Source of the DNA: Planctomycetota bacterium | Lineage (GTDB): Bacteria; Planctomycetota; Planctomycetia; Gemmatales; Gemmataceae | NCBI GenBank assembly: GCA_021413735.1 | Contig: JAIOPV010000180.1 | Location: forward strand, 1 to 53,090 | DNA: 53,090 nucleotides | Reading direction: 5' to 3' | Program-made: the position numbers and the translations under genes | Shown: positions 1 through 53,090 of the stretch, piece after piece | Position numbering within the stretch: position 1 is the first letter of the stretch | Layout of the letters: every line of letters starts with the position of its first letter | Notes under the pieces: model-generated | What the model was told of the DNA's origin: nothing | Database searches by the model: none | What the model saw: the letters and a program-made list of their open reading frames with translations, nothing else

Positions 1-161
1 TCGGTTTTTCTCTTGTCCGTGCCCATGCCCGAGCCCGTGCCCGTGCCCGAAATTCCGTCTTTCCCGTTTTCCCCTTCCTAGTCATCGCGGTGCATGGGGA
101 CTAAGATCAGGATTTCCCACACGATGGGCGACAACTTCACAAGCGGTTAAGGAGCGGGATT
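1..161. other. Intergenic leader with GTGCCC hexamer run
   Basis: No gene is visible upstream of the small basic ORF. Bases 17-51 are a degenerate hexamer run based on GTGCCC/ATGCCC/GAGCCC. The only functional signal I see is the AAGGAG at 149-154, which belongs to the ORF starting at 162. The end of the preceding gene is outside the window. Confidence 0.5.
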
Positions 162-245
162 ATGGCAACTCGTGGTGGCAAAGGTCGGCGGAAGGTCGGT
201 CGGAAGAAGCGGCGTATGCGTGCCAAAATTCGGCACCGGAAGTGA
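162..245 (+). CDS. 27-residue arginine/lysine-rich protein, possible small ribosomal protein
   Basis: A 27-codon ORF (ATG 162, TGA 243) with an ideal AAGGAG seven bases before the start. About half of the residues are Arg or Lys. The peptide begins MATRGGKG and ends RAKIRHRK with no acidic residue. Size and composition resemble the very small ribosome-associated proteins of bacteria (bTHX, bL37, and the AURKAIP1/COX24-like peptides), which bind rRNA. That likeness is compositional only; I cannot assign a family. It precedes the patatin gene by 77 bases and may share its transcript. It is easily missed by gene callers because of its length. The strong ribosome binding site is the main reason to believe it is translated. 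Confidence 0.55.
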   Translation: MATRGGKGRRKVGRKKRRMRAKIRHRK

Positions 246-322
246 GAATTCGGTCTTGCGGTCGGTGAACCCGCGCGGTATCCGCCCCGGTTGTATCGGG
301 GGATACACGGGGGAAGCCGACA

Positions 323-1657
323 ATGGCTGGTGTGTTGTCGCGTCGTCGCGTCTTCGGAGCGGCGTGCGTGCTGTTTATCGCTGGCTGCATGGGTGGCGGT
401 CGTTCGCCCGAAGAACTGAGCCGCACAGCTTCCTGGATTGATCCAGACTACCTCGAAGGTCACGGCGGAGGCGGTGCTGGTTGGAATCAGACGGACTTGG
501 TTGGCGTTGCCAACCAGATTCGGGCATCCCGCAAGCCCGCGGACGGTAAACTCCCTCCCAAACGAAGCATTCTCGCAATTTCGGGCGGTGGCTCCTTCGG
601 AGCCTACTCCGCTGGGATTCTCTGCGCCTGGAGCGAATCAGGCACCCGCCCAAACTTTGACGTCGTCACCGGCATCAGTACGGGCGCACTGATCGCGCCG
701 CTGGCGTTCCTCGGGCCAGCCTACGATTGCCAACTCAAGACGTTCTACACCACGCTCACAAACGACGACATCTACATCAAACGCAAGCCGATCAAGGCTC
801 TGTTCGCGAATTCGTTTGCCGACAATGCTCCCCTTCGCGGCCAGATCGAAAAGACGCTCACTCCGGATGTGATGGCAGCCGTCGCCGCCGAACACATGAA
901 GGGCCGACGGCTCTACATCGGCACCACCGATCTCGAAGGCCGTCGGCAGGTGATCTGGGATGTTGGGGCAATGGCCGTTCGCGGCACGCCGGCTGATCGG
1001 CAACTTGCCATCGATGTGTTGCTCGCATCAGCCGCGATTCCGGGGTTCTTCCCGCCGGTGCCGATTCACCTCACCGCGAATGGACAGGCCACCACCGAAC
1101 GCCACGTTGACGGCGGTGTGAGTACGTCGCTGTTCATGGTTTCTCCGTACATCACCGCGGAAGAACGTGCGACGTTGCCGAAGAACTGGCTGTACGGTTC
1201 GGATCTCTACATGCTCGTCGCGGGAAAGCTGTACTCCGACCCCGCACCCGTCGTGCCCGAAAGTCTGAAAATTGCCGGCAGTGCGATCACGACGGTGCTG
1301 TACGCCCAGACCCGCGGCGACCTTCAGCGGATGTTCACCCTCACCATGATGACGGGGATGAACTACCACCTTGCGTCGATTCCCGAAGAGTACGACGCGC
1401 CGACAGACTGCACTGAGTTTAACCCGATCAAGATGCTCAAGATGTTCGACGAGGGGGCTGCACAGTTCCGAGCAGGCACCGCGTGGCGTTCGACACCGCC
1501 GGGCGTGGGCAAAGGCGAAGCGTCTGTGTTCCGGTCGAAGACACAGTTGATCAGCGGTGGAGTTAGTCCGATGATCGTCGATCCAGCGCCGCACGGCCTG
1601 CCGGCGAAGACCGAGGGAGGCATCCCGATTCCGCTCGACCCATTCAACAAGAAGTGA
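323..1657 (+). CDS. Patatin-like phospholipase lipoprotein (copy 1)
   Basis: A 444-aa patatin-family serine acyl hydrolase. The N-terminus is a lipoprotein signal peptide with lipobox IAGC (Cys22), so the enzyme should be membrane-anchored outside the cytoplasm. The family's catalytic parts are all visible: oxyanion loop GGGSFGAYSAG at 88-98, nucleophile elbow GISTG with Ser119, and the dyad Asp in DGG (Asp263). Patatins cleave acyl esters of phospholipids or other lipids; the substrate here is not known. The ATG at 323 follows a GGGGGAAG stretch. The next gene is a clear paralogue of the same length and domain layout, separated by a large palindrome. All catalytic motifs are intact, so this looks like an active enzyme. 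Confidence 0.88.
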   Translation: MAGVLSRRRVFGAACVLFIAGCMGGGRSPEELSRTASWIDPDYLEGHGGGGAGWNQTDLVGVANQIRASRKPADGKLPPKRSILAISGGGSFGAYSAGILCAWSESGTRPNFDVVTGISTGALIAPLAFLGPAYDCQLKTFYTTLTNDDIYIKRKPIKALFANSFADNAPLRGQIEKTLTPDVMAAVAAEHMKGRRLYIGTTDLEGRRQVIWDVGAMAVRGTPADRQLAIDVLLASAAIPGFFPPVPIHLTANGQATTERHVDGGVSTSLFMVSPYITAEERATLPKNWLYGSDLYMLVAGKLYSDPAPVVPESLKIAGSAITTVLYAQTRGDLQRMFTLTMMTGMNYHLASIPEEYDAPTDCTEFNPIKMLKMFDEGAAQFRAGTAWRSTPPGVGKGEASVFRSKTQLISGGVSPMIVDPAPHGLPAKTEGGIPIPLDPFNKK

Positions 1658-1673
1658 CGCCACGGGAAATGTG

Positions 1674-1749
1674 TTGCGAGCCAGGGGGGTTGATCCCATG
1701 GCGTCTGATGTGAACAAAAGACCACTGGGATCAACCCCGTGGCACGCAA
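1674..1749. repeat. Inverted repeat, CCACGGGG family (copy A)
   Basis: Arms 1674-1701 and 1722-1749 are 28 bases each and complementary with about four mismatches; the loop is 20 bases. The core of each arm resembles GCCACGGGGTTGATCCC and is partly self-palindromic. The same core recurs at 9050-9129. It lies between the two tandem patatin genes and ends at the base before an upstream, probably unused, ATG. It may act as a terminator or processing site, or be a REP-like dispersed element. Confidence 0.75.
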
Positions 1750-1767
1750 ATGAGTCAGAGGAAAGGG

Positions 1768-3114
1768 ATGATGCGAGCAACGCGAGCTTGGTCGAAACCG
1801 GCAATCGCGCTGCTGCTTGCGCTGTCTGCGGCCATCGTGGGATGTGCTGGGCAGGGGGACGCACGCCGAAAACCATTCGCGCGATTTCGGGCATCCCCTG
1901 GTGAGAATCGGTCGGCCGAGGAACTCAGTTCGGCTCTGGGTTGGATCGATCGTGAGGCACAGGCTTCAGGTCGCAGCGTTGTCCCCTCGAATGAACTTGT
2001 CGCGTTTGCGAATCAGGCTCGGGTTGTGCGGAAACCTGCTGTTCCTTCGCCGCACAAAGACATTCTCGTGATCTCCGGCGGTGGCGTTTACGGGGCATAT
2101 CCGGCTGGTGTTCTTTATGGCTGGACGCAAGCCGGCACACGGCCCGAGTTCGATGTGGTGACCGGTATCAGCACGGGAGCGCTCGTTGCCGTGTTCGCGT
2201 TCCTGGGTTCGTCGGTCGATTGCGAACTCAGGCAGGCGTACACCACGATCAACAACGACGATGTGTACCGTATGAATCGCTTCCCGCGTGCGCTACTCTC
2301 GGACTCGCTTGCTGACAACGCACCGCTCGCCGAACTGCTGAAGCAATACGCGACCGATGACCGAATCCGACAAGTGGCAGCGGAACATCAGAAGGGTCGT
2401 CGGCTCTATGTCGGCACGACGGATCTCGATGTACGGCGTGGCATCTTCTGGGACATGGGAGCGATTGCCACGCAGGACACGCCGCAATCGCGAGAATTGT
2501 TCCGCAAGGTGTTGCTGGCATCGTCGGCAATTCCAGGGTTCTTCCCGCCGGTGCCAATTGAGGTAACCGTTGACGGACGGCGGCATGTTGAGCGACACAT
2601 TGACGGTGGCGTGTCGTCGTCGATGTTCTTCGCGCCGCCGTGGGTACCGCCGGAAGCGCGTGCTGCGTTACCGGCTTCGTGGCTTCATGGGTCCGATCTG
2701 TACATCCTCGTCGCGGGCAAGCTCTACCCCGATCCGACGCCAGTGAAGTCTCGCAGTTTGGCGATTGCCGGGAACGCGATTTCAACGATTCTTTACGACC
2801 AGACTCGCAGTGACCTGCACAAACTTTTCTTGCTTTCGATTGTGACCGGATTGAACTACAACATGGCGGCGATTCCCAAGGACGTGCCGACGCCCATTGA
2901 GAGCACGTCGTTCAATTCTGCTGAGATGACGGTTTTGTTTGAGTCCGGTGCCGAGTGGGCGCGGAATCATGGCAAGTGGCGTGATTCGCCACCGGGAGGC
3001 GAACACGGCGAAGGTGGCCGTTACCGCGCCGGCACGGTTCTGACGGATACCGGTCGTCGCGGCATGATTGGCGGCGACGAAAATCTGATCCCGCCCGTCG
3101 TCCCTGCGAAATGA
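1768..3114 (+). CDS. Patatin-like phospholipase lipoprotein (copy 2)
   Basis: A 448-aa paralogue of the preceding gene. The lipoprotein signal has lipobox IVGC (Cys26). The oxyanion loop GGGVYGAYPAG, nucleophile elbow GISTG (Ser135) and DGG (Asp279) are conserved, so this copy also looks active. An in-frame ATG exists at 1750, but GAGGAAAGG at 1758-1766 lies just before the ATG pair at 1768 and 1771; one of these is the likely start. Long stretches match copy 1, including SAIPGFFPPVPI and the GSDLYxLVAGKLY block, so this is a tandem duplication with substantial later divergence. The C-terminal tails differ most. The substrate is unknown. Confidence 0.87.
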   Translation: MMRATRAWSKPAIALLLALSAAIVGCAGQGDARRKPFARFRASPGENRSAEELSSALGWIDREAQASGRSVVPSNELVAFANQARVVRKPAVPSPHKDILVISGGGVYGAYPAGVLYGWTQAGTRPEFDVVTGISTGALVAVFAFLGSSVDCELRQAYTTINNDDVYRMNRFPRALLSDSLADNAPLAELLKQYATDDRIRQVAAEHQKGRRLYVGTTDLDVRRGIFWDMGAIATQDTPQSRELFRKVLLASSAIPGFFPPVPIEVTVDGRRHVERHIDGGVSSSMFFAPPWVPPEARAALPASWLHGSDLYILVAGKLYPDPTPVKSRSLAIAGNAISTILYDQTRSDLHKLFLLSIVTGLNYNMAAIPKDVPTPIESTSFNSAEMTVLFESGAEWARNHGKWRDSPPGGEHGEGGRYRAGTVLTDTGRRGMIGGDENLIPPVVPAK

Positions 3115-3121
3115 GGGTTCG

Positions 3122-3207
3122 GGGTCGTTGTCGGTTGGTGGTTGTTTATTGGGGATTGTGCCTGACAATCAACCCCACGCCCAACAACCAACAACCAACA
3201 ACTACTC
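3122..3207. repeat. Low-complexity GTTGG / CCAACAACCAACAACC stretch in a convergent gap
   Basis: The gap between the convergent patatin and SDR genes holds GTTGG-rich sequence followed by its approximate complement CCAACAACCAACAAC near 3182-3200, able to fold back on itself. Similar CCAACAACCAC sequence underlies the N-terminus of the MFS gene near 32600-32640. It may terminate both converging transcripts. Confidence 0.45.
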
Positions 3208-3209
3208 CA

Positions 3210-3950
3210 TCACATTGTCCGTCCGCCATCCACAACGAGCACTTGCCCCGTCGTGAGGGTCGTTCCTGTCGCGAGGTAAATCACTGCGTCGGCAATGTCG
3301 TCGGGGTCGGCAGCGCGACCAAGCGGTGCCTGCTCCAGAAACTTCGCGATGTGTGCTTCTCGACCCGCTAACCAGCGTGTGTTGATCGGTCCGGGCGCAA
3401 CGGCGTTCACTCGCACCTCTGGCCCAAACGCTTTCGCCAACGATTGCGTCATGCAGTTGAGAGCAGCCTTGCTCGCGGCATACGGAATGGAACTGCCCTG
3501 GCCCGTGAGTCCCGCGACGCTCGTCACATTTACGATGTTGCCCTTCGCAGCACGCAACAACGGCATCGCAGCCCGAACGCAGTAGAACGTGCCCTTCACG
3601 TTCACTTGCATGATTTCATCCCACACCTGTTCAGTGAGTCCGTCGAGATCGGTGTGCGCGACGAAGTGCGTCATGCCCGCGTTGTTGACGAGGATGTCAA
3701 GGCGGTCGAACGCGGCTACGGTCGTGGCGACCATTTCGCGAACCTCGGCATCATTCCCGACGTTCGCTTTGCACAGCACAGCAGGAACACCGCACGATTC
3801 GACGAGCCGATACGTTTCGAGCGCATCGGTTTCAGACTTCGAGTAATTGACCGCGACCGCATATCCGAGTTGTGCAAACCGGACGGCACACGCACGCCCG
3901 ACGCCAGTTGCACTCCCCGTGACGAGGGCGACTTTCCGCGAGTTGGACAT
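3210..3950 (-). CDS. SDR-family oxidoreductase (FabG-like)
   Basis: A 246-aa classical short-chain dehydrogenase/reductase, the usual length for the family. The Rossmann cofactor loop TGSATGVG is at 11-18, NNAG at 89-92, and the catalytic tetrad Asn117, Ser144, Tyr157 and Lys161 (YAASK) is complete. The PGPINTRW segment follows as in FabG-type enzymes. These proteins use NAD(P)H to reduce ketones or oxidise alcohols; 3-oxoacyl-ACP reductase and sugar or alcohol dehydrogenase are both possible and the sequence does not decide. There is no acyl carrier or fatty acid operon next to it, so a primary FabG role is not supported. It is transcribed alone, convergent with the patatin gene. Confidence 0.85.
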   Translation of the reverse strand: MSNSRKVALVTGSATGVGRACAVRFAQLGYAVAVNYSKSETDALETYRLVESCGVPAVLCKANVGNDAEVREMVATTVAAFDRLDILVNNAGMTHFVAHTDLDGLTEQVWDEIMQVNVKGTFYCVRAAMPLLRAAKGNIVNVTSVAGLTGQGSSIPYAASKAALNCMTQSLAKAFGPEVRVNAVAPGPINTRWLAGREAHIAKFLEQAPLGRAADPDDIADAVIYLATGTTLTTGQVLVVDGGRTM

Positions 3951-3971
3951 GCGAACCTCGGGTTAGACAGA

Positions 3972-4036
3972 TTAAAACGGAACGCGGATGACGCAGGATC
4001 AAAGCACGCGGATGACGCAGGATCAAAGACAGGATC
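3972..4036. repeat. Left inverted repeat of the GxxExxY unit
   Basis: Begins TTAAAACGGAACGCGGATGACG and holds two direct copies of GCGGATGACGCAGGATCAAAG (about 3984-4028). About 50 of 55 bases match the reverse complement of 4463-4523 on the other side of the GxxExxY gene. Its inner edge touches the stop codon of that gene (4035-4037). Confidence 0.85.
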
Positions 4037-4436
4037 AAGAATTTTCAGAAGACGTTGGTTTCACGATACGAGACGTCTCAAAGATCTTCCGTCGAACTTG
4101 CGGTTTTGGGCCAAAATTCAGCAATAATCCCACGTCGATTGTCGTTGCTTTGAGGTAGTTCAACAACTGCGCCTCGTGTTCAGGGAGTAAGTGTTCTGCT
4201 GCCTTCAACTCCAAGATGACAACTCCCTCAACAATCAGATCAGCAAAATACTCGCCAACGTGAACACCATCATAGTAAACGTCGATCTTATCGTTTGTGG
4301 CAACACGAAGACCACGTTTCGACAGCTCATACTGGAGTGCGTTGCGGTAGACCTTCTCCAAGAAGCCCCAGCCAAGGGTGTTGTAGACGTGGTAGAACGC
4401 TGAGATGATGCGCTCCGTTAAGTCTTCATGTTTCAT
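4035..4436 (-). CDS. GxxExxY protein, PD-(D/E)XK-like
   Basis: A 133-aa member of the GxxExxY family, named for the motif seen here as GFLEKVY (residues 24-30). The fold is related to PD-(D/E)XK nucleases: the candidate metal site is the Asp of FADLIV and the ELK of VILELKAAE. The family is widespread and numerous in planctomycetes and other environmental bacteria, and has no established function. Start ATG 4436 follows an AGGG. Codon use is AT-richer than its neighbours and includes TTA, ATA and AAT-type codons. The gene is enclosed by long inverted repeats (3972-4036 and 4463-4523), which suggests that gene and repeats move or have moved as a unit. Confidence 0.88.
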   Translation of the reverse strand: MKHEDLTERIISAFYHVYNTLGWGFLEKVYRNALQYELSKRGLRVATNDKIDVYYDGVHVGEYFADLIVEGVVILELKAAEHLLPEHEAQLLNYLKATTIDVGLLLNFGPKPQVRRKIFETSRIVKPTSSENS

Positions 4437-4462
4437 GTCTTTACCCTGTATTCATCTCTTTG

Positions 4463-4523
4463 GTTTTCATCCTGCGTTGATCCGCGTGCTTTGATCCTGC
4501 GTCATCTGCGTTCCGATTTTATT
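4463..4523. repeat. Right inverted repeat of the GxxExxY unit
   Basis: Reverse complement reads TAAAATCGGAACGCAGATG ACGCAGG and matches the left repeat at 3972-4028 nearly base for base. It contains CCTGCGTTGATCCGCGTGC and CCTGCGTCATCTGCG. The outer edge runs into the 3' end of hemF, whose TGA-side codons begin at 4519, so the unit appears to have landed against the hemF stop. Confidence 0.85.
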
Positions 4524-5400
4524 GGAACGAGGCCCAGTCCTTCGGCTTCAGCCAGTACTCCGTTAGCTCTGATTCAGGCGAACCGGCTGCGGGGCGGTGG
4601 TCGTACACATAACGCACCACCGGCGGCAAACTCATCAAGATGCTCTCTGTGCGGCCGTCGGTCTTCAGACCGAAGATCGTGCCGCGGTCGTACACCAGGT
4701 TGAACTCCACATACCGACCGCGACGAACCTCCTGAAAGAATCGCTGTTCCGGCGTGTATGGCAGTTTCTTGCGGCGCTCCACGATCGGCACATACGCTTC
4801 CACGAACGCATCCGCAGCTTCGCGAACGAAGTCAAAGGTTGCCTCGGTGGCGTCCGCATAGTCGAAGAAGATGCCACCGACGCCGCGTGCCTCCTGACGA
4901 TGCTTCAAGAAGAAATACTCGTCGCACTCGTGCTTCATCTTCGCGTGATTCGCCACCGTCGGGTGCGCATCGCAGACACGCTTCCAGACCTTGTGAAAGT
5001 GAACCACGTCTTCCTTGAACGGATAGTACGGCGTCAGGTCTGCGCCGCCGCCGAACCACGCCTTCGCACCGTGGGTCAGATAGCGGAAGTTCGCGTGAAC
5101 CGTCGGCACCAACGGGCTTCGTGGATGAATCACTAACGACACGCCCGCAGCCGTGAACTTCAGGCCGTCGCCTGGAATCTGCTTTGCAAACTCCGGACTG
5201 AACTCGCCCTGCACTTCCGACAGATTCACGCCGCCCTTCTCGATCACGGCACCATCCACGATCACGCGACTGCGACCACCCCCACCGCCGGGCCGCTGCC
5301 AGGTGTCTTCGCGGAACTTCGCAGAACCATCTGCCTTTTCCAAGGCAGCACAGATGCGGTCTTGGAGACCTCGGAAGAATTCGGTGGCGCGATCGTGCAT
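4519..5400 (-). CDS. hemF: Oxygen-dependent coproporphyrinogen III oxidase
   Basis: A 293-aa aerobic coproporphyrinogen-III oxidase, close to the ~300 aa of E. coli HemF. It decarboxylates two propionates of coproporphyrinogen III with O2 to form protoporphyrinogen IX in heme synthesis, in the cytosol. The family signature FGGGADLTPYYPF (116-128) and the block HPRSPLVPTVHANFRY with His92, His102 and Arg106 are present; the C-terminal ILMSLPP segment is complete. The reading frame stays open far upstream, but homology starts at ATG 5400 (MHDRATEFF); a GTG at 5421 is an alternative. It is divergent from the secreted protein at 5516. Its 3' end meets the right repeat of the GxxExxY unit. Confidence 0.93.
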   Translation of the reverse strand: MHDRATEFFRGLQDRICAALEKADGSAKFREDTWQRPGGGGGRSRVIVDGAVIEKGGVNLSEVQGEFSPEFAKQIPGDGLKFTAAGVSLVIHPRSPLVPTVHANFRYLTHGAKAWFGGGADLTPYYPFKEDVVHFHKVWKRVCDAHPTVANHAKMKHECDEYFFLKHRQEARGVGGIFFDYADATEATFDFVREAADAFVEAYVPIVERRKKLPYTPEQRFFQEVRRGRYVEFNLVYDRGTIFGLKTDGRTESILMSLPPVVRYVYDHRPAAGSPESELTEYWLKPKDWASFQ

Positions 5401-5515
5401 TGCGGTGTCTCGGAACCTCACGTTTGTAATCCGTGGGTGTTGTACCCGTTTGCAACCACTGCGACCGCCCCGTATTCTGGGTGGGACACGTCTTACTCCT
5501 TTTCGGAGGTTCCCA

Positions 5516-7219
5516 ATGCGTACCGGATTGTTCGCGATCACTGCGATGCTGTTCGCCGCAAGCCAAGCTCCGGCGGCCGACCCACCGCTGCCACCGCTCA
5601 CGTTCCAGACGCAACCACTCGGCCAGGTTCTCGACAACATGCGGTTCGCTGCCGACCTTGTTGGTGGCGAGAAGGGCGTGAAGGCTTTCACCAAGGAACT
5701 CAAATCGGTGTTCGGCGAGAAGGGTCTCGACGGCGTCGATCTGACGCGGCCCATCGTTGGTTACGCATTCCTCGATAGCCCCAAGCTGGAACAGGCTACC
5801 GTCGTGGTTGCGTTGCCGGTCACGGATGAGAAAGAGTTCCTGACAATGTGCGATCGCATCAACAAGGAAAAATATAAGGTCGATGCCAAGGACAAGACGC
5901 TTTACCATCTGCCGCCACTGGATCCACCATTCAAGGCCATGATGCGGTTCTCTGAACGGTATGCGTACATCGCTTACGGGAAAAACCCCGCTGCTTACAT
6001 TGATGCGAAGACGCTTGTGTCGATCGCGAAGCTCCACGATCCCGCGGACCGTGCGCTCATGACAGGTCGGTTGTATTTTGACCGCGATCCGTTTGGCTCG
6101 AAGGTTGCCAGTTGGATTGGGGTGTCGCTTCTCAACGACACACTCCGAGACTTTTCACGTGGCTTCTTCTGGTTAGGCGGCTTCGGCGAAATTGGCAGAT
6201 CGCTTGCGGATGGCATCGAGAAAACGGCGTTTCGCGTGCTGCTTCACGGCGGAGCCGACACGTTCACAGCACGCATTTCGATGGACCCCGCAACCGGGAA
6301 CATTGTTGGCGAGGCAACGCTGACTCCGAAGCCGAACACACAGCTCGCAAAAGACATCGCAGCCTTCAAACTTTCCCCGAATCGGTTCGCGTCGCTCACC
6401 AATCACCCAGACACAGCCGCGGCATTTCACGGTCGGCTGCCACTGTTCACGTCGGAAATCCGCAATTCGTTCGTGGCGTTGTTGGAGAAAGGCCAGAAGG
6501 AAAATGACGCCCGTGGTCGGCAAGAGAAGGGCATGCTGGAGGAACTGCTGAGGGGCGCAATTCGGACCGTGAAGGAGGGCGATCTTGATGTGGCCGTGGC
6601 GGTGCGTGGACCGCACAAAGATGGCTCCTTCACGGCCATCGGGGGCATTTCGTTCGACGACGCCGCAACGATGGAAAAGGAAATCAAAGCATTCTTCGAT
6701 AAGAGCGCTCCGCCTGAGATCAAGGAGTGCATGAAGTGGGACGCGGACAAGCTCGGCAAGATTGCGATCCACACGTTCAGCTTCCCGGAAAAGGGGCCGG
6801 GGCCGATCACAAAAGCTTTTGGTGGCGCTCAGTGTACGGGTGCGTTCGCGTTCGCACCGCATGGTGTGATTGGCGTTATGAGCGCCGATCCTGTTCCGGT
6901 TCTGAAGGAAGTGCTGGCCGCGAAACCGGCTGATGCGCCGTGGGTGGAAGTGGTGACGAACGGTGGCCGCATCGTGAAACTGTTTGAGAAAATCGGTGGA
7001 CCGAACGACCGCGAAACCAACGAGGTCCGGAACCTCTTCGGCAAGGATGACACGAAGCTGCAAGCCCTGTCGAGCACGTTCGAGGGCGGAAAGGAACTGA
7101 AGGCAACCGTGACGATCAACCTCCGAGTGCTGCCGCGGATCTTCCTCTCGCGTGACATCGAACGGGCCAACCGCGACCCCGCCGAGAAGGCCGTTCCGCC
7201 TGCGCCGTTCGAGAAATAA
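5516..7219 (+). CDS. Secreted protein of unknown function (tandem paralogue 1)
   Basis: A 567-aa protein with a Sec signal peptide (MRTGLFAITAMLFAASQAPAA) and no other membrane segment, so probably periplasmic or exported. Start ATG 5516 has GGAGG at 5505-5509; the longer open frame upstream overlaps hemF and is not used. I do not recognise a characterised domain. The body alternates motifs such as VDLTRPIVGY, PVTDEKEFL, NPATG and NLRVLPRIFL that recur at equivalent places in the next gene. The pattern of two similar halves, each ending with a beta-strand and helix block, suggests a repeated alpha/beta fold. Comparable long secreted proteins of unknown role are common in Gemmata-type genomes. 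Confidence 0.75.
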   Translation: MRTGLFAITAMLFAASQAPAADPPLPPLTFQTQPLGQVLDNMRFAADLVGGEKGVKAFTKELKSVFGEKGLDGVDLTRPIVGYAFLDSPKLEQATVVVALPVTDEKEFLTMCDRINKEKYKVDAKDKTLYHLPPLDPPFKAMMRFSERYAYIAYGKNPAAYIDAKTLVSIAKLHDPADRALMTGRLYFDRDPFGSKVASWIGVSLLNDTLRDFSRGFFWLGGFGEIGRSLADGIEKTAFRVLLHGGADTFTARISMDPATGNIVGEATLTPKPNTQLAKDIAAFKLSPNRFASLTNHPDTAAAFHGRLPLFTSEIRNSFVALLEKGQKENDARGRQEKGMLEELLRGAIRTVKEGDLDVAVAVRGPHKDGSFTAIGGISFDDAATMEKEIKAFFDKSAPPEIKECMKWDADKLGKIAIHTFSFPEKGPGPITKAFGGAQCTGAFAFAPHGVIGVMSADPVPVLKEVLAAKPADAPWVEVVTNGGRIVKLFEKIGGPNDRETNEVRNLFGKDDTKLQALSSTFEGGKELKATVTINLRVLPRIFLSRDIERANRDPAEKAVPPAPFEK

Positions 7220-7261
7220 GCAGTGTGGATGGAATCAGTTCGTGAGTTGGGTTCTTGGTAT

Positions 7262-7311
7262 TCGCCGCTTGCGGCTTCGCAGGCCCCTGCCTGCGTAGCC
7301 GCAAGCGGCGA
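7262..7311. repeat. TCGCCGCTTGCGGC hairpin (family 2, copy 1)
   Basis: A 22-bp stem: 7262-7283 pairs with 7290-7311 with one mismatch and a six-base loop. It starts TCGCCGCTTGCGGC and the other arm ends GCCGCAAGCGGCGA. It sits between the two tandem secreted paralogues. Three further copies are at 13664, 17163 and 48996. Confidence 0.85.
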
Positions 7312-7342
7312 TCACTTCTTTCACATCCCGGAGATTACGCTG

Positions 7343-9043
7343 ATGCGATTGCGATTCGCTTATACCCTGGCCGCGATGTTCGCTCTCGTGGGCGTTGCCT
7401 CGGCACAGCCGCCAAGCCCGGCGATTGTCGTGCAGGCCAAGCCCGTGTCCCGACTGCTGACCGACTTCAAGGAGATGCTCCGTCAGATCGGTGGCCCTGC
7501 ACAGGGCGACACGATGGTGAAGGAGTTCGAGCGAGAACTCAAGGACACGCTCGGCGAGCACGGCTTCGAGGGGCTCGACATCAACCGACCGATCGTCGCG
7601 TATTCCGAACTCAAGAACAAGCCGGAAGAGTGTGGGCTGGTGCTCGCCGTTCCCGTGACCACCGAGAAGGAATTCCTCGCGTTCCTCGGTCGCATCAAGA
7701 TCAAGGCCGTTGCCGTGGAGGGCAAGAAGGGGTTGTACGAACTCGACCTTCCCGACGACGAATTCTTCCTGCAAACGTCGCACCTGCGGTTTGTTGAAGG
7801 CGGGCTGGCGTATCTCACACTCAACGATGGCGAGCCCACTGATGTCAAGAAGTTGATTCCCATCACGGATCTCGTGGATCAGGCCGAGCAATCGCTTGTT
7901 GCCGTGAAGCTGTATCCAGGTCGGGTGCCCGCGAAGCTCGTCGCGAACATGCTCGACGAACTCGATCAGGTTGCGGGCCAGCTCAAGATGTTCCTCGGTG
8001 CCGGGCAGGGGGCCGATGGCAAAGTGCTGAAGGCGTTGCTCGAGCAGGGGCCGAAGTTGGTGCGTCGCTATACGGAGACCGCGTTGAAGGAAGTGAACGA
8101 GATCGACGTGAAGTTTAACTTCGATCCCGCGACCGGCGACACACTGACGGAACTCGTGGTGATGCCCAAACCGGGCACGCCACTCGCAAAGGAAATTGCT
8201 GCAACGAAGGCAACAACCAATCGCTTCGCGGGCTTGGTGACAAAGGACGCAGCCGGCGGCATTTTGTTGAAAGCGCCATTGTTCGCCAAGGAAGTGCAGG
8301 AAATCGTGGCCGCGCTACTGGAGGGCGGGCAGCAGGAATTCAAGCAGGGTGACCTTCCGCAGTCGTTTGCGCCGGTCGTCGATGAGATCGCGAAGGGCTT
8401 GATTCGTTCCGTGAAAAAGGATGAGCTGGACGCCGGGGTTGCATTGCTGGGGCCAGACAAGGATGGCAAGTTCACGGTTGTGGCTGGCATGTCGTTCGAC
8501 AACACAACTGAGCTTGAGAAGGCTGTTCGCGAAGCAGCGAAGCCTGCTGATCTCGCGAAGCATTTCGAGTTCGACGCGGCAAAGGTCGGCGAAGTGAACA
8601 TTCACAAGGTCCCGCTCACACGTCTTCTCAAAGAAGAAGCGCTGACGGAACTCAGCAAGGTGTTCGGTGAGAAGCCGGTGTCGTATGTCGCGTTCGCGAA
8701 GGATGCGGTGTTCGTTGGCTTCGGGCCTGGGGCGCTCGATGCTGTGAAGGCAGCGCTGGAGACGAAGTCGGCTCCGGCTCCCGTGCTGGATGTGTCTGGC
8801 AACATGGACCGTTTTCACAAGCTCATGACTGCGATTGATCCGAAGGCGGCGAAGATGTTTGCGAAGCACATGGGCACCGCAGACATGACTGTGAATGTGT
8901 TGCGGGTGACGATTGATAGCGGAACAAAGCTGACCGCGAAGGTGTCGCTGAATGTGCGAGTGCTACCGCGAATGTCGTTCGTTGCCGAAGGTGCAACCGG
9001 CGGAACCACGACGTTCGAGAAAGTCGGTGACAAGGTCAAGTAG
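7343..9043 (+). CDS. Secreted protein of unknown function (tandem paralogue 2)
   Basis: A 566-aa paralogue of the preceding gene. Signal peptide MRLRFAYTLAAMFALVGVASA is followed by a mature domain with the same landmarks in the same order: FEGLDINRPIVAYSEL, PVTTEKEFLAFL, FDPATGDTLTE, and near the end LNVRVLPRMSFVAEG. Start ATG 7343 has CGGAG at 7329-7333; the frame is open further upstream through the hairpin but that part is not protein-like. It is rich in Lys, Glu and Ala, with few Cys, and has no catalytic motif that I recognise. The two genes probably arose by tandem duplication and may act together; no function is claimed. Confidence 0.75.
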   Translation: MRLRFAYTLAAMFALVGVASAQPPSPAIVVQAKPVSRLLTDFKEMLRQIGGPAQGDTMVKEFERELKDTLGEHGFEGLDINRPIVAYSELKNKPEECGLVLAVPVTTEKEFLAFLGRIKIKAVAVEGKKGLYELDLPDDEFFLQTSHLRFVEGGLAYLTLNDGEPTDVKKLIPITDLVDQAEQSLVAVKLYPGRVPAKLVANMLDELDQVAGQLKMFLGAGQGADGKVLKALLEQGPKLVRRYTETALKEVNEIDVKFNFDPATGDTLTELVVMPKPGTPLAKEIAATKATTNRFAGLVTKDAAGGILLKAPLFAKEVQEIVAALLEGGQQEFKQGDLPQSFAPVVDEIAKGLIRSVKKDELDAGVALLGPDKDGKFTVVAGMSFDNTTELEKAVREAAKPADLAKHFEFDAAKVGEVNIHKVPLTRLLKEEALTELSKVFGEKPVSYVAFAKDAVFVGFGPGALDAVKAALETKSAPAPVLDVSGNMDRFHKLMTAIDPKAAKMFAKHMGTADMTVNVLRVTIDSGTKLTAKVSLNVRVLPRMSFVAEGATGGTTTFEKVGDKVK

Positions 9044-9049
9044 ACTATT

Positions 9050-9129
9050 TTGGCGAGCCACGGGGTTTATCCCCGTGGTCTTCGTCGAGATGGGAGGAGA
9101 CCACGGGGATAAACCCCGTGGCTCGCCAA
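9050..9129. repeat. Perfect 32-bp nested inverted repeat, CCACGGGG family (copy B)
   Basis: Arms 9050-9081 and 9098-9129 are perfectly complementary over 32 bases, with a 16-base loop. Each arm is itself a palindrome around CCACGGGGTTTATCCCCGTGG's core (CCACGGGG and CCCCGTGG), so the strand can fold as one long hairpin or two short ones. It follows a stop codon by six bases, consistent with use as a terminator. Copy A lies at 1674-1749. Confidence 0.85.
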
Positions 9130-9217
9130 GCACACTTCACATCGCATCCGCCCACATACAATTCCCTCGGCCTACCTTCACTGCGCTTCCCTGAAGTGCC
9201 TCTACCGGAGTTCACCC

Positions 9218-9943
9218 ATGCGTTGCCTCTCCGTTGCGTTCGTACTGTGCTGTTCGCTGGCCATCGCCGCCGACGATCCCTGGAAACTCGACGACAAACT
9301 CAAAATCGCCAAGCCCGAAGACACCAAGGACGCCGAAACTGTCGCCGCTCCCAAAGGTGCCATCATCCTGTTCGACGGCAAAGACTTCTCGCAATGGCTG
9401 AAGAAAGACGGCAAGAGCGAAGTGAAGTGGACCCTCAAAGACGGCGTGATGGAAGGCGTGAAGGGTCACGGCGACATCATCACCAAGGACAAGTTCGATG
9501 GGGCATTCAAGCTGCACGTCGAGTTCCGCGTGCCATACGAACCGGCAGGTGCGGGCCAGGGACGCGGCAACTCGGGCGTGTACGTTCAGGGTCGCTACGA
9601 AGTGCAGATTCTTGATAGCTATGGCCTGAAGCCCGGTAAGAACGATTGCGGCGCGATCTACGAAGTGTCGGCACCGAAGACGAACGAGTGCAAAGCTCCA
9701 ACCGTGTGGCAGACCTACGACATCGAATTCACAGCACCGAAGTTCGTGGACGGGAAAAAGACCGAACCTGCGAAGATGACGGTGCATCATAACGGTGTCA
9801 AGATTCAGGATGGGGTCGAGATCCCGGTGGACAACACCCGTGCCGGCATGGGCGGCAACCCATCGACCCCAGGCCCGATTCTGCTGCAAGACCACGGCCA
9901 TCCGGTGCAGTTCCGGAACATCTGGCTGGTTCCTTCCAAGTGA
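9218..9943 (+). CDS. Secreted DUF1080 (3-keto-disaccharide hydrolase-like) protein
   Basis: A 241-aa exported protein: signal peptide MRCLSVAFVLCCSLAIAA, then one DUF1080 domain (about 45-239), a concanavalin-like beta sandwich. Family landmarks are visible: ILFDGKDFSQW at the start, GDIITKDKFDGAFKLHVEFR-type strands, GNSGVYVQGRYEVQILDS in the middle and ILLQDHGHPVQFRNIW at the end. Some members are 3-keto-disaccharide hydrolases; most planctomycete copies are uncharacterised and may bind or cleave plant or algal glycans. GGAG lies before ATG 9218. It stands alone between a palindrome and the MATE gene. The glycan role is family-based inference. Confidence 0.85.
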   Translation: MRCLSVAFVLCCSLAIAADDPWKLDDKLKIAKPEDTKDAETVAAPKGAIILFDGKDFSQWLKKDGKSEVKWTLKDGVMEGVKGHGDIITKDKFDGAFKLHVEFRVPYEPAGAGQGRGNSGVYVQGRYEVQILDSYGLKPGKNDCGAIYEVSAPKTNECKAPTVWQTYDIEFTAPKFVDGKKTEPAKMTVHHNGVKIQDGVEIPVDNTRAGMGGNPSTPGPILLQDHGHPVQFRNIWLVPSK

Positions 9944-9967
9944 TTCCGCCCAAGTAACGAGTAATGC

Positions 9968-11461
9968 GTGATGAGTGATGAGTTGAATCCAGCCGACAGC
10001 AGTAATGCAGTTGCGACCCCAGCACAGGTACCTCTCCATGCCGAAACTCACCACTCCTCACTCACGACCAATCAGCCCGCAGTTCCAGGCGGCAGCCGCG
10101 AGTTGCTGAAGCTCGCCGCGCCGCTCATAGTCAGTCAAAGTTTCATGACGGTTCAAGTCGTCGTGGACACGGTGCTGTTGTCACGGCACGACCCACTCGA
10201 AATGGCCGCGTCGTTTCCGGCGGTCATGTGGTATTGGCAGTTCTTCGGCGTGCTTTCAGTCACGGCAGGCTACACCTCTACATTTGTTGCGCAGTACACC
10301 GGAGCAGGCCGGTCGCATCGCGTCGGGCCTGCCGTGTGGCAAGGGATTCACTTCGCCATCGTTGCCGGACTGCTGTTCATGGCGGTTGCGCCGCTAGCCC
10401 CGTGGCTGATTTCGCTCGGAGGCCACGCTGCAGATATTCAGCCGATGGAAGCGACGTATCTTCGGTGCCTCGCGTTCGCGGGGTTACCAATGCTCGTGAT
10501 GACGGCCGTGAACGGATTCTTTTCGGGTCGCGGTCACACCTGGACGGTTCTGGGCATCGAAGCGTTCGGCACCGGCGTGAACGTGATTCTGGCGTGTCTG
10601 CTGATTTTCGGGCGTGGTGGCTTCCCGGAGATGGGCATTGAAGGCGCGGGGTGGGCAACCGTGATCGGCTCTTGGGCGTCCGCATTGCTGGCGATTGGGC
10701 TGATGCTGCGTCATCGCTACCGGGAGGAGTTCGGCACTGCTTCGGGATGGAAGCCTGAACGCGAACTGTTCCGTCGACTGATGAAGTTCGGCGGCCCAGC
10801 CGGGATGCAAGTGTTCCTCGATGTGTTGGTCTTCAACCTGTTCCTCCAGCTTGTTGGCCGCCTGGGGGAAGCCGCCCTTGGTGCGACGACACTGACCTTC
10901 CGGCTGAACATGATTGCGTTCTTGCCCATGATGGGACTGGGGCAAGCGATCGCGATTCTTGTGGGTCAGCGATTGGGCGAGAACCGCCCCGATCTTGCGG
11001 AGAAGAGTGTTTACACGGGACTGCGGTGGTCGTTCGGCTGTATGTGCTTCGTGGCGGTCGCGTACGTCAGTGTGCCGACGCTTCTGGTGGCACCGTTCCG
11101 GCCCGATAATCCTGCGGAATTGGAGAAGTTCGCCGTCATTGCGGCAGTCGTGCCGACGCTGTTGATCTTCGTGGCGTTCTACACGTTGACCGATGCCGTG
11201 AATGTGTCGTTCGCGTTCGCTCTTCGCGGTGCCGGCGACACAAAGTACGTCACGGCGTTGACGTTCTCGCTGGCGTGGCCGCTGATGGTGATCCCGACCG
11301 CGCTGATCGTGTACTTCGGTGGGAATGTGTATTTGTGTTGGGTATTCGCGACGTTGCACATCACAGCAATGTCGGTGTGTTTCTGGTTCCGGTTCCGCAG
11401 CGGGAAGTGGAAGTCCATGCGTGTGATCGAACAGGTCCCGACGGAACCTGCAATCGTTTAG
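9968..11461 (+). CDS. MATE-family multidrug/metabolite efflux transporter
   Basis: A ~497-aa polytopic inner-membrane protein with about twelve hydrophobic helices in two halves of six, as in the MATE/DinF exporters (usually ~450 aa) that expel drugs or metabolites using Na+ or H+. Conserved features include QSFMTVQVVVDTVLLSRH in TM1 and GAGDTKY in the second half. The first ~40 residues are hydrophilic and not typical of the family; this stretch overlaps GTGATGAGTGATGAG-type repeat sequence, and the annotated ATG pair at 9968/9971 has no strong Shine-Dalgarno. The real start could be further inside. The final TAG is supplied by the bidirectional hairpin element that follows. Confidence 0.87.
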   Translation: MMSDELNPADSSNAVATPAQVPLHAETHHSSLTTNQPAVPGGSRELLKLAAPLIVSQSFMTVQVVVDTVLLSRHDPLEMAASFPAVMWYWQFFGVLSVTAGYTSTFVAQYTGAGRSHRVGPAVWQGIHFAIVAGLLFMAVAPLAPWLISLGGHAADIQPMEATYLRCLAFAGLPMLVMTAVNGFFSGRGHTWTVLGIEAFGTGVNVILACLLIFGRGGFPEMGIEGAGWATVIGSWASALLAIGLMLRHRYREEFGTASGWKPERELFRRLMKFGGPAGMQVFLDVLVFNLFLQLVGRLGEAALGATTLTFRLNMIAFLPMMGLGQAIAILVGQRLGENRPDLAEKSVYTGLRWSFGCMCFVAVAYVSVPTLLVAPFRPDNPAELEKFAVIAAVVPTLLIFVAFYTLTDAVNVSFAFALRGAGDTKYVTALTFSLAWPLMVIPTALIVYFGGNVYLCWVFATLHITAMSVCFWFRFRSGKWKSMRVIEQVPTEPAIV

Positions 11462-11511
11462 CGGCCGCCGCAGCGGGGCGGGCGGTTGCCCATTGGGGGC
11501 AACCGCGAAAC
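11456..11511. terminator. Bidirectional terminator-like element supplying a stop codon (copy A)
   Basis: Begins GTTTAGC, of which TAG (11459-11461) is the MATE stop codon, and ends GCGAAAC. The inner stem GCGGTTGCCC (11482-11491) pairs with GGGCAACCGC (11497-11506) around a five-base loop. It lies between convergent genes and is followed by A-rich sequence, i.e. a U-tract when read from the minus strand. A related element is at 31282-31332. Confidence 0.7.
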
Positions 11512-11521
11512 GAAAACACGA

Positions 11522-12394
11522 TCACTTTTTCGCGCTGTTGATGAGTTTCAAATGTGCGTCGGCCACGTCCCACATGTAGTGGCCAATCTTGTACTTCTCC
11601 ACTGCTGCCGTCAGGTGTTCGAGAGCCTTCTTCGCGTCGCCCTCGGATTCGTAGTAAAGCGCGACATACAGGTTCGCGTAGAACCGCGCTTCCTTCAGGT
11701 CTTCGCCCTCGAGCTTTGACTTCTCGGCTGCGTCGATCACGTCTTGCGGCTTCAGCTTGCCCGCGAACAACTCGAGCACTTGTTTCATCGGAACGCGGCT
11801 ATCCTTCGTCACCGGAATGAGGTCTTCGCGAGCCTTCTTCGGCGTGTTTGCGCGAGCATTGCACAGGTAGTGCCACGCGGAGTTCTCGACGTCTTCGGGG
11901 TTCACTTTGCGGTGCAGATCGAACTGCGCGACGCCTTCCTTGAACTGACCCGTGTAGTAGAGTGCGATGCCGCGACGCCAGTGATCCGGGGCGAACTTCG
12001 GCTTCGCGGCCAGGAACTTGTCGAAGTCCGCGACTGCTTCCTTGAACTTGCCCGATTTCAGATACGCATCACCCCGGCGATCGTAGGCGATGTCGACTTT
12101 CGGATCGATTTCGATGACCTTCGTGAATGCCTTTGCAGCTTCCTCGTTGTGCCGCAGTTTGAGGTTGGCCGACCCCAGCACGAAGTACGCCGCTGCGTTC
12201 TTGGCGTCGAGCTCGACGGCCTTCTTCGCCAACGCGATGGCGTCTTCAGACTTTCCGGACTCGTAAGCTTCGCCGGCTTCCTTCGTGAGCTTCAACGATT
12301 TCTCCTTGTCGTCGTCGGCGGCGTTGGCGGATGGCGGAGTGAAACCGCCGACGCACGGTGCAACAATCAGGGCAGCGAAAACGAACACACGCAT
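11522..12394 (-). CDS. Secreted tetratricopeptide-repeat protein
   Basis: A 290-aa exported protein: signal peptide MRVFVFAALIVAPCVGGF..ANAA, then tandem TPRs. Clear units are ESGKSEDAIALAKKAVELDAKNAAAYFVLG, NEEAAKAFTKVIEIDP and SGKFKEAVADFDKFLAAKP, with the Gly/Ala/Tyr/Pro positions of the TPR consensus. TPR superhelices bind other proteins; nothing marks a specific partner. The C-terminal part (~190-290) is helical, less regular, and ends KLINSAKK. The ATG at 12394 has GAGGA just upstream; the open frame extends further but through hairpin DNA. It is divergent from the FKBP gene, with four hairpins between the two starts. Possibly envelope assembly or a scaffold, by analogy with NlpI-type proteins. 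Confidence 0.82.
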   Translation of the reverse strand: MRVFVFAALIVAPCVGGFTPPSANAADDDKEKSLKLTKEAGEAYESGKSEDAIALAKKAVELDAKNAAAYFVLGSANLKLRHNEEAAKAFTKVIEIDPKVDIAYDRRGDAYLKSGKFKEAVADFDKFLAAKPKFAPDHWRRGIALYYTGQFKEGVAQFDLHRKVNPEDVENSAWHYLCNARANTPKKAREDLIPVTKDSRVPMKQVLELFAGKLKPQDVIDAAEKSKLEGEDLKEARFYANLYVALYYESEGDAKKALEHLTAAVEKYKIGHYMWDVADAHLKLINSAKK

Positions 12395-12415
12395 GGGAAT
12401 TCCTCGTATGGGTGA

Positions 12416-12671
12416 GTGTGGATGAGAAGGCGACTGCCGACCTGTCGGCCTGCCGACAGGTCGGCATCCCGACGGACGTCTTCTCATCCACCCAACCGGA
12501 TGATCGTATCCGGTGGCGTGGTCATATAACACCCGCAACTTCTCTTCTCCATTGTGTGAATGAGAAGTCGGCAGGCTGCCTTCTCATTCTGCTTGTGTGA
12601 ATGAGAACTCAGCAGGCCGCCTTCTCATTCTGCTTGTGTGGATGAGAAGTCAGCAGGCTGCCTTCTCATCC
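12416..12671. repeat. Cluster of four GGATGAGAAG hairpins between divergent genes
   Basis: Hairpin 1: GGATGAGAAG (12420-12429) pairs with CTTCTCATCC (12480-12489) and encloses a perfect 13-bp stem (12436-12448 with 12453-12465). Hairpins 2-4 are a tandem array of exact 41-bp period starting at 12553, 12594 and 12635; each has arms like GAATGAGAAG and CTTCTCATTC around a GGCAGGCTGCC-type core. The cluster fills the divergent gap between the TPR and FKBP genes. Confidence 0.85.
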
Positions 12672-12691
12672 AATTGTCGCGGAGCCAGAAC

Positions 12692-13654
12692 ATGGCAGAC
12701 TCGAAGCCGAACACTCAGCCGTCCGGTGACCCAAGCCCGGCGCAGATCAAGAAAGTCTTGATTCCGACCGTTGCGATCGGGGTCGTGATTGTGCTTGTCG
12801 CAGTCATCACCAGCCTCTCGGGTGGCGGTGGTCATGCGATGTCCGACGGTTCCGATGGTTCGGTCGAGGATTCCAAGCTGAAAGAACTCACACCCGGGGT
12901 GAGGTTTCGCGACATTAAAGAAGGGAACGGAGACCTGGTTGCACCGGGCGCGAAGGTGAAGGTTCACTACACCGGCTGGCTTGCCGACGGCACCGTGTTC
13001 GATTCGAGTAAGGACAAGGGCCGAAGTCCGTTAGAGCCGTCGTTGTCGCCGAAAGCACCGCCTGGGCAGGGGGTGATCCAGGGTTGGCAGGAGGGCATTC
13101 CGGGGATGAAGGTGGGCGGCATTCGCAAGCTCGTCATCTCTCCGGACAAAGCGTATGGGAACAAGGCTTCAGCGAAGATTCCCGCAGGCAGCACGTTGGT
13201 GTTCGAGGTCGAATTGTTGGAGACGACGCCCGCTCCGCGTGACCGCCGCTCACCGCTGCCGACCGACCTCACCAAGATGGCCGACGGAAGTTCGCCAACT
13301 GCCGAAGACCCCGGACTGAAGCCGTTGGGCGATGGCGGTTTGAAGTACCGCGATCTCAAGGAAGGCGATGGCCCGGTGGCTCCCGTCGGTGCCAAGGTGG
13401 TGATGGATTACACCGGTTGGCTGTTGAGCGATGGCTCGGTATTCGATTCGAGTTTCAAGCCTGGGAACGACCCGCTCGATATGGGGCTCGAAGGACTCAT
13501 TCGCGGTTGGCAACAGGGCGTTCCCGGAATGAAGGTTGGTGGCATCCGGAAGCTCGTGATCCCCGCGGATCTGGCATATGGAGCGGGTGGCCGGCCAGGA
13601 ATTCCTCCGAACTCGACACTCGTGTTCGAGATTGAATTGCTGGGGCTGAAGTGA
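12692..13654 (+). CDS. Membrane-anchored protein with two FKBP peptidyl-prolyl isomerase domains
   Basis: A 320-aa protein with a short cytoplasmic N-tail, one membrane helix (~21-42, VLIPTVAIGVVIVLVAVI), a linker, and two FKBP-type PPIase domains (~65-175 and ~215-320). Both keep the family core: VHYTGWLADGTVFDSS, VIQGWQEGIPGMKVGG and KLVISPDKAYG in the first; MDYTGWLLSDGSVFDSS, LIRGWQQGVPGMKVGG and GIPPNSTLVFEIELL in the second. FKBPs speed cis-trans isomerisation of Xaa-Pro bonds and assist folding, here presumably on the periplasmic side. GGAG precedes ATG 12692; an earlier frame-open start lies inside the hairpin repeat. Two domains on one anchor are unusual, since most bacterial FKBPs have one. 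Confidence 0.9.
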   Translation: MADSKPNTQPSGDPSPAQIKKVLIPTVAIGVVIVLVAVITSLSGGGGHAMSDGSDGSVEDSKLKELTPGVRFRDIKEGNGDLVAPGAKVKVHYTGWLADGTVFDSSKDKGRSPLEPSLSPKAPPGQGVIQGWQEGIPGMKVGGIRKLVISPDKAYGNKASAKIPAGSTLVFEVELLETTPAPRDRRSPLPTDLTKMADGSSPTAEDPGLKPLGDGGLKYRDLKEGDGPVAPVGAKVVMDYTGWLLSDGSVFDSSFKPGNDPLDMGLEGLIRGWQQGVPGMKVGGIRKLVIPADLAYGAGGRPGIPPNSTLVFEIELLGLK

Positions 13655-13663
13655 TTCAGTTCT

Positions 13664-13708
13664 TCGCCGCTTGCGGCTTCGCACAAAGTGCGAAGCCGCG
13701 AGCGGCGA
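13664..13708. repeat. TCGCCGCTTGCGGC hairpin (family 2, copy 2)
   Basis: A 20-bp stem (13664-13683 with 13689-13708, one mismatch) and a five-base loop. It occupies the gap between the convergent FKBP and PfkB genes and ends just before the PfkB stop codon at 13714, so it probably serves as a shared terminator. Confidence 0.85.
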
Positions 13709-13713
13709 TCGGA

Positions 13714-14826
13714 TCACCGCTGCACGCGCGCCCCGCCGCCGGCGGCGAACGCCTCCACTTCCGCGAGCGTCGCCATCGTCGTGTCGCCGTGGTAGGTCGT
13801 CAGCAACGCGCCGTGTGCCCAGCCCAGATTCAACGCCTGCTGCGGATCCCGTCCCGTCAGCAATCCGTAGATGCAACCTGACGCGAAGCCATCGCCGCCG
13901 CCGACTGACGCGAAGCCATCGCCGCCGCCGATGCGGTCGATGACCTCGAGTGCACACGTCGGGCTGGTGTAGCGCTTGCCTTCCAGCCACAGCACCGCCG
14001 CCCAGTCGTGGCGGTTGGTCGAATGCACCTCGCGAAGCGTCGTCGCCACCATCTTCACGTTCGGGAACTCCTTCACGGTGTTCTCGATCATGCCGAAGAA
14101 CACGTCCGAATCGAGCTTCGAGTCAGTTTTCTTTGTGACCTCCGGCCCCTTGATGCCGAGCCCCTTCTGCATGTCCTCTTCGTTACCGACAAGGCAATCG
14201 ACATTCGCCACGATCTTCCGCATCACCTCGACGGCTTTCTTGTCGCCGCCAACCGATTTCCACAGTTTCGCCCGGAAGTTCAGGTCGAACGACACGATCG
14301 CGCCCGCAGCCTTCGCGGCCTTCATGCCCTCGATGATGAGTTCAGACGTCGATTCGGAAAGCGCTGCGAAGATGCCGCCGGAATGGAACCACTTCACGCC
14401 CTGCGAGAAGATCGCCTTCCAGTCGAAGTCGCCGGGCTTGAGCATCGCACCCGCCTCGTTGGCACGGTTGTAGAAGACGATCGGGGCGCGAACGCCGTGA
14501 CCACGGTCGCTGTACACGGTGGCGATGTTCGGCCCGCGAACGCCGTCGTGCTCGAATTGCTTGTAGAACGGCGTGACGCCCATCTCGCGAACGCGGCCCT
14601 GAATGAGTTCGCCGATGGGGTAGTTGACCATCGCGGTGGCGACGGCGGTCTTCAGGCCGAAGCAGTCGGAGAGGTTCGCGGAGACGTTGTATTCGCCGCC
14701 GGAAACGTGGATGTCGAAGTTGCGGGCCTTGCGGAACGGGACCGGTCCGGGGTCGAGGCGATGGATGAGTGCCCCGAGGGAGAGGAAGTCGAAAGCGCAA
14801 GCATCAGTGCGAATCGCGAGAGGCAT
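13714..14826 (-). CDS. PfkB-family sugar kinase (2-keto-3-deoxygluconate kinase-like) with duplicated active-site loop
   Basis: A 370-aa ribokinase/PfkB-fold kinase. N-terminal GGEYNVSANL is the sugar-binding Gly-Gly motif; NxxE (GNEEDM) is central; the C-terminal anion-hole motif appears as IGGGDGFASG. Length and the FYNRANEAG substrate segment fit 2-dehydro-3-deoxygluconokinase, which phosphorylates KDG in the cytosol; other sugar acids remain possible. The odd feature is an exact-frame 27-bp tandem duplication (13879-13905 and 13906-13932) giving GGGDGFASV followed by GGGDGFASG, so the catalytic Asp loop occurs twice. Whether the insert is tolerated is unknown. It is convergent with the FKBP gene and ~85 bp from the kinase gene behind it, which points the same way. 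Confidence 0.85.
   Translation of the reverse strand: MPLAIRTDACAFDFLSLGALIHRLDPGPVPFRKARNFDIHVSGGEYNVSANLSDCFGLKTAVATAMVNYPIGELIQGRVREMGVTPFYKQFEHDGVRGPNIATVYSDRGHGVRAPIVFYNRANEAGAMLKPGDFDWKAIFSQGVKWFHSGGIFAALSESTSELIIEGMKAAKAAGAIVSFDLNFRAKLWKSVGGDKKAVEVMRKIVANVDCLVGNEEDMQKGLGIKGPEVTKKTDSKLDSDVFFGMIENTVKEFPNVKMVATTLREVHSTNRHDWAAVLWLEGKRYTSPTCALEVIDRIGGGDGFASVGGGDGFASGCIYGLLTGRDPQQALNLGWAHGALLTTYHGDTTMATLAEVEAFAAGGGARVQR
13879..13932. repeat. 27-bp in-frame tandem duplication inside the sugar kinase gene
   Basis: Two adjacent 27-base copies beginning TGACGCGAAGCCATCGCC differ only at the last base (C versus T). The duplication adds nine residues and repeats the GGGDGFAS loop that carries the catalytic Asp of PfkB kinases. 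Near identity shows that the event is recent. Confidence 0.92.
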
Positions 14827-14910
14827 TGAGGAACTCCGGGAAACCTGAGTGATGGGCTTACGCTATCGCGTCTCGGTCAGCGGGCAAGTCGTGAGTTCGC
14901 CGCAACGGTC

Positions 14911-17091
14911 TCACTCCTTCGGCGCGACGGTGTTCACTTCGCACCTCGGCAACGCTTTCCGGAACTCGCGGATTCCCTCGTCCGTGACGTTCGTGTTCGA
15001 TACCGAAACGTAACTGAGCTTTTTGCATGCCGTGAGATGCTTCAGGCCGAGATCACCGACCTTCGTTCCGTCAAGGTAAAGCCGCTGGAGCGAAGCTAAT
15101 TCTGCAACCGTTTCCATTCCCTTTTCGGTGACGCTCGTTTCGTGCAAGGCCAGCGCCTCCAGCCTCGGATACTTCCGCACGACGTCAACCAGTTCGCCAT
15201 CCGACAGCGGAACCTTTCGCAAGAAGAGTTGGTTCAACGCTGGCAACTCCGGCAAGCCTTTCGCGGCTCCCGGAACGAGGGCAGCACTATCCAGGTCGAG
15301 CAGGTAGACGTGCTTCAATTTCGCAAGATACGAAAGCCCCGTCGCAGTTACGCGACCGCCCAGATGATCCTGGCTATAGCCCGCGTAAAGTTGTTTGAGA
15401 TTGGGTGCATGACTCGCAGCTTCAAACCAACTATCGGTTGATGGGTGACCGTGGAAGCCGAAGACTTCCAGATTGGGAATTGTGGCGAGCGCGAGGACTC
15501 CTTCCACTGTCATGGCGGAACCGGAAATGTAGACGTCTCGCAGCGTTGGATGATTCTTGAGTGCGAACACGCCCGCGTTCGTAATCTTCGAGCAATATCG
15601 GAGTCCAAGCAACTTCAGGTCAGGGATGCGACTCAGGTGTTCGAGACCACTGTTCGTCAGTTCTGAGGCGAAATGGAACTCCACGGCTCGCAGCCCCTTC
15701 AACCCAGACAGGTTCGCGATCACCGCTGCATCGGTGACAGCTTTGGAATCACTAATCATTAGCCGCGTTACCTGGAACTCGGCAGGTAGTTCCGCGACCG
15801 TCTTGGGGTTGAGTTTCGTCCCCGATTTGGTGTCGATCACTTCGAGCATACCGCCACACTTCAGCACCCACTCGGCAGCCCGTCGATCCGCACTGGCGGT
15901 TGCTCCAGACTTCGGCGTGGGGCCCACCGGCGGATTGGTTTTCGTGTCAGGCGAGACGTCTGTTCTGGTTGCGTTCTGCTTGCCGGAGTTCAGCAAGAAG
16001 ATCGCGACAACAGCGACGATTGCCATCACAAGCAGAGCGGGAATCGTGATTCGCCAGTGCGTTCGCTGCGGTGCCGTCTTGCTGGGGGGCTTCATCTCGA
16101 CTGTCTGCGCAGTCAAATCAAGCGAGTCCGGTGTTGTGAGTGGAGTCAACGTCGTGGCCAGTTCCAGAGCCGACGAGTAACGGCCATCCGGCGACTTGGC
16201 CATCGCCTTCCGGCAGACTGCGTCGAGCGCTGCCGGAATGTTCGCTTGAAGAGAACTCGCGGTGGGTGGTGGCGTTATGAGCACCTGCGAGATGACATCA
16301 GCAACCGAGCCGCCCGTGAAAGGAAGCCGACCCGTGAGCAGTTCAAACAGGATGACCCCGAGAGCGTAGACATCGCTGCGAGGTCCAACGGCTGCGGAGT
16401 CGCCGCGAGCTTGCTCGGGTGGCATATACGATGGTGTGCCAGCAACGCCCGTGCTCGAAGCTCGAGGATCGTTTGGATCGACAACGCGAGCGAGGCCGAA
16501 ATCGGTGACGACATACTCGGCGTGTTCGGGATCGAACAGCACATTGGCTGGCTTCAGATCACGGTGAACGACGCCCTTGTCGTGTGCTGCCTGTACTGCG
16601 AGTGCAAGCGACCGCACAATTCGAGCAGCTTCGTGAGGCGCGAATGGTTCCGTTCGCTCCGTGAGCACTGCGGCAAGCGGTGGCCCCGGACCGTAGCCCA
16701 TCACGATGACCGGGATGCCGTCCAGTTCGCCGACGTCGTGAACCGGCACAACGTGCGGATGTCGGATTGTGGCGGCGGCGCGTGCTTCATTCAGGAAGCG
16801 GGCTCGGTCGTTTGGCGTTTGGAGACGGTCGGGTCGCGGTAACTTGATAGCGACTTCCCGACGTAAGGTGGGATCGAACGCACGGTAGACCCACCCGAAC
16901 GCTCCGCTGCCGAGACAGGCTCGCACCTCGAAGCGGCCGATGGATTGCGGAAGTGGCTGGTTGGTGTTGTCGAATGCGAAGCCGTGGCTGGCGGTCAAGC
17001 GTGCTTCGGACGGAATCGCACTGGGCCCGGAGACGAGTTTCGTCTTGCCGAGTTTCGACTCGGTATCGTCTGGCGGGCGTGGTTCCGACAT
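14911..17091 (-). CDS. Transmembrane Ser/Thr protein kinase with C-terminal leucine-rich repeats
   Basis: A 726-aa receptor-like Hanks kinase. Kinase domain ~53-330: glycine loop LGSGAFGWVY (60-69), Lys83, HRDLKPAN (176-183, catalytic Asp178), DFG (197-199) and the APE-equivalent MPPEQARG, all intact, so it should be active. A membrane helix (~ITIPALLVMAIVAVVAIFLL) and a Pro/Thr-rich linker follow, then an extracytoplasmic domain with leucine-rich repeats (for example LSRIPDLKLLGLRYC, LASLQRLYLDGTKVGD, LKHLTACKKLSYVSV). Such proteins sense external ligands through the LRR and phosphorylate cytosolic targets. ATG 17091 has GAGG upstream; an open frame before it runs into the palindrome at 17163-17222. 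Confidence 0.92.
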   Translation of the reverse strand: MSEPRPPDDTESKLGKTKLVSGPSAIPSEARLTASHGFAFDNTNQPLPQSIGRFEVRACLGSGAFGWVYRAFDPTLRREVAIKLPRPDRLQTPNDRARFLNEARAAATIRHPHVVPVHDVGELDGIPVIVMGYGPGPPLAAVLTERTEPFAPHEAARIVRSLALAVQAAHDKGVVHRDLKPANVLFDPEHAEYVVTDFGLARVVDPNDPRASSTGVAGTPSYMPPEQARGDSAAVGPRSDVYALGVILFELLTGRLPFTGGSVADVISQVLITPPPTASSLQANIPAALDAVCRKAMAKSPDGRYSSALELATTLTPLTTPDSLDLTAQTVEMKPPSKTAPQRTHWRITIPALLVMAIVAVVAIFLLNSGKQNATRTDVSPDTKTNPPVGPTPKSGATASADRRAAEWVLKCGGMLEVIDTKSGTKLNPKTVAELPAEFQVTRLMISDSKAVTDAAVIANLSGLKGLRAVEFHFASELTNSGLEHLSRIPDLKLLGLRYCSKITNAGVFALKNHPTLRDVYISGSAMTVEGVLALATIPNLEVFGFHGHPSTDSWFEAASHAPNLKQLYAGYSQDHLGGRVTATGLSYLAKLKHVYLLDLDSAALVPGAAKGLPELPALNQLFLRKVPLSDGELVDVVRKYPRLEALALHETSVTEKGMETVAELASLQRLYLDGTKVGDLGLKHLTACKKLSYVSVSNTNVTDEGIREFRKALPRCEVNTVAPKE

Positions 17092-17162
17092 GCAGACCTC
17101 GGTTGCGAGTGTCTTGCGATTTTCGCACTCTCGCGACATCCCGGCAAGCGACAGGAATTTCA

Positions 17163-17222
17163 CTTGGTCTCGCCGCTTGCAGTAGAGCGAGCCAACTCTG
17201 CTCTGCCGCAAGTGGCGAGACC
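17163..17222. repeat. TCGCCGCTTGC hairpin (family 2, copy 3)
   Basis: A diverged member: CTTGGTCTCGCCGCTTGC... (from 17163) pairs with ...GCCGCAAGTGGCGAGACCAAG's complement ending near 17224, with several mismatches in the inner stem. It lies between the divergent kinase and gnd starts, so it cannot be a simple terminator for either gene. Confidence 0.7.
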
Positions 17223-17313
17223 AAGAAACAGGAGCATGGTGGCACGGTAGCGATGCCTCGCTAGAATGCGGACAAGACTTGCCACCTCACTCCGCTGCGA
17301 AGGACTACCGCGT

Positions 17314-18786
17314 ATGGCTACTCCGTCCGCCGATATCGGCCTGATTGGCCTCGCCGTCATGGGCGAGAACCTCGTTCTCAACATGGAATCACACGGGTTC
17401 ACCGTGGCCGTGTACAACCGCACCACCGCGAAGGTGGACGAGTTCGTCAATGGTCGCGGCAAGGGCAAGAAGTTCGTCGGAGCGAAAACGCCGCAAGAAT
17501 TCGTGGCGTCGATCAAGAAGCCTCGCAAGGTGATGATGCTCGTCAAAGCCGGGCAAGCTGTGGACGATAGCATCGCGAGCGTTCTGCCGTTCCTCGAAAA
17601 AGGCGACATCGTCATCGACGGCGGCAACACCCACTTCCCCGATACGACTCGCCGAATGAAGGCGCTTGCCGAGAAGGGTATTCGCTTTGTCGGCAGTGGC
17701 GTCAGCGGTGGCGAAGAAGGTGCGTTGAAGGGACCGAGCATTATGCCGGGCGGCGACGCAACCGCGTGGCCCGAGATCAAGCCGATTTTCCAGTCGATCG
17801 CGGCGAAGGCGAAAGACCCTGCGGGCGGCGAAGTGCCCTGCTGCGATTGGGTCGGGCCGGAGGGTGCCGGTCACTTCGTGAAAATGGTTCACAACGGCAT
17901 CGAGTACGGCGACATGCAGCTCATCTGCGAGTCCTACCAACTGATGAAGGACCTGCTCGGCCTGACGCCGGACGAGTTGCAGCCAGTGTTCCAGAAGTGG
18001 AACAAGGGCGTGCTCGATAGCTACCTCATCGAAATCACTGCCGAGATCTTGGGCTACAAGGATCCGGAGACGGGCAAGCCGCTCGTGGATCTGATCCTCG
18101 ACACGGCTGGTCAGAAGGGCACCGGCAAGTGGACGATTGACGCTGCGACGGACAATGGCAGCCCGCTGACGCTGATCGGCGAAGCGGTGTTCAGCAGGTG
18201 TTTGTCCGCATTGAAGGATGAGCGAGTTGCCGCGAGCAAGGTGCTTGCCGGCCCGCCGCTGGCGAAGCTCACCGACAAGGAGCAGTTCATCAACGATGTG
18301 GAGATGGCGCTTTATGCGAGCAAAATCATTTCTTACGCTCAGGGTTACGCTCTAATGCGAGCGCAGGCGAAGGCGAGTGGGTGGGAACTGAACAACGGTG
18401 GCATCGCGCTCATGTGGCGGGGGGGTTGCATCATCCGCAGTGCATTCCTCGGCAAGATCAAGGAAGCGTTCGACAAGAATGCGAACCTGGTGAATCTGGT
18501 GGTCGATCCGTTCTTCGCGGGTGAACTCGGTCGGGCGCAAGCTGGCTGGCGTCGAGTCGTGGCAACCGCTGCGGTGAACGGCATTCCGTTGCCAGCGATT
18601 TCGAGTGCCTTGACTTACTACGACGGCTACCGCACGGGTCGGCTGCCTGCGAACTTGTTGCAAGCACAGCGCGATTACTTCGGAGCGCACACCTACGAAC
18701 GGCTCGACAAGCCACGTGGTCAGTTCTTCCACACGAACTGGACCGGTCGCGGCGGCACAACTTCGAGCACGACGTACAACGCTTGA
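17314..18786 (+). CDS. gnd: 6-phosphogluconate dehydrogenase (decarboxylating)
   Basis: A 490-aa 6-phosphogluconate dehydrogenase, slightly longer than E. coli Gnd (468 aa). It oxidises 6-phosphogluconate with NADP+ to ribulose 5-phosphate and CO2 in the oxidative pentose phosphate pathway, cytosolic. Visible signatures: dinucleotide fold IGLIGLAVMGENL, NRT after the second strand (NADP+ choice), VIDGGN, GSGVSGGEEGALKGPSIMPGG for substrate binding, and the catalytic GPEGAGHFVKMVHNGIEYGDMQ with its Lys and Asn. GAAGGA precedes ATG 17314. The 3' neighbour is a large inverted repeat. It has no zwf or pgl beside it. Confidence 0.95.
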   Translation: MATPSADIGLIGLAVMGENLVLNMESHGFTVAVYNRTTAKVDEFVNGRGKGKKFVGAKTPQEFVASIKKPRKVMMLVKAGQAVDDSIASVLPFLEKGDIVIDGGNTHFPDTTRRMKALAEKGIRFVGSGVSGGEEGALKGPSIMPGGDATAWPEIKPIFQSIAAKAKDPAGGEVPCCDWVGPEGAGHFVKMVHNGIEYGDMQLICESYQLMKDLLGLTPDELQPVFQKWNKGVLDSYLIEITAEILGYKDPETGKPLVDLILDTAGQKGTGKWTIDAATDNGSPLTLIGEAVFSRCLSALKDERVAASKVLAGPPLAKLTDKEQFINDVEMALYASKIISYAQGYALMRAQAKASGWELNNGGIALMWRGGCIIRSAFLGKIKEAFDKNANLVNLVVDPFFAGELGRAQAGWRRVVATAAVNGIPLPAISSALTYYDGYRTGRLPANLLQAQRDYFGAHTYERLDKPRGQFFHTNWTGRGGTTSSTTYNA

Positions 18787-18789
18787 TTG

Positions 18790-18896
18790 GGTGGGGTGGG
18801 TCGAGGCCGGCTTTGCAGTCGAGCCCCACCACAACCGATGCACATGTTGGGTTCATGGTGGGGTTAGTCGCGAAGCGCGACTCGACCCACCCTACC
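18790..18896. repeat. Nested inverted repeat, GGGTGGGTCGAG type
   Basis: Outer arms 18790-18805 and 18881-18896 pair at 15 of 16 bases; an inner CCCCACCA/TGGTGGGG pair (about 18824 and 18856) and a small AGTCGCG/CGCGACT hairpin (18866-18882) lie between. It begins a few bases after the gnd stop, as a terminator would. Confidence 0.75.
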
Positions 18897-18953
18897 AGAC
18901 CCACTGCATCGGGGTGAGGTTGTTTGTTTCCACACGGGCCGAGGTTCCTCGTT

Positions 18954-19667
18954 ATGGACGAGCAACTGGTTGCACTTTATCACCGTCACGTCGCTGCAGC
19001 TTACGACCGGCAGTTACGTCTCGGTGACTTCCTGGAACGCGAAGCCAACGGCACGAACTGGCACTATCAGGTGTCGACGGCGACACTCTCATTTGGCCCA
19101 ACGGTAAAGTTCCAGGCTCACGATCTTGGCGCCCACGCCGAGATCGACAACTCCTGGCTGTGGGTCTGGTACAGTTCGCAGATGAACCTGACGACGACAA
19201 TGGGCGATGTGTGCGCAGCGGTTCGGAAACTCGGAGAACGCCACGGCATCAAGGCCTTTTCATCCACGTCGTCGGTCGATGTGGCTCCGATCCTCGGTGA
19301 AGAATTGGGTCGCATCGTTTCCCATGTGTTCGGCATCATCGTGAGTGGCGAACTGGGGTATCAGGCGTATTACACGATGCCCTACAAACGCGGCCGCAAT
19401 ACGGTTTTGCTGCGTGATGCACGACTTCGCACAGACGAACCCGATCCCCTCGGCCGCGTGGCGACCATCTTCCCGCAAGTGCTGACGGGGTTCCCGATCC
19501 TCGACCACCGCACGGCCTTGATCGGCTACCTGAACTCGTACGCGTATGTGCCCAAGACGGAGGGGCGACTCGTTCGTGTCGTTGAGAATGGCGTCGAGTT
19601 GCTTCGGGCTGAGTTCGACGAAACGAACCGCATGACCGACTTGACGGCGTTTCAGACTCAGGAGTAA
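18954..19667 (+). CDS. DUF6882-type protein (paralogue 1)
   Basis: A 237-aa soluble protein without signal peptide or membrane helix. It resembles the DUF6882 family: N-terminal helix with LYHRHVAAAYDRQLRLGDFL, a strand block, then DNSWLWVWYSS and FGIIVSGELGYQAYY. The function of the family is unknown. GAGG lies nine bases before ATG 18954. It is followed 32 bases later by a paralogue with the same N-terminus (MDEQLxALYHRHV), so the two form a tandem duplicate and probably one operon. It ends shortly after the conserved domain (AFQTQE) and lacks the basic tail of its neighbour. Confidence 0.78.
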   Translation: MDEQLVALYHRHVAAAYDRQLRLGDFLEREANGTNWHYQVSTATLSFGPTVKFQAHDLGAHAEIDNSWLWVWYSSQMNLTTTMGDVCAAVRKLGERHGIKAFSSTSSVDVAPILGEELGRIVSHVFGIIVSGELGYQAYYTMPYKRGRNTVLLRDARLRTDEPDPLGRVATIFPQVLTGFPILDHRTALIGYLNSYAYVPKTEGRLVRVVENGVELLRAEFDETNRMTDLTAFQTQE

Positions 19668-19699
19668 GGCGTGTTTCCGACTCGCTATTGAGGGCCGCA

Positions 19700-20578
19700 A
19701 TGGACGAGCAACTGATCGCGCTTTATCACCGGCACGTCGGAATGGCATTTGATCGGCAGATGCGGCTCGCTGCGTTTTTGCACAAGAAGTCGGCCAGTGG
19801 CGCGTGGGAATACGACACCACCACCGCTATCCTGACCTTCGACAAGGTGCAGTTCGAGGCACCGATTCTTGGCTCGCACGCATCGCACAACAATTCGTGG
19901 CTGTGGGCGTGGTCGAATAAACACCTCAAACTCAGCATCACGAATCGGGCACTCGGCGACACCGTTCGCGCTCTTGTTCATCGGTTGAACGTCCACGTTC
20001 TCGGAGCGCCAGCCTTCGCGCTGGAGCCGCTGCTTGGTCCCACATTGACCCAATCCGCCGCTCACATTCTCGGCGTGATCCTCGTGGGCGAACTTGGTTA
20101 CGACGCATACCAGGCATTCCCAAATGACGGCAGTACGGAACTCGTTCTGATTCGCGATGACCGGTTGAAGTTCACCGAGAAGCATCCGCTTGTTCGGATC
20201 GCGACGCAGTTCACGGAACTGCTGCGAAGTATGCCTGTGATGGATGACAAAGCGACGCTCACGGCTTACGCCCACCACTACGGGCTGACCGTGACCGAGC
20301 AGCCGAACACACTGAAGATCACCGCAGGTGGCAAGGACGAACTGACCGCAACGTTCGACGCTCAGGGTCGATTCGCGAAATTCGACGGTGTTGCGATTCC
20401 TGAACCGAAGCCCGTTAAGATGGCCGTCAAGAAGAAGCCCGCGAAGAAGCAGGCGGCCGCGAAGGCTGCAACGAAGAAGGCTCCCGCGAAGAAGCTCGCT
20501 GCGAAGCCGAAGGTTGCCGCGAAGGCCAGCAAGAAGCCGGTGAAACCCGCTGCCAAGAAGCCCACGAAGAAGCGATGA
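19700..20578 (+). CDS. DUF6882-type protein with histone-H1-like Lys/Ala/Pro tail (paralogue 2)
   Basis: A 292-aa protein. Residues 1-~230 match paralogue 1 (MDEQLIALYHRHVGMAFDRQ, HNNSWLWAWSN, HILGVILVGELGYDAY). Residues ~235-292 are a low-complexity tail made almost only of Lys, Ala, Pro and Val, with KKxPAKK and AAKKxPTKK repeats as in eukaryotic histone H1 and bacterial H1-like proteins. Such tails bind DNA non-specifically; here a link to nucleoid or RNA is inferred. GAGGG precedes ATG 19700. The tail is absent from paralogue 1, so it was gained after duplication or lost once. Tail codons are AAG/GCC-rich, so in-frame expansion is plausible. It is convergent with the PQQ remnant, only four bases apart. 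Confidence 0.8.
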   Translation: MDEQLIALYHRHVGMAFDRQMRLAAFLHKKSASGAWEYDTTTAILTFDKVQFEAPILGSHASHNNSWLWAWSNKHLKLSITNRALGDTVRALVHRLNVHVLGAPAFALEPLLGPTLTQSAAHILGVILVGELGYDAYQAFPNDGSTELVLIRDDRLKFTEKHPLVRIATQFTELLRSMPVMDDKATLTAYAHHYGLTVTEQPNTLKITAGGKDELTATFDAQGRFAKFDGVAIPEPKPVKMAVKKKPAKKQAAAKAATKKAPAKKLAAKPKVAAKASKKPVKPAAKKPTKKR

Positions 20579-20582
20579 TCCG

Positions 20583-21023
20583 TCAGCCCTTGCCGATGGC
20601 GTAGAGCGACTTGTCGGTGTTCACATACAAGACGCCATCGGAGACCGAAGGGGTAGAACGAATCGGAGCATCGAGTTCGATTTTTCTGATGAGGACGTGG
20701 TTCTCGACTTGTTTCCGATGCTCGCGGCGGATTTGTCTGGCGACTCTCGCGTTCGCAGCGCCTGCTGCAGCAACCGGATCGGGAAGTGCTGTTGGCGTGG
20801 CGTCATGTCGGAAGATGAAGAGGTCTCCCGCATCGGTTCCGAGAAACACTTTGCTGTCAGCGTCGTACGGCGAGCCCCAATGCTTGCCTTCGTGTCGTAC
20901 TCCCAGAACCTTTGTCCGGTGCAGGCGTCGAGGCACCGTCGAACATGCGGCAGCCGTGCTGGGAAACGGCGTGATCGCGGCGACTCCGGCGAGCACAACG
21001 AAAAGCGCAGCGTGGCATTTCAT
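20583..21023 (-). pseudogene. Remnant of a secreted PQQ-type beta-propeller protein
   Basis: A signal peptide (MKCHAALFVVLAGVAAITPFPSTAAA, from ATG 21023) runs straight into the last part of a PQQ/BamB-like beta propeller; the hundreds of residues expected between them are missing. The propeller motif CLDACTGQRFWEYDTKASI is in a different frame, and the reading frame returns (WGSPYDADSKVFLGTDAGDLFIF) at a one-base loss near 20877-20881. The ending PIRSTPSVSDGVLYVNTDKSLYAIGKG is the normal family C-terminus. An internal deletion plus a frameshift make this a decayed gene. A CCGGAA array (21162-21249) still lies upstream of its start. Confidence 0.75.
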
Positions 21024-21154
21024 GGGCCGACTCGATTCGATGTAAGAGCGTGATTCGAGCAAACGGCGTTGGCCAAAGCGATGATACCGCGTACTGGAAC
21101 CGGTATAACAGCTATGCAAGGTTTCCCGATGGGTGACCGAATTGATCTGATGAT

Positions 21155-21260
21155 GTTTCTTCCGGACGAATGAGATGGTTCCGGGGCTGAAATGATGGTT
21201 CCGGAGCTCTTTTGGATGATTCCGGGGGTGAGGTATGCATCTGGCCCGGAACCAATTTGA
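21155..21260 (-). repeat. CCGGAA-box array, locus 1
   Basis: Five CCGG boxes (starts 21162, 21181, 21201, 21222, 21246). Read on the minus strand the spacings are 24, 21, 20 and 19 bp. The element opens with ATTGGTTCCGG and closes with CGTCCGGAAGAAAC ATCATCAG, like the other two loci. It lies between the divergent PQQ remnant (start 21023) and the DUF202 gene (start 21279). Confidence 0.88.
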
Positions 21261-21278
21261 ACCACACCCGGAGTGTTA

Positions 21279-21635
21279 ATGCCTGAGAATGATCCACGAG
21301 TGTTTTTCGCAGCCGAGCGAACGCTGCTGGCCTGGATTCGCACGGGTCTCGGACTCGTCGGCATGGGCTTCGTCGTCGCGAAGTTCGGGCTGTTCTTTCG
21401 CGTCGTTCACCCAAACGCTCCGCACACCGATCAATCGTGGGCTGGCCCAATCGGAATCGCGCTTGCGCTCCTTGGTGCCCTCGCGTCGGCTTCGGCGACC
21501 TGGCAACATCATCGGTTCTGTCGAACGCTCTCAGCCAACGACTTCCCGCGTGCCTACTTCCTGGTACCGGGACTGCTGCTCGGCTTCGGTGTTGCCGTTG
21601 CAGGATTGGTTCTCGCAATGGTTCTTCTGGTGTGA
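21279..21635 (+). CDS. DUF202 / YidH-like small membrane protein
   Basis: A 118-aa inner-membrane protein with three hydrophobic helices. The signature RVFFAAERTLLAWIRTGLGLVGMGF is that of DUF202 (YidH family); helices two and three follow at ~58-78 and ~93-116. The family is widespread and its role is unknown. ATG 21279 has GGAG six bases upstream (21269-21272); a GTG two codons earlier is less likely. It is divergent from the decayed propeller gene across a CCGGAA array, and is followed 59 bases later by the acyltransferase/ligase fusion, likely in one transcript. That would fit a membrane-lipid role, but only by position. Confidence 0.85.
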   Translation: MPENDPRVFFAAERTLLAWIRTGLGLVGMGFVVAKFGLFFRVVHPNAPHTDQSWAGPIGIALALLGALASASATWQHHRFCRTLSANDFPRAYFLVPGLLLGFGVAVAGLVLAMVLLV

Positions 21636-21694
21636 CTGCCGAGCATATCCTATCCTGAACGCGCCAGGTGGTTGACGCGGCGGGAGGGCGAATC

Positions 21695-24337
21695 ATGATC
21701 GAAATCTTGCTATGGCCCATCCGCTGGGTGATGTGGGTCATCTTCCGCTTTCTCTTCTCGTTGCGCTACAAGGTCAAACTCCACGGCAAAGCCGAAGTCC
21801 TCGCCAAGCCGGGACCGTATCTCATCATGCCGAATCACCCGGCATTCGTGGACCCGTTGCTCGTTCTCATGAAGCTGTGGCCCTCGTTTCAGATGCGGCC
21901 ACTTCTGCTCGAAACCAACTTCAACAACCCGGTCATGGCACCAATCGGGTACGCATTGCGGGCAATCAAAATGCCCGAAATTGCGAGAGCCAGCGCCGAG
22001 GAAAAGCAACGCGCTGAGAAGGCCGTTGCGGAAATCGTCGCCGCGCTGAAGCGAGGCGAGAACATCATTCTGTGGCCGAGTGGTCGGCTGTCTCGCGATG
22101 GCTCTGAGCGTCTTGGTGGCGCTCGAACCGCTGCCGATGTGCTTGCGGCAGTTCCGAACGTAACTGTCGTGTTGCTTCGCACCCGTGGGCTATGGGGAAG
22201 TCGCTTTAGTTTCGCGGACAAGGAACCGTTCGTACTCCACGCTCTCTTTACCGGCATCGCCCTGTGGGCGAGTAATCTGTTCTTCTTCGCGCCGCGTCGC
22301 AAGGTCACGATGACGCTGGAAGCGTTCACCACCGAGCAACGCCTCGAACCATCTCGCGAAGCCGTGAACCGCTGGCTCGAAGACTGGTACAACGCCGACA
22401 CCCCTCGCGAAACGCCGACATTCGTTCCGCGACACTTCCTGTTCGGTCCGCGAACGCACGAGTTCCCGCCACCGCCGCCGCCCAAGGAATTTGATCTCTC
22501 GAAGGTGAAGCCCGAAACGAAAACCGCCGTCGCGCACTTCGTCGAGGAGAAGTTGAAGCGGCCGCTCTCTGAAAGCGATAACCGAGCCGAGACAACGTTC
22601 GCGAATCTTGGCATGGATAGCCTCGATGCGATGGATATCACGCTGAGTGTCGAGCAGCGTTTCGGGTTCAGTAGCGAGGCTGTGCCGAAGGGGCTCGGGG
22701 AGTTGTGGGCGCTCGCGGAGGGTTTGCAGGAGAAGATGCCACCGCGACCCGCACCCGCAGGCTGGTTCGCCCCCGCTCCCAACAACGACCTGCTGAAGAT
22801 TCACGGCGAAACAGTGTCGGAAGCGTTCTTGAATCAGGCGTTCGCGCATCGCCAGCAGATGATCGTGGCCGACGACATCGCGGGCGGCTTGACTTACGAG
22901 AAGGTGATTGTCGGCGTTTCGGTGATGGCAGCGCGGTTCCGGGATATTGAGGCACCGAATGTTGGATTGATGCTGCCGGCGTCGGTGGCGTGTGATCTCG
23001 CGTTCCTCGGGTTGCATCTCGCGGGCAAGGTTCCCGTGGTGCTGAACTGGACGACCGGACCCGCCAACCTCGCACACGCCGTGAAGGTCGCGGGGCTTAC
23101 GCATGTCATCACGTCGAAGGCGTTCGTGGATCGCGTTCAGCCCGAAGTTCCAGGCGCGAAGCTCTTCTTCCTCGAAGAAATGCGCGCTGCTGTCGGGAAG
23201 CTGGAAAAGCTGCGTCGCTTGTTGTCTGTTCGGTGGTTCGGTGGTTTGACACGCCGTAACCTGCTCGGCGGGATCTCGCACGATCCGCAGAAGCCAGCGG
23301 TGATTCTGTTCACATCCGGCAGCGAGAAAGCACCCAAGGCCGTGCCGTTGACGCACGCGAACATCATCTCCGATCAACGCGGGTGCATCGAGGCTCTCCG
23401 GATTACTCGCGACAACAGCGCGATTGGCTTCCTTCCGATGTTCCACAGCTTCGGCCTCACCGTGACGGGTCTCCTCCCGTTGTTCGTCGGCGTGCGGATC
23501 GTGCATCACCCCGACCCCACGGACGCAGGGGCACTTGTTCGGAAGATCGCTGCGTACAAGCCGACGATAATTGCGGGCACGCCGACGTTTCTGGGGTTCA
23601 TCCTCGACCGTGCGAAACCAGGCGACCTCGATTCACTGCGAACGATCATCATTGGTGCGGAGAAGTGCCCGCCACATGTGTTCGAGAAGTCGAAGCAACT
23701 CGCCCCGAACGCGGACGTACTGGAAGGCTACGGCATCACGGAGTGTTCGCCGGTGGTATCGGTGAATCGGCCTGGTCACATCAAGCACGGCACGATTGGC
23801 GAACCGCTTCCGGGTGTGGAGGTGTTCGTTGCCGACTTGGAGACGAAGGAGAAACTACCCGAGGGCAAGATGGGCATGCTGTATATTGCCGGCCCGACGG
23901 TGTTCCCTGGCTATCTGGGGACCGATGTGCCAGTCCCGTTTGAGGAGATTGACGGCAAGAAGTGGTATGTGAGTGGCGATCTCGCGGCGCTCGATGAAAC
24001 CGGCGCGATTGTCTTTCATGGACGATTGAAGCGATTCCTGAAGGCGGGCGGCGAGATGATTTCGCTTCCGGCGTTGGAGGAGCCTTTCGCGAAGAAGTAT
24101 CCGCCAACGGATGAGGGGCCGCAGGTTGCAGTCGAAGGAATCGAGACGAACACCGGCCGACGAATCGTGTTGTTCACGACGCTCGACATTTCACTGCGTG
24201 ATGCGAATGCACTGTTGCTGGCAGAAGGGCTCCGTGGCGTGATGCGGCTCGACGATGTGAAGAAGCTCGACAAGTTGCCCGTGCTGGGCACGGGCAAGAC
24301 GGACTACAAGGTGCTTCGCGGAATGATTGAGAAGTGA
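21695..24337 (+). CDS. Three-domain fusion: PlsC acyltransferase - acyl carrier protein - AMP-dependent acyl ligase
   Basis: An 880-aa multidomain enzyme. Residues 1-~235 form a PlsC-type 1-acylglycerol-phosphate acyltransferase with NHPAFVD (47-53; His48, Asp53) and the later WPSGRLSRDG block. Residues ~275-350 are an acyl carrier domain with GMDSLD (phosphopantetheine Ser309). The rest is an AMP-binding acyl-CoA/ACP synthetase: P-loop FTSGSEKAPKAVPLTH (from 539), GYGITECSP, YVSGDLA and catalytic-Lys region GTGKTDYK. It resembles E. coli Aas (acyltransferase plus ligase), which re-acylates lysophospholipids, but with a carrier domain between the two. The likely role is activating a fatty acid, holding it on the ACP and passing it to a lysolipid at the membrane. 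GGAGGG precedes ATG 21695. Confidence 0.9.
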   Translation: MIEILLWPIRWVMWVIFRFLFSLRYKVKLHGKAEVLAKPGPYLIMPNHPAFVDPLLVLMKLWPSFQMRPLLLETNFNNPVMAPIGYALRAIKMPEIARASAEEKQRAEKAVAEIVAALKRGENIILWPSGRLSRDGSERLGGARTAADVLAAVPNVTVVLLRTRGLWGSRFSFADKEPFVLHALFTGIALWASNLFFFAPRRKVTMTLEAFTTEQRLEPSREAVNRWLEDWYNADTPRETPTFVPRHFLFGPRTHEFPPPPPPKEFDLSKVKPETKTAVAHFVEEKLKRPLSESDNRAETTFANLGMDSLDAMDITLSVEQRFGFSSEAVPKGLGELWALAEGLQEKMPPRPAPAGWFAPAPNNDLLKIHGETVSEAFLNQAFAHRQQMIVADDIAGGLTYEKVIVGVSVMAARFRDIEAPNVGLMLPASVACDLAFLGLHLAGKVPVVLNWTTGPANLAHAVKVAGLTHVITSKAFVDRVQPEVPGAKLFFLEEMRAAVGKLEKLRRLLSVRWFGGLTRRNLLGGISHDPQKPAVILFTSGSEKAPKAVPLTHANIISDQRGCIEALRITRDNSAIGFLPMFHSFGLTVTGLLPLFVGVRIVHHPDPTDAGALVRKIAAYKPTIIAGTPTFLGFILDRAKPGDLDSLRTIIIGAEKCPPHVFEKSKQLAPNADVLEGYGITECSPVVSVNRPGHIKHGTIGEPLPGVEVFVADLETKEKLPEGKMGMLYIAGPTVFPGYLGTDVPVPFEEIDGKKWYVSGDLAALDETGAIVFHGRLKRFLKAGGEMISLPALEEPFAKKYPPTDEGPQVAVEGIETNTGRRIVLFTTLDISLRDANALLLAEGLRGVMRLDDVKKLDKLPVLGTGKTDYKVLRGMIEK

Positions 24338-24359
24338 CACTTCGTAATTGAGATGCGAA

Positions 24360-24502
24360 AGCCCTCTCACCCTCGACTCGCAAAGCCTCGTCGCGACCTT
24401 TCCCCCAGAAATCGGGGGAGAGGTGGGCGCAATTGGTTTGATCCTTGAAGGCGGTGTCAGCGGTAGGGATTGGGTGAGACTTGCGGACTTGCGAAGCAAG
24501 TC
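24360..24502. repeat. Palindromic intergenic sequence (GACCTTTCCCCC...GGGGGAGAGGT and GACTTGCG)
   Basis: ACCTTTCCCCC (24397-24407) can pair with GGGGGAGAGGT (24414-24424), a hairpin often met between planctomycete genes. A second short palindrome, GACTTGCGAAGCAAGTC, is at 24486-24502. They follow the acyltransferase/ligase stop at 24337 and are probably its terminator region. Confidence 0.55.
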
Positions 24503-24606
24503 TGAGTGAGTTGGTCGTCGGCAATCTGGAGGAAGCAGACAAGACAAGCCGATGAGGGAAGAACCGTCGTCTGCACAGGACGCGGGTTGGACGCAGGAGA
24601 TTCGCG

Positions 24607-24948
24607 ATGTGCCGATTCCCCGGATTGCTCACGATTCTCGGTGTGTGCGTGGCGGTGCTTGTGGCCATCGCAATTGGCATTACACCAGCTTCGGATGAAC
24701 ATGCCGTTTCGCCTCAACCCACGCAGGTCAGTCGTTTGGAGCAGCCAGCGCTGAGCCTGTTCTCGACGCGGCTGTTCCCGAATGCGTCGCGAGATGGGTC
24801 GTTTGCTTTGCGTGGTCACGGGAAGTTGCCGAGCAACGTGCTCGATAATGGTGAGACGCCGCGTGTGAAACAAACGCCAAAGCGCTTGGCTTTGGAAGTG
24901 GCGATGATCGGCGATGGCGGGGAAGTTGGAACGCCAGTTCTCAGGTGA
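24607..24948 (+). CDS. Small hypothetical protein with N-terminal membrane anchor
   Basis: A 113-aa ORF with a hydrophobic N-terminus (FPGLLTILGVCVAVLVAIAIGI, signal anchor or uncleaved signal) and a polar C-terminal part with no motif that I know. AGGAG lies eight bases before ATG 24607, which supports translation. It is convergent with the ABC permease gene (stop 25042). No paralogue is in the window, and nothing suggests a function. Confidence 0.45.
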   Translation: MCRFPGLLTILGVCVAVLVAIAIGITPASDEHAVSPQPTQVSRLEQPALSLFSTRLFPNASRDGSFALRGHGKLPSNVLDNGETPRVKQTPKRLALEVAMIGDGGEVGTPVLR

Positions 24949-25041
24949 GCGTCGAGCCGTTAGACCGACGGTGGATTTCGCGAGGCGAACGGTTGCTTTC
25001 CGCACACGTCGATCGCGATACCACCAGTCGCCAGCGTGGAA

Positions 25042-25827
25042 TCACACGTCGCTTTTGCTGAACCCCATCAGTCCCAGCGATCCCGCCACCGCACACAGCA
25101 CAACAGAGATCGCAACCAGATTCACCACGAACATTTCGTTGAACTGACCGCGGAGTACGAACTTGAGCCGAGCGAGTTCGCGGTCGGGACTTGGCCACGG
25201 TTCGGGCATCAGCGTCAGCAGGAACCCGACGCCGTACAGCAGCAACCAGAATACGGTGATGCCGAGCACGGTCCCGTGTGTCATGGCACCGATCACCACG
25301 CCACACGACACAATCACGGCTAACACAGCACCAACGGCCAGCACCGCTGCGAACCCACCAACCAAACTCAAATCTGACTCAGCATCCGACTTGAACAGGA
25401 AGTAACCCGCGATCATCACGCCGACCGCAAGTGTCGTGAACGTCGCAATCACCACGACGAGCCTGGCGTGCCACTTCGCAAGGAAATACTGATGGCGACT
25501 GATGCCACGCGACAGAATCGAATCAGCGAGCGTGCCACGTTCCGCTCCGACAGCCGACACTGCCAGCACCACAACCAGCGCAAGACTGCCCATGACCATG
25601 ATGCGGAAGAGGTCACCGCACTGCACCGCGGCCGACTGCACGATGCCTGCTTCCTGATGCAACCCGACGCGATACAGCAGGAAGCCACCGGACGCGAACA
25701 CGGTCATGATGACCCAGAGCCGGTAGACCCAGCTTCGCACGGTCTGCTTGAGGTCGGTCTGGAACACCGCCCAGTATGGCAGGAACTTGTTGAAACGAAG
25801 TGTGACAACCGCGGGGTTGGCGTCCAT
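25042..25827 (-). CDS. ABC-2 type transporter permease
   Basis: A 261-aa polytopic membrane protein with about six hydrophobic helices (for example WVIMTVFASGGFLLY, MVMGSLALVVVLAVSAVG, AVLAVGAVLAVIVSCGVVIGAM, ITVFWLLLYGVGFLLTL). RGTLADSILSRGISRHQYFLAKW after TM2 is typical of ABC-2 exporters and Gld/Nos-type permeases. ATG 25827 has CGGAG just upstream; a GTG six codons earlier is weaker. It lies 25 bases after the ATP-binding gene on the same strand, so the two form a transporter operon. The substrate is unknown; ABC-2 pairs export drugs, lipids or polysaccharides. Confidence 0.87.
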   Translation of the reverse strand: MDANPAVVTLRFNKFLPYWAVFQTDLKQTVRSWVYRLWVIMTVFASGGFLLYRVGLHQEAGIVQSAAVQCGDLFRIMVMGSLALVVVLAVSAVGAERGTLADSILSRGISRHQYFLAKWHARLVVVIATFTTLAVGVMIAGYFLFKSDAESDLSLVGGFAAVLAVGAVLAVIVSCGVVIGAMTHGTVLGITVFWLLLYGVGFLLTLMPEPWPSPDRELARLKFVLRGQFNEMFVVNLVAISVVLCAVAGSLGLMGFSKSDV

Positions 25828-25851
25828 GTCTATCTCCGGGTTCACCGAATC

Positions 25852-26856
25852 TCAGGCCGCTTCCGCGGTCGCGTAAAGCCGAGCGAACCCGCGCTGTTCT
25901 TCTTTCTCCACCAGATCCAAGTACGCTTGCTCCGTCTGCATTCCGACGCTGCGAACCGTGATGAGCGTCACCTTGTGATCCGCGAGCACCTGGAACATCT
26001 GGGCCAGCAGCGAAGCGTTCGGCGTTTCCTCCCCGAGCTTCACATCCAGCCGACGATGTCGCAGCAACACTTGCGTGAAGTCTTTCAGTCCACGCAGCAC
26101 GCCGACCGCTTTCGTGATCGCCTTCTGTTCGCCGTCGAGGTCCAGTTCGTAATGGTTCTTGCGAATGCGGCCCTTCAGGTCTTGCAGCGAGCCGTGGAAA
26201 ATCAACTGACCCTTGTTCAGCACGCACGTGTGGTTGCACACTTCGTCAACGTCGCTCAGGTTGTGACTGCTCAGAATGAGTGTTTTGTCGGCCGCGAGGC
26301 GCTTGATGAGTTCCAACATCGAACGCCGTGCTTCGATGTCCAAGCCGTGCGTTGGTTCGTCCCAAATGAGCAGGTCAGGCTCGTTGATGAGACTCGCCGC
26401 AACTGCAAGCCGTGCCGTCATACCTGGGGTGAAGTGCGACAGCGAATCACCCGAATGCGCGAGTAAATCCACTGCTCGAATCAGCGTCGCGAGCTTCGGT
26501 TTGCGGATGTCGGATGGCAGCCCGAAGAGCCTGGCGATGTAGTCGAGATACGTGATGGGCGTCATGCCCTTCGGGAACTGTGGATTCGTCGGAATGTACC
26601 CGATTCGGCGACGCAGATCGGCCGCGTTCGGGTGCATTTCCTTGCCGAATACCTTCGCCCAGCCTGCGGTCGGGCGGTGCAATCCCAGGATCAGCCGCAG
26701 GAACGTCGTCTTGCCAGCGCCGTTCGGTCCGAGCAATCCCAGCACGCAGCCGGGCTCGATGGTCAGCGACACATCGTTCAGCGCAATCTGCCGGTTCTGG
26801 TAGATCTTGGTGAGATGTTGCGTCTCGACGATAAGTTCAACGTTGTCGCCGGCCAC
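25852..26856 (-). CDS. ABC transporter ATP-binding protein
   Basis: A ~334-aa ATPase subunit pairing with the permease downstream. Walker A is GPNGAGKTT, Walker B LLIWDEPTHGLD, the switch His is in LSSHNLSDVDE, and the Q loop precedes FPKGMTPITYL. The signature motif is the divergent FTPGMTARL where many family members have YSGGMKQRL; the key Gly stays. A ~100-residue C-terminal domain after the ATPase core (AITKAVGVLRGL..., LADHKVTLITVRSVG) is typical of the CcmA/NatA-like group. The best start is GTG 26856 because GAGGGGAGG lies six bases upstream; another GTG occurs at 26895. It is divergent from the PVC dehydrogenase gene across a CCGGAA array. Confidence 0.9.
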   Translation of the reverse strand: MAGDNVELIVETQHLTKIYQNRQIALNDVSLTIEPGCVLGLLGPNGAGKTTFLRLILGLHRPTAGWAKVFGKEMHPNAADLRRRIGYIPTNPQFPKGMTPITYLDYIARLFGLPSDIRKPKLATLIRAVDLLAHSGDSLSHFTPGMTARLAVAASLINEPDLLIWDEPTHGLDIEARRSMLELIKRLAADKTLILSSHNLSDVDEVCNHTCVLNKGQLIFHGSLQDLKGRIRKNHYELDLDGEQKAITKAVGVLRGLKDFTQVLLRHRRLDVKLGEETPNASLLAQMFQVLADHKVTLITVRSVGMQTEQAYLDLVEKEEQRGFARLYATAEAA

Positions 26857-26924
26857 AGCATCCCTCCCCTCTTTTGCGTCGCCCTCAATACCCACGGTGG
26901 CTTACCGAGTCTACGGCAGTTTCA

Positions 26925-27100
26925 CATTGGTTCCGGCCCACTTCCCCACCCCACCCCCGGAATCATCCATTTCAGACCCGGAATCATCCGTTTCAGACCC
27001 GGAACCACCACATTCGCCTCCGGAACCAACCTTCCAGCCCCGGAACCATCATTTCAACCCCGGAACCAATTCACTCGTCCGGAAGAAACTTCATCAGAAT
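26925..27100 (+). repeat. CCGGAA-box array, locus 2 (longest)
   Basis: Eight CCGG boxes start at 26933, 26957, 26978, 26999, 27020, 27040, 27060 and 27079: spacings 24, 21, 21, 21, 20, 20 and 19 bp. Typical units read CCGGAATCATCCATTTCAGA or CCGGAACCATCATTTCAACC. The left end is CACATTGGTTCCGG; the right end is CGTCCGGAAGAAACTTCATC. It fills most of the 309-bp divergent gap between the ABC ATPase start and the PVC dehydrogenase start at 27166. Confidence 0.92.
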
Positions 27101-27165
27101 AACCTCGGTCGACACATTGCCCAACTTCTCGGGTATACTGTCGCCCACCTCGCTGGAGATTACCC

Positions 27166-30100
27166 ATGTTTCGCGTTGCCCTCCTGTCGTTGCTCCTCGT
27201 TGCGGGTTCGCTGAATGCACAACCCAACACGCATCAGGTGAAGCTGAACGGTCACACGTTCACGCTCCCGAAAGACTTCACCATCGAACTCGCGGCAGGC
27301 GCAGACCTCGCCCCTCGGCCCATCGTTGCGGCGTTCGACACGCAAGGTCGGCTGTATGTCTGTGATTCGTCGGGTTCGAACGAGAAGACGGCCATTCAAG
27401 TCGAGAAGAAGCCGCACCGCATCGTGAGGCTGGAATCCACCAAGGGCGACGGCAAGTTCGACAAGCAAACCGTGTTCGTGAAGAACGTGATGCTGCCCGA
27501 AGGGGCGATGTGGCTCGACGGCTCGCTCTATGTCGCAGCGCCGCCGCATATCTGGAAGTTCACGGACACGAACAACGACGGCGTCGCGGACAAGGAAGAA
27601 ATCTGGTTCGACGGCAAGACGCTGACCGGTTGCGCGAACGACTTGCACGGCCCATACCTCGGGCCAGACGGCTGGATTTACTGGACCAAGGGTGCGTTCG
27701 CGAAGCAGGAATACACCATCGACCGAAAGAAGTTCACCACGCGGGCGGCGCACATCTTTCGAGCACAACCCGACGGCACGAACCTCGAACACGTCATGAC
27801 CGGCGGCATGGATAACCCCGTCGATCTCGTGTTCACGCCGGGCGGCGACATTATCTTCAGCACGACGTTCTTCCAGCATCCGCGTGACGGCAAACGCGAT
27901 GGCCTCATTCACGCGGTCTATGGCGGCGTCTACGGCAAGGATCACGATGTCGTTTACGATCACCCGTGGACATCGCCGCAACTGATGCCGGTGCTGACGC
28001 ACATGGGGCCAGCGGCTCCGTGCGGCTTGCATCGCCTCGAAAGTGACCAGTTTGGCAAGGAATACGACAACAACATCTTTTGTTGTCAGTTCAATTTGCG
28101 AAAGCTGAGTCGGCACGTGCTTGTGCCAACCGGTTCGACCTACACGACGAAAGACAGTGATTTCGTGGTGTCCGACAACATCGACTTCCACCCAACCGAC
28201 GTGATCGAAGACGCCGACGGCTCGCTGCTCATCGTGGACACCGGTGGCTGGTACAAGTTGTGTTGTCCGACGTCGCAGCTCGTGAAGCCCGACGTGACAG
28301 GTGCCATCTACCGCGTGAAGAAGGTCGGCTCGCACAAGATCGACGACCCCCGTGGCATGAAGATTGACTGGGCGAAACTCGAGGAATCGGAGTTGGGAAA
28401 ATTGCTTCACGATCCTCGGCCAGTGGTTCGGCAGCGCGTGATTGAAGGTATTGGCTACGGAGAAGGTCAGGCACAGCCATTCGACTTGGCGGTCGCGGCG
28501 TTGACGGCGGGCACGACCGAGCGAGGCGTTATCGCTGCGATCTCGCTCCTGGTTCGGGATGGTCGTGCAGTGGCGTATCCGCTCCTCGGGGCGCTTACCA
28601 AAGATCCCCGCGACGACGTTCGCATGGCGGCTCTCCATGCCGTTTCGTTGATGGCTCCGTTCGACGACGCCGTGATTGAAAGGGCGACGTACTCACTGAA
28701 GAGCAAATCGCTTGCAGTGAGGCGAGTGGCCGCAGGTGCGATTGGTCGATCGAAAGCACACTGGGCGGTTCCGGATCTGCTGAAGGCGCTCGCGGATGAA
28801 AAGAACGATCGCGCTCTCGATCACGCTCTGACGTATGCGTTGATCGAGATCAACCATCCGGGGGCCACGGAAGAAGGGCTGAAGCATCCGTCGCCGCGCG
28901 TTCGGCGTGCGACCCTCGCGGCACTTGAGAATATGTCGAAGGCCAAGCTCGAAGCGAAGACCGTTCTCGCGGAACTCGATGCGAAGGATGTGGCACTGCG
29001 TGAAACGGCGTGGTGGATTGCCGGGCGACATCCACAGTGGGGCGATCAACTCGCTGGCTACCTCGGAGACAAGTTCAAGAAGTTCGAGAAGATGACGCCA
29101 CCCGAGCAAGACGAACTCGTCGGGCGTGCGGTGCCGTTCCTGAAGACCGACGCGATTCGCAAGGTTCTCGGCAACGCGCTTCATGGCACAATCGATGACC
29201 AGTCGCAGCGTGCGATTCTTCGCGGCATGGCCCGCTCCGGATTGAAAGCGTTCCCTTCAGAGTGGAAAGACGGCGTTCAACAGGCGCTCATCTCACGCAG
29301 TGCCGATGTGCTGCGAGATGCGGTTGTCGTGCTGCGAACGGTTCCGCCGTCGGCAGCGGACCACGCTGACATCACCGCCAAGGTCGAGAAGTATCGCCGC
29401 ACGACGAACACTCCGCTCGCCAAGGAATTCGTGTATTCGCTGCGTGCAACCGGACCACTCGGTAGCCAACTGACAGCCGACGAAGCCAGGGACGTGATCG
29501 CGGATTTGCACCGTGACCGCGATGGTGCGTTGCGTGGAGCCGCCGCGGAGTTGCTCGCTCGCGGTGCCCTTGTGCCGGAATCGAGCATTGCACTCACAGC
29601 TGCGCTGAAGACCGTCAATCCAGGCGAATTGCCAAAGCTCATCGGCGTGTTCGCGCGATCCACCGATCCCGCGGTTGGGTCCGCACTCGTGAAGGCATTG
29701 CGTGACCCAGCCGTGCGGCCCAGCGTTCGCACCGAGATCGTGAAGCCGATCTTCGACAAGTATCCGAAGACCGTGCAGACCGAGGCCGAGAAGCTCTACG
29801 CGGAACTCGCCGAAGCGCGCAAGGGCGAGACCACGAGGCTCGACAAGATCATCGCGGATTTGAAGCCCGGCGACATTCGACGCGGTCAGTTGGTGTTCAA
29901 CTCGCCGAAGACGAACTGCATTGCGTGTCACAAGGTTGGCTACGTCGGTGGGCTAATCGGTCCTGATCTGACGCGGGTTGGCGGCATTCGCACAGAGCGC
30001 GACTTGCTCGAAGCGATTGTGTTTCCGAGTGCGAGTTTCGTGCGAAGTTATGAGCCTGTGCGGGTAGTCACGACAGACGATCGGGCGTTCAACGGTATTC

Positions 30101-30285
30101 TGAAGAAGGACGCACCGGACGAGATCATTATCGTGGTCGCGGCGGACAAGGAGGAACGGGTTGCTCGTGCCGACGTGGCGAGCATTTCGCCGAGTGCCGT
30201 GTCGCTGATGCCGTCGGGGTTGGATCAGCAATTGTCACCACAGGACTTGGCGGACTTGGTCGCGTTCCTGAAGGCATGTAAATAA
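27166..30285 (+). CDS. PVC-type membrane-bound dehydrogenase with HEAT repeats and C-terminal cytochrome c domain
   Basis: A 1039-aa exported protein typical of planctomycetes and verrucomicrobia. The signal peptide (MFRVALLSLLLVAGSLNA) is followed by a six-bladed propeller, the PVC dehydrogenase domain (~20-390; LYVCDSSG, GANDLHGPYLGPDGWIYWTKG-like, TDVIEDADGSLLIVDTGGWY), then helical HEAT-like repeats (~400-870), and a cytochrome c-like end with CIACH at 918-922 and a likely axial Met1015. Such proteins are thought to oxidise sugars or alcohols in the periplasm and pass electrons through the heme; the substrate is unknown. GGAG precedes ATG 27166. The gene starts right after the CCGGAA array and ends at a long inverted repeat. 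Confidence 0.9.
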   Translation: MFRVALLSLLLVAGSLNAQPNTHQVKLNGHTFTLPKDFTIELAAGADLAPRPIVAAFDTQGRLYVCDSSGSNEKTAIQVEKKPHRIVRLESTKGDGKFDKQTVFVKNVMLPEGAMWLDGSLYVAAPPHIWKFTDTNNDGVADKEEIWFDGKTLTGCANDLHGPYLGPDGWIYWTKGAFAKQEYTIDRKKFTTRAAHIFRAQPDGTNLEHVMTGGMDNPVDLVFTPGGDIIFSTTFFQHPRDGKRDGLIHAVYGGVYGKDHDVVYDHPWTSPQLMPVLTHMGPAAPCGLHRLESDQFGKEYDNNIFCCQFNLRKLSRHVLVPTGSTYTTKDSDFVVSDNIDFHPTDVIEDADGSLLIVDTGGWYKLCCPTSQLVKPDVTGAIYRVKKVGSHKIDDPRGMKIDWAKLEESELGKLLHDPRPVVRQRVIEGIGYGEGQAQPFDLAVAALTAGTTERGVIAAISLLVRDGRAVAYPLLGALTKDPRDDVRMAALHAVSLMAPFDDAVIERATYSLKSKSLAVRRVAAGAIGRSKAHWAVPDLLKALADEKNDRALDHALTYALIEINHPGATEEGLKHPSPRVRRATLAALENMSKAKLEAKTVLAELDAKDVALRETAWWIAGRHPQWGDQLAGYLGDKFKKFEKMTPPEQDELVGRAVPFLKTDAIRKVLGNALHGTIDDQSQRAILRGMARSGLKAFPSEWKDGVQQALISRSADVLRDAVVVLRTVPPSAADHADITAKVEKYRRTTNTPLAKEFVYSLRATGPLGSQLTADEARDVIADLHRDRDGALRGAAAELLARGALVPESSIALTAALKTVNPGELPKLIGVFARSTDPAVGSALVKALRDPAVRPSVRTEIVKPIFDKYPKTVQTEAEKLYAELAEARKGETTRLDKIIADLKPGDIRRGQLVFNSPKTNCIACHKVGYVGGLIGPDLTRVGGIRTERDLLEAIVFPSASFVRSYEPVRVVTTDDRAFNGILKKDAPDEIIIVVAADKEERVARADVASISPSAVSLMPSGLDQQLSPQDLADLVAFLKACK

Positions 30286-30418
30286 AGAGGATTCACCGCA
30301 GAGTACGCGGAGAGCGCAGAGAGAAACCCAAAACCGAGAGAAGATCGAGTTTGAAGACAATGCTCTGTTTTGTTTTTTCCTCTACGCTCTCCGCGCACTC
30401 TGCGGTGAATCCTTCTTT
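30284..30418. repeat. Long inverted repeat of TTCACCGCAGAG type
   Basis: Arms 30284-30322 and 30378-30418 are ~39 bases each and pair with few mismatches (AGGATTCACCGCAGAG at one end, CTCTGCGGTGAATCCT at the other), with a 55-base loop. Sequences of this kind (CACCGCAGAG plus CGCGGAGAG) are dispersed in many bacterial genomes. It lies between the PVC dehydrogenase and the methyltransferase, 17 bases before the latter's start. Confidence 0.85.
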
Positions 30419-30435
30419 GAGAATGAATCTTCATC

Positions 30436-31287
30436 ATGATTAAGCCGCATCGTCCGCTCGCGCCAGGGATTGTCGCCGACCATTACCAGGAACTCGACCG
30501 GCTCTACCGCGAAGTGTGGGGCGAACACGTTCACCACGGCTTGTGGCGAACCGGTCGCGAAACGCCGCTCGAAGCTGTCGAACAACTCACGGCGTTCGTC
30601 GCACAACAAGCCAACATCCAATCCGGGGATCGCGTTGTCGATATCGGGTCGGGTTACGGTGCCAGCGCTCGCCTCATCGTCAAGAAGTTCGACGCCGCAG
30701 TGACGGCTCTCACCATCGTTCCCGCCCAGCAGGCTTTCGCAGAAGCAACCAATCCCGGCGGCACGAACCCGCTGTATCTGCTTCGCGACTGGCTCGAAAA
30801 CAACCTTCCCGACCAATCGTTCGACGCGGCGTATGCGATCGAAAGCACCGAGCACATGCTCGACAAAGCGCGAGCATTCAGCGAGGCGTTTCGCGTGCTG
30901 CAGCCGGGTGGTCGCTTCGCGATTTGTGCATGGATTGCTGGAGAGAAAGCGAAGCCGTGGGAGAAGCGGAATCTGCTCGAACCGATCTGCCGCGAGGGAC
31001 GCTTACCCAGCATGGGCACCGAAACCGACTACCGCGATCTGCTGACGGAGGCGGGATTCGAGGTGGAATCGGTCACGGATATCACCCGCGAAGTGCGGGC
31101 AACGTGGACTTTATGCTTGTTGCGAACCGGTCGCCGCATCATCACGGATCGTGCAGGTCGTGCATACTTGTTGAGCGAAGCGAGCCGGAACCGAATCTTC
31201 CTGGTGACGATGGCTCGCATCTGGCTGGCGTACCGAACCGGGGCGATGCGGTATCTTGTGTTTCGCGCTCACCGTCCTGCGGTTTAG
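30436..31287 (+). CDS. Class I SAM-dependent methyltransferase
   Basis: A 283-aa soluble methyltransferase with the Rossmann SAM motif I VVDIGSGYGASARL (67-80), a motif II-like aspartate region (DQSFDAAYAIESTEHMLD), and LQPGGRFAICAW, the usual motif III block. The overall shape and YHELDRLYREVWGEHVHHGLW-like N-terminus recall gamma-tocopherol/sterol-type (Erg6-like) and cyclopropane-synthase-like small-molecule methyltransferases. The acceptor cannot be named. ATG 30436 has no strong Shine-Dalgarno and sits right after an inverted repeat. Its TAG stop is part of the bidirectional terminator element at 31282-31332. No biosynthetic cluster surrounds it. Confidence 0.85.
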   Translation: MIKPHRPLAPGIVADHYQELDRLYREVWGEHVHHGLWRTGRETPLEAVEQLTAFVAQQANIQSGDRVVDIGSGYGASARLIVKKFDAAVTALTIVPAQQAFAEATNPGGTNPLYLLRDWLENNLPDQSFDAAYAIESTEHMLDKARAFSEAFRVLQPGGRFAICAWIAGEKAKPWEKRNLLEPICREGRLPSMGTETDYRDLLTEAGFEVESVTDITREVRATWTLCLLRTGRRIITDRAGRAYLLSEASRNRIFLVTMARIWLAYRTGAMRYLVFRAHRPAV

Positions 31288-31332
31288 CAGTCGCCGCAAC
31301 GTGGCGACGCCCCACTGGGGCGACCGCTAAAC
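31282..31332. terminator. Bidirectional terminator-like element supplying stop codons (copy B)
   Basis: GTTTAGCAGTCGCC (31282-31295) pairs with GGCGACCGCTAAAC (31319-31332), 13 of 14. Inside are small GTCGCC/GGCGAC and GCCCC/GGGGC stems. The TAG of the methyltransferase (31285-31287) lies in the left arm, and the stop of the converging MFS gene (31332-31334) overlaps the right end. The same plan is seen at 11456-11511. Confidence 0.8.
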
Positions 31333-32639
31333 TACTTTCGCCATAATACGAGCAAACCCACCAGCCCCCCGAGCGGAGCCAGCCCCGCGAGCAAGAAGCC
31401 CACGTCGTAGCTTCCTGTTGCCTTGATGTGCTCGCCCATCAGCTTGTGAACCATACCAACCGTGAACCACCCAATTGCGGTAAGAAACCCCGCAAAGAAC
31501 GCCATGTGCTTAGCTGGCAGTTCTTGCACGAGAGCGTAGTAACACGGGTGCAGTCCCAGGATACCAGCCCCCGCGATCACGATTGCGATCACTGCTGGCC
31601 AACCACCCCCCAAGATCGGAACGAGCGCTGCCGACGCCGTGATCGCCGCAAAGACCGCATATCCCATGACTCGTGCGGAATGGATTTCGCGACCGTGGGC
31701 GACCAAATACCGCACGAAAAAGCCGAACGCAAAGCAGCCGAGTTCGGCCGAGATGTAGTACGCGGGCACGATGAAGTCCGCAGCGTCGGCTGAAAAGCCT
31801 AACGACTCCTTCAGGTACTTCGGCAGCCACTCCCGGATAAACTGCCAGCTAATGTTGATACCGAGATGGATGGACAATAACGCGATGTAAATGCGGAGGA
31901 AGTGTCTCAAATCGAATGGCTTGTCTGGGAGCTTGGGTGCGCTGGCCACCGGAGCGTCCGCACGATGACTGAGATCACCGCGCTTCACCAACATCAGCCA
32001 CACCGGCACCCACAGCAAGCCGATCGCGCCAATGGTCCAGAACGCGATTTCCCAACCGCCGCCGAGTTGCCGCATGGCCCAGATGTACGGCGGAACGAGG
32101 ATCGCCCCAAGTGACGCCCCGCTTTGAAGCAGCCCGTTCCCGAGTGGCCGATCTTTCGCCGTGAGGACCTGTCGTGCTGTGAGGAGCGCACACGGCCAGT
32201 GCCCCGCCTCGAAGAACCCGAGTAACGTGCGACACATCAGAAGCCAGTAGTATGGCCCGCTGCCCGGCTGATTGGGGTCTTCCACGAGCGAAGAGTATTT
32301 CGGATCGGCCATGAGTGGCGTTGCGAGTCCCGCAAGCGACCAACCGATGAGCACGAACGGATACAGCATGCGTGGACCGACGCGGTCGGCGATGAGTCCG
32401 AAGCAGATCGCTCCGAACGCAAACGCCCACGCGAAGTTTCGCCCGACGATGCCGTAGCGAGCGTCGTCGAGGCTGTACTGGTTTTTCAGCTCGGTTCCGA
32501 TTTGAGGCAGAACCTGCCGATCCATGTAGTTCAGCAGCGTGGCGAACATCAGGATGCCACAGACCCACCACCGCCACGGGGATTGGGGATTGTGATCGGG
32601 ATGTTGTTGGTGGGTGGTTGTTGGTTGTGGATCGTTCAC
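31332..32639 (-). CDS. MFS transporter (ACS/hexuronate-type)
   Basis: A ~435-aa major facilitator with about twelve helices. LNYMDRQVLPQIGTEL in TM1 and FAFGAICFGLIADRVGPRMLYP with the loop 2-3 motif (DRxGxR-like) are typical of the anion:cation symporter (ACS) family that includes hexuronate, glucarate and other organic-acid carriers. The probable start is GTG 32639. The first ~20 residues (Pro, Thr, Gln, His-rich) are encoded by CCAACAACCACC-type repeat sequence and lack a clear ribosome site, so the N-terminus is uncertain. It lies 40 bases behind the creatininase gene on the same strand; the pair may import and hydrolyse one substrate. Confidence 0.85.
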   Translation of the reverse strand: MNDPQPTTTHQQHPDHNPQSPWRWWVCGILMFATLLNYMDRQVLPQIGTELKNQYSLDDARYGIVGRNFAWAFAFGAICFGLIADRVGPRMLYPFVLIGWSLAGLATPLMADPKYSSLVEDPNQPGSGPYYWLLMCRTLLGFFEAGHWPCALLTARQVLTAKDRPLGNGLLQSGASLGAILVPPYIWAMRQLGGGWEIAFWTIGAIGLLWVPVWLMLVKRGDLSHRADAPVASAPKLPDKPFDLRHFLRIYIALLSIHLGINISWQFIREWLPKYLKESLGFSADAADFIVPAYYISAELGCFAFGFFVRYLVAHGREIHSARVMGYAVFAAITASAALVPILGGGWPAVIAIVIAGAGILGLHPCYYALVQELPAKHMAFFAGFLTAIGWFTVGMVHKLMGEHIKATGSYDVGFLLAGLAPLGGLVGLLVLWRK

Positions 32640-32679
32640 TGTTTGAAGTCGCTCCGCGTTTGGTGTGCCTGCATACCAA

Positions 32680-33441
32680 TCAACAATCCCAAGTCACGCC
32701 GTCCCACGCCACGACTCGTTCGAGATATGTCGTGACGCCTGCGGAGAAGAAGGCGAAAAGGGCTTCGCCCTTTTCAGCGGTCGCGGCTGCGGGGTTCCCA
32801 ACGTGGCCGGGCTCGCTGCGGTCGGGCATGACCCACGCACGATACCCCGGCCCGAACGCCTTACCTTGCGGCACCTCGGGAACCTTCGTCACGTCGCCGA
32901 CCACGAGTTGCGGGGCGATCCGCAGCACCATCGACGTTTCCCATTCGCAAGCGTGTCCCATGACCTTCTGCGTGTTGCCCGGGAACGTCGGCGGGCCGCC
33001 GCACGCATCCCAATACGTGAGTGACAGCAGCAGCAGGTCACGGCGATTGCGAAGGTCTTGTTTCAACTCGAAGAGCGCTTGCTGGCTCGGCACGATGTTG
33101 CCGCCGTGACCGTTGATGAAGACGATTCGCGTGAAGCCGTGCGAGATGAAACACTGCGCGAGGTCTTTGATGAGGTCGAGATAGACCCGTGGTGATGCCG
33201 AGAGCGTGCCAGGGAAATCGTTGTGGTGGTGCGAGTTGCCGAGCCACTGCAGCGGGGCGAACAGACACTTCGACGCAACGGGAGTGAGCTTCACGCGGCG
33301 CATCACCTCGCCGCAGAGAAGCGAATCGGTGAACACCGGCATGTGCTTGCCGTGCTGTTCGAGCGCGGCAATCGGGAACACGATGGGGGTTGTTTTGGGT
33401 AGCGCTGCGACAGCGGGCCACGCGAGTTCGGGAAGTTCCAT
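32680..33441 (-). CDS. Creatininase-family amidohydrolase
   Basis: A 253-aa member of the creatininase family of binuclear Zn/Mn enzymes. Metal-ligand motifs are all visible: EQHG (Glu28, His30), D39 in FTDSLL, FINGHGGN (110-115) and HACEWETS (Glu166). Family members hydrolyse creatinine or other cyclic amides (such as FAPy-type pyrimidines and the mycofactocin precursor); the substrate cannot be decided here. Length is normal (~250 aa). ATG 33441. It is followed 40 bases later by an MFS carrier, which suggests an imported small amide or organic acid. Confidence 0.88.
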   Translation of the reverse strand: MELPELAWPAVAALPKTTPIVFPIAALEQHGKHMPVFTDSLLCGEVMRRVKLTPVASKCLFAPLQWLGNSHHHNDFPGTLSASPRVYLDLIKDLAQCFISHGFTRIVFINGHGGNIVPSQQALFELKQDLRNRRDLLLLSLTYWDACGGPPTFPGNTQKVMGHACEWETSMVLRIAPQLVVGDVTKVPEVPQGKAFGPGYRAWVMPDRSEPGHVGNPAAATAEKGEALFAFFSAGVTTYLERVVAWDGVTWDC

Positions 33442-33552
33442 TGCGATGAGTTCCGGCGGGAGTGAGGCGGGTAGTGGAACAGTGTACCCGGAGGGTGCAT
33501 CTTGTGTCCCGTCTGAAGTCGGGTTATCAATGGGAAGAACTGGAGGAATGTG

Positions 33553-33780
33553 ATGGCAAAGAAACCGACGAAGTACACCGTAACGGACGGCAAACTGGTT
33601 TTGACCCTGGAGGTTGCTGAAGAAGGCGGCTTCACGGTGACCTCACCATTTGTTCCGGGACTCGTTACTGAGGCAGAGACGCTTGAAGAGGCCTTTGAAA
33701 TGGCACGAGATGCGACGACAGCGTTGAAGGAAGCGAGGGCGAAGTTAAAGCGGAGTCCGGCGATTGCGAAAAATAAGTAA
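33553..33780 (+). CDS. hicB: HicB-family antitoxin
   Basis: A 75-aa HicB-like antitoxin: a partial RNase-H-like fold with LTLEVAEEGGFTVTSPFVPGLVTEAETLEEAFEMARDA, the hallmark of the family, and a short basic C-terminus. It lacks a long helix-turn-helix or ribbon-helix extension, so it belongs to the short type. HicB neutralises the HicA mRNA interferase. GGAGG lies six bases before ATG 33553, with a GTG codon just ahead. The toxin gene follows 82 bases later, so the order is antitoxin first, opposite to the classical hicA-hicB order. The pair is bounded by unrelated minus-strand genes, as for a small movable module. Confidence 0.85.
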   Translation: MAKKPTKYTVTDGKLVLTLEVAEEGGFTVTSPFVPGLVTEAETLEEAFEMARDATTALKEARAKLKRSPAIAKNK

Positions 33781-33862
33781 ACCCGTCTAGACTCGTTTTG
33801 GCAGCCACGGTATTCCACTTTGTGCTGTTGGGGGGAACAGCGCTAAGATCGAGGGGGAAACC

Positions 33863-34057
33863 GTGGAACGGCGCAAACTTGAAGCACATCTCAGAGAGCA
33901 TGGGTGTGAACTCCACCACAACGGAGGCAAGCACGATGTTTGGTGGAATCCTGAAAACGAAGCCATCGTTTCGATGCCCCGTCACCGAACGGTAAAAAAA
34001 CCGACAGCTCGTGGGATCTGCCGCGATCTTGATATACCGTTGCCTGATGGGCTGTGA
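33863..34057 (+). CDS. hicA: HicA-family toxin (mRNA interferase)
   Basis: A 64-aa HicA toxin with the family's dsRBD-like layout: RRKLEAHLREHGCELHHNGGKHDVWWNP, then VSMPRHRTVKKPTARGICRDLDI. His24 in GGKHDVW is the catalytic histidine position. HicA cleaves mRNA and stops translation until bound by HicB. The start is GTG 33863, supported by GAGGGGG at 33851-33857. The gap from hicB has room for its own promoter, which would let the two be made in unequal amounts. All expected residues are present, so it should be functional. Confidence 0.85.
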   Translation: MERRKLEAHLREHGCELHHNGGKHDVWWNPENEAIVSMPRHRTVKKPTARGICRDLDIPLPDGL

Positions 34058-34067
34058 TCTCAACCCA

Positions 34068-34727
34068 TCAGTTTCCGGTCTGGTTGCGTTCGGTCCATTC
34101 CTGAGCGGAATTCGCGTCATTGTCCGTGTGAATTGTCTTTGCAACCTTCGCCTGCGCTGCCTCGATCCGGCGGGTCACCATTCGACTGTCTATCGCATCG
34201 CTTTCCTTCATCCCCAGCGCGCGAAGCATGTTCGACACCCACTCACCCGCGAACAACGCCATCAATGGGTCGGTCATCGAGACGTGAAACTCCACCACGG
34301 CCTTGCGGCCAAGTCCTTCTGCGAATCGCATGACACGATCGTCATGCTTCCGTAACGGGTGCCGTTCGAGCACCAGCACGGGAAGAGAACTCACCTCTGT
34401 CGATTCGGGTAATGCCGATTCCGTTGGTTCGAGATTGCGCACGAGCCCGAGCAGCACTTGGGGTGAACCCTTCGCTAGTTCGAGCGCGACGGCAGGCGTC
34501 AGATCCGAGGGAATTGTACCGTGGGGCAAGCCCGCGTCGATGATCTGCTCGCCGACCGCGGCAAGTGCATCGGGGAAATGCGCGAGTACCAGAACCGAGC
34601 GATTCGCTGCGAGATGGGCATTGATCGCACGGATGGCGCCTTGCACTCTCGCCGCGTCGGTCAACCAGACTACATCGCGAGTCGTCGCTCGCTTCGGGTT
34701 TCCGAATAGCCAACTGAACAAGCCCAC
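34068..34727 (-). CDS. SecA NBD2-like fragment protein lacking the motor Walker domain
   Basis: A 219-aa protein that resembles part of the SecA translocation ATPase. Residues ~25-70 (RVQGAIRAINAHLAANRSVLVLAHFPDALAAVGEQI) match the start of SecA NBD2/IRA2 in layout (a helix, then VLVGTTS-like strand). Residues 147-168 and 183-195 (SRMVTRRIEAAQAKV) match the end of NBD2, where SecA has LMxxFGGERIxxLM and MVTRAIExAQ. Walker A, Walker B and the preprotein cross-linking domain are absent, so it cannot be a translocase. GTG 34727 has AGGAGA upstream. It is the last gene of an operon with speA. It might regulate secretion or be an exapted remnant; this assignment rests on motif likeness only. Confidence 0.55.
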   Translation of the reverse strand: MGLFSWLFGNPKRATTRDVVWLTDAARVQGAIRAINAHLAANRSVLVLAHFPDALAAVGEQIIDAGLPHGTIPSDLTPAVALELAKGSPQVLLGLVRNLEPTESALPESTEVSSLPVLVLERHPLRKHDDRVMRFAEGLGRKAVVEFHVSMTDPLMALFAGEWVSNMLRALGMKESDAIDSRMVTRRIEAAQAKVAKTIHTDNDANSAQEWTERNQTGN

Positions 34728-34750
34728 GATTCGTCTCCTGATCCGTTCTG

Positions 34751-34993
34751 TCAGCGATTCACCAGAAGATGGCGAACGGCCATCAGCACTTCCTCAAGCA
34801 CGGACATGCCGAAGTCACCAGCGATTTCCTTCTGGAAGTCGATGTTTTGCAAGAACTCTTCGAGTGTGAAGCAGGCGTAACAGTCCGAACGCGAGAAGCC
34901 ACCTTCAAGGGCGATGATTTTGTGAACAGGGTCGATTGTGAGCATCCACGATGGTCTGGTCCATTCCGTGCGAAGTGATTGGTTCACGGACAT
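34751..34993 (-). CDS. Small hypothetical protein in the speA operon
   Basis: An 80-aa ORF between the YcxB-like and SecA-like genes, 13 and 23 bases from them, the tight spacing of an operon. It is soluble, with FTLEEFLQNIDFQKEIAGDF and a C-terminal helix MSVLEEVLMAVRHLLVNR, and contains a Cys pair (CYACF). I do not recognise a family. The ATG at 34993 has only weak Shine-Dalgarno-like sequence. The position supports reality more than composition does. Confidence 0.55.
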   Translation of the reverse strand: MSVNQSLRTEWTRPSWMLTIDPVHKIIALEGGFSRSDCYACFTLEEFLQNIDFQKEIAGDFGMSVLEEVLMAVRHLLVNR

Positions 34994-35006
34994 TGCACGT
35001 TCTCAT

Positions 35007-35483
35007 TCAGTTGTGCGGATCGGACGCTTTGCGTTCCTCGGCTGCGCGGCGTGCGAACGACTTCAAATAGTCGAGCTGGGTATCGGTCAACGTATCGAAG
35101 GGAATGAGAACCGATGAGCCGTCGTGGTGCAGGACGGTCCAGCCGTCGTCGGAGCGGAACACCTGGATGATGCCGTCGAGCGACAACTTCAGGCGTGTGG
35201 CGTCGAACAGAACCCAGAGCGCGGTTTCGTCCACTGTCAGTTCGACGGGTTGGCGGGATCGACTGGCGAGGTCGAACAGCAGAACGAAGAGGCCACGGTA
35301 GAAGATGATCGGCAGCAGGAACAACAACAGGAACCACAGCGAGACAGCACCCGAAAGGTATACTCCACCGATGCCGAAGCCAATGCTCGCGGCAAGTGCC
35401 GGCAGCCAGGGCAGAAGTTCGCCCACTCGCTGCCGACGCGTCAGCATGTACCGGACATGGAACGGTGTTACGCTTTCCGACAT
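35007..35483 (-). CDS. YcxB-like two-helix membrane protein
   Basis: A 158-aa protein with two adjacent membrane helices (WLPALAASIGFGIGGVYL and LWFLLLFLLPIIFYRGLFVLL) and a C-terminal beta-rich cytosolic domain (ELTVDETALWVLFDATRLKLSLDGIIQVFRSDDGWTVL..) that resembles the YcxB/PH-like domain. ATG 35483 is chosen because the open frame further upstream overlaps the KTSC gene and is not protein-like. It is third in the speA operon. The function of the family is not known. Confidence 0.65.
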   Translation of the reverse strand: MSESVTPFHVRYMLTRRQRVGELLPWLPALAASIGFGIGGVYLSGAVSLWFLLLFLLPIIFYRGLFVLLFDLASRSRQPVELTVDETALWVLFDATRLKLSLDGIIQVFRSDDGWTVLHHDGSSVLIPFDTLTDTQLDYLKSFARRAAEERKASDPHN

Positions 35484-35539
35484 CTCATCACGGTGAATTG
35501 CTGTTGCCTGTGTTCTTCGCCTCTGAGCGAAGGGCGCAC

Positions 35540-35770
35540 TTACCGACTCACTCGGTAATCCTCGAACACATTCAGGACGTGAGCGTGCATGTAACTGCCC
35601 TTGGAACTGGCGACGAGCAATCCCTCGTAGGTTTCCTGAGGCACGCCGCGATATCGCCACGTTCCGCCACTTCGGAACACCGCAACCAACTCCTTCGCTT
35701 CAGCATCGTACCCGATCGCCGAGAGCATACTCGATTCGACCGGGATCAACTCCACGGGTGTCGCCTTCAT
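35540..35770 (-). CDS. KTSC-domain protein
   Basis: A 76-aa single KTSC domain, the small fold first seen at the C-terminus of lysyl-tRNA synthetases: IPVESSMLSAIGYD, LVAVFRSGGTWRYRGVP and SSKGSYMHAHV match the consensus. It lies 16 bases behind speA and has AAGGAG before ATG 35770. Stand-alone KTSC proteins are common and have no established role. It continues an operon into the YcxB-like gene. Confidence 0.88.
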   Translation of the reverse strand: MKATPVELIPVESSMLSAIGYDAEAKELVAVFRSGGTWRYRGVPQETYEGLLVASSKGSYMHAHVLNVFEDYRVSR

Positions 35771-35786
35771 TGCCGTGAACTCCTTC

Positions 35787-37736
35787 TCACGCGCTCGGTT
35801 CTTCGAGGTACGTGTAGCCTTCCAGACCTGTCTCGAAGAACTTCAGGAAGTGCTTCGCCTCCGCAGGCGTGATCCGTCCGTGACGCACAGCCTTCTCCAC
35901 GTCCTTCCGCATCCGGTCCGTTAGCTTCTCAGCCGAATACTGAACGTAGTTCAACACCTCCGTCACGGTGTCGCCTTTCACAACCGAATCAATCGATGGT
36001 GTGCCGTCCTCGTCGAGCGAAACGTGAACCGCGTTCGTGTCGCCGAAGAGATTGTGCAGGTCGCCCAGAATCTCCTGATACGCCCCCAGCAAGAAGCCGC
36101 CGAGGTAATACGGTTCGTCGCCGTTGTGCGGGTGCAGTTCGAGCGTGTTCCGCACGTCTCGCAGGTCGATGAACTGATCGATCTTGCCGTCTGAATCGCA
36201 GGTGATGTCGCCGAGAACCGCACGTCTGGTCGGGGCTTCCGTGAGCCTGTGGATCGGCATCAATGGGAACAACTGCTTGATCGCCCACGAGTCGGGCATG
36301 CTCTGGAACACCGAGAAGTTGCAGAAGTACGTATCCGATAGCATCGCATCGAGGCCAGCAAGTTCCTCCGGAACGTAGTCCATGTCGCGGACGAGGCGTT
36401 GCAGCTTTCGACCGAACGCCCAGAACAGCCGCTCGGCCAGCGCTCGCAGTTCGATGCTCAAGTGGCCAAGGTTGAACAGTGTGAGCGTCTTCTCCATCTG
36501 CTCGCTGGCATCGTGATACAGTTCGAGGAAGTTCTTTTTGTTCAGTTCCTTGAAGTTGCTGAACAGATCCTTCACGGGTTCCGGTGCGTCTTCGGGCAGC
36601 GAGTCGGGAGCCGTGCAGGCATCGAAGTTCGACGTGCCGAGAACATCGAACACCAGCACGGAATGGTAAGCGACCGTGGCGCGACCGCTCTCGGAGATGA
36701 TCGCCGGGTGCGGCACTCCGGCTTCGTCGCAGACTTGCTTGATGCGATACACCACGTCGTTCGCGTACTCTTGCAGCGTGTAGTTCGTGCTGCTCTCGAA
36801 AGCGGTTTGTGAGCCGTCGTAGTCGATGCCCAAACCGCCGCCGACGTCGATGTACTTCAACCCTGCACCGAGGCGATACAGCTCGACATACACGCGGGCT
36901 GCTTCCGTGAGGGCGTCCTTCACCTTGCGGATGTCGGAGACCTGCGAGCCCATGTGGAAGTGCGTCATCTGGAAGCAGTCGCCGAGTCCCTTGCTGTCGA
37001 GGTACTTGTAGGCGTCCAGCACTTCCGTGAGCGTCAGCCCGAACTTCGAGCGGTAGCCGGCGGAGCCACGCCAGCGGCCACTTCCCCGGCTCGCGAGCTT
37101 TACCCGCATCCCGATCGGCTGTCGAACGCCGAGTTCCTCCATGTACTTCACGAGCAGTTCAAGCTCCGTGAACTTCTCGACCACGGGGATGATGTTCTTG
37201 CCGATCTTCTTGGCGAAGACGACCATCTTGATGAATTCGTCGTCTTTGAAGCCGTTGCAGATGATGGGCGTTTCGCCGGTGCCGTTGGTGAGAGCGAGCA
37301 CCGCGAGCAACTCGGGCTTGCTGCCAGCCTCAAGGCCGAAGCCGTGCTTCTTGCCGTACTCCAGCACTTCCTCGACGACGTGGCGTTGTTGGTTCACCTT
37401 GATCGGATACACGCAGTGGTAGTTGCCGGTGTAGCCGTACTCGGTCATGGACTTGCTGAACGCGCCGGCGATCTCGCCGATGCGATGTTCGAGGATGCCG
37501 CTGAAGCGAAGGAGTAGCGGTGGCTGGATGCCGCGAGTGCGGATTTGGTCGACGAGGTCTTTGAGGTCGATGCTGCGTTCCGGGTTCTTGTCCGGATGGA
37601 CGGTGACGTGTCCGCTTTTGTTGATGCCGAAGTATCCCTTGCCCCAGTTCTTGATGCCGTAGGTTTCGAAGGCATCGTGTAGCTTCCAGACGTGAGAGTC
37701 GGAGTCGGTGGAGCGCCGGTCGAGGGTTTTGGCCAT
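35787..37736 (-). CDS. speA: Biosynthetic arginine decarboxylase (PLP, fold III)
   Basis: A 649-aa arginine decarboxylase, the usual ~630-660 aa length of SpeA. It converts arginine to agmatine, the first step of one putrescine/spermidine route, in the cytosol with PLP and Mg2+. PLP Lys113 lies in YPIKVNQQRH; the barrel phosphate loop is IDVGGGLGIDYDGS; the C-terminal half carries TYFCNFSVFQSMPDSWAI, as in SpeA. ATG 37736 has AAGG about eight bases upstream; the open frame before it is not coding. It leads a five-gene minus-strand operon (speA, KTSC, YcxB-like, small ORF, SecA-like). No agmatine deiminase or ureohydrolase is next to it, so the next step is encoded elsewhere. Confidence 0.94.
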   Translation of the reverse strand: MAKTLDRRSTDSDSHVWKLHDAFETYGIKNWGKGYFGINKSGHVTVHPDKNPERSIDLKDLVDQIRTRGIQPPLLLRFSGILEHRIGEIAGAFSKSMTEYGYTGNYHCVYPIKVNQQRHVVEEVLEYGKKHGFGLEAGSKPELLAVLALTNGTGETPIICNGFKDDEFIKMVVFAKKIGKNIIPVVEKFTELELLVKYMEELGVRQPIGMRVKLASRGSGRWRGSAGYRSKFGLTLTEVLDAYKYLDSKGLGDCFQMTHFHMGSQVSDIRKVKDALTEAARVYVELYRLGAGLKYIDVGGGLGIDYDGSQTAFESSTNYTLQEYANDVVYRIKQVCDEAGVPHPAIISESGRATVAYHSVLVFDVLGTSNFDACTAPDSLPEDAPEPVKDLFSNFKELNKKNFLELYHDASEQMEKTLTLFNLGHLSIELRALAERLFWAFGRKLQRLVRDMDYVPEELAGLDAMLSDTYFCNFSVFQSMPDSWAIKQLFPLMPIHRLTEAPTRRAVLGDITCDSDGKIDQFIDLRDVRNTLELHPHNGDEPYYLGGFLLGAYQEILGDLHNLFGDTNAVHVSLDEDGTPSIDSVVKGDTVTEVLNYVQYSAEKLTDRMRKDVEKAVRHGRITPAEAKHFLKFFETGLEGYTYLEEPSA

Positions 37737-37739
37737 CAA

Positions 37740-38034
37740 AGGAGCCTTTCCCGCGAGGGAATGCTGGTATTGGGGGAGCGAGATAGCTTTCCATGATACG
37801 ATGCGCGTCTGCGAGTGCAACGGCGAGTTCATAAAGGCGGGATGCGGAAAACAATCCCGACGCGGAAGCGTTGGAGTTGGGTTCTCCATTTCCCGCTGCC
37901 TGTTTCAGATTGAGGTGCTCTGACCTCCAAGTCTGTGGCTGTTGCCACCCCGGTGTTACAGCCTATTGGTATCAATGAGTGTTGGGTGTCCCCTGATTCG
38001 CCACCTGCCGGACATTGAACGAAGGGGCGTGCGT
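37740..38034. repeat. Divergent gap with GCGGAAGCGTTGG repeat
   Basis: The gap between speA and the PH-like membrane gene contains CGACGCGGAAGCGTTGGAGT at 37858-37877 followed by TTTCCCGCTGCCTGT. A related block (GGCGCGGAAGCGTTGGGCTG, then CCACTGCCTGTCTC) starts at 38730, just after the next gene, and a partial CCCGCTGCCTGTCTC is near 40758. No gene is seen; the promoters of both genes should lie here. Confidence 0.5.
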
Positions 38035-38727
38035 ATGTCTACGTCAACGGCTGTTCCGAGCAAGCTCGTAATTCGAAATGCACGGCCAAGCGGGTGCATT
38101 CAAGTTGCCATGACTGTCGGGGGAATCTTCGGGATCTCCATGGCGGTTTTTGGCTTCTCGGAAGGAAAGATCTTCGATGGTGTCATCTTTTTGCTGATCG
38201 GAACGTTCCCCTTGTTGATGGCCATCGCACTCTCGATCAAGGGGGACGACCGGTCCCCCAAGATCACGCTTTCGCGGACAGGGTTCAAGCACCACCCGTC
38301 TGGTTACGAGATTCCCTGGACCAAGGTTCTCAATGTCCGTGCGGAGACGAAGGTACTTCAAGTCAATGGAGCGCCAACGGGATCTATCGAAGCCAAGCTC
38401 TTCATTCGGTCGAGTGACGAGCCGGGAATGGAAACGATTATTGATGTCTATGCGATGGAGTTGAGCCCGCAGGGGTTGGTCGACAAAATTCGAGAGTGGT
38501 CGAGTCGCGAATTCGAGGGTGAGAATTACGTCGGGCCGTTGGCATTTGTGAAAGATACTCGGCCTGCTGCTCCGGCGGTTCAACGGCGGTATCGTGTGAC
38601 GACATCGCGTGAGGACGGGTCAGATGTGCAGGTCCACGAGGTCGAGGGAACGTCCCGCGAAGATGTGACGGCATTCGCAGTGTTGACAGGGATGACAGTG
38701 GTTGACGTCAAGGAATTGCCCGAGTGA
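38035..38727 (+). CDS. Membrane protein with PH-like domain
   Basis: A 230-aa protein with two adjacent membrane helices (~20-42 and ~48-68) and a following cytosolic beta-rich domain (ITLSRTGFKHHPSGYEIPWTKVLNVRAETKVLQVNG) like bacterial PH/YcxB-type domains. The last ~45 residues form a second small domain (RRYRVTTSREDGSDVQVHEVEGTSREDVTAFAVLTGM) that may be a lone alpha/beta unit. GAAGGGG precedes ATG 38035. Its role is unknown. Confidence 0.65.
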   Translation: MSTSTAVPSKLVIRNARPSGCIQVAMTVGGIFGISMAVFGFSEGKIFDGVIFLLIGTFPLLMAIALSIKGDDRSPKITLSRTGFKHHPSGYEIPWTKVLNVRAETKVLQVNGAPTGSIEAKLFIRSSDEPGMETIIDVYAMELSPQGLVDKIREWSSREFEGENYVGPLAFVKDTRPAAPAVQRRYRVTTSREDGSDVQVHEVEGTSREDVTAFAVLTGMTVVDVKELPE

Positions 38728-38914
38728 CAGAGCCCGGCGCGGAAGCGTTGGGCTGGGTTGCCGTTCCCCATTCCCCCACTGCCTGTCTCTAAAGGGGTGG
38801 CGGTCCGATCGCCCAAGTTGCGAGCTCACCCGAACCGTGTTAGCTTTGGAAGAGTGCGCCGACCAGTCAACGAAAGTGCAGTCAGTGGCAGCATTTCAGA
38901 ACTGGGAGTGAATC

Positions 38915-39472
38915 ATGAATCGCTTCATCGTTGGTATTTTGGTTCTTTTGGTCGTGGGTTCACCCATTCTGGCAGACGACAAGGAGCTTGTCGCCGAAGC
39001 GTTCGTCAAGAAATTCGGTGGAAGCGTCTCCCACAGCGGGAAGATACCCGGTGAGCCGGTTTTGACTGTGAACCTTGGCGGAGTGTTGACCGACTCACCA
39101 CTGAAAGACGATGACCTCAAGGAGCTCGCCCCATTCAAGCACCTTACTGCAATCAACCTCAGCAGAACGCAGATAACCGACGCCGGTTTGAAACATCTCG
39201 CCCCGTTCAAGAACCTCACGATTATTGATGTCGGATTTACCAAGGTGACCGATACCGGGGTGAAAGACATCGTCCAATTCAAAAATCTCACCATGCTCAA
39301 TTTGAACCAGACACAGGTAACCGATGCTGCCCTGAAAGACATTGCGAAACTCAACAAGCTGACCGCTCTCTTTCTTGCCGGAACGAAGGTCACGGACGCT
39401 GGCGTGGCGGAGTTGAAGAAAGCCTTGCCGAAGTGCGCAATTCTCCACATAAGTGCAACTCCCCCAAAGTAG
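38915..39472 (+). CDS. Secreted leucine-rich-repeat protein
   Basis: A 185-aa exported LRR protein. Signal peptide MNRFIVGILVLLVVGSPILA is followed by four or five regular 24-residue repeats of the type LTxINLSRTQITDAGLKHLAPFKN. These LRRs match those on the extracellular side of planctomycete LRR kinases such as 14911-17091 in this window, but here without a kinase. GGAG lies before ATG 38915. A ligand-binding or scaffold role outside the cytoplasm is inferred. It is convergent with the coil-sandwich protein, with zinc-ribbon-like remnants between. Confidence 0.85.
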   Translation: MNRFIVGILVLLVVGSPILADDKELVAEAFVKKFGGSVSHSGKIPGEPVLTVNLGGVLTDSPLKDDDLKELAPFKHLTAINLSRTQITDAGLKHLAPFKNLTIIDVGFTKVTDTGVKDIVQFKNLTMLNLNQTQVTDAALKDIAKLNKLTALFLAGTKVTDAGVAELKKALPKCAILHISATPPK

Positions 39473-39584
39473 TGGCACAATCGAGGGTGGCGGGGACACA
39501 TAACCGCTGTGCCGGCACGTGCCGCACGGCTTCCCGTATTGCCTGGCGTGTGGCGAGCAGGATGAGTAAGCGGTGGAGTGTGCG

Positions 39585-39662
39585 ATGCCGACGTGCCAGG
39601 CGATCAATCCCGCAGGCTTCAGTTTCTGCTGCCAGTGCGGTGAACAGCTTCCGACGGGGTAA
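39585..39662 (+). CDS. Possible zinc-ribbon micropeptide or remnant
   Basis: A 25-codon ORF (MPTCQAINPAG..FCCQCGEQL) with GGAG seven bases before the ATG. The pattern Cys-x10-Cys-x2-Cys-Gly resembles half of a zinc ribbon. In the same frame just upstream (about 39512-39562), separated by a stop, is a second ribbon-like piece ending FPYCLACGEQDE. The two may be broken parts of a double-zinc-ribbon gene. Translation is possible but not shown. Confidence 0.35.
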   Translation: MPTCQAINPAGFSFCCQCGEQLPTG

Positions 39663-39670
39663 CGTTTTCG

Positions 39671-40645
39671 TTACTTGAGAATCATGCCTTGGCCCTTCAC
39701 AGGTTTCACAGTGATGCGGTCAACCTGGAAAGATGAGTTAGGGCCAGCATGCAGGAACAGTGCTTTCTTGCTTGGAACGCCGTAGGCTTCATTGAGTGAC
39801 AAGCGGGCGAAGTCCCCCTTAAACGCAATGATTGTCTTGCCTTCGACGAGTACGTCAATCGTCTCGCTCCGGACGGAACACGTAATCGTGTAGGTCTTGT
39901 CGAGTTTTATCAGCCCGCCTTTGAACGTTGTCGCATTATCTAACCCGCCCTTGCCGTCCAACTGGTCGAAGCCACTCCGGTATCCAAATGCCGGCCACCC
40001 ATCCACGACGATGAGGACCTGCCGACCACCAGCAACCGCGCCAATGCAAAAGCCCTCTTTCCCAGTGAGACGACGACAGGTTAACTCGAGGTCGTACTCC
40101 TCGCCCGGTTCGTACTGAAGTTGGATTCGATCGCTTTTCTTACCCCCGGTTGATATCAGGTTCTTACCGTCCTTCTTCCATTCCCCGCTGACCGTGTGCG
40201 CTTTCGGGTTTGTGAGGGCAAGTAGGTCAATGCTGTTCCCCCTCAGGAAGAGTTGCCACTCCTCCTCAATGGCGGTAGCCTTGTCGTCTTTCTTCGCCTT
40301 CGTGTACTCTTTCACCGCCAAGCTGTAGGCTCCTTCCAGCGTTTTCTTGGCGAGGATTGGTTTCAGACGGAGGGGGTTGGGTGCCGTTTTGGGAAGGTCG
40401 CCGATTTCGTCGAAGGTGGTTCGCTCAACTTTGATCTGATCCACCAGCTTCTTGTTTCCGTCCTTGCGTGCATCAGCCTCACGTTTGTCGAACCACTCAC
40501 CGGCCGACTTCCGGTACAGGCCCATCTCGGCGTCATAGGCAACCTTCGCCGTAGCCAGCTTCTCTTTGATCGGATCTTCGTCCGCTGCAGACAACCCACA
40601 CGCCAACATCACAGCCAACGCCATCGTGACAAAGCTGCGGGCCAT
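39671..40645 (-). CDS. Secreted protein with coiled region and DUF1080-like beta sandwich
   Basis: A 324-aa exported protein: signal peptide MARSFVTMALAVMLACGLSA, a helical, Lys/Glu-rich segment (~25-135) able to form a coiled coil, and a C-terminal concanavalin-like beta sandwich (~140-320) similar to DUF1080-type domains (SGEWKKDGKNLISTGG, YDLELTCRRLTGKEGF, KTYTITCSVRSETIDVLVEGKTII). The domain may bind glycans. GGGAG lies before ATG 40645. Function unknown. Confidence 0.75.
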   Translation of the reverse strand: MARSFVTMALAVMLACGLSAADEDPIKEKLATAKVAYDAEMGLYRKSAGEWFDKREADARKDGNKKLVDQIKVERTTFDEIGDLPKTAPNPLRLKPILAKKTLEGAYSLAVKEYTKAKKDDKATAIEEEWQLFLRGNSIDLLALTNPKAHTVSGEWKKDGKNLISTGGKKSDRIQLQYEPGEEYDLELTCRRLTGKEGFCIGAVAGGRQVLIVVDGWPAFGYRSGFDQLDGKGGLDNATTFKGGLIKLDKTYTITCSVRSETIDVLVEGKTIIAFKGDFARLSLNEAYGVPSKKALFLHAGPNSSFQVDRITVKPVKGQGMILK

Positions 40646-40927
40646 CTTGAATCTCCCGAATTCTCCCGCTTCCGCGGTGATAATCGAACCAGCATACCCA
40701 TTGGAGCATTGGCTTGCAATCAGGTCGCTGCCTCATGCCTCAGGCTTCCCGCTCTTCCCGCTGCCTGTCTCTGGATGTCGTCGCCAGCCACTTCCCTTGC
40801 GACCGGAAGATCAGTTACAATGCGCGGACGCGACAAATTACCACCCGAGCAGCCGACGCCCATTCAGCCAGGCCGCGCACCTAACCCGTAACGAGACGGG
40901 ATCGCTCGGGAGCCGGAGACTCTTTCC
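40646..40927. other. Divergent intergenic region without a clear gene
   Basis: This 282-bp gap separates the coil-sandwich gene and DUF4058. It contains the GCTTCCCGC/CCCGCTGCCTGTCTC repeat fragments (40743-40772) and a 23-codon ORF from ATG 40820 with only a weak GGAAG site (rich in Pro, Arg). I see no RNA gene. Promoters of both flanking genes should be here, but no convincing -35/-10 pair stands out. Confidence 0.4.
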
Positions 40928-41617
40928 ATGCCCAGTCCGTTCCCTGGAATGGATCCATACCTCGAAAACGCCAAACTTTGGCCGGCGTTCCAGCACCAAC
41001 TTCTCGCGTGCCTCTACCAAATCCTCCTGCCCGGTTTGGTCGACCGCTACCGCGCCCGCGTCGGCGCACGCACCTACGTCTCCGAAATGCCACTCTTCAC
41101 GTCCATCATCCGCGAAGAATACACCGAAGAGTTCATCGAGATCCGCACCCGCACCGACAACAAACTCATCACGCTGCTCGAAGTGGTCAGCCCCGCGAAC
41201 AAGACCACGCCCGCCGGTCGGCAAACGTATCTCGACAAGCGCAAGGAAGCCGTCAGCCAGCGAGCTGCGATCGTCGAAATCGACCTGCTCATGCAAGGCA
41301 AGCCGACGCTCACCTACTCCCGCGACGGGTTGCCCGAGTTCGATCACGCCGTTTCCGTGACCCGTGCCAGCGCTGCCGATCGCTACGAAATCTACACCGC
41401 GACCATTCAGAAGCGGCTGCCGAAGTTCAAACTTCCGCTGGCACCTGACGACCGCGATGCCTTGCTGGACCTGCAAGCGGCGTTCGCCCGAGCCTACGAT
41501 CTCGGCGGATTCACCACGCTAATCGAGTACAAAAACCCGCCGCCACCAGATGTTCCGCTGACTGATGCACAGAAAACCTGGATAAATGAGTTGCTGAAAC
41601 AGAGCAAGATGCGGTAA
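40928..41617 (+). CDS. DUF4058 family protein
   Basis: A 229-aa DUF4058 protein. It begins with the diagnostic MPSPFPGMDPYLE, and the core holds LLEVVSPANKTTPAGRQTYLDKR and AAIVEIDLLMQGKP. The family, abundant in cyanobacteria and planctomycetes, is of unknown function; the layout of an acidic strand followed by NK and KR patches recalls PD-(D/E)XK nuclease folds, which is only a structural guess. Members are usually a little longer (~250 aa). ATG 40928 has CGGAG about ten bases upstream. It is not in an evident operon. Confidence 0.9.
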   Translation: MPSPFPGMDPYLENAKLWPAFQHQLLACLYQILLPGLVDRYRARVGARTYVSEMPLFTSIIREEYTEEFIEIRTRTDNKLITLLEVVSPANKTTPAGRQTYLDKRKEAVSQRAAIVEIDLLMQGKPTLTYSRDGLPEFDHAVSVTRASAADRYEIYTATIQKRLPKFKLPLAPDDRDALLDLQAAFARAYDLGGFTTLIEYKNPPPPDVPLTDAQKTWINELLKQSKMR

Positions 41618-41767
41618 CAATACACATTCACAATCTCTGTGTGATTCCGGATATTATTGGACCACTCTTCAAATTCATGGTCCAACTGAACTGCGTAGTT
41701 CTCTGATAGTTAAGAGTTGAACCCATTCTCAACCCGTTCTCACTTGTTCTGTTGCGGATAGTCTAAA

Positions 41768-42907
41768 GTGCCCACGACCCAACTCATGCCTCGCCAAGTA
41801 ACCGACACCGCCTCGAACCGTGTTCTGATTGTTGACGATCAACCGGACATTCGCCGCCTGTGTCGGGTTGCGCTGTTGGCCGAGGGGTTCACCTGCGACG
41901 AAGCAGGCACCGGACCCGATGCCGTCAGCCTTGCCGCGAAACACGCCTACGATCTGGTGTTGCTCGATGTCGATTTGCCAGGGTTCAACGGCGAGGAGGT
42001 GCTGCGTCAGTTGCGGCAGCGACCGCTCACGGCTCACCTCAAGGTGGTGATGTTTTCCGGCACCGCGACTGGCGACGAGCTCTCGCGAATCCTGCTGGCG
42101 GGGGCTGACGACTTCCTGACGAAGCCGTTCAGCATGGTGCAACTGCGGGCGCGAGTGAAAGCGTCACTGCGGTTGAAGGATGCTCAGGATCGGTCAGACG
42201 TGCTGAACCGCGAACTGCTTCAGGTGAACACCGAATTGGAGCAAGCGCTCGACGACCGCGACGGCGAACTGATTCGCGCCCGCAACGGCCTCGTGCTGGC
42301 ATTGGCGAAGTTGATCGAGCATCGCTCCGCCGAGACCGGCTTGCACCTCATGCGCCTCCAGCGATATTCGCGGGTACTCGCCGAGGAAGCCGCGAAGATC
42401 GGCGCCTTCTCCGCTATCCTCGACGCGAACTTCATTCGGACGCTGGAGGACTGTGCTCCGCTTCACGACATTGGCAAGGCAGCGTTGCCCGACAACATTC
42501 TGAACAAGCCAGGCCCGCTCGATCCGCAAGAACGGGCCATCATGCAGACGCACACGACGATCGGAGCCGACACGCTTCGCGAAGTCGCCCGTCGGTATCC
42601 GTTCGCGACGAGTTTTCTGCACATGGCCATCGACATCGCTCGCCATCATCACGAACGCTGGGACGGCAGCGGCTACCCGGATCGGCTGGCTGGCGACCGC
42701 ACCCCGCTATCCGCGCGTTTGCTGGCGATCGCGGATGTTTACGACGCACTGCGGAGCCGTCGGGTGTATAAGCCCGGCCTCACGCACGCGACTTCCGTGA
42801 TGACGATGGTGGAAGGTTCGCCGGGCCACTTTGACCCGGCATTGCTGGAAGTGTTCCGCAGAATCGCCGACAAGTTCGATCAGGTCTTCCGCGAATTCAA
42901 CGAATAA
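41768..42907 (+). CDS. Response regulator with receiver and HD-GYP domains
   Basis: A ~379-aa two-component output protein. The N-terminal receiver (~18-135) has the acidic pair D23/D24, phospho-acceptor Asp67 (VLLDVDLPG), SGTA and the Lys of FLTKPF. A helical linker leads to an HD-GYP domain (~180-375) with HDIGK, HHHERWDGSGYP and the GYP-type DRLAGDRTPLSARLLAIADVYDAL. These domains hydrolyse cyclic-di-GMP. All metal-binding His/Asp residues appear intact. The start is GTG 41768 or ATG 41786; neither has a good Shine-Dalgarno. No partner histidine kinase is adjacent. It is convergent with the TPR kinase gene. Confidence 0.9.
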   Translation: MPTTQLMPRQVTDTASNRVLIVDDQPDIRRLCRVALLAEGFTCDEAGTGPDAVSLAAKHAYDLVLLDVDLPGFNGEEVLRQLRQRPLTAHLKVVMFSGTATGDELSRILLAGADDFLTKPFSMVQLRARVKASLRLKDAQDRSDVLNRELLQVNTELEQALDDRDGELIRARNGLVLALAKLIEHRSAETGLHLMRLQRYSRVLAEEAAKIGAFSAILDANFIRTLEDCAPLHDIGKAALPDNILNKPGPLDPQERAIMQTHTTIGADTLREVARRYPFATSFLHMAIDIARHHHERWDGSGYPDRLAGDRTPLSARLLAIADVYDALRSRRVYKPGLTHATSVMTMVEGSPGHFDPALLEVFRRIADKFDQVFREFNE

Positions 42908-42915
42908 CGAGTCCA

Positions 42916-45759
42916 TCATTCCAGAGGTTTCGGAGCGAGTTCTCGCAACAGTTCCTGGAAATCAGGTCGCTTGGATAGCGGCTTGAATTCGGGAAGTGCC
43001 TCGATCGCTTTCGCGTCACGCATCCCAGCAGTCACGGCACTCCGCAACATTCTGACCGCCTGCTTCTCGATGTACCCAAAGGCGAGTTCGTCGTCGGCCG
43101 TCGGTTTCGGACAACGCCGTCGAACTGCCTGCGCACCCTGCGCCCAGGTTCGAGCCAACCCAAAATCGATCTTTGCCTCCCCCGCTGGCTTCATGTGTTG
43201 GATAAAGGTTGGCGCTAACTGAACTCCGTCCACATTCAGACAGATCCACGAGAGATCCCGAGCAACTGCGAACGTTCTGTCATCCTCGAGCCCCAATCGA
43301 ACTCGAACGGCCAGCGTCTCGCGATACAACAAGATCGACTCGGTGTCGTCGCCACGGTTATGGACGAAGGCTGCCAGGACGTGCAGGCACTCGGAGAACT
43401 GCTCAAGCATTCTGGGTGATGCACTTTTCAGCTTGCGATGGATGCGCACCGCATCACGCACGGTAACCTCGGCCTCTGCGACGTGGTTCAGATCTCGCTC
43501 ACAACGACCCAGCGTAAGGAGCTTCTGAGCAAGCACGAATGAATCGGGGCCGAACGTTTTTCGGAAACTCGCGACCACGCTGCGTTGGACCTCCAGAGCA
43601 GCCTTGTGATCACCCTGCCGACTCAGGAAATCCGCGAAGCGCTGTCGAGCAGTTGCCACAATACAGTGATCGTGCCCCAACAACTTGGTCGCCCGAACAT
43701 CCGCTTCCTCGTAGAGTTCCCGTGCTCGCTTGGGATTGAAGAATTGCTCTGCTACCTGCGCCTTGATGAACAGGCTCACGATGCCTGAGAAGTCGTTCTT
43801 GCCGCCGATCTTGTCGAGCATCGTGGCCGCTTCACTCAACAACGGCAGTGCCTTGGCAACTTGATCTTGTTGGAACTGCACCTGTCCCAACGCGAGCAAC
43901 ACCATCGCGATTTCGCGGCTTTCGGTGGCACCGTTCTTTCGCCGAATGGCCAAGCACTCTTCCAGGAACTGCTCGGCTTGCGGGAACTCGGTAAGCAGTA
44001 ACTGCTGAATGCCAAAATAGAAGAGCGTATCGCCAACCAGCATATGGTTGTTCCCCAGGTACTTGCGGCGCAAGGCCAGGGCTTGTTCGAACTCCTTGCC
44101 CGCTTGATCCAACTCGCCAAGACTCAGATGCAGCACCCCCAAGGTCTGCAGGCTCATGGAGGTTTCGATGTGATTCTCACCGAATATCTTGAGGCGAATT
44201 TGCAGACCCTCCCGAATCAACGGCTCCGCTTCCTTTGACCTCCCCTGATCGAGATAGACGTCTCCGAGGCAATTCAGCAGCGCCGCCCTTGTGCGGGGCT
44301 TGTCGGTCAGCGAGGTTTTCAGTTTGAGAGCCGCACGGTCGACGATCTCATTCGCGGACAACGAGACCACCCCATCGGGACGTCTCTGAGCGCCGAACAT
44401 CCGACCCGTGAGCGCCAGCGGGTCGGCGTCCTCGAACAACCCCATCAAGAACTGCGACACCGCGTGGGCGGTTTCCCGTTGTTCTTCCGCTTCCTTGCGC
44501 CTTGCCTCGGCGATTCCCTTTTGGTGCTCCGCGTCTTTGCGTCTCTCCTCCGCAACCAGTCGCTGCTGGTCGGCATCCCGCTCATGATCCTCAGCGATTA
44601 GCTTCTGCTTCTCTGCGTATGCACTCTTTGCCTCGGCAATGCTCCTCTGCTGTTCCGCATCGGCGTACTTCCACACGATGCCGCACACGCCCAATACTGA
44701 GACCAGGAGAAGGGCGGCCATGGTTGGCCGACGTCGCGCCCATCTGACAGCTCCCTCGAGCGTGCCGGTCGGCCGCACGGCGATCTGCCTGCCATCGAGG
44801 TAAGCCCGGAGGTCTGACGCCAAGGCTTCCGCCGTGCTGTACCGTTTCCTCGGGTCGGTCTCCATGCACTTCAGACAGATCGTTTCGAGATCTCGGGGGA
44901 TGGCTCGCACGAGTGTCCGCGGCCACGCTGGGAGACCCGCCATGACGAGTTGAATCGTCTCCATCACCGACTCGCCCTTGAACGGCGTGCGACCCGTCAG
45001 CAGTTCGTACAGAATCACACCAAGCGAATACACATCCGTGGCTGTGCCGATTTCACGAGTTCGCCCCGCAGCCTGCTCCGGACTCATGTAATTCGGCGTA
45101 CCCATGATCGCGCCGGTGTCGGTCATTTCCGATTTCCCGACCTTCGCAAGTCCGAAGTCGGTCACCTTGGGTTCGCCATTGGCGTCGAGAAGTACGTTCG
45201 CGGGCTTCAGATCGCGGTGAACAATTCCCTTCGCGTGTGCAGCGGCGACCGCATCGGCCAGTTTCGCCACCATCTCCGCCGCTTCTCGCGGAGCGAACCG
45301 CTTGTCTTCCTGGATTTTCTTGGCGAGCGTGCCACCATCCACGAATTCGAGCGCGAAGTACGGCTGACCGTCGTGCTGCCCGAATTCGTAGACCTGGACG
45401 ACGTTGGGATGCTGAATCAGCGCGACAACTTCCGCTTCGACGAGGAATCGGATTTGAGCCATGGGATCGACATACTGACCGCCGAGGAGCATCTTGATGG
45501 CGGTCGGGCGGTTCAACAGGATGTGACGAGCACGATAGACGACCCCCGTTCCTCCGCGACCGAGTTCATCGAGAATCTCGTAGCCCGTGATAGCGGGCAG
45601 CAGACGGATCATGTTGTGCGAGCGCGAAGCCGCTTGAACGGCTTCGTCTGGAGACTGCACGAGTGTTCCGTCGGGATATGCGACCGACTTCGCAGTATCG
45701 GCTGCTGGTACGGGTGGCACAACCTGCTCAAGTGTATGGTGCGGATCGTGGGGCAACAC
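42916..45759 (-). CDS. Transmembrane Ser/Thr protein kinase with coiled stalk and TPR domain
   Basis: A 947-aa Hanks-type kinase. Kinase domain ~60-330 with LGRGGTGVVYRA, Lys89 (AIKML), HRDLKPAN (181-188), DFG (201-203) and MSPEQAAGR, complete. A membrane helix is near 346-366 (MAALLLVSVLGVCGIVW), followed by a highly regular charged coiled coil (~370-435) with repeats such as AEEQR, ERRKDAEHQ and EARRKEAEE, then a long TPR region of the Kinesin-light-chain type (LGVLHLSLGELDQAGKEFEQALALRRKYLG). The start is GTG 45759, with CGGAGG seven bases upstream. It probably senses or docks partners through the TPRs and phosphorylates cytosolic targets. It is divergent from the secreted HEAT-like gene across a CCGGAA array. 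Confidence 0.92.
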   Translation of the reverse strand: MLPHDPHHTLEQVVPPVPAADTAKSVAYPDGTLVQSPDEAVQAASRSHNMIRLLPAITGYEILDELGRGGTGVVYRARHILLNRPTAIKMLLGGQYVDPMAQIRFLVEAEVVALIQHPNVVQVYEFGQHDGQPYFALEFVDGGTLAKKIQEDKRFAPREAAEMVAKLADAVAAAHAKGIVHRDLKPANVLLDANGEPKVTDFGLAKVGKSEMTDTGAIMGTPNYMSPEQAAGRTREIGTATDVYSLGVILYELLTGRTPFKGESVMETIQLVMAGLPAWPRTLVRAIPRDLETICLKCMETDPRKRYSTAEALASDLRAYLDGRQIAVRPTGTLEGAVRWARRRPTMAALLLVSVLGVCGIVWKYADAEQQRSIAEAKSAYAEKQKLIAEDHERDADQQRLVAEERRKDAEHQKGIAEARRKEAEEQRETAHAVSQFLMGLFEDADPLALTGRMFGAQRRPDGVVSLSANEIVDRAALKLKTSLTDKPRTRAALLNCLGDVYLDQGRSKEAEPLIREGLQIRLKIFGENHIETSMSLQTLGVLHLSLGELDQAGKEFEQALALRRKYLGNNHMLVGDTLFYFGIQQLLLTEFPQAEQFLEECLAIRRKNGATESREIAMVLLALGQVQFQQDQVAKALPLLSEAATMLDKIGGKNDFSGIVSLFIKAQVAEQFFNPKRARELYEEADVRATKLLGHDHCIVATARQRFADFLSRQGDHKAALEVQRSVVASFRKTFGPDSFVLAQKLLTLGRCERDLNHVAEAEVTVRDAVRIHRKLKSASPRMLEQFSECLHVLAAFVHNRGDDTESILLYRETLAVRVRLGLEDDRTFAVARDLSWICLNVDGVQLAPTFIQHMKPAGEAKIDFGLARTWAQGAQAVRRRCPKPTADDELAFGYIEKQAVRMLRSAVTAGMRDAKAIEALPEFKPLSKRPDFQELLRELAPKPLE

Positions 45760-45871
45760 GGGTGCCTCCGATTAGTGGGTGTCGTCGGAAGTGATGATAC
45801 CCGAATTGGCCCGTGACTTCTCGGTAAGTCCCGCTCTCGTCAAGAAACGTTGGGCGAATGTCAATCGGTTT

Positions 45872-45962
45872 TAATCGGTTCCGGACGACATCCCCACCCC
45901 ACGTCCGGAACCATGATTTCAGCCCCGGAACCACCTTATCTGTCCGAAAGAAACTATATCAG
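45872..45962 (+). repeat. CCGGAA-box array, locus 3 (shortest)
   Basis: Boxes start at 45881, 45905, 45925 and, as CCGA, 45944: spacings 24, 20 and 19 bp. The left end reads ATCGGTTCCGG and the right end TGTCCGAAAGAAACTATATC, a slightly decayed form of the ends at the other loci. It lies in the 299-bp divergent gap between the TPR kinase and the secreted HEAT-like gene. Confidence 0.85.
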
Positions 45963-46058
45963 AACCACGGGGTTCGTTGATTGTGCCGAATTTGCTTTGA
46001 CTGTGGGCAAGATGTTACGCACGATTCTGTGGAAAGTCGTGAAGCGGGAGGAGTTGGT

Positions 46059-47129
46059 ATGCGAACTTTGCGAATCATCTTTCTCCTCGGACTAGCGATT
46101 GGCCAGGGGTCATCTCCCGCGAAAGCGGACGACCCCGAAATCGCGATTATTGCTGGCGAAGTCATCAAAGTTGTCGATCCAGAGAAGGGTTTGCACGAGG
46201 CAAGCATCAAGATTCTTCGTGTGTATTCCGGCGATCAAGCTCTGAAGGGAATCACGTTCGTGCAACCGACGGCGAACACAGGGAGCGCTGGCCTTGGGAG
46301 TACCATTGCTCACCCCTTGTTGAAGGTTGGTGAGACTGGCATCTGGTCACTTGTGGTCAACAAAAGTACGGGACGGATGTCGGGCTTATGGACTCATCGG
46401 AAAGGCGAAACCGACAAGGGGAACTACGATCACCGAATCGAATGGGCGGAGATGGTCGAACGGCTCGACAAACTCAATGAGGCGGAACGCTTCAAACTAA
46501 CGAAAGACCTCTGTCGGCATAAGAATCCAACCATTGCTCGCTACGCAGTGTCTACCCTGCACTACACCTCGGTAGCAGTGGCCAAACAGAATGGAGTCGC
46601 GGACTTCCTCATGGCATTGCCCAAAAGTCGCGAGGTCAGCCACTCCGCGCTCGTCGAACTGGATCGAGCGTTCCTTGATGATCGCGAGAAGAAATGGAAG
46701 GACTCCAAAGAACGGAAAGCGTTATTGGAGCGATTCACGGAATTGCTGACGGAGGTGGATGCTGAACAAGTCGCTAAGTATCTCCGGATGAATCAATCAT
46801 TGAGCGATTACGAAGCCTCGGTACTCGTCGAGAAGGTTTTGACCAATCCTCTCCAATCGAAGGCCGTTCGGTGTCTCTTCGTTCGCTCACTGACCGGCAA
46901 ACCCGGCGGCCCGTTCGGAGGGTGCGGTGACTTCGCGTTCGATCTTGTGGTGGGCGTCATCAAGAACGACATTTCCGACGATGTGCGTCTCCAAGCCGCG
47001 CAAGGGCTGGTGTTGGTTGGGCCGAAATTCCGAGCAACTCAACAGACGGCGCTCCGAATTTTGCTCAAGGATGAAACGAACAGCGAGATCGCCGCAGCAC
47101 TTCGCGAGGCCATCGACAAATCGAAGTAA
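46059..47129 (+). CDS. Secreted protein of unknown function with HEAT-like C-terminal part
   Basis: A 356-aa exported protein (signal MRTLRIIFLLGLAIGQGSSPAKA). The N-terminal ~120 residues form a beta-rich domain (AIIAGEVIKVVDPEKG, SIKILRVYSGDQALKG, VGETGIWSLVVN). The rest is helical with HEAT-like pairs (NPTIARYAVSTLHY, SKAVRCLFVRSL, SDDVRLQAAQGLVLVG). GGGAGGAG precedes ATG 46059; the frame is open further upstream but non-coding. A CCGGAA array lies ~100 bp upstream. I do not recognise a family. Confidence 0.7.
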   Translation: MRTLRIIFLLGLAIGQGSSPAKADDPEIAIIAGEVIKVVDPEKGLHEASIKILRVYSGDQALKGITFVQPTANTGSAGLGSTIAHPLLKVGETGIWSLVVNKSTGRMSGLWTHRKGETDKGNYDHRIEWAEMVERLDKLNEAERFKLTKDLCRHKNPTIARYAVSTLHYTSVAVAKQNGVADFLMALPKSREVSHSALVELDRAFLDDREKKWKDSKERKALLERFTELLTEVDAEQVAKYLRMNQSLSDYEASVLVEKVLTNPLQSKAVRCLFVRSLTGKPGGPFGGCGDFAFDLVVGVIKNDISDDVRLQAAQGLVLVGPKFRATQQTALRILLKDETNSEIAAALREAIDKSK

Positions 47130-47149
47130 CTGTTAGCCCTGCCTGCCAG

Positions 47150-47180
47150 CCTGTCAGCCGGATTTGACCCTCCTGACAGG
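47150..47180 (+). terminator. Terminator-like hairpin
   Basis: AGCCTGTCAG and CTGACAGGCT form a 10-bp stem around a ~15-base loop, 20 bases after the stop at 47129, followed by a pyrimidine-rich TCTCTCC. It is likely the intrinsic terminator of the secreted HEAT-like gene; the T-tract is weak. Confidence 0.55.
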
Positions 47181-47375
47181 CTTCTCTCCCCAGCTCCCCA
47201 CCAAGACCCACTTGATTTCACACTCGCATCTCGCGTATTCTGCATAAGTTACCGCCGAGAACGATACCTCCCCGACGGTCCGGCATTCCCTTTGCAGTTC
47301 ACAAATTATTAAAGCCTCCGCTGGCTCGTGGGTCGGTCGGTTTCACCGATCACCCTCATGACGCGGGAGGGCGGT

Positions 47376-47876
47376 ATGGTCACCGAAACAAAACGAAACG
47401 AACCCGAGAACGCTCCCGAACAACGCTATCGGTTTTCGATCCTCATTGCGGACGACGACCGCGGCAACCGGGAAGCGCTCGGCGAAGTTCTCGAAAACCA
47501 AGGCTTCCGCACCGTTCTCGCTGAGGACGGTGGCCGAGCTGTCGAACTCGTGCAGGTGGATCTCGTTCACCTTGTCCTGTTCGATATGCACATGCCCAAA
47601 CTCACCGGGCTGGAAGCGATGACCGTGATCCGTCAAACGCTCGACCGGATTCTCCCGGCCGTGCTCATGACGGCCGACGCGAACAACGACCTGATTCGCC
47701 GTGCGTTCCAGGCTCAAGCGTTCAGCGTCATCCCGAAACCGGTGAACACGAACATCGTGCTGAACACGCTGTCCCGTGCGCTGGCCAAGGTTTACGGTGT
47801 GACGTGGCCGAACCCCACGCCGCCGGCAACGGGAACCGGAACAGGTAACGCAGCCGAACCGACCCCGCCCGCGTAA
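47376..47876 (+). CDS. Receiver-only response regulator
   Basis: A 166-aa single receiver-domain protein. Acidic residues DDD at 26-28, phospho-acceptor Asp70 (LVLFDMHMPK), Thr98 (VLMTAD) and Lys in IPKPV make a complete receiver. The C-terminus is a short Pro/Thr/Gly-rich tail (NPTPPATGTGTG) with no output domain, so it acts through another protein. GGAGGG precedes ATG 47376; an ATG six codons earlier is less supported. groES follows 30 bases later, which suggests co-transcription. No histidine kinase is adjacent. Confidence 0.85.
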   Translation: MVTETKRNEPENAPEQRYRFSILIADDDRGNREALGEVLENQGFRTVLAEDGGRAVELVQVDLVHLVLFDMHMPKLTGLEAMTVIRQTLDRILPAVLMTADANNDLIRRAFQAQAFSVIPKPVNTNIVLNTLSRALAKVYGVTWPNPTPPATGTGTGNAAEPTPPA

Positions 47877-47906
47877 AAAGAATTGAACTCCAAGGAGCAA
47901 CGACCG

Positions 47907-48194
47907 ATGAAGATTGTCCCGCTGAACGACAAGATCCTCGTGGAACGTATGGAAGCCGACGACAAGACGGCTGGCGGGATCATTCTCCCGGACGCCGCGA
48001 AAGAGAAGCCGAAGCAAGGCAAGATCCTCGCAGTCGGCGACGGCAAAGCGCTCGACAACGGCAAACGAGCCGCGTTTCAGGTGAAGGTTGGCGATCGCGT
48101 GTTGTTCACGAACTACGCCGGCAACGAAGTCGTGCACGAAGGAAAAGAGTTCCTCATCATGACCGAGGACGACATCCTCGCCGTTGTGGACTGA
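47907..48194 (+). CDS. groS: Co-chaperonin GroES
   Basis: A 95-aa GroES, normal size: VPLNDKILVERMEADDKTAGGIILPDAAKEKPKQGKILAVG with the mobile loop GGIIL, and VLFTNYAGNEVVHEGKEFLIMTEDDILAVVD at the end. It caps GroEL and assists protein folding in the cytosol. AAGGAG lies nine bases before ATG 47907. It follows a receiver-only regulator and is not followed by groEL, which must be elsewhere; planctomycetes often carry several chaperonin genes. I see no CIRCE element in front. Confidence 0.95.
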   Translation: MKIVPLNDKILVERMEADDKTAGGIILPDAAKEKPKQGKILAVGDGKALDNGKRAAFQVKVGDRVLFTNYAGNEVVHEGKEFLIMTEDDILAVVD

Positions 48195-48206
48195 GGTCGT
48201 TTGGGC

Positions 48207-48238
48207 ACCCGCAATGCTTACTCTCTCGCGTTGCGGGT
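48207..48238 (+). terminator. Terminator-like hairpin after groES
   Basis: ACCCGCAATGC (48207-48217) pairs with GCGTTGCGGGT (48228-48238), 10 of 11 positions, just after the groES stop. There is no clear T-run, so a factor-dependent or attenuating role is also possible. Confidence 0.5.
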
Positions 48239-48590
48239 CGCTCGCCAGTCGCAATCCCGAGACGTTGTCGTAAACTGAATTTGGGTTCGGAACAGTCGCC
48301 CCACGTTTTCGAACTCGCAAGCGAAATGCCGATCTCCCCACGGGACGGCTCGATTCGATCAACTCAATTTCCTTCACACGAACGCTTTACGGTGTTCCCG
48401 TCCGAATTCCGCGCTGATCGTAAGGAAAAATCTTGCGATAGCAATTCTGCGGTTTATAGTAAAAGCACTGTTCCCGTGTCGAAAGCACGGCGAATGAGTG
48501 CCTGGTCAATCCCTCGGTAAGTACCAGTTCGAGCGGTCGGACGGGGCCTGGGAATCTGCCGGCACACGGCACGTCGTTTTCGGTTCTCCC
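48239..48590 (+). promoter_or_regulatory. Long leader of the RRM gene with sigma-70-like promoter
   Basis: No protein-coding signal is seen in these ~350 bases. TTGCGA (48433-48438) and TATAGT (48455-48460), 16 bases apart, make a reasonable sigma-70-type promoter and would give a ~125-nt 5' leader to the RRM gene. The AT-rich block around it (48420-48470) stands out from the GC-rich surroundings. No Shine-Dalgarno is seen near the RRM start, so the leader may be structured, as in cold-induced mRNAs. Confidence 0.4.
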
Positions 48591-48986
48591 ATGCCTACGA
48601 ACATTTACGTCGGGAATCTCCCCTGGTCCACGACAACGGACGAGCTGTACGCAATGTTTCAGCAGTACGGGGCCGTGACCCGTGCTCAGGTCGTGACTGA
48701 TCGGGAAACCGGTCGTTCGCGCGGCTTCGGGTTCGTGGAAATGCCCAACGAGGCCGAGGCAAATGCAGCCATCGCCGCGTTGAACGAGCAGCAAATGAAT
48801 GGCCGACCGTTGACCGTGAACGTCGCGAAGCCGCGTGAAGGCGGCGCCGCTGGCGGGGGCGGTGGCGGCGGAGGTTACGGCGCTCGGCGCGGTGGCGGTG
48901 GTGGCGGTCCTCGCGGTGGTGGCGGTGGCGGCGGGGGCTACGGCGGCGGATATGGAGGCGGCTACGGCGGTGGCGACCGCTACTGA
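48591..48986 (+). CDS. RNA-binding protein: RRM plus glycine-rich tail
   Basis: A 131-aa protein with one RNA recognition motif (1-~80): RNP2 IYVGNL at 5-10 and RNP1 RGFGFVEM at 44-51, then a Gly/Tyr/Arg-rich tail (GGGGGYGARRGGG...GGYGGGDRY). The layout is that of the cyanobacterial and plant glycine-rich RNA-binding proteins, often cold-induced RNA chaperones. ATG 48591 matches the family N-terminus (MPTNIYVGNL); the longer open frame is leader. No Shine-Dalgarno precedes it. A strong family 2 hairpin follows the stop. The role in cold or RNA metabolism is family inference. Confidence 0.93.
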   Translation: MPTNIYVGNLPWSTTTDELYAMFQQYGAVTRAQVVTDRETGRSRGFGFVEMPNEAEANAAIAALNEQQMNGRPLTVNVAKPREGGAAGGGGGGGGYGARRGGGGGGPRGGGGGGGGYGGGYGGGYGGGDRY

Positions 48987-48995
48987 GGGCGTTGG

Positions 48996-49053
48996 TGTTC
49001 GCCGCTTGCGGCGTTGCATCGTGAGCTAACTGCAACGCCGCAAGCGGCGAGCA
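48996..49053. repeat. TCGCCGCTTGCGGC hairpin (family 2, copy 4)
   Basis: A 23-bp stem (48996-49018 with 49031-49053, one mismatch) and a 12-base loop, then CAAAAAA. It starts ten bases after the RRM stop and is likely a terminator, although on the plus strand the run is A rather than T. Confidence 0.85.
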
Positions 49054-49077
49054 CAAAAAACACGACCTCTTTTCGAG

Positions 49078-49110
49078 CGCTCGGTGATGGTTCCGCGAAC
49101 CCGCCGAGCG
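49078..49110 (+). other. Stem-loop in the infA leader
   Basis: CGCTCGG (49078-49084) pairs with CCGAGCG (49104-49110) and encloses GGTT..AACC. It lies ~60 bases before infA. It may terminate the RRM transcript or be part of the infA leader. Confidence 0.4.
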
Positions 49111-49171
49111 TTTCACGTATCCATCATTTCAAGAAACATCCCAACATCAACAAGATCGGGTCCGCACGCAC

Positions 49172-49399
49172 ATGGCGAAGGAAGAGGCAATTGAAGTCGA
49201 AGGCCGGGTGAAGGAAGCCCTGGCAAACACGCAATTCCGCGTCGAGTTGGACGTCGGCGGAGAAGTGATTGCCAGCATCGCGGGTAAGATCCGCAAGAAC
49301 TTCATCCGCGTAATTCCGGGAGATCGGGTCAAAGTGGAGATATCGCCGTATGACCTGACCCGAGGCCGAATTGTGTATCGCGGGCGAGCCGGAACTTGA
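49172..49399 (+). CDS. infA: Translation initiation factor IF-1
   Basis: A 75-aa IF-1, an S1/OB-fold protein that binds the ribosomal A site during initiation. The family core is complete: [66 protein letters not shown] 49172 is the family start; the Shine-Dalgarno is weak. In many bacteria infA sits with ribosomal protein genes; here it stands alone after an RRM gene. Confidence 0.96.
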
Positions 49400-49520
49400 G
49401 CCAATCTTTGCGGAATGTCCGGATTTTCCTTGACCAAAACCGTCCTTCCCGTCAATCTAACCCCGTCGCCTTTGGAAAGGTGACGCACCAAATCTGACAT
49501 GACCAAGGAGGGTCGCAACC

Positions 49521-49793
49521 ATGCTTATCCAAACTGAATCCAAAGCCCAAGGCTGGCGTGCGGTAGCGGTGTTCGATGACCGCCCCGATGCGTTGATCTT
49601 CGTGGGTCGCTCATCCACACACGTTCGCCAAGAATACCTCGACGCCTACATGGAACTCCTCGACGACGAGGAACGCGAACACGTTTCGTCGATCCAATTG
49701 CAGCAGTGGAGCGGTGCTCCGGATGCTGGCCGTTGGGTTCTGAAGAACACGCTGAAGGTGCCGACGCCAGTGAAGGTTCGCCTCGCAGCTTGA
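49521..49793 (+). CDS. Conserved-looking small hypothetical protein
   Basis: A 90-aa soluble protein with a strong AAGGAGG before ATG 49521. It starts with a strand-rich part (GWRAVAVFDDRPDALIFVGRSS) and ends KVPTPVKVRLAA. No family recognised. The good ribosome site, codon use and terminator behind it support it as a gene. It follows infA by 121 bases. Confidence 0.65.
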   Translation: MLIQTESKAQGWRAVAVFDDRPDALIFVGRSSTHVRQEYLDAYMELLDDEEREHVSSIQLQQWSGAPDAGRWVLKNTLKVPTPVKVRLAA

Positions 49794-49814
49794 TCCACGT
49801 TTCGACGGGTCGCG

Positions 49815-49895
49815 GAGTGACCGTCGAATGATCCACCGGTGACCGAAGACAGGGGTAAATGTCTTCACCATCGAGGGGTCATTCGACGGTCACTC
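49815..49895 (+). terminator. Nested terminator-like hairpin
   Basis: GAGTGACCGTCGAATGATCC (49815-49834) pairs with GGGTCATTCGACGGTCACTC (49876-49895), almost without mismatch. Inside, GAAGACA pairs with TGTCTTC around GGGGTAAA, with GGTGA/TCACC flanks. GGCTTTTCG follows. It is a long two-level hairpin after the 49521-49793 gene, more elaborate than a normal intrinsic terminator. Confidence 0.75.
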
Positions 49896-50054
49896 GGCTT
49901 TTCGTGAACGATTTCCGCATCTCCCCTAAACCACCGGGCTTGCATCCGGACAGCCGGAACCGAACAATGATTAGATAAGCGGTGTCCTTCCCTCTACCCA
50001 CGTCCGGAGACACCGGTTGCGCATGAGCGCGCTGACGACCATGAGGAACTGACC

Positions 50055-50798
50055 ATGAACTCCTACGCTTCCCACTGCGACGACTTCGGGGTTTCGACAT
50101 ACGTTCACAGCAAACTTGAGATGCCGAGCGGCCGCGAAACGGTGCTTCATTACTTCGAAGCAATGCAGAAGGCGTTCCCGAAGATGACGGAGTTCGAGAA
50201 ACGCACCGACGACGAGTTTCTGCTGGAAGAAGACCGCGACTCGGGCAGCTATCGGTGGGCGTCGCTCGACAAGCGCCGACTGTGTTCGGGCTTCGTGAAT
50301 CCGCCGACGCTCGAAGACGCCGACGCCCACAACGAACGCATTCTGGAACTGGCTCCGTTTCACCTCGACCTGTCGGGAATGCAAACCGAGTCGATGGATG
50401 TCCTGTATTACTTCGACTTCATCTATCAGGGGAACCACGACGAGGTCGTCGCGGAAGCGCTGGCGACGGGCACGCCGCTGGAAGGTCTGGCCCAGATGCC
50501 GGCCGCTCGTGTGTTGCACTTTCAGCCGACGCTGATGATGTCGCTCGATGATGCATGTCAGCTTCAGTGCCGGTTGAGCGTCGAGACGCGGACGAGTGCG
50601 TATCAGGTCCGAACGGGGAACTTTCCAGAATCGCCGATCTCGGTGTACTTCACGGTGCGACAGTTCTGGGGGAAGCAGCCGTTCAAGACGTTTGCGGAGT
50701 CGTATCACAACCAGCGCCGCATCCTCGACGAGCTGGTGAACAGCTACGTGATTCCGAACGTCATCAGCCCGCTGGCGAAGACCATCAGCGCGAAATGA
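50055..50798 (+). CDS. Hypothetical protein
   Basis: A 247-aa soluble protein without signal peptide or membrane helices; acidic, with several Trp, Tyr and Phe residues. Blocks such as MDVLYYFDFIYQGNHDEVVAEAL and CRLSVETRTSAYQVRTGNF, then PISVYFTVRQFWGKQP, look like a compact alpha/beta fold. No family recognised. GAGGA lies seven bases before ATG 50055. It stands between two large palindromes. Confidence 0.65.
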   Translation: MNSYASHCDDFGVSTYVHSKLEMPSGRETVLHYFEAMQKAFPKMTEFEKRTDDEFLLEEDRDSGSYRWASLDKRRLCSGFVNPPTLEDADAHNERILELAPFHLDLSGMQTESMDVLYYFDFIYQGNHDEVVAEALATGTPLEGLAQMPAARVLHFQPTLMMSLDDACQLQCRLSVETRTSAYQVRTGNFPESPISVYFTVRQFWGKQPFKTFAESYHNQRRILDELVNSYVIPNVISPLAKTISAK

Positions 50799-50819
50799 GG
50801 CCAAGCAGCGGCGCGGGTC

Positions 50820-51011
50820 TTCACCCCGAAGGGGTGGGACAACATAGCCCAGGGCGAAGCCGGCGAAGCCCTGGGAACAGTTTGAATATGGTATGCACCC
50901 TGAAAGGGTGCGACAACTCAAGCTGTCCCACCCTTTCAGGGTGCATTTGCTGGGGAATCGGTTTCCTGGGGCGTTGCCCCAGTCTAAGTTGTCCTACCCC
51001 TTCGGGGTGAA
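50820..51011. repeat. Composite palindromic element, CACCCCGAAGGGGTG family
   Basis: Outer arms TTCACCCCGAAGGGGTGGGA.. (50820-50843) and 50988-51011 pair at 23 of 24 bases. Inside are four more hairpins: CACCCCGAAGGGGTG itself, GCCCAGGGC/GCCCTGGG (~50847-50876), GCACCCTGAAAGGGTGC with its inverted partner at 50925-50944, and CTGGGGCGTTGCCCCAG (50966-50982). This is a compound of several dispersed repeats of the CCCCGAAGGGG type. Confidence 0.8.
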
Positions 51012-51051
51012 AACGAGACGAGCGAAACGGATTGGCCAACTGACAATCAAC

Positions 51052-51339
51052 ATGTGGTACTTTCCCACAGATGATCCGCACAGCGTTGAAAGAAAAGCTC
51101 GTTGTTCATTCTGTCAACGGCCTTATTCTGAAACCGGGCCGCTTGTTGAAACCGCGCGTTTTTGGCCAATCCCAGGAACTACTATCTCAGCCTGCCCAGG
51201 TATCTGCGGGGACGGCATCGAACACTGCAGAAGTATCTCCGAACTCTCGCGTGCCTTGCCGAAGCGAAATGCCGGAGCCGAGGGCCGGTCACTCTTGCAT
51301 CAGGTGTCACCTTCGATGTCGATAAGTCGAAAGGGTTGA
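51052..51339 (+). CDS. ClpX-type C4 zinc-finger small protein
   Basis: A 95-aa ORF starting MWYFPTDDP, with ARCSFCQRPYSETGPLVE then CPGICGDGIEHCRSI. The pair CSFC and the later CxxxC/C pattern resemble the zf-C4_ClpX domain that in ClpX binds adaptor proteins. Homologous short stand-alone ClpX-finger proteins would be expected in this clade. After CRSISELSRALP the sequence loses pattern, and from 51162 the region also reads as the next ORF in another frame. So the C-terminal third may be non-native, possibly a truncated end. No Shine-Dalgarno is obvious. Confidence 0.5.
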   Translation: MWYFPTDDPHSVERKARCSFCQRPYSETGPLVETARFWPIPGTTISACPGICGDGIEHCRSISELSRALPKRNAGAEGRSLLHQVSPSMSISRKG

Positions 51340-51656
51340 CAGGAGTTTGCGATTACCTCCTCACTCACTCTCGCGAAGTGTTCTTCATTCGGGGTCCCGT
51401 GTTCGCTGCAGTTGAAGCCAAGAAGGAAGACATCTCGGGTGGGTTAGGGCAATGTGCTGCCGAGATGGTCGCGATTCGCATGTTCAATGAGAACGAGAAG
51501 TCGCCTCTTCCCGCGGTGTTCGGTTGCGTCACAAGCGGGAATCTCTGGCGGTTCCTCAAACTCGAAGGCAACACACTCTTCATCGACAAGACTGAGTATT
51601 ATCTGAGCGCTCTGCCCAAGTTGCTTGGCATCCTCGTCAGCATCGCCAACGGATGA
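51162..51656 (+). CDS. PD-(D/E)XK-like protein, probably 5'-truncated
   Basis: A 164-codon frame from TTG 51162 to TGA. Residues from ~48 on (ASGVTFDVDKSKGLTGVCDYLL, FAAVEAKKEDISGGLGQCAAEMVA, GCVTSGNLWRFLKLEG) match the plan of small restriction-endonuclease-like proteins related to the N-terminal domain of type I R subunits. Asp in GVCD and the ExK of VEAKK would bind metal. The first ~45 residues lack similarity that I can see and overlap the zinc-finger ORF. Either the 5' end is lost or the frame has shifted. A nuclease role is an inference from motifs. Confidence 0.5.
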   Translation: MANPRNYYLSLPRYLRGRHRTLQKYLRTLACLAEAKCRSRGPVTLASGVTFDVDKSKGLTGVCDYLLTHSREVFFIRGPVFAAVEAKKEDISGGLGQCAAEMVAIRMFNENEKSPLPAVFGCVTSGNLWRFLKLEGNTLFIDKTEYYLSALPKLLGILVSIANG

Positions 51657-51761
51657 CCGCTGATAATCCGCGGTCGCAGCGCCGGTGGGTAGCCGCCCAC
51701 GGGCGTTGTTCGTTTCATGTCCTCACCCTCTTCAACGCCACCCATCCGTGAGTCAGCATCC

Positions 51762-53012
51762 ATGAGTTTGCCAACACTATCGACGTTTGCTCGCGGACTC
51801 ACCGCCGAAACCGCGTTCGATGTTCTCGCCGTCGCCAAGAAATTGCAGGCCGCAGGCAAAGATGTCATCTCGCTTCAGATCGGTGACAGCCCATTCCCGA
51901 CGACGGCATCCGCGATCAAAGCGGGGAAGGCTGCCATCGACGCTGGCCTCACGCGATACGCTCCCTCGTTGGGGCTTCCGGAATTTCGCGCAACGATCGC
52001 CGCGACCGTGAAGGCCGAATTCGGCATACCGGCCACTGCGGACAATGTGGTCGTTGCTCCGGGTGCGAAGCCTTTCGAGCAGTTCTTCTGTGAACTGTTC
52101 CTCGAACCCGGCGACGCGGTTCTCGTCTTCCAACCCGCGTTCCCGACGTATGAGCCGAACATCGTTCGCCGTGGTGCGGTGCCCGTGTATCGCCCACTTC
52201 GCCAGGAACAGGATTTCCGCCCGGACATCGCGGAGGTCGAGAAATTCGTGAAGCACACACCGCGTGCGAAAGCCATCTTCTTGAACTCGCCACACAATCC
52301 GACAGGCGGCGTCGCCACGAAAGACGATCTGAAAGCCATTGCGGACATCGTGCGAGGAACGAACATCGCTGTCTTCAGCGATGAACCGTATTGCCACATG
52401 GTGTGGGAAGGGAAACACCACAGTTTGCTCGCGGAACCTGACATGTTCAATCATGTGGTGAGTGCGTTCACGTTCTCGAAGAGTTACAGCATGAGCGGCT
52501 GGCGTTGCGGCTACGCGATCGCTTCCACCGCGAACACGGACCTGATCGGCAAGATGATTAACACGTCGTTGTCGTGTGCGCCGCCGTTCGTGCAACTCGC
52601 GGGCAAGGCCGCACTCGAACACGACACCGCCGAGCGCGACAAAGCAATGGCCAACTTCCACAGTAAAGTGAAACTGCTCGTGGATGAGCTTCGGAAGGTA
52701 CCGGACGTGACCGTGTTGATGCCGAAGGGAACCTTCTATGTGTTCCCGCGAGTGGAACCAATCTGCAAGCGACTCGGCATCACTTCGCACGGCCTGGCGA
52801 TGTATCTGCTCGAAGGGGCCGACGACGAACGTGGCGTCGGCTGCTTGGGTGGCGAGTGCTTTGGAGCAGCGGGGCAGGGGTTCATTCGGATGAGCACGGC
52901 GGAACCAGATGCGCGATTGGTGCAAGCGGTCGCGTTCTTCGCTGATGCGATCACGCGCACGGATCGTGTGAAAGCCTATCTGGACTCGCACCCGAAGTAT
53001 CGGCTCAGCTGA
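51762..53012 (+). CDS. PLP-dependent class I/II aminotransferase
   Basis: A 416-aa fold-type I aminotransferase. Family landmarks: YAPSLGLPEFR, NSPHNPTGG (Asn179), DEPY (Asp207, Tyr210), FSKSYSMSGWRCGY with PLP Lys240, and the C-terminal FIRMSTAEPDARLVQA with the carboxylate-binding Arg. Such enzymes move amino groups between amino acids and 2-oxo acids; aspartate and aromatic/branched acids are possible, and the sequence does not fix which. ATG 51762 (MSLPTLSTF) gives the usual N-terminus; an ATG 15 codons earlier is possible. A strong terminator hairpin follows. Confidence 0.9.
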   Translation: MSLPTLSTFARGLTAETAFDVLAVAKKLQAAGKDVISLQIGDSPFPTTASAIKAGKAAIDAGLTRYAPSLGLPEFRATIAATVKAEFGIPATADNVVVAPGAKPFEQFFCELFLEPGDAVLVFQPAFPTYEPNIVRRGAVPVYRPLRQEQDFRPDIAEVEKFVKHTPRAKAIFLNSPHNPTGGVATKDDLKAIADIVRGTNIAVFSDEPYCHMVWEGKHHSLLAEPDMFNHVVSAFTFSKSYSMSGWRCGYAIASTANTDLIGKMINTSLSCAPPFVQLAGKAALEHDTAERDKAMANFHSKVKLLVDELRKVPDVTVLMPKGTFYVFPRVEPICKRLGITSHGLAMYLLEGADDERGVGCLGGECFGAAGQGFIRMSTAEPDARLVQAVAFFADAITRTDRVKAYLDSHPKYRLS

Positions 53013-53036
53013 GAGTCGGTTGCGGATGCTGTAGCG

Positions 53037-53090
53037 AGCCGCGACGGCAAGGGAGCGGGAAACGTAGCCCGCTCCCTTGCCGTCGTGGCT
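53037..53090. terminator. Terminator-like inverted repeat at the window end
   Basis: AGCCGCGACGGCAAGGGAGC.. (53037-53059) pairs with 53068-53090 at 22 of 23 positions, loop of eight bases. It begins 24 bases after the aminotransferase stop. The right arm ends exactly at the window edge, so a flanking T-run cannot be judged. Confidence 0.7.

Follow-up and report, generated by a model that had tools for sequence, protein, structure and literature searches.

Direct repeats of about 19 to 22 bp that act as helically spaced protein-binding sites are known from iteron arrays and from Tn7/Mu-type transposon ends. MITEs are described as elements under 500 bp with inverted ends of about 4 to 30 bp and, in younger copies, flanking direct repeats (PMC10969869). 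Few bacterial MITEs with internal arrays are known; the precedent, and the closest known system to the family described below, is the BrickBuilt MITE of Porphyromonas gingivalis (PMC4596501). In Galileo, a eukaryotic element, the internal repeats hold extra transposase-binding sites (Marzo et al. 2013, as reported in PMC4079207). The open-licence literature yielded nothing on the present family and nothing joining CCGGAA to the term Planctomycet.

The window analyzed here (the whole stretch of 53,090 nucleotides of contig JAIOPV010000180.1, from a Planctomycetota bacterium of the Gemmataceae) carries three arrays of CCGG boxes, whose spacings, given earlier in a sequence-only reading, were confirmed by direct reading (Table 1). 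The pair pattern CCGGAA-N13..16-CCGGAA has 11 matches in the window, 10 inside the arrays and 1 at position 13524, with 0.10 expected and a maximum of 2 among 100 shuffles. The ends of the arrays had been called alike and are better described as similar: each locus carries the 3' end TCCGGAAGAAACWTCATCAGA (mismatches of 0, 0, and 3; 0.00 expected), but array 3 differs in its left end, AATCGGTTCCGG, and in its final box, CCGAAA. Array 2 belongs to the class of cores without inverted ends; its similarity to other copies sets in 12 bp ahead of the left anchor and stops 17 bp beyond the 3' end. No TTGAC was found within the range searched outside the left ends of arrays 1 and 2. All three copies possess the shared core and lack both the inverted ends and the target duplications of the transposon-like branch described below; they are taken as family members by virtue of the common core, their own insertion being assumed.

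Table 1. Positions of the three arrays, their parts, and neighboring features in the window
Feature	Position	Strand	Details
CCGG boxes, array 1	21249, 21225, 21204, 21184, 21165	-	steps 24-21-20-19
Core of array 1	21146..21256	-	left end ATTGGTTCCGG (21256 to 21246); units 21225, 21204, 21184; 3' end 21165 to 21146
DUF202 gene, left end of array 1	21279..21635	+	start codon 23 bp from left-anchor match
Gene on far side of array 1	20583..21023	-	no Pfam match
CCGG boxes, array 2	26933, 26957, 26978, 26999, 27020, 27040, 27060, 27079	+	steps 24-21-21-21-20-20-19
Core of array 2	26926..27098	+	left end ATTGGTTCCGG; 24-bp step; six units of 21/21/21/20/20/19 bp; 3' end CCGGAAGAAACTTCATCAGA
Left anchor of array 2	26926..26936	+	ATTGGTTCCGG; inverted copy of unit start CCGGAACCAAT; consensus from 97 copies
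Six head-to-tail units of array 2	26957..27078	+	starts 26957, 26978, 26999, 27020, 27040, 27060
3' anchor of array 2	27079..27098	+	CCGGAAGAAACTTCATCAGA; class has 99 exact copies in G000, reversed control 0
ABC transporter ATPase gene, left end of array 2	25852..26895	-	
Gene on far side of array 2	27166..30285	+	DUF7133, HEAT repeats, cytochrome c
CCGG boxes, array 3	45881, 45905, 45925, 45944		steps 24-20-19
Core of array 3	45873..45963	+	left end AATCGGTTCCGG; units 45905, 45925; 3' end CCGAAAGAAACTATATCAGA (45944-45963)
Outside box TTGACA near array 3	45859..45864	-	reads away from array, 20 bp from left CCGG
Second TTGAC near array 3	45839..45843		
Protein kinase gene with TPR repeats, left end of array 3	42916..45612	-	
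Gene on far side of array 3	46068..47129	+	no Pfam match; start codon uncertain
Acido-Lenti-1 sRNA match	50822..50875	-	39.9 bits; gathering threshold 37

The window's arrays belong to a dispersed family. Across its whole genome, designated G000, the pair pattern gave 417 matches, compared with 13 for a reversed-pattern control. A search for the 3' end in 19 members of the genus gave 99 copies in G000 and 34 in the congener G008 (reversed control for these two, 0), a single match in one other, and none in the remaining 16; among these members the family is thus restricted to two closely related genomes, apart from that single match. G000 and G008 are syntenic, with a median protein identity of about 84% over 144 pairs. 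A longer pattern searched in 84,980 genomes (one per species, with G000 possibly excluded) matched eight stretches, all from a single organism, DS2.012; the same pattern matched no viral contig, and a viral origin was rejected. Among the 58 relatives searched, a few distant ones besides G008 had modestly more matches to the loose pair pattern than to its control (G019, 19 to 0; G047, 24 to 2; G058, 25 to 7).

Stretches around arrays were fetched from both genomes and, as they were picked because arrays were present, densities within them are not unbiased. A relaxed search returned 186 clusters (133 in G000 and 53 in G008), from which those with a left anchor and a 3' end, or with an exact 3' end, were kept (100 and 38, respectively); the 33 and 15 that were dropped had a left anchor only or an inexact 3' end only. 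Read 5' to 3', the architecture is ATTGRTTCCGG, then 24 bp across C-rich sequence that closes with CACCCCACGT, a variable number of units of the form CCGGAAYCA...TTTCAG.. (20 or 21 bp), one unit of 19 bp with TCGT at its end, and CCGGAAGAAANNNNRTCAGA. Composite elements with sub-arrays, in which two or three 3' ends (≤3 mismatches) come in succession, make up 41 of the 100 from G000.

At the three window loci, the sequence-only reading had the first spacing always at 24 and the last always at 19. This holds for most copies in the window's genome, where 88 of 97 arrays open with a step of 24, 8 with 23, and 1 with 21 (the left-end search pattern already fixes all but the last 2 bases of this interval), and the last is 19 in 81, 20 in 14, and 18 in 2. 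However, in 14 G008 arrays the first step is more often 23 (n = 9) than 24 (n = 5), with the last step being 19 in 13. The internal spacing of 20 or 21 was borne out in 125 of 130 G000 steps, as was the picture of a dispersed family whose ends are nearly fixed while the count of units differs, from 2 to 9 intervals in an array.

Neighboring units in an array are no more alike than units from different arrays, with 21-bp units sharing 0.786 identity when adjacent (22 pairs, of which 1 is identical) and 0.773 across arrays. Growth by local unit gain, suggested earlier, was therefore rejected as a general rule and is retained for single arrays. In L143 (G008:C12, about 115795-115950, minus strand) five identical units CCGGAACCAATGGTTTCAGAC stand in a row, likely a recent local expansion, and L068 carries the variant CCGGAAGAATC in three neighboring units. 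The view of CCGGAA as half of the palindrome TTCCGGAA was abandoned, as TT precedes the box in only 4 of 350 boxes of the listed classes. Among 89 G000 units of 21 bp, bases 8, 9, and 17 are constant in 98 to 99% although they were not used for detection, while bases 10 to 13 vary.

Outside the left anchor, a second motif recurs. In the 65 G000 elements without subfamily flanks, TTGAC was found 39 times within 60 bp of the left anchor, compared with 3.0 expected, and 62 of 119 elements carry it 14 to 60 bp outside the left CCGG. The box reads outward and is found beside gene starts and gene ends alike. When contexts were collapsed to 28, its distances fell at 20 (n = 3), 27 to 30 (n = 12), 37 to 39 (n = 6), and 45 to 51 (n = 5), with one each at 34 and 60. 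The best period was 9 to 10 bp (R of 0.64 to 0.66), with 8 and 10.5 also passing (0 of 5,000 random sets), although the contexts are not fully independent. The near-invariant unit bases and the phased outside box would fit the protein-binding array suggested by the sequence-only reading.

No array core overlaps a predicted gene in either G000 (0/100) or G008 (0/38), the gene finder covering 86% of the G000 stretches. All three window arrays do lie between divergently transcribed genes, as had been pointed out, but this is not general: the 94 elements with both neighbors known occupy 24 divergent, 62 tandem, and 8 convergent gaps, where 28.5, 56.3, and 9.2 are expected from intergenic bases (p = 0.48), which fits random intergenic placement. 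At the family's rate, three of three divergent gaps have a chance of about 0.017. Location inside genes or in convergent gaps, with loss of the terminal spacings, had been named as speaking against the initial reading; convergent gaps do harbor eight elements, but none lies in a gene and the spacings hold.

Orientation is biased in G000. In its tandem gaps 47 elements run against the genes and 15 with them (p = 6e-5), compared with 9 and 9 in G008, and of 94 elements, 71 have a gene start opposite their left end (60% expected; p = 0.002) and 39 have one opposite their right end (p = 0.0003). Distances to gene starts are broad, from 15 to 784 bp. The start-facing neighbors sampled (20 of 73, taken from a shuffled list with some skipped) encode unrelated Pfam domains, from ribosomal L13 to a DNA methylase, and the genes beside the window's arrays are likewise of unrelated function. 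Signal peptides, predicted by a crude rule, made no case for enrichment: start-facing genes had them in 16 of 73 cases on the left and 14 of 39 on the right, versus 378 of 1,618. A shared position at promoters of related genes, kept in relatives, was not found and, with gap types as expected and neighbors functionally unrelated, a divergent-promoter regulon was rejected as a general rule.

One branch of the family, here called type 1, is transposon-like. In G008 its copies have identical-looking flanks with inverted repeats GGGTGTGCCACTGGTTTCCGG as ends, and G000 has similar copies; the inverted ends GGGTGTGCCACT.G.TTCCGG, found in both genomes, contain the array box. Copies are 247 to 249 bp in G008 and 261 to 282 bp in G000, plus one of 411 bp. 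Of 16 two-ended copies, 7 are flanked by exact 9-bp target duplications and 11 by duplications with ≤2 mismatches (swapped-pair controls, 0/240); the other 5 have no alignable duplication at the expected place, two of these showing a shifted repeat of 8 to 10 bp. The branch is thus a typical MITE, short and free of a transposase gene, and box-bearing inverted ends together with 9-bp duplications show that it was inserted by a DDE-type transposition reaction. Neither this branch nor the restriction to two genomes was part of the earlier reading.

Within the family, inverted ends and target duplications are confined to type 1. In 85 of the 100 G000 elements a type-1 inverted end is present on neither side; in 84 elements without inverted ends, direct repeats did not exceed controls, and no convincing target duplications were seen by eye in 16 elements of the second subfamily. 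The number of type-1 copies in G008 is underestimated, since its contigs (e.g., C19, C25, C52, and C92) break about 100 bp within them. In the fetched lone-end stretches and at 21 PF01609 loci, in two fragmented assemblies, no transposase bracketed by matching ends was identified, and PF00872 was absent. At L212 (G000:C123), a 203-amino-acid open frame encodes an ISAs1-type transposase fragment (PF13808 and PF01609) with an exact GGGTGTGCCACC downstream; kinship with the MITE ends is possible but unproven.

Eight syntenic G000/G008 gaps hold an array: three in G000 only, two in G008 only, and three in both. The last (L110 and L141, L115 and L131, and L127 and L130) carry a different subfamily or the opposite orientation in each species. 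These gaps were chosen as array bearing, so three of eight is not an unbiased rate; the window loci are not among them, and some junctions of singly occupied gaps align imperfectly.

The core is better conserved than its surroundings, a contrast inflated by the selection of elements with intact anchors. In the 65 G000 elements without subfamily flanks, most core positions carry about 1.0 to 1.8 bits of information each, and this falls to about 0 to 0.04 bits per base from ~15 bp beyond the 3' end and ~30 bp beyond the left end. The p-distances are about 0.19 to 0.22 in the core versus 0.51 in the flanks for the second subfamily, 0.17 to 0.25 versus 0.38 to 0.65 for G008 type B, and 0.05 to 0.06 versus 0.10 to 0.11 for two-ended G008 copies; in two-ended G000 copies the left anchor is at 0.06 and the flanks at 0.18 to 0.24, the exception being the last unit (0.21). 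Some pairs with cores 95 to 96% alike share neither flank and others share one only, and among 200 pairs with cores ≥90% alike, both flanks were below 50% in 59%. Of 13 G000 matches to the type-1 right module, 11 adjoin an intact core, one, on C89, adjoins a left-truncated core, and the remaining one is on C126. In the C89 copy (L187; G000:C89:6135-6242 and upstream) the right end is intact and the left side is cut off inside a unit. Thus, cores without modules are common and modules without a core are rare, and the family consists of subfamilies that share a core and differ in their flanking modules.

Taken together, we consider it probable that the arrays are the core of lineage-specific, short, nonautonomous mobile elements whose units are protein-binding sites, most plausibly for the transposase or its partner. 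Each 20- to 21-bp unit (CCGGAA-YCA ... TTTCAG) would be a putative binding site for one protein, and head-to-tail units about two helical turns apart, with the inverted left box and the outside TTGAC, would align several molecules on one face of the DNA. The likeliest binder would be the transposase that moved the family or an accessory protein, given that the inverted ends carry the box too. This reading is supported by the excess of the pair pattern over its control, the exact 3' ends (99 and 34; control, 0), the shared inverted ends and 9-bp duplications, occupancy of five of eight syntenic gaps in a single species, the absence of all 138 cores from genes, the unrelated functions of the neighbors, the constant unit bases, and the excess and clustered distances of TTGAC. 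The missing partner transposase, the elements without inverted ends (85/100) or repeat excess (84), and the five two-ended copies without a duplication count against it, and cores that are up to 96% alike yet have unrelated flanks on both sides are not what a simple MITE would give. Also on the opposing side, periods from 8 to 10.5 bp all fit the TTGAC distances, and the left ends that face gene starts fit a host role as well.

That role would be primary if the boxes formed an operator array bound by a host transcription factor or nucleoid protein and kept before genes by selection, with mobility having merely spread it. The contrast between core and flanks, the bias toward gene starts and against tandem genes in G000, and the three gaps occupied in both species by differing subfamilies or orientations speak for this, but G008 shows no orientation bias, divergent gaps hold no excess of elements, the sampled neighbors are unrelated and lie at widely varying distances, the 3' end is absent from 16 other members of the genus, and the three-of-eight rate is biased; we regard it as unlikely. 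It is improbable that the arrays are a minisatellite trapped by a MITE and growing or shrinking by slippage with no role, as proposed for BrickBuilt: the 2 to 9 intervals, the identical units of L143, and the variant shared by neighboring units in L068 would be expected, but the near equality of adjacent and distant units, the single identical pair in 22, the near-fixed end spacings, and the preferred TTGAC distances would not. We give very little credence to a transcribed element folding into a structured RNA, or to an outward promoter with TTGACA as the -35 box driving the left gene. The forward strand does fold more stably than shuffles (mean z of -1.96, compared with -0.94 for the reverse; n = 50), yet the left anchor and first unit do not covary (A:C combinations, 36; A:T, none), and Rfam matched nothing at the array, the sole hit in the whole window at gathering score being Acido-Lenti-1 elsewhere. 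Similarly, TTGAC reads outward and sequences with ≤2 mismatches to TATAAT lie 16 to 19 bp away in 8 cases versus 3.0 expected, but this excess is small and equal at left-neighbor starts (5/47) and ends (3/15), and the box is equally common beside gene ends.

Given the flank mosaic and the tendency of G000 elements to face gene starts, co-option by the host is conceivable. Tentatively, the core may be a portable face-of-helix operator that outlives the transposon and is kept or moved alone while the left and right modules are swapped or lost. If so, the genome would have gained scattered multisite docking arrays beside about a hundred unrelated genes, and the same intergenic gaps could be refilled by a different subfamily in a sister species. 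Planctomycete intergenic arrays beside promoters need not be regulons. The family offers a large natural series of copies with constant boxes but differing unit number (2 to 9 intervals), spacing, and flanking modules, from which one can ask which protein reads the array and whether it is the element or the host that is under selection.

Compared with Tn7/Mu-type ends and iterons, the present family has a target duplication of 9 bp, and its dispersed chromosomal copies argue against an iteron identity. Correia elements of Neisseria are likewise intergenic bacterial MITEs, with their own IHF protein-binding site and promoter activity, and are described without a CCGGAA array (PMC10969869); in the present family a host factor and a promoter are candidates only. 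The foldback elements Galileo and Tetris of Drosophila also hold tandem repeats inside a nonautonomous element, with Galileo setting a precedent for extra transposase sites in such repeats, but they are eukaryotic and their repeats lie within long inverted ends (about 220 bp in Tetris), whereas the array here is internal, short, and single-sided (PMC4079207). BrickBuilt, as described in PMC4596501, shares the most with the present family: both are short, nonautonomous, always intergenic, species restricted, and without an internal transposase, and both have a variable count of internal tandem units between leader and tail flanks with small inverted ends, some copies lacking leader and/or tail. 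BrickBuilt has 19 copies and a 23-nt unit, compared with 100 copies examined here and a unit of 20 or 21 bp, and its ends match IS5-family elements, whereas no partner was found for the present family. The present family is set apart from that description by a first step of 24 or 23 and a last step of 19, both nearly fixed, by a box that recurs within the inverted ends and, in inverted form, in the left anchor, by the 9-bp duplications, and by the TTGAC at preferred distances, and as far as the paper's text shows the two sequences are unrelated. Thus, the family works like BrickBuilt but, its units not being of 23 nt, is not a member of it.
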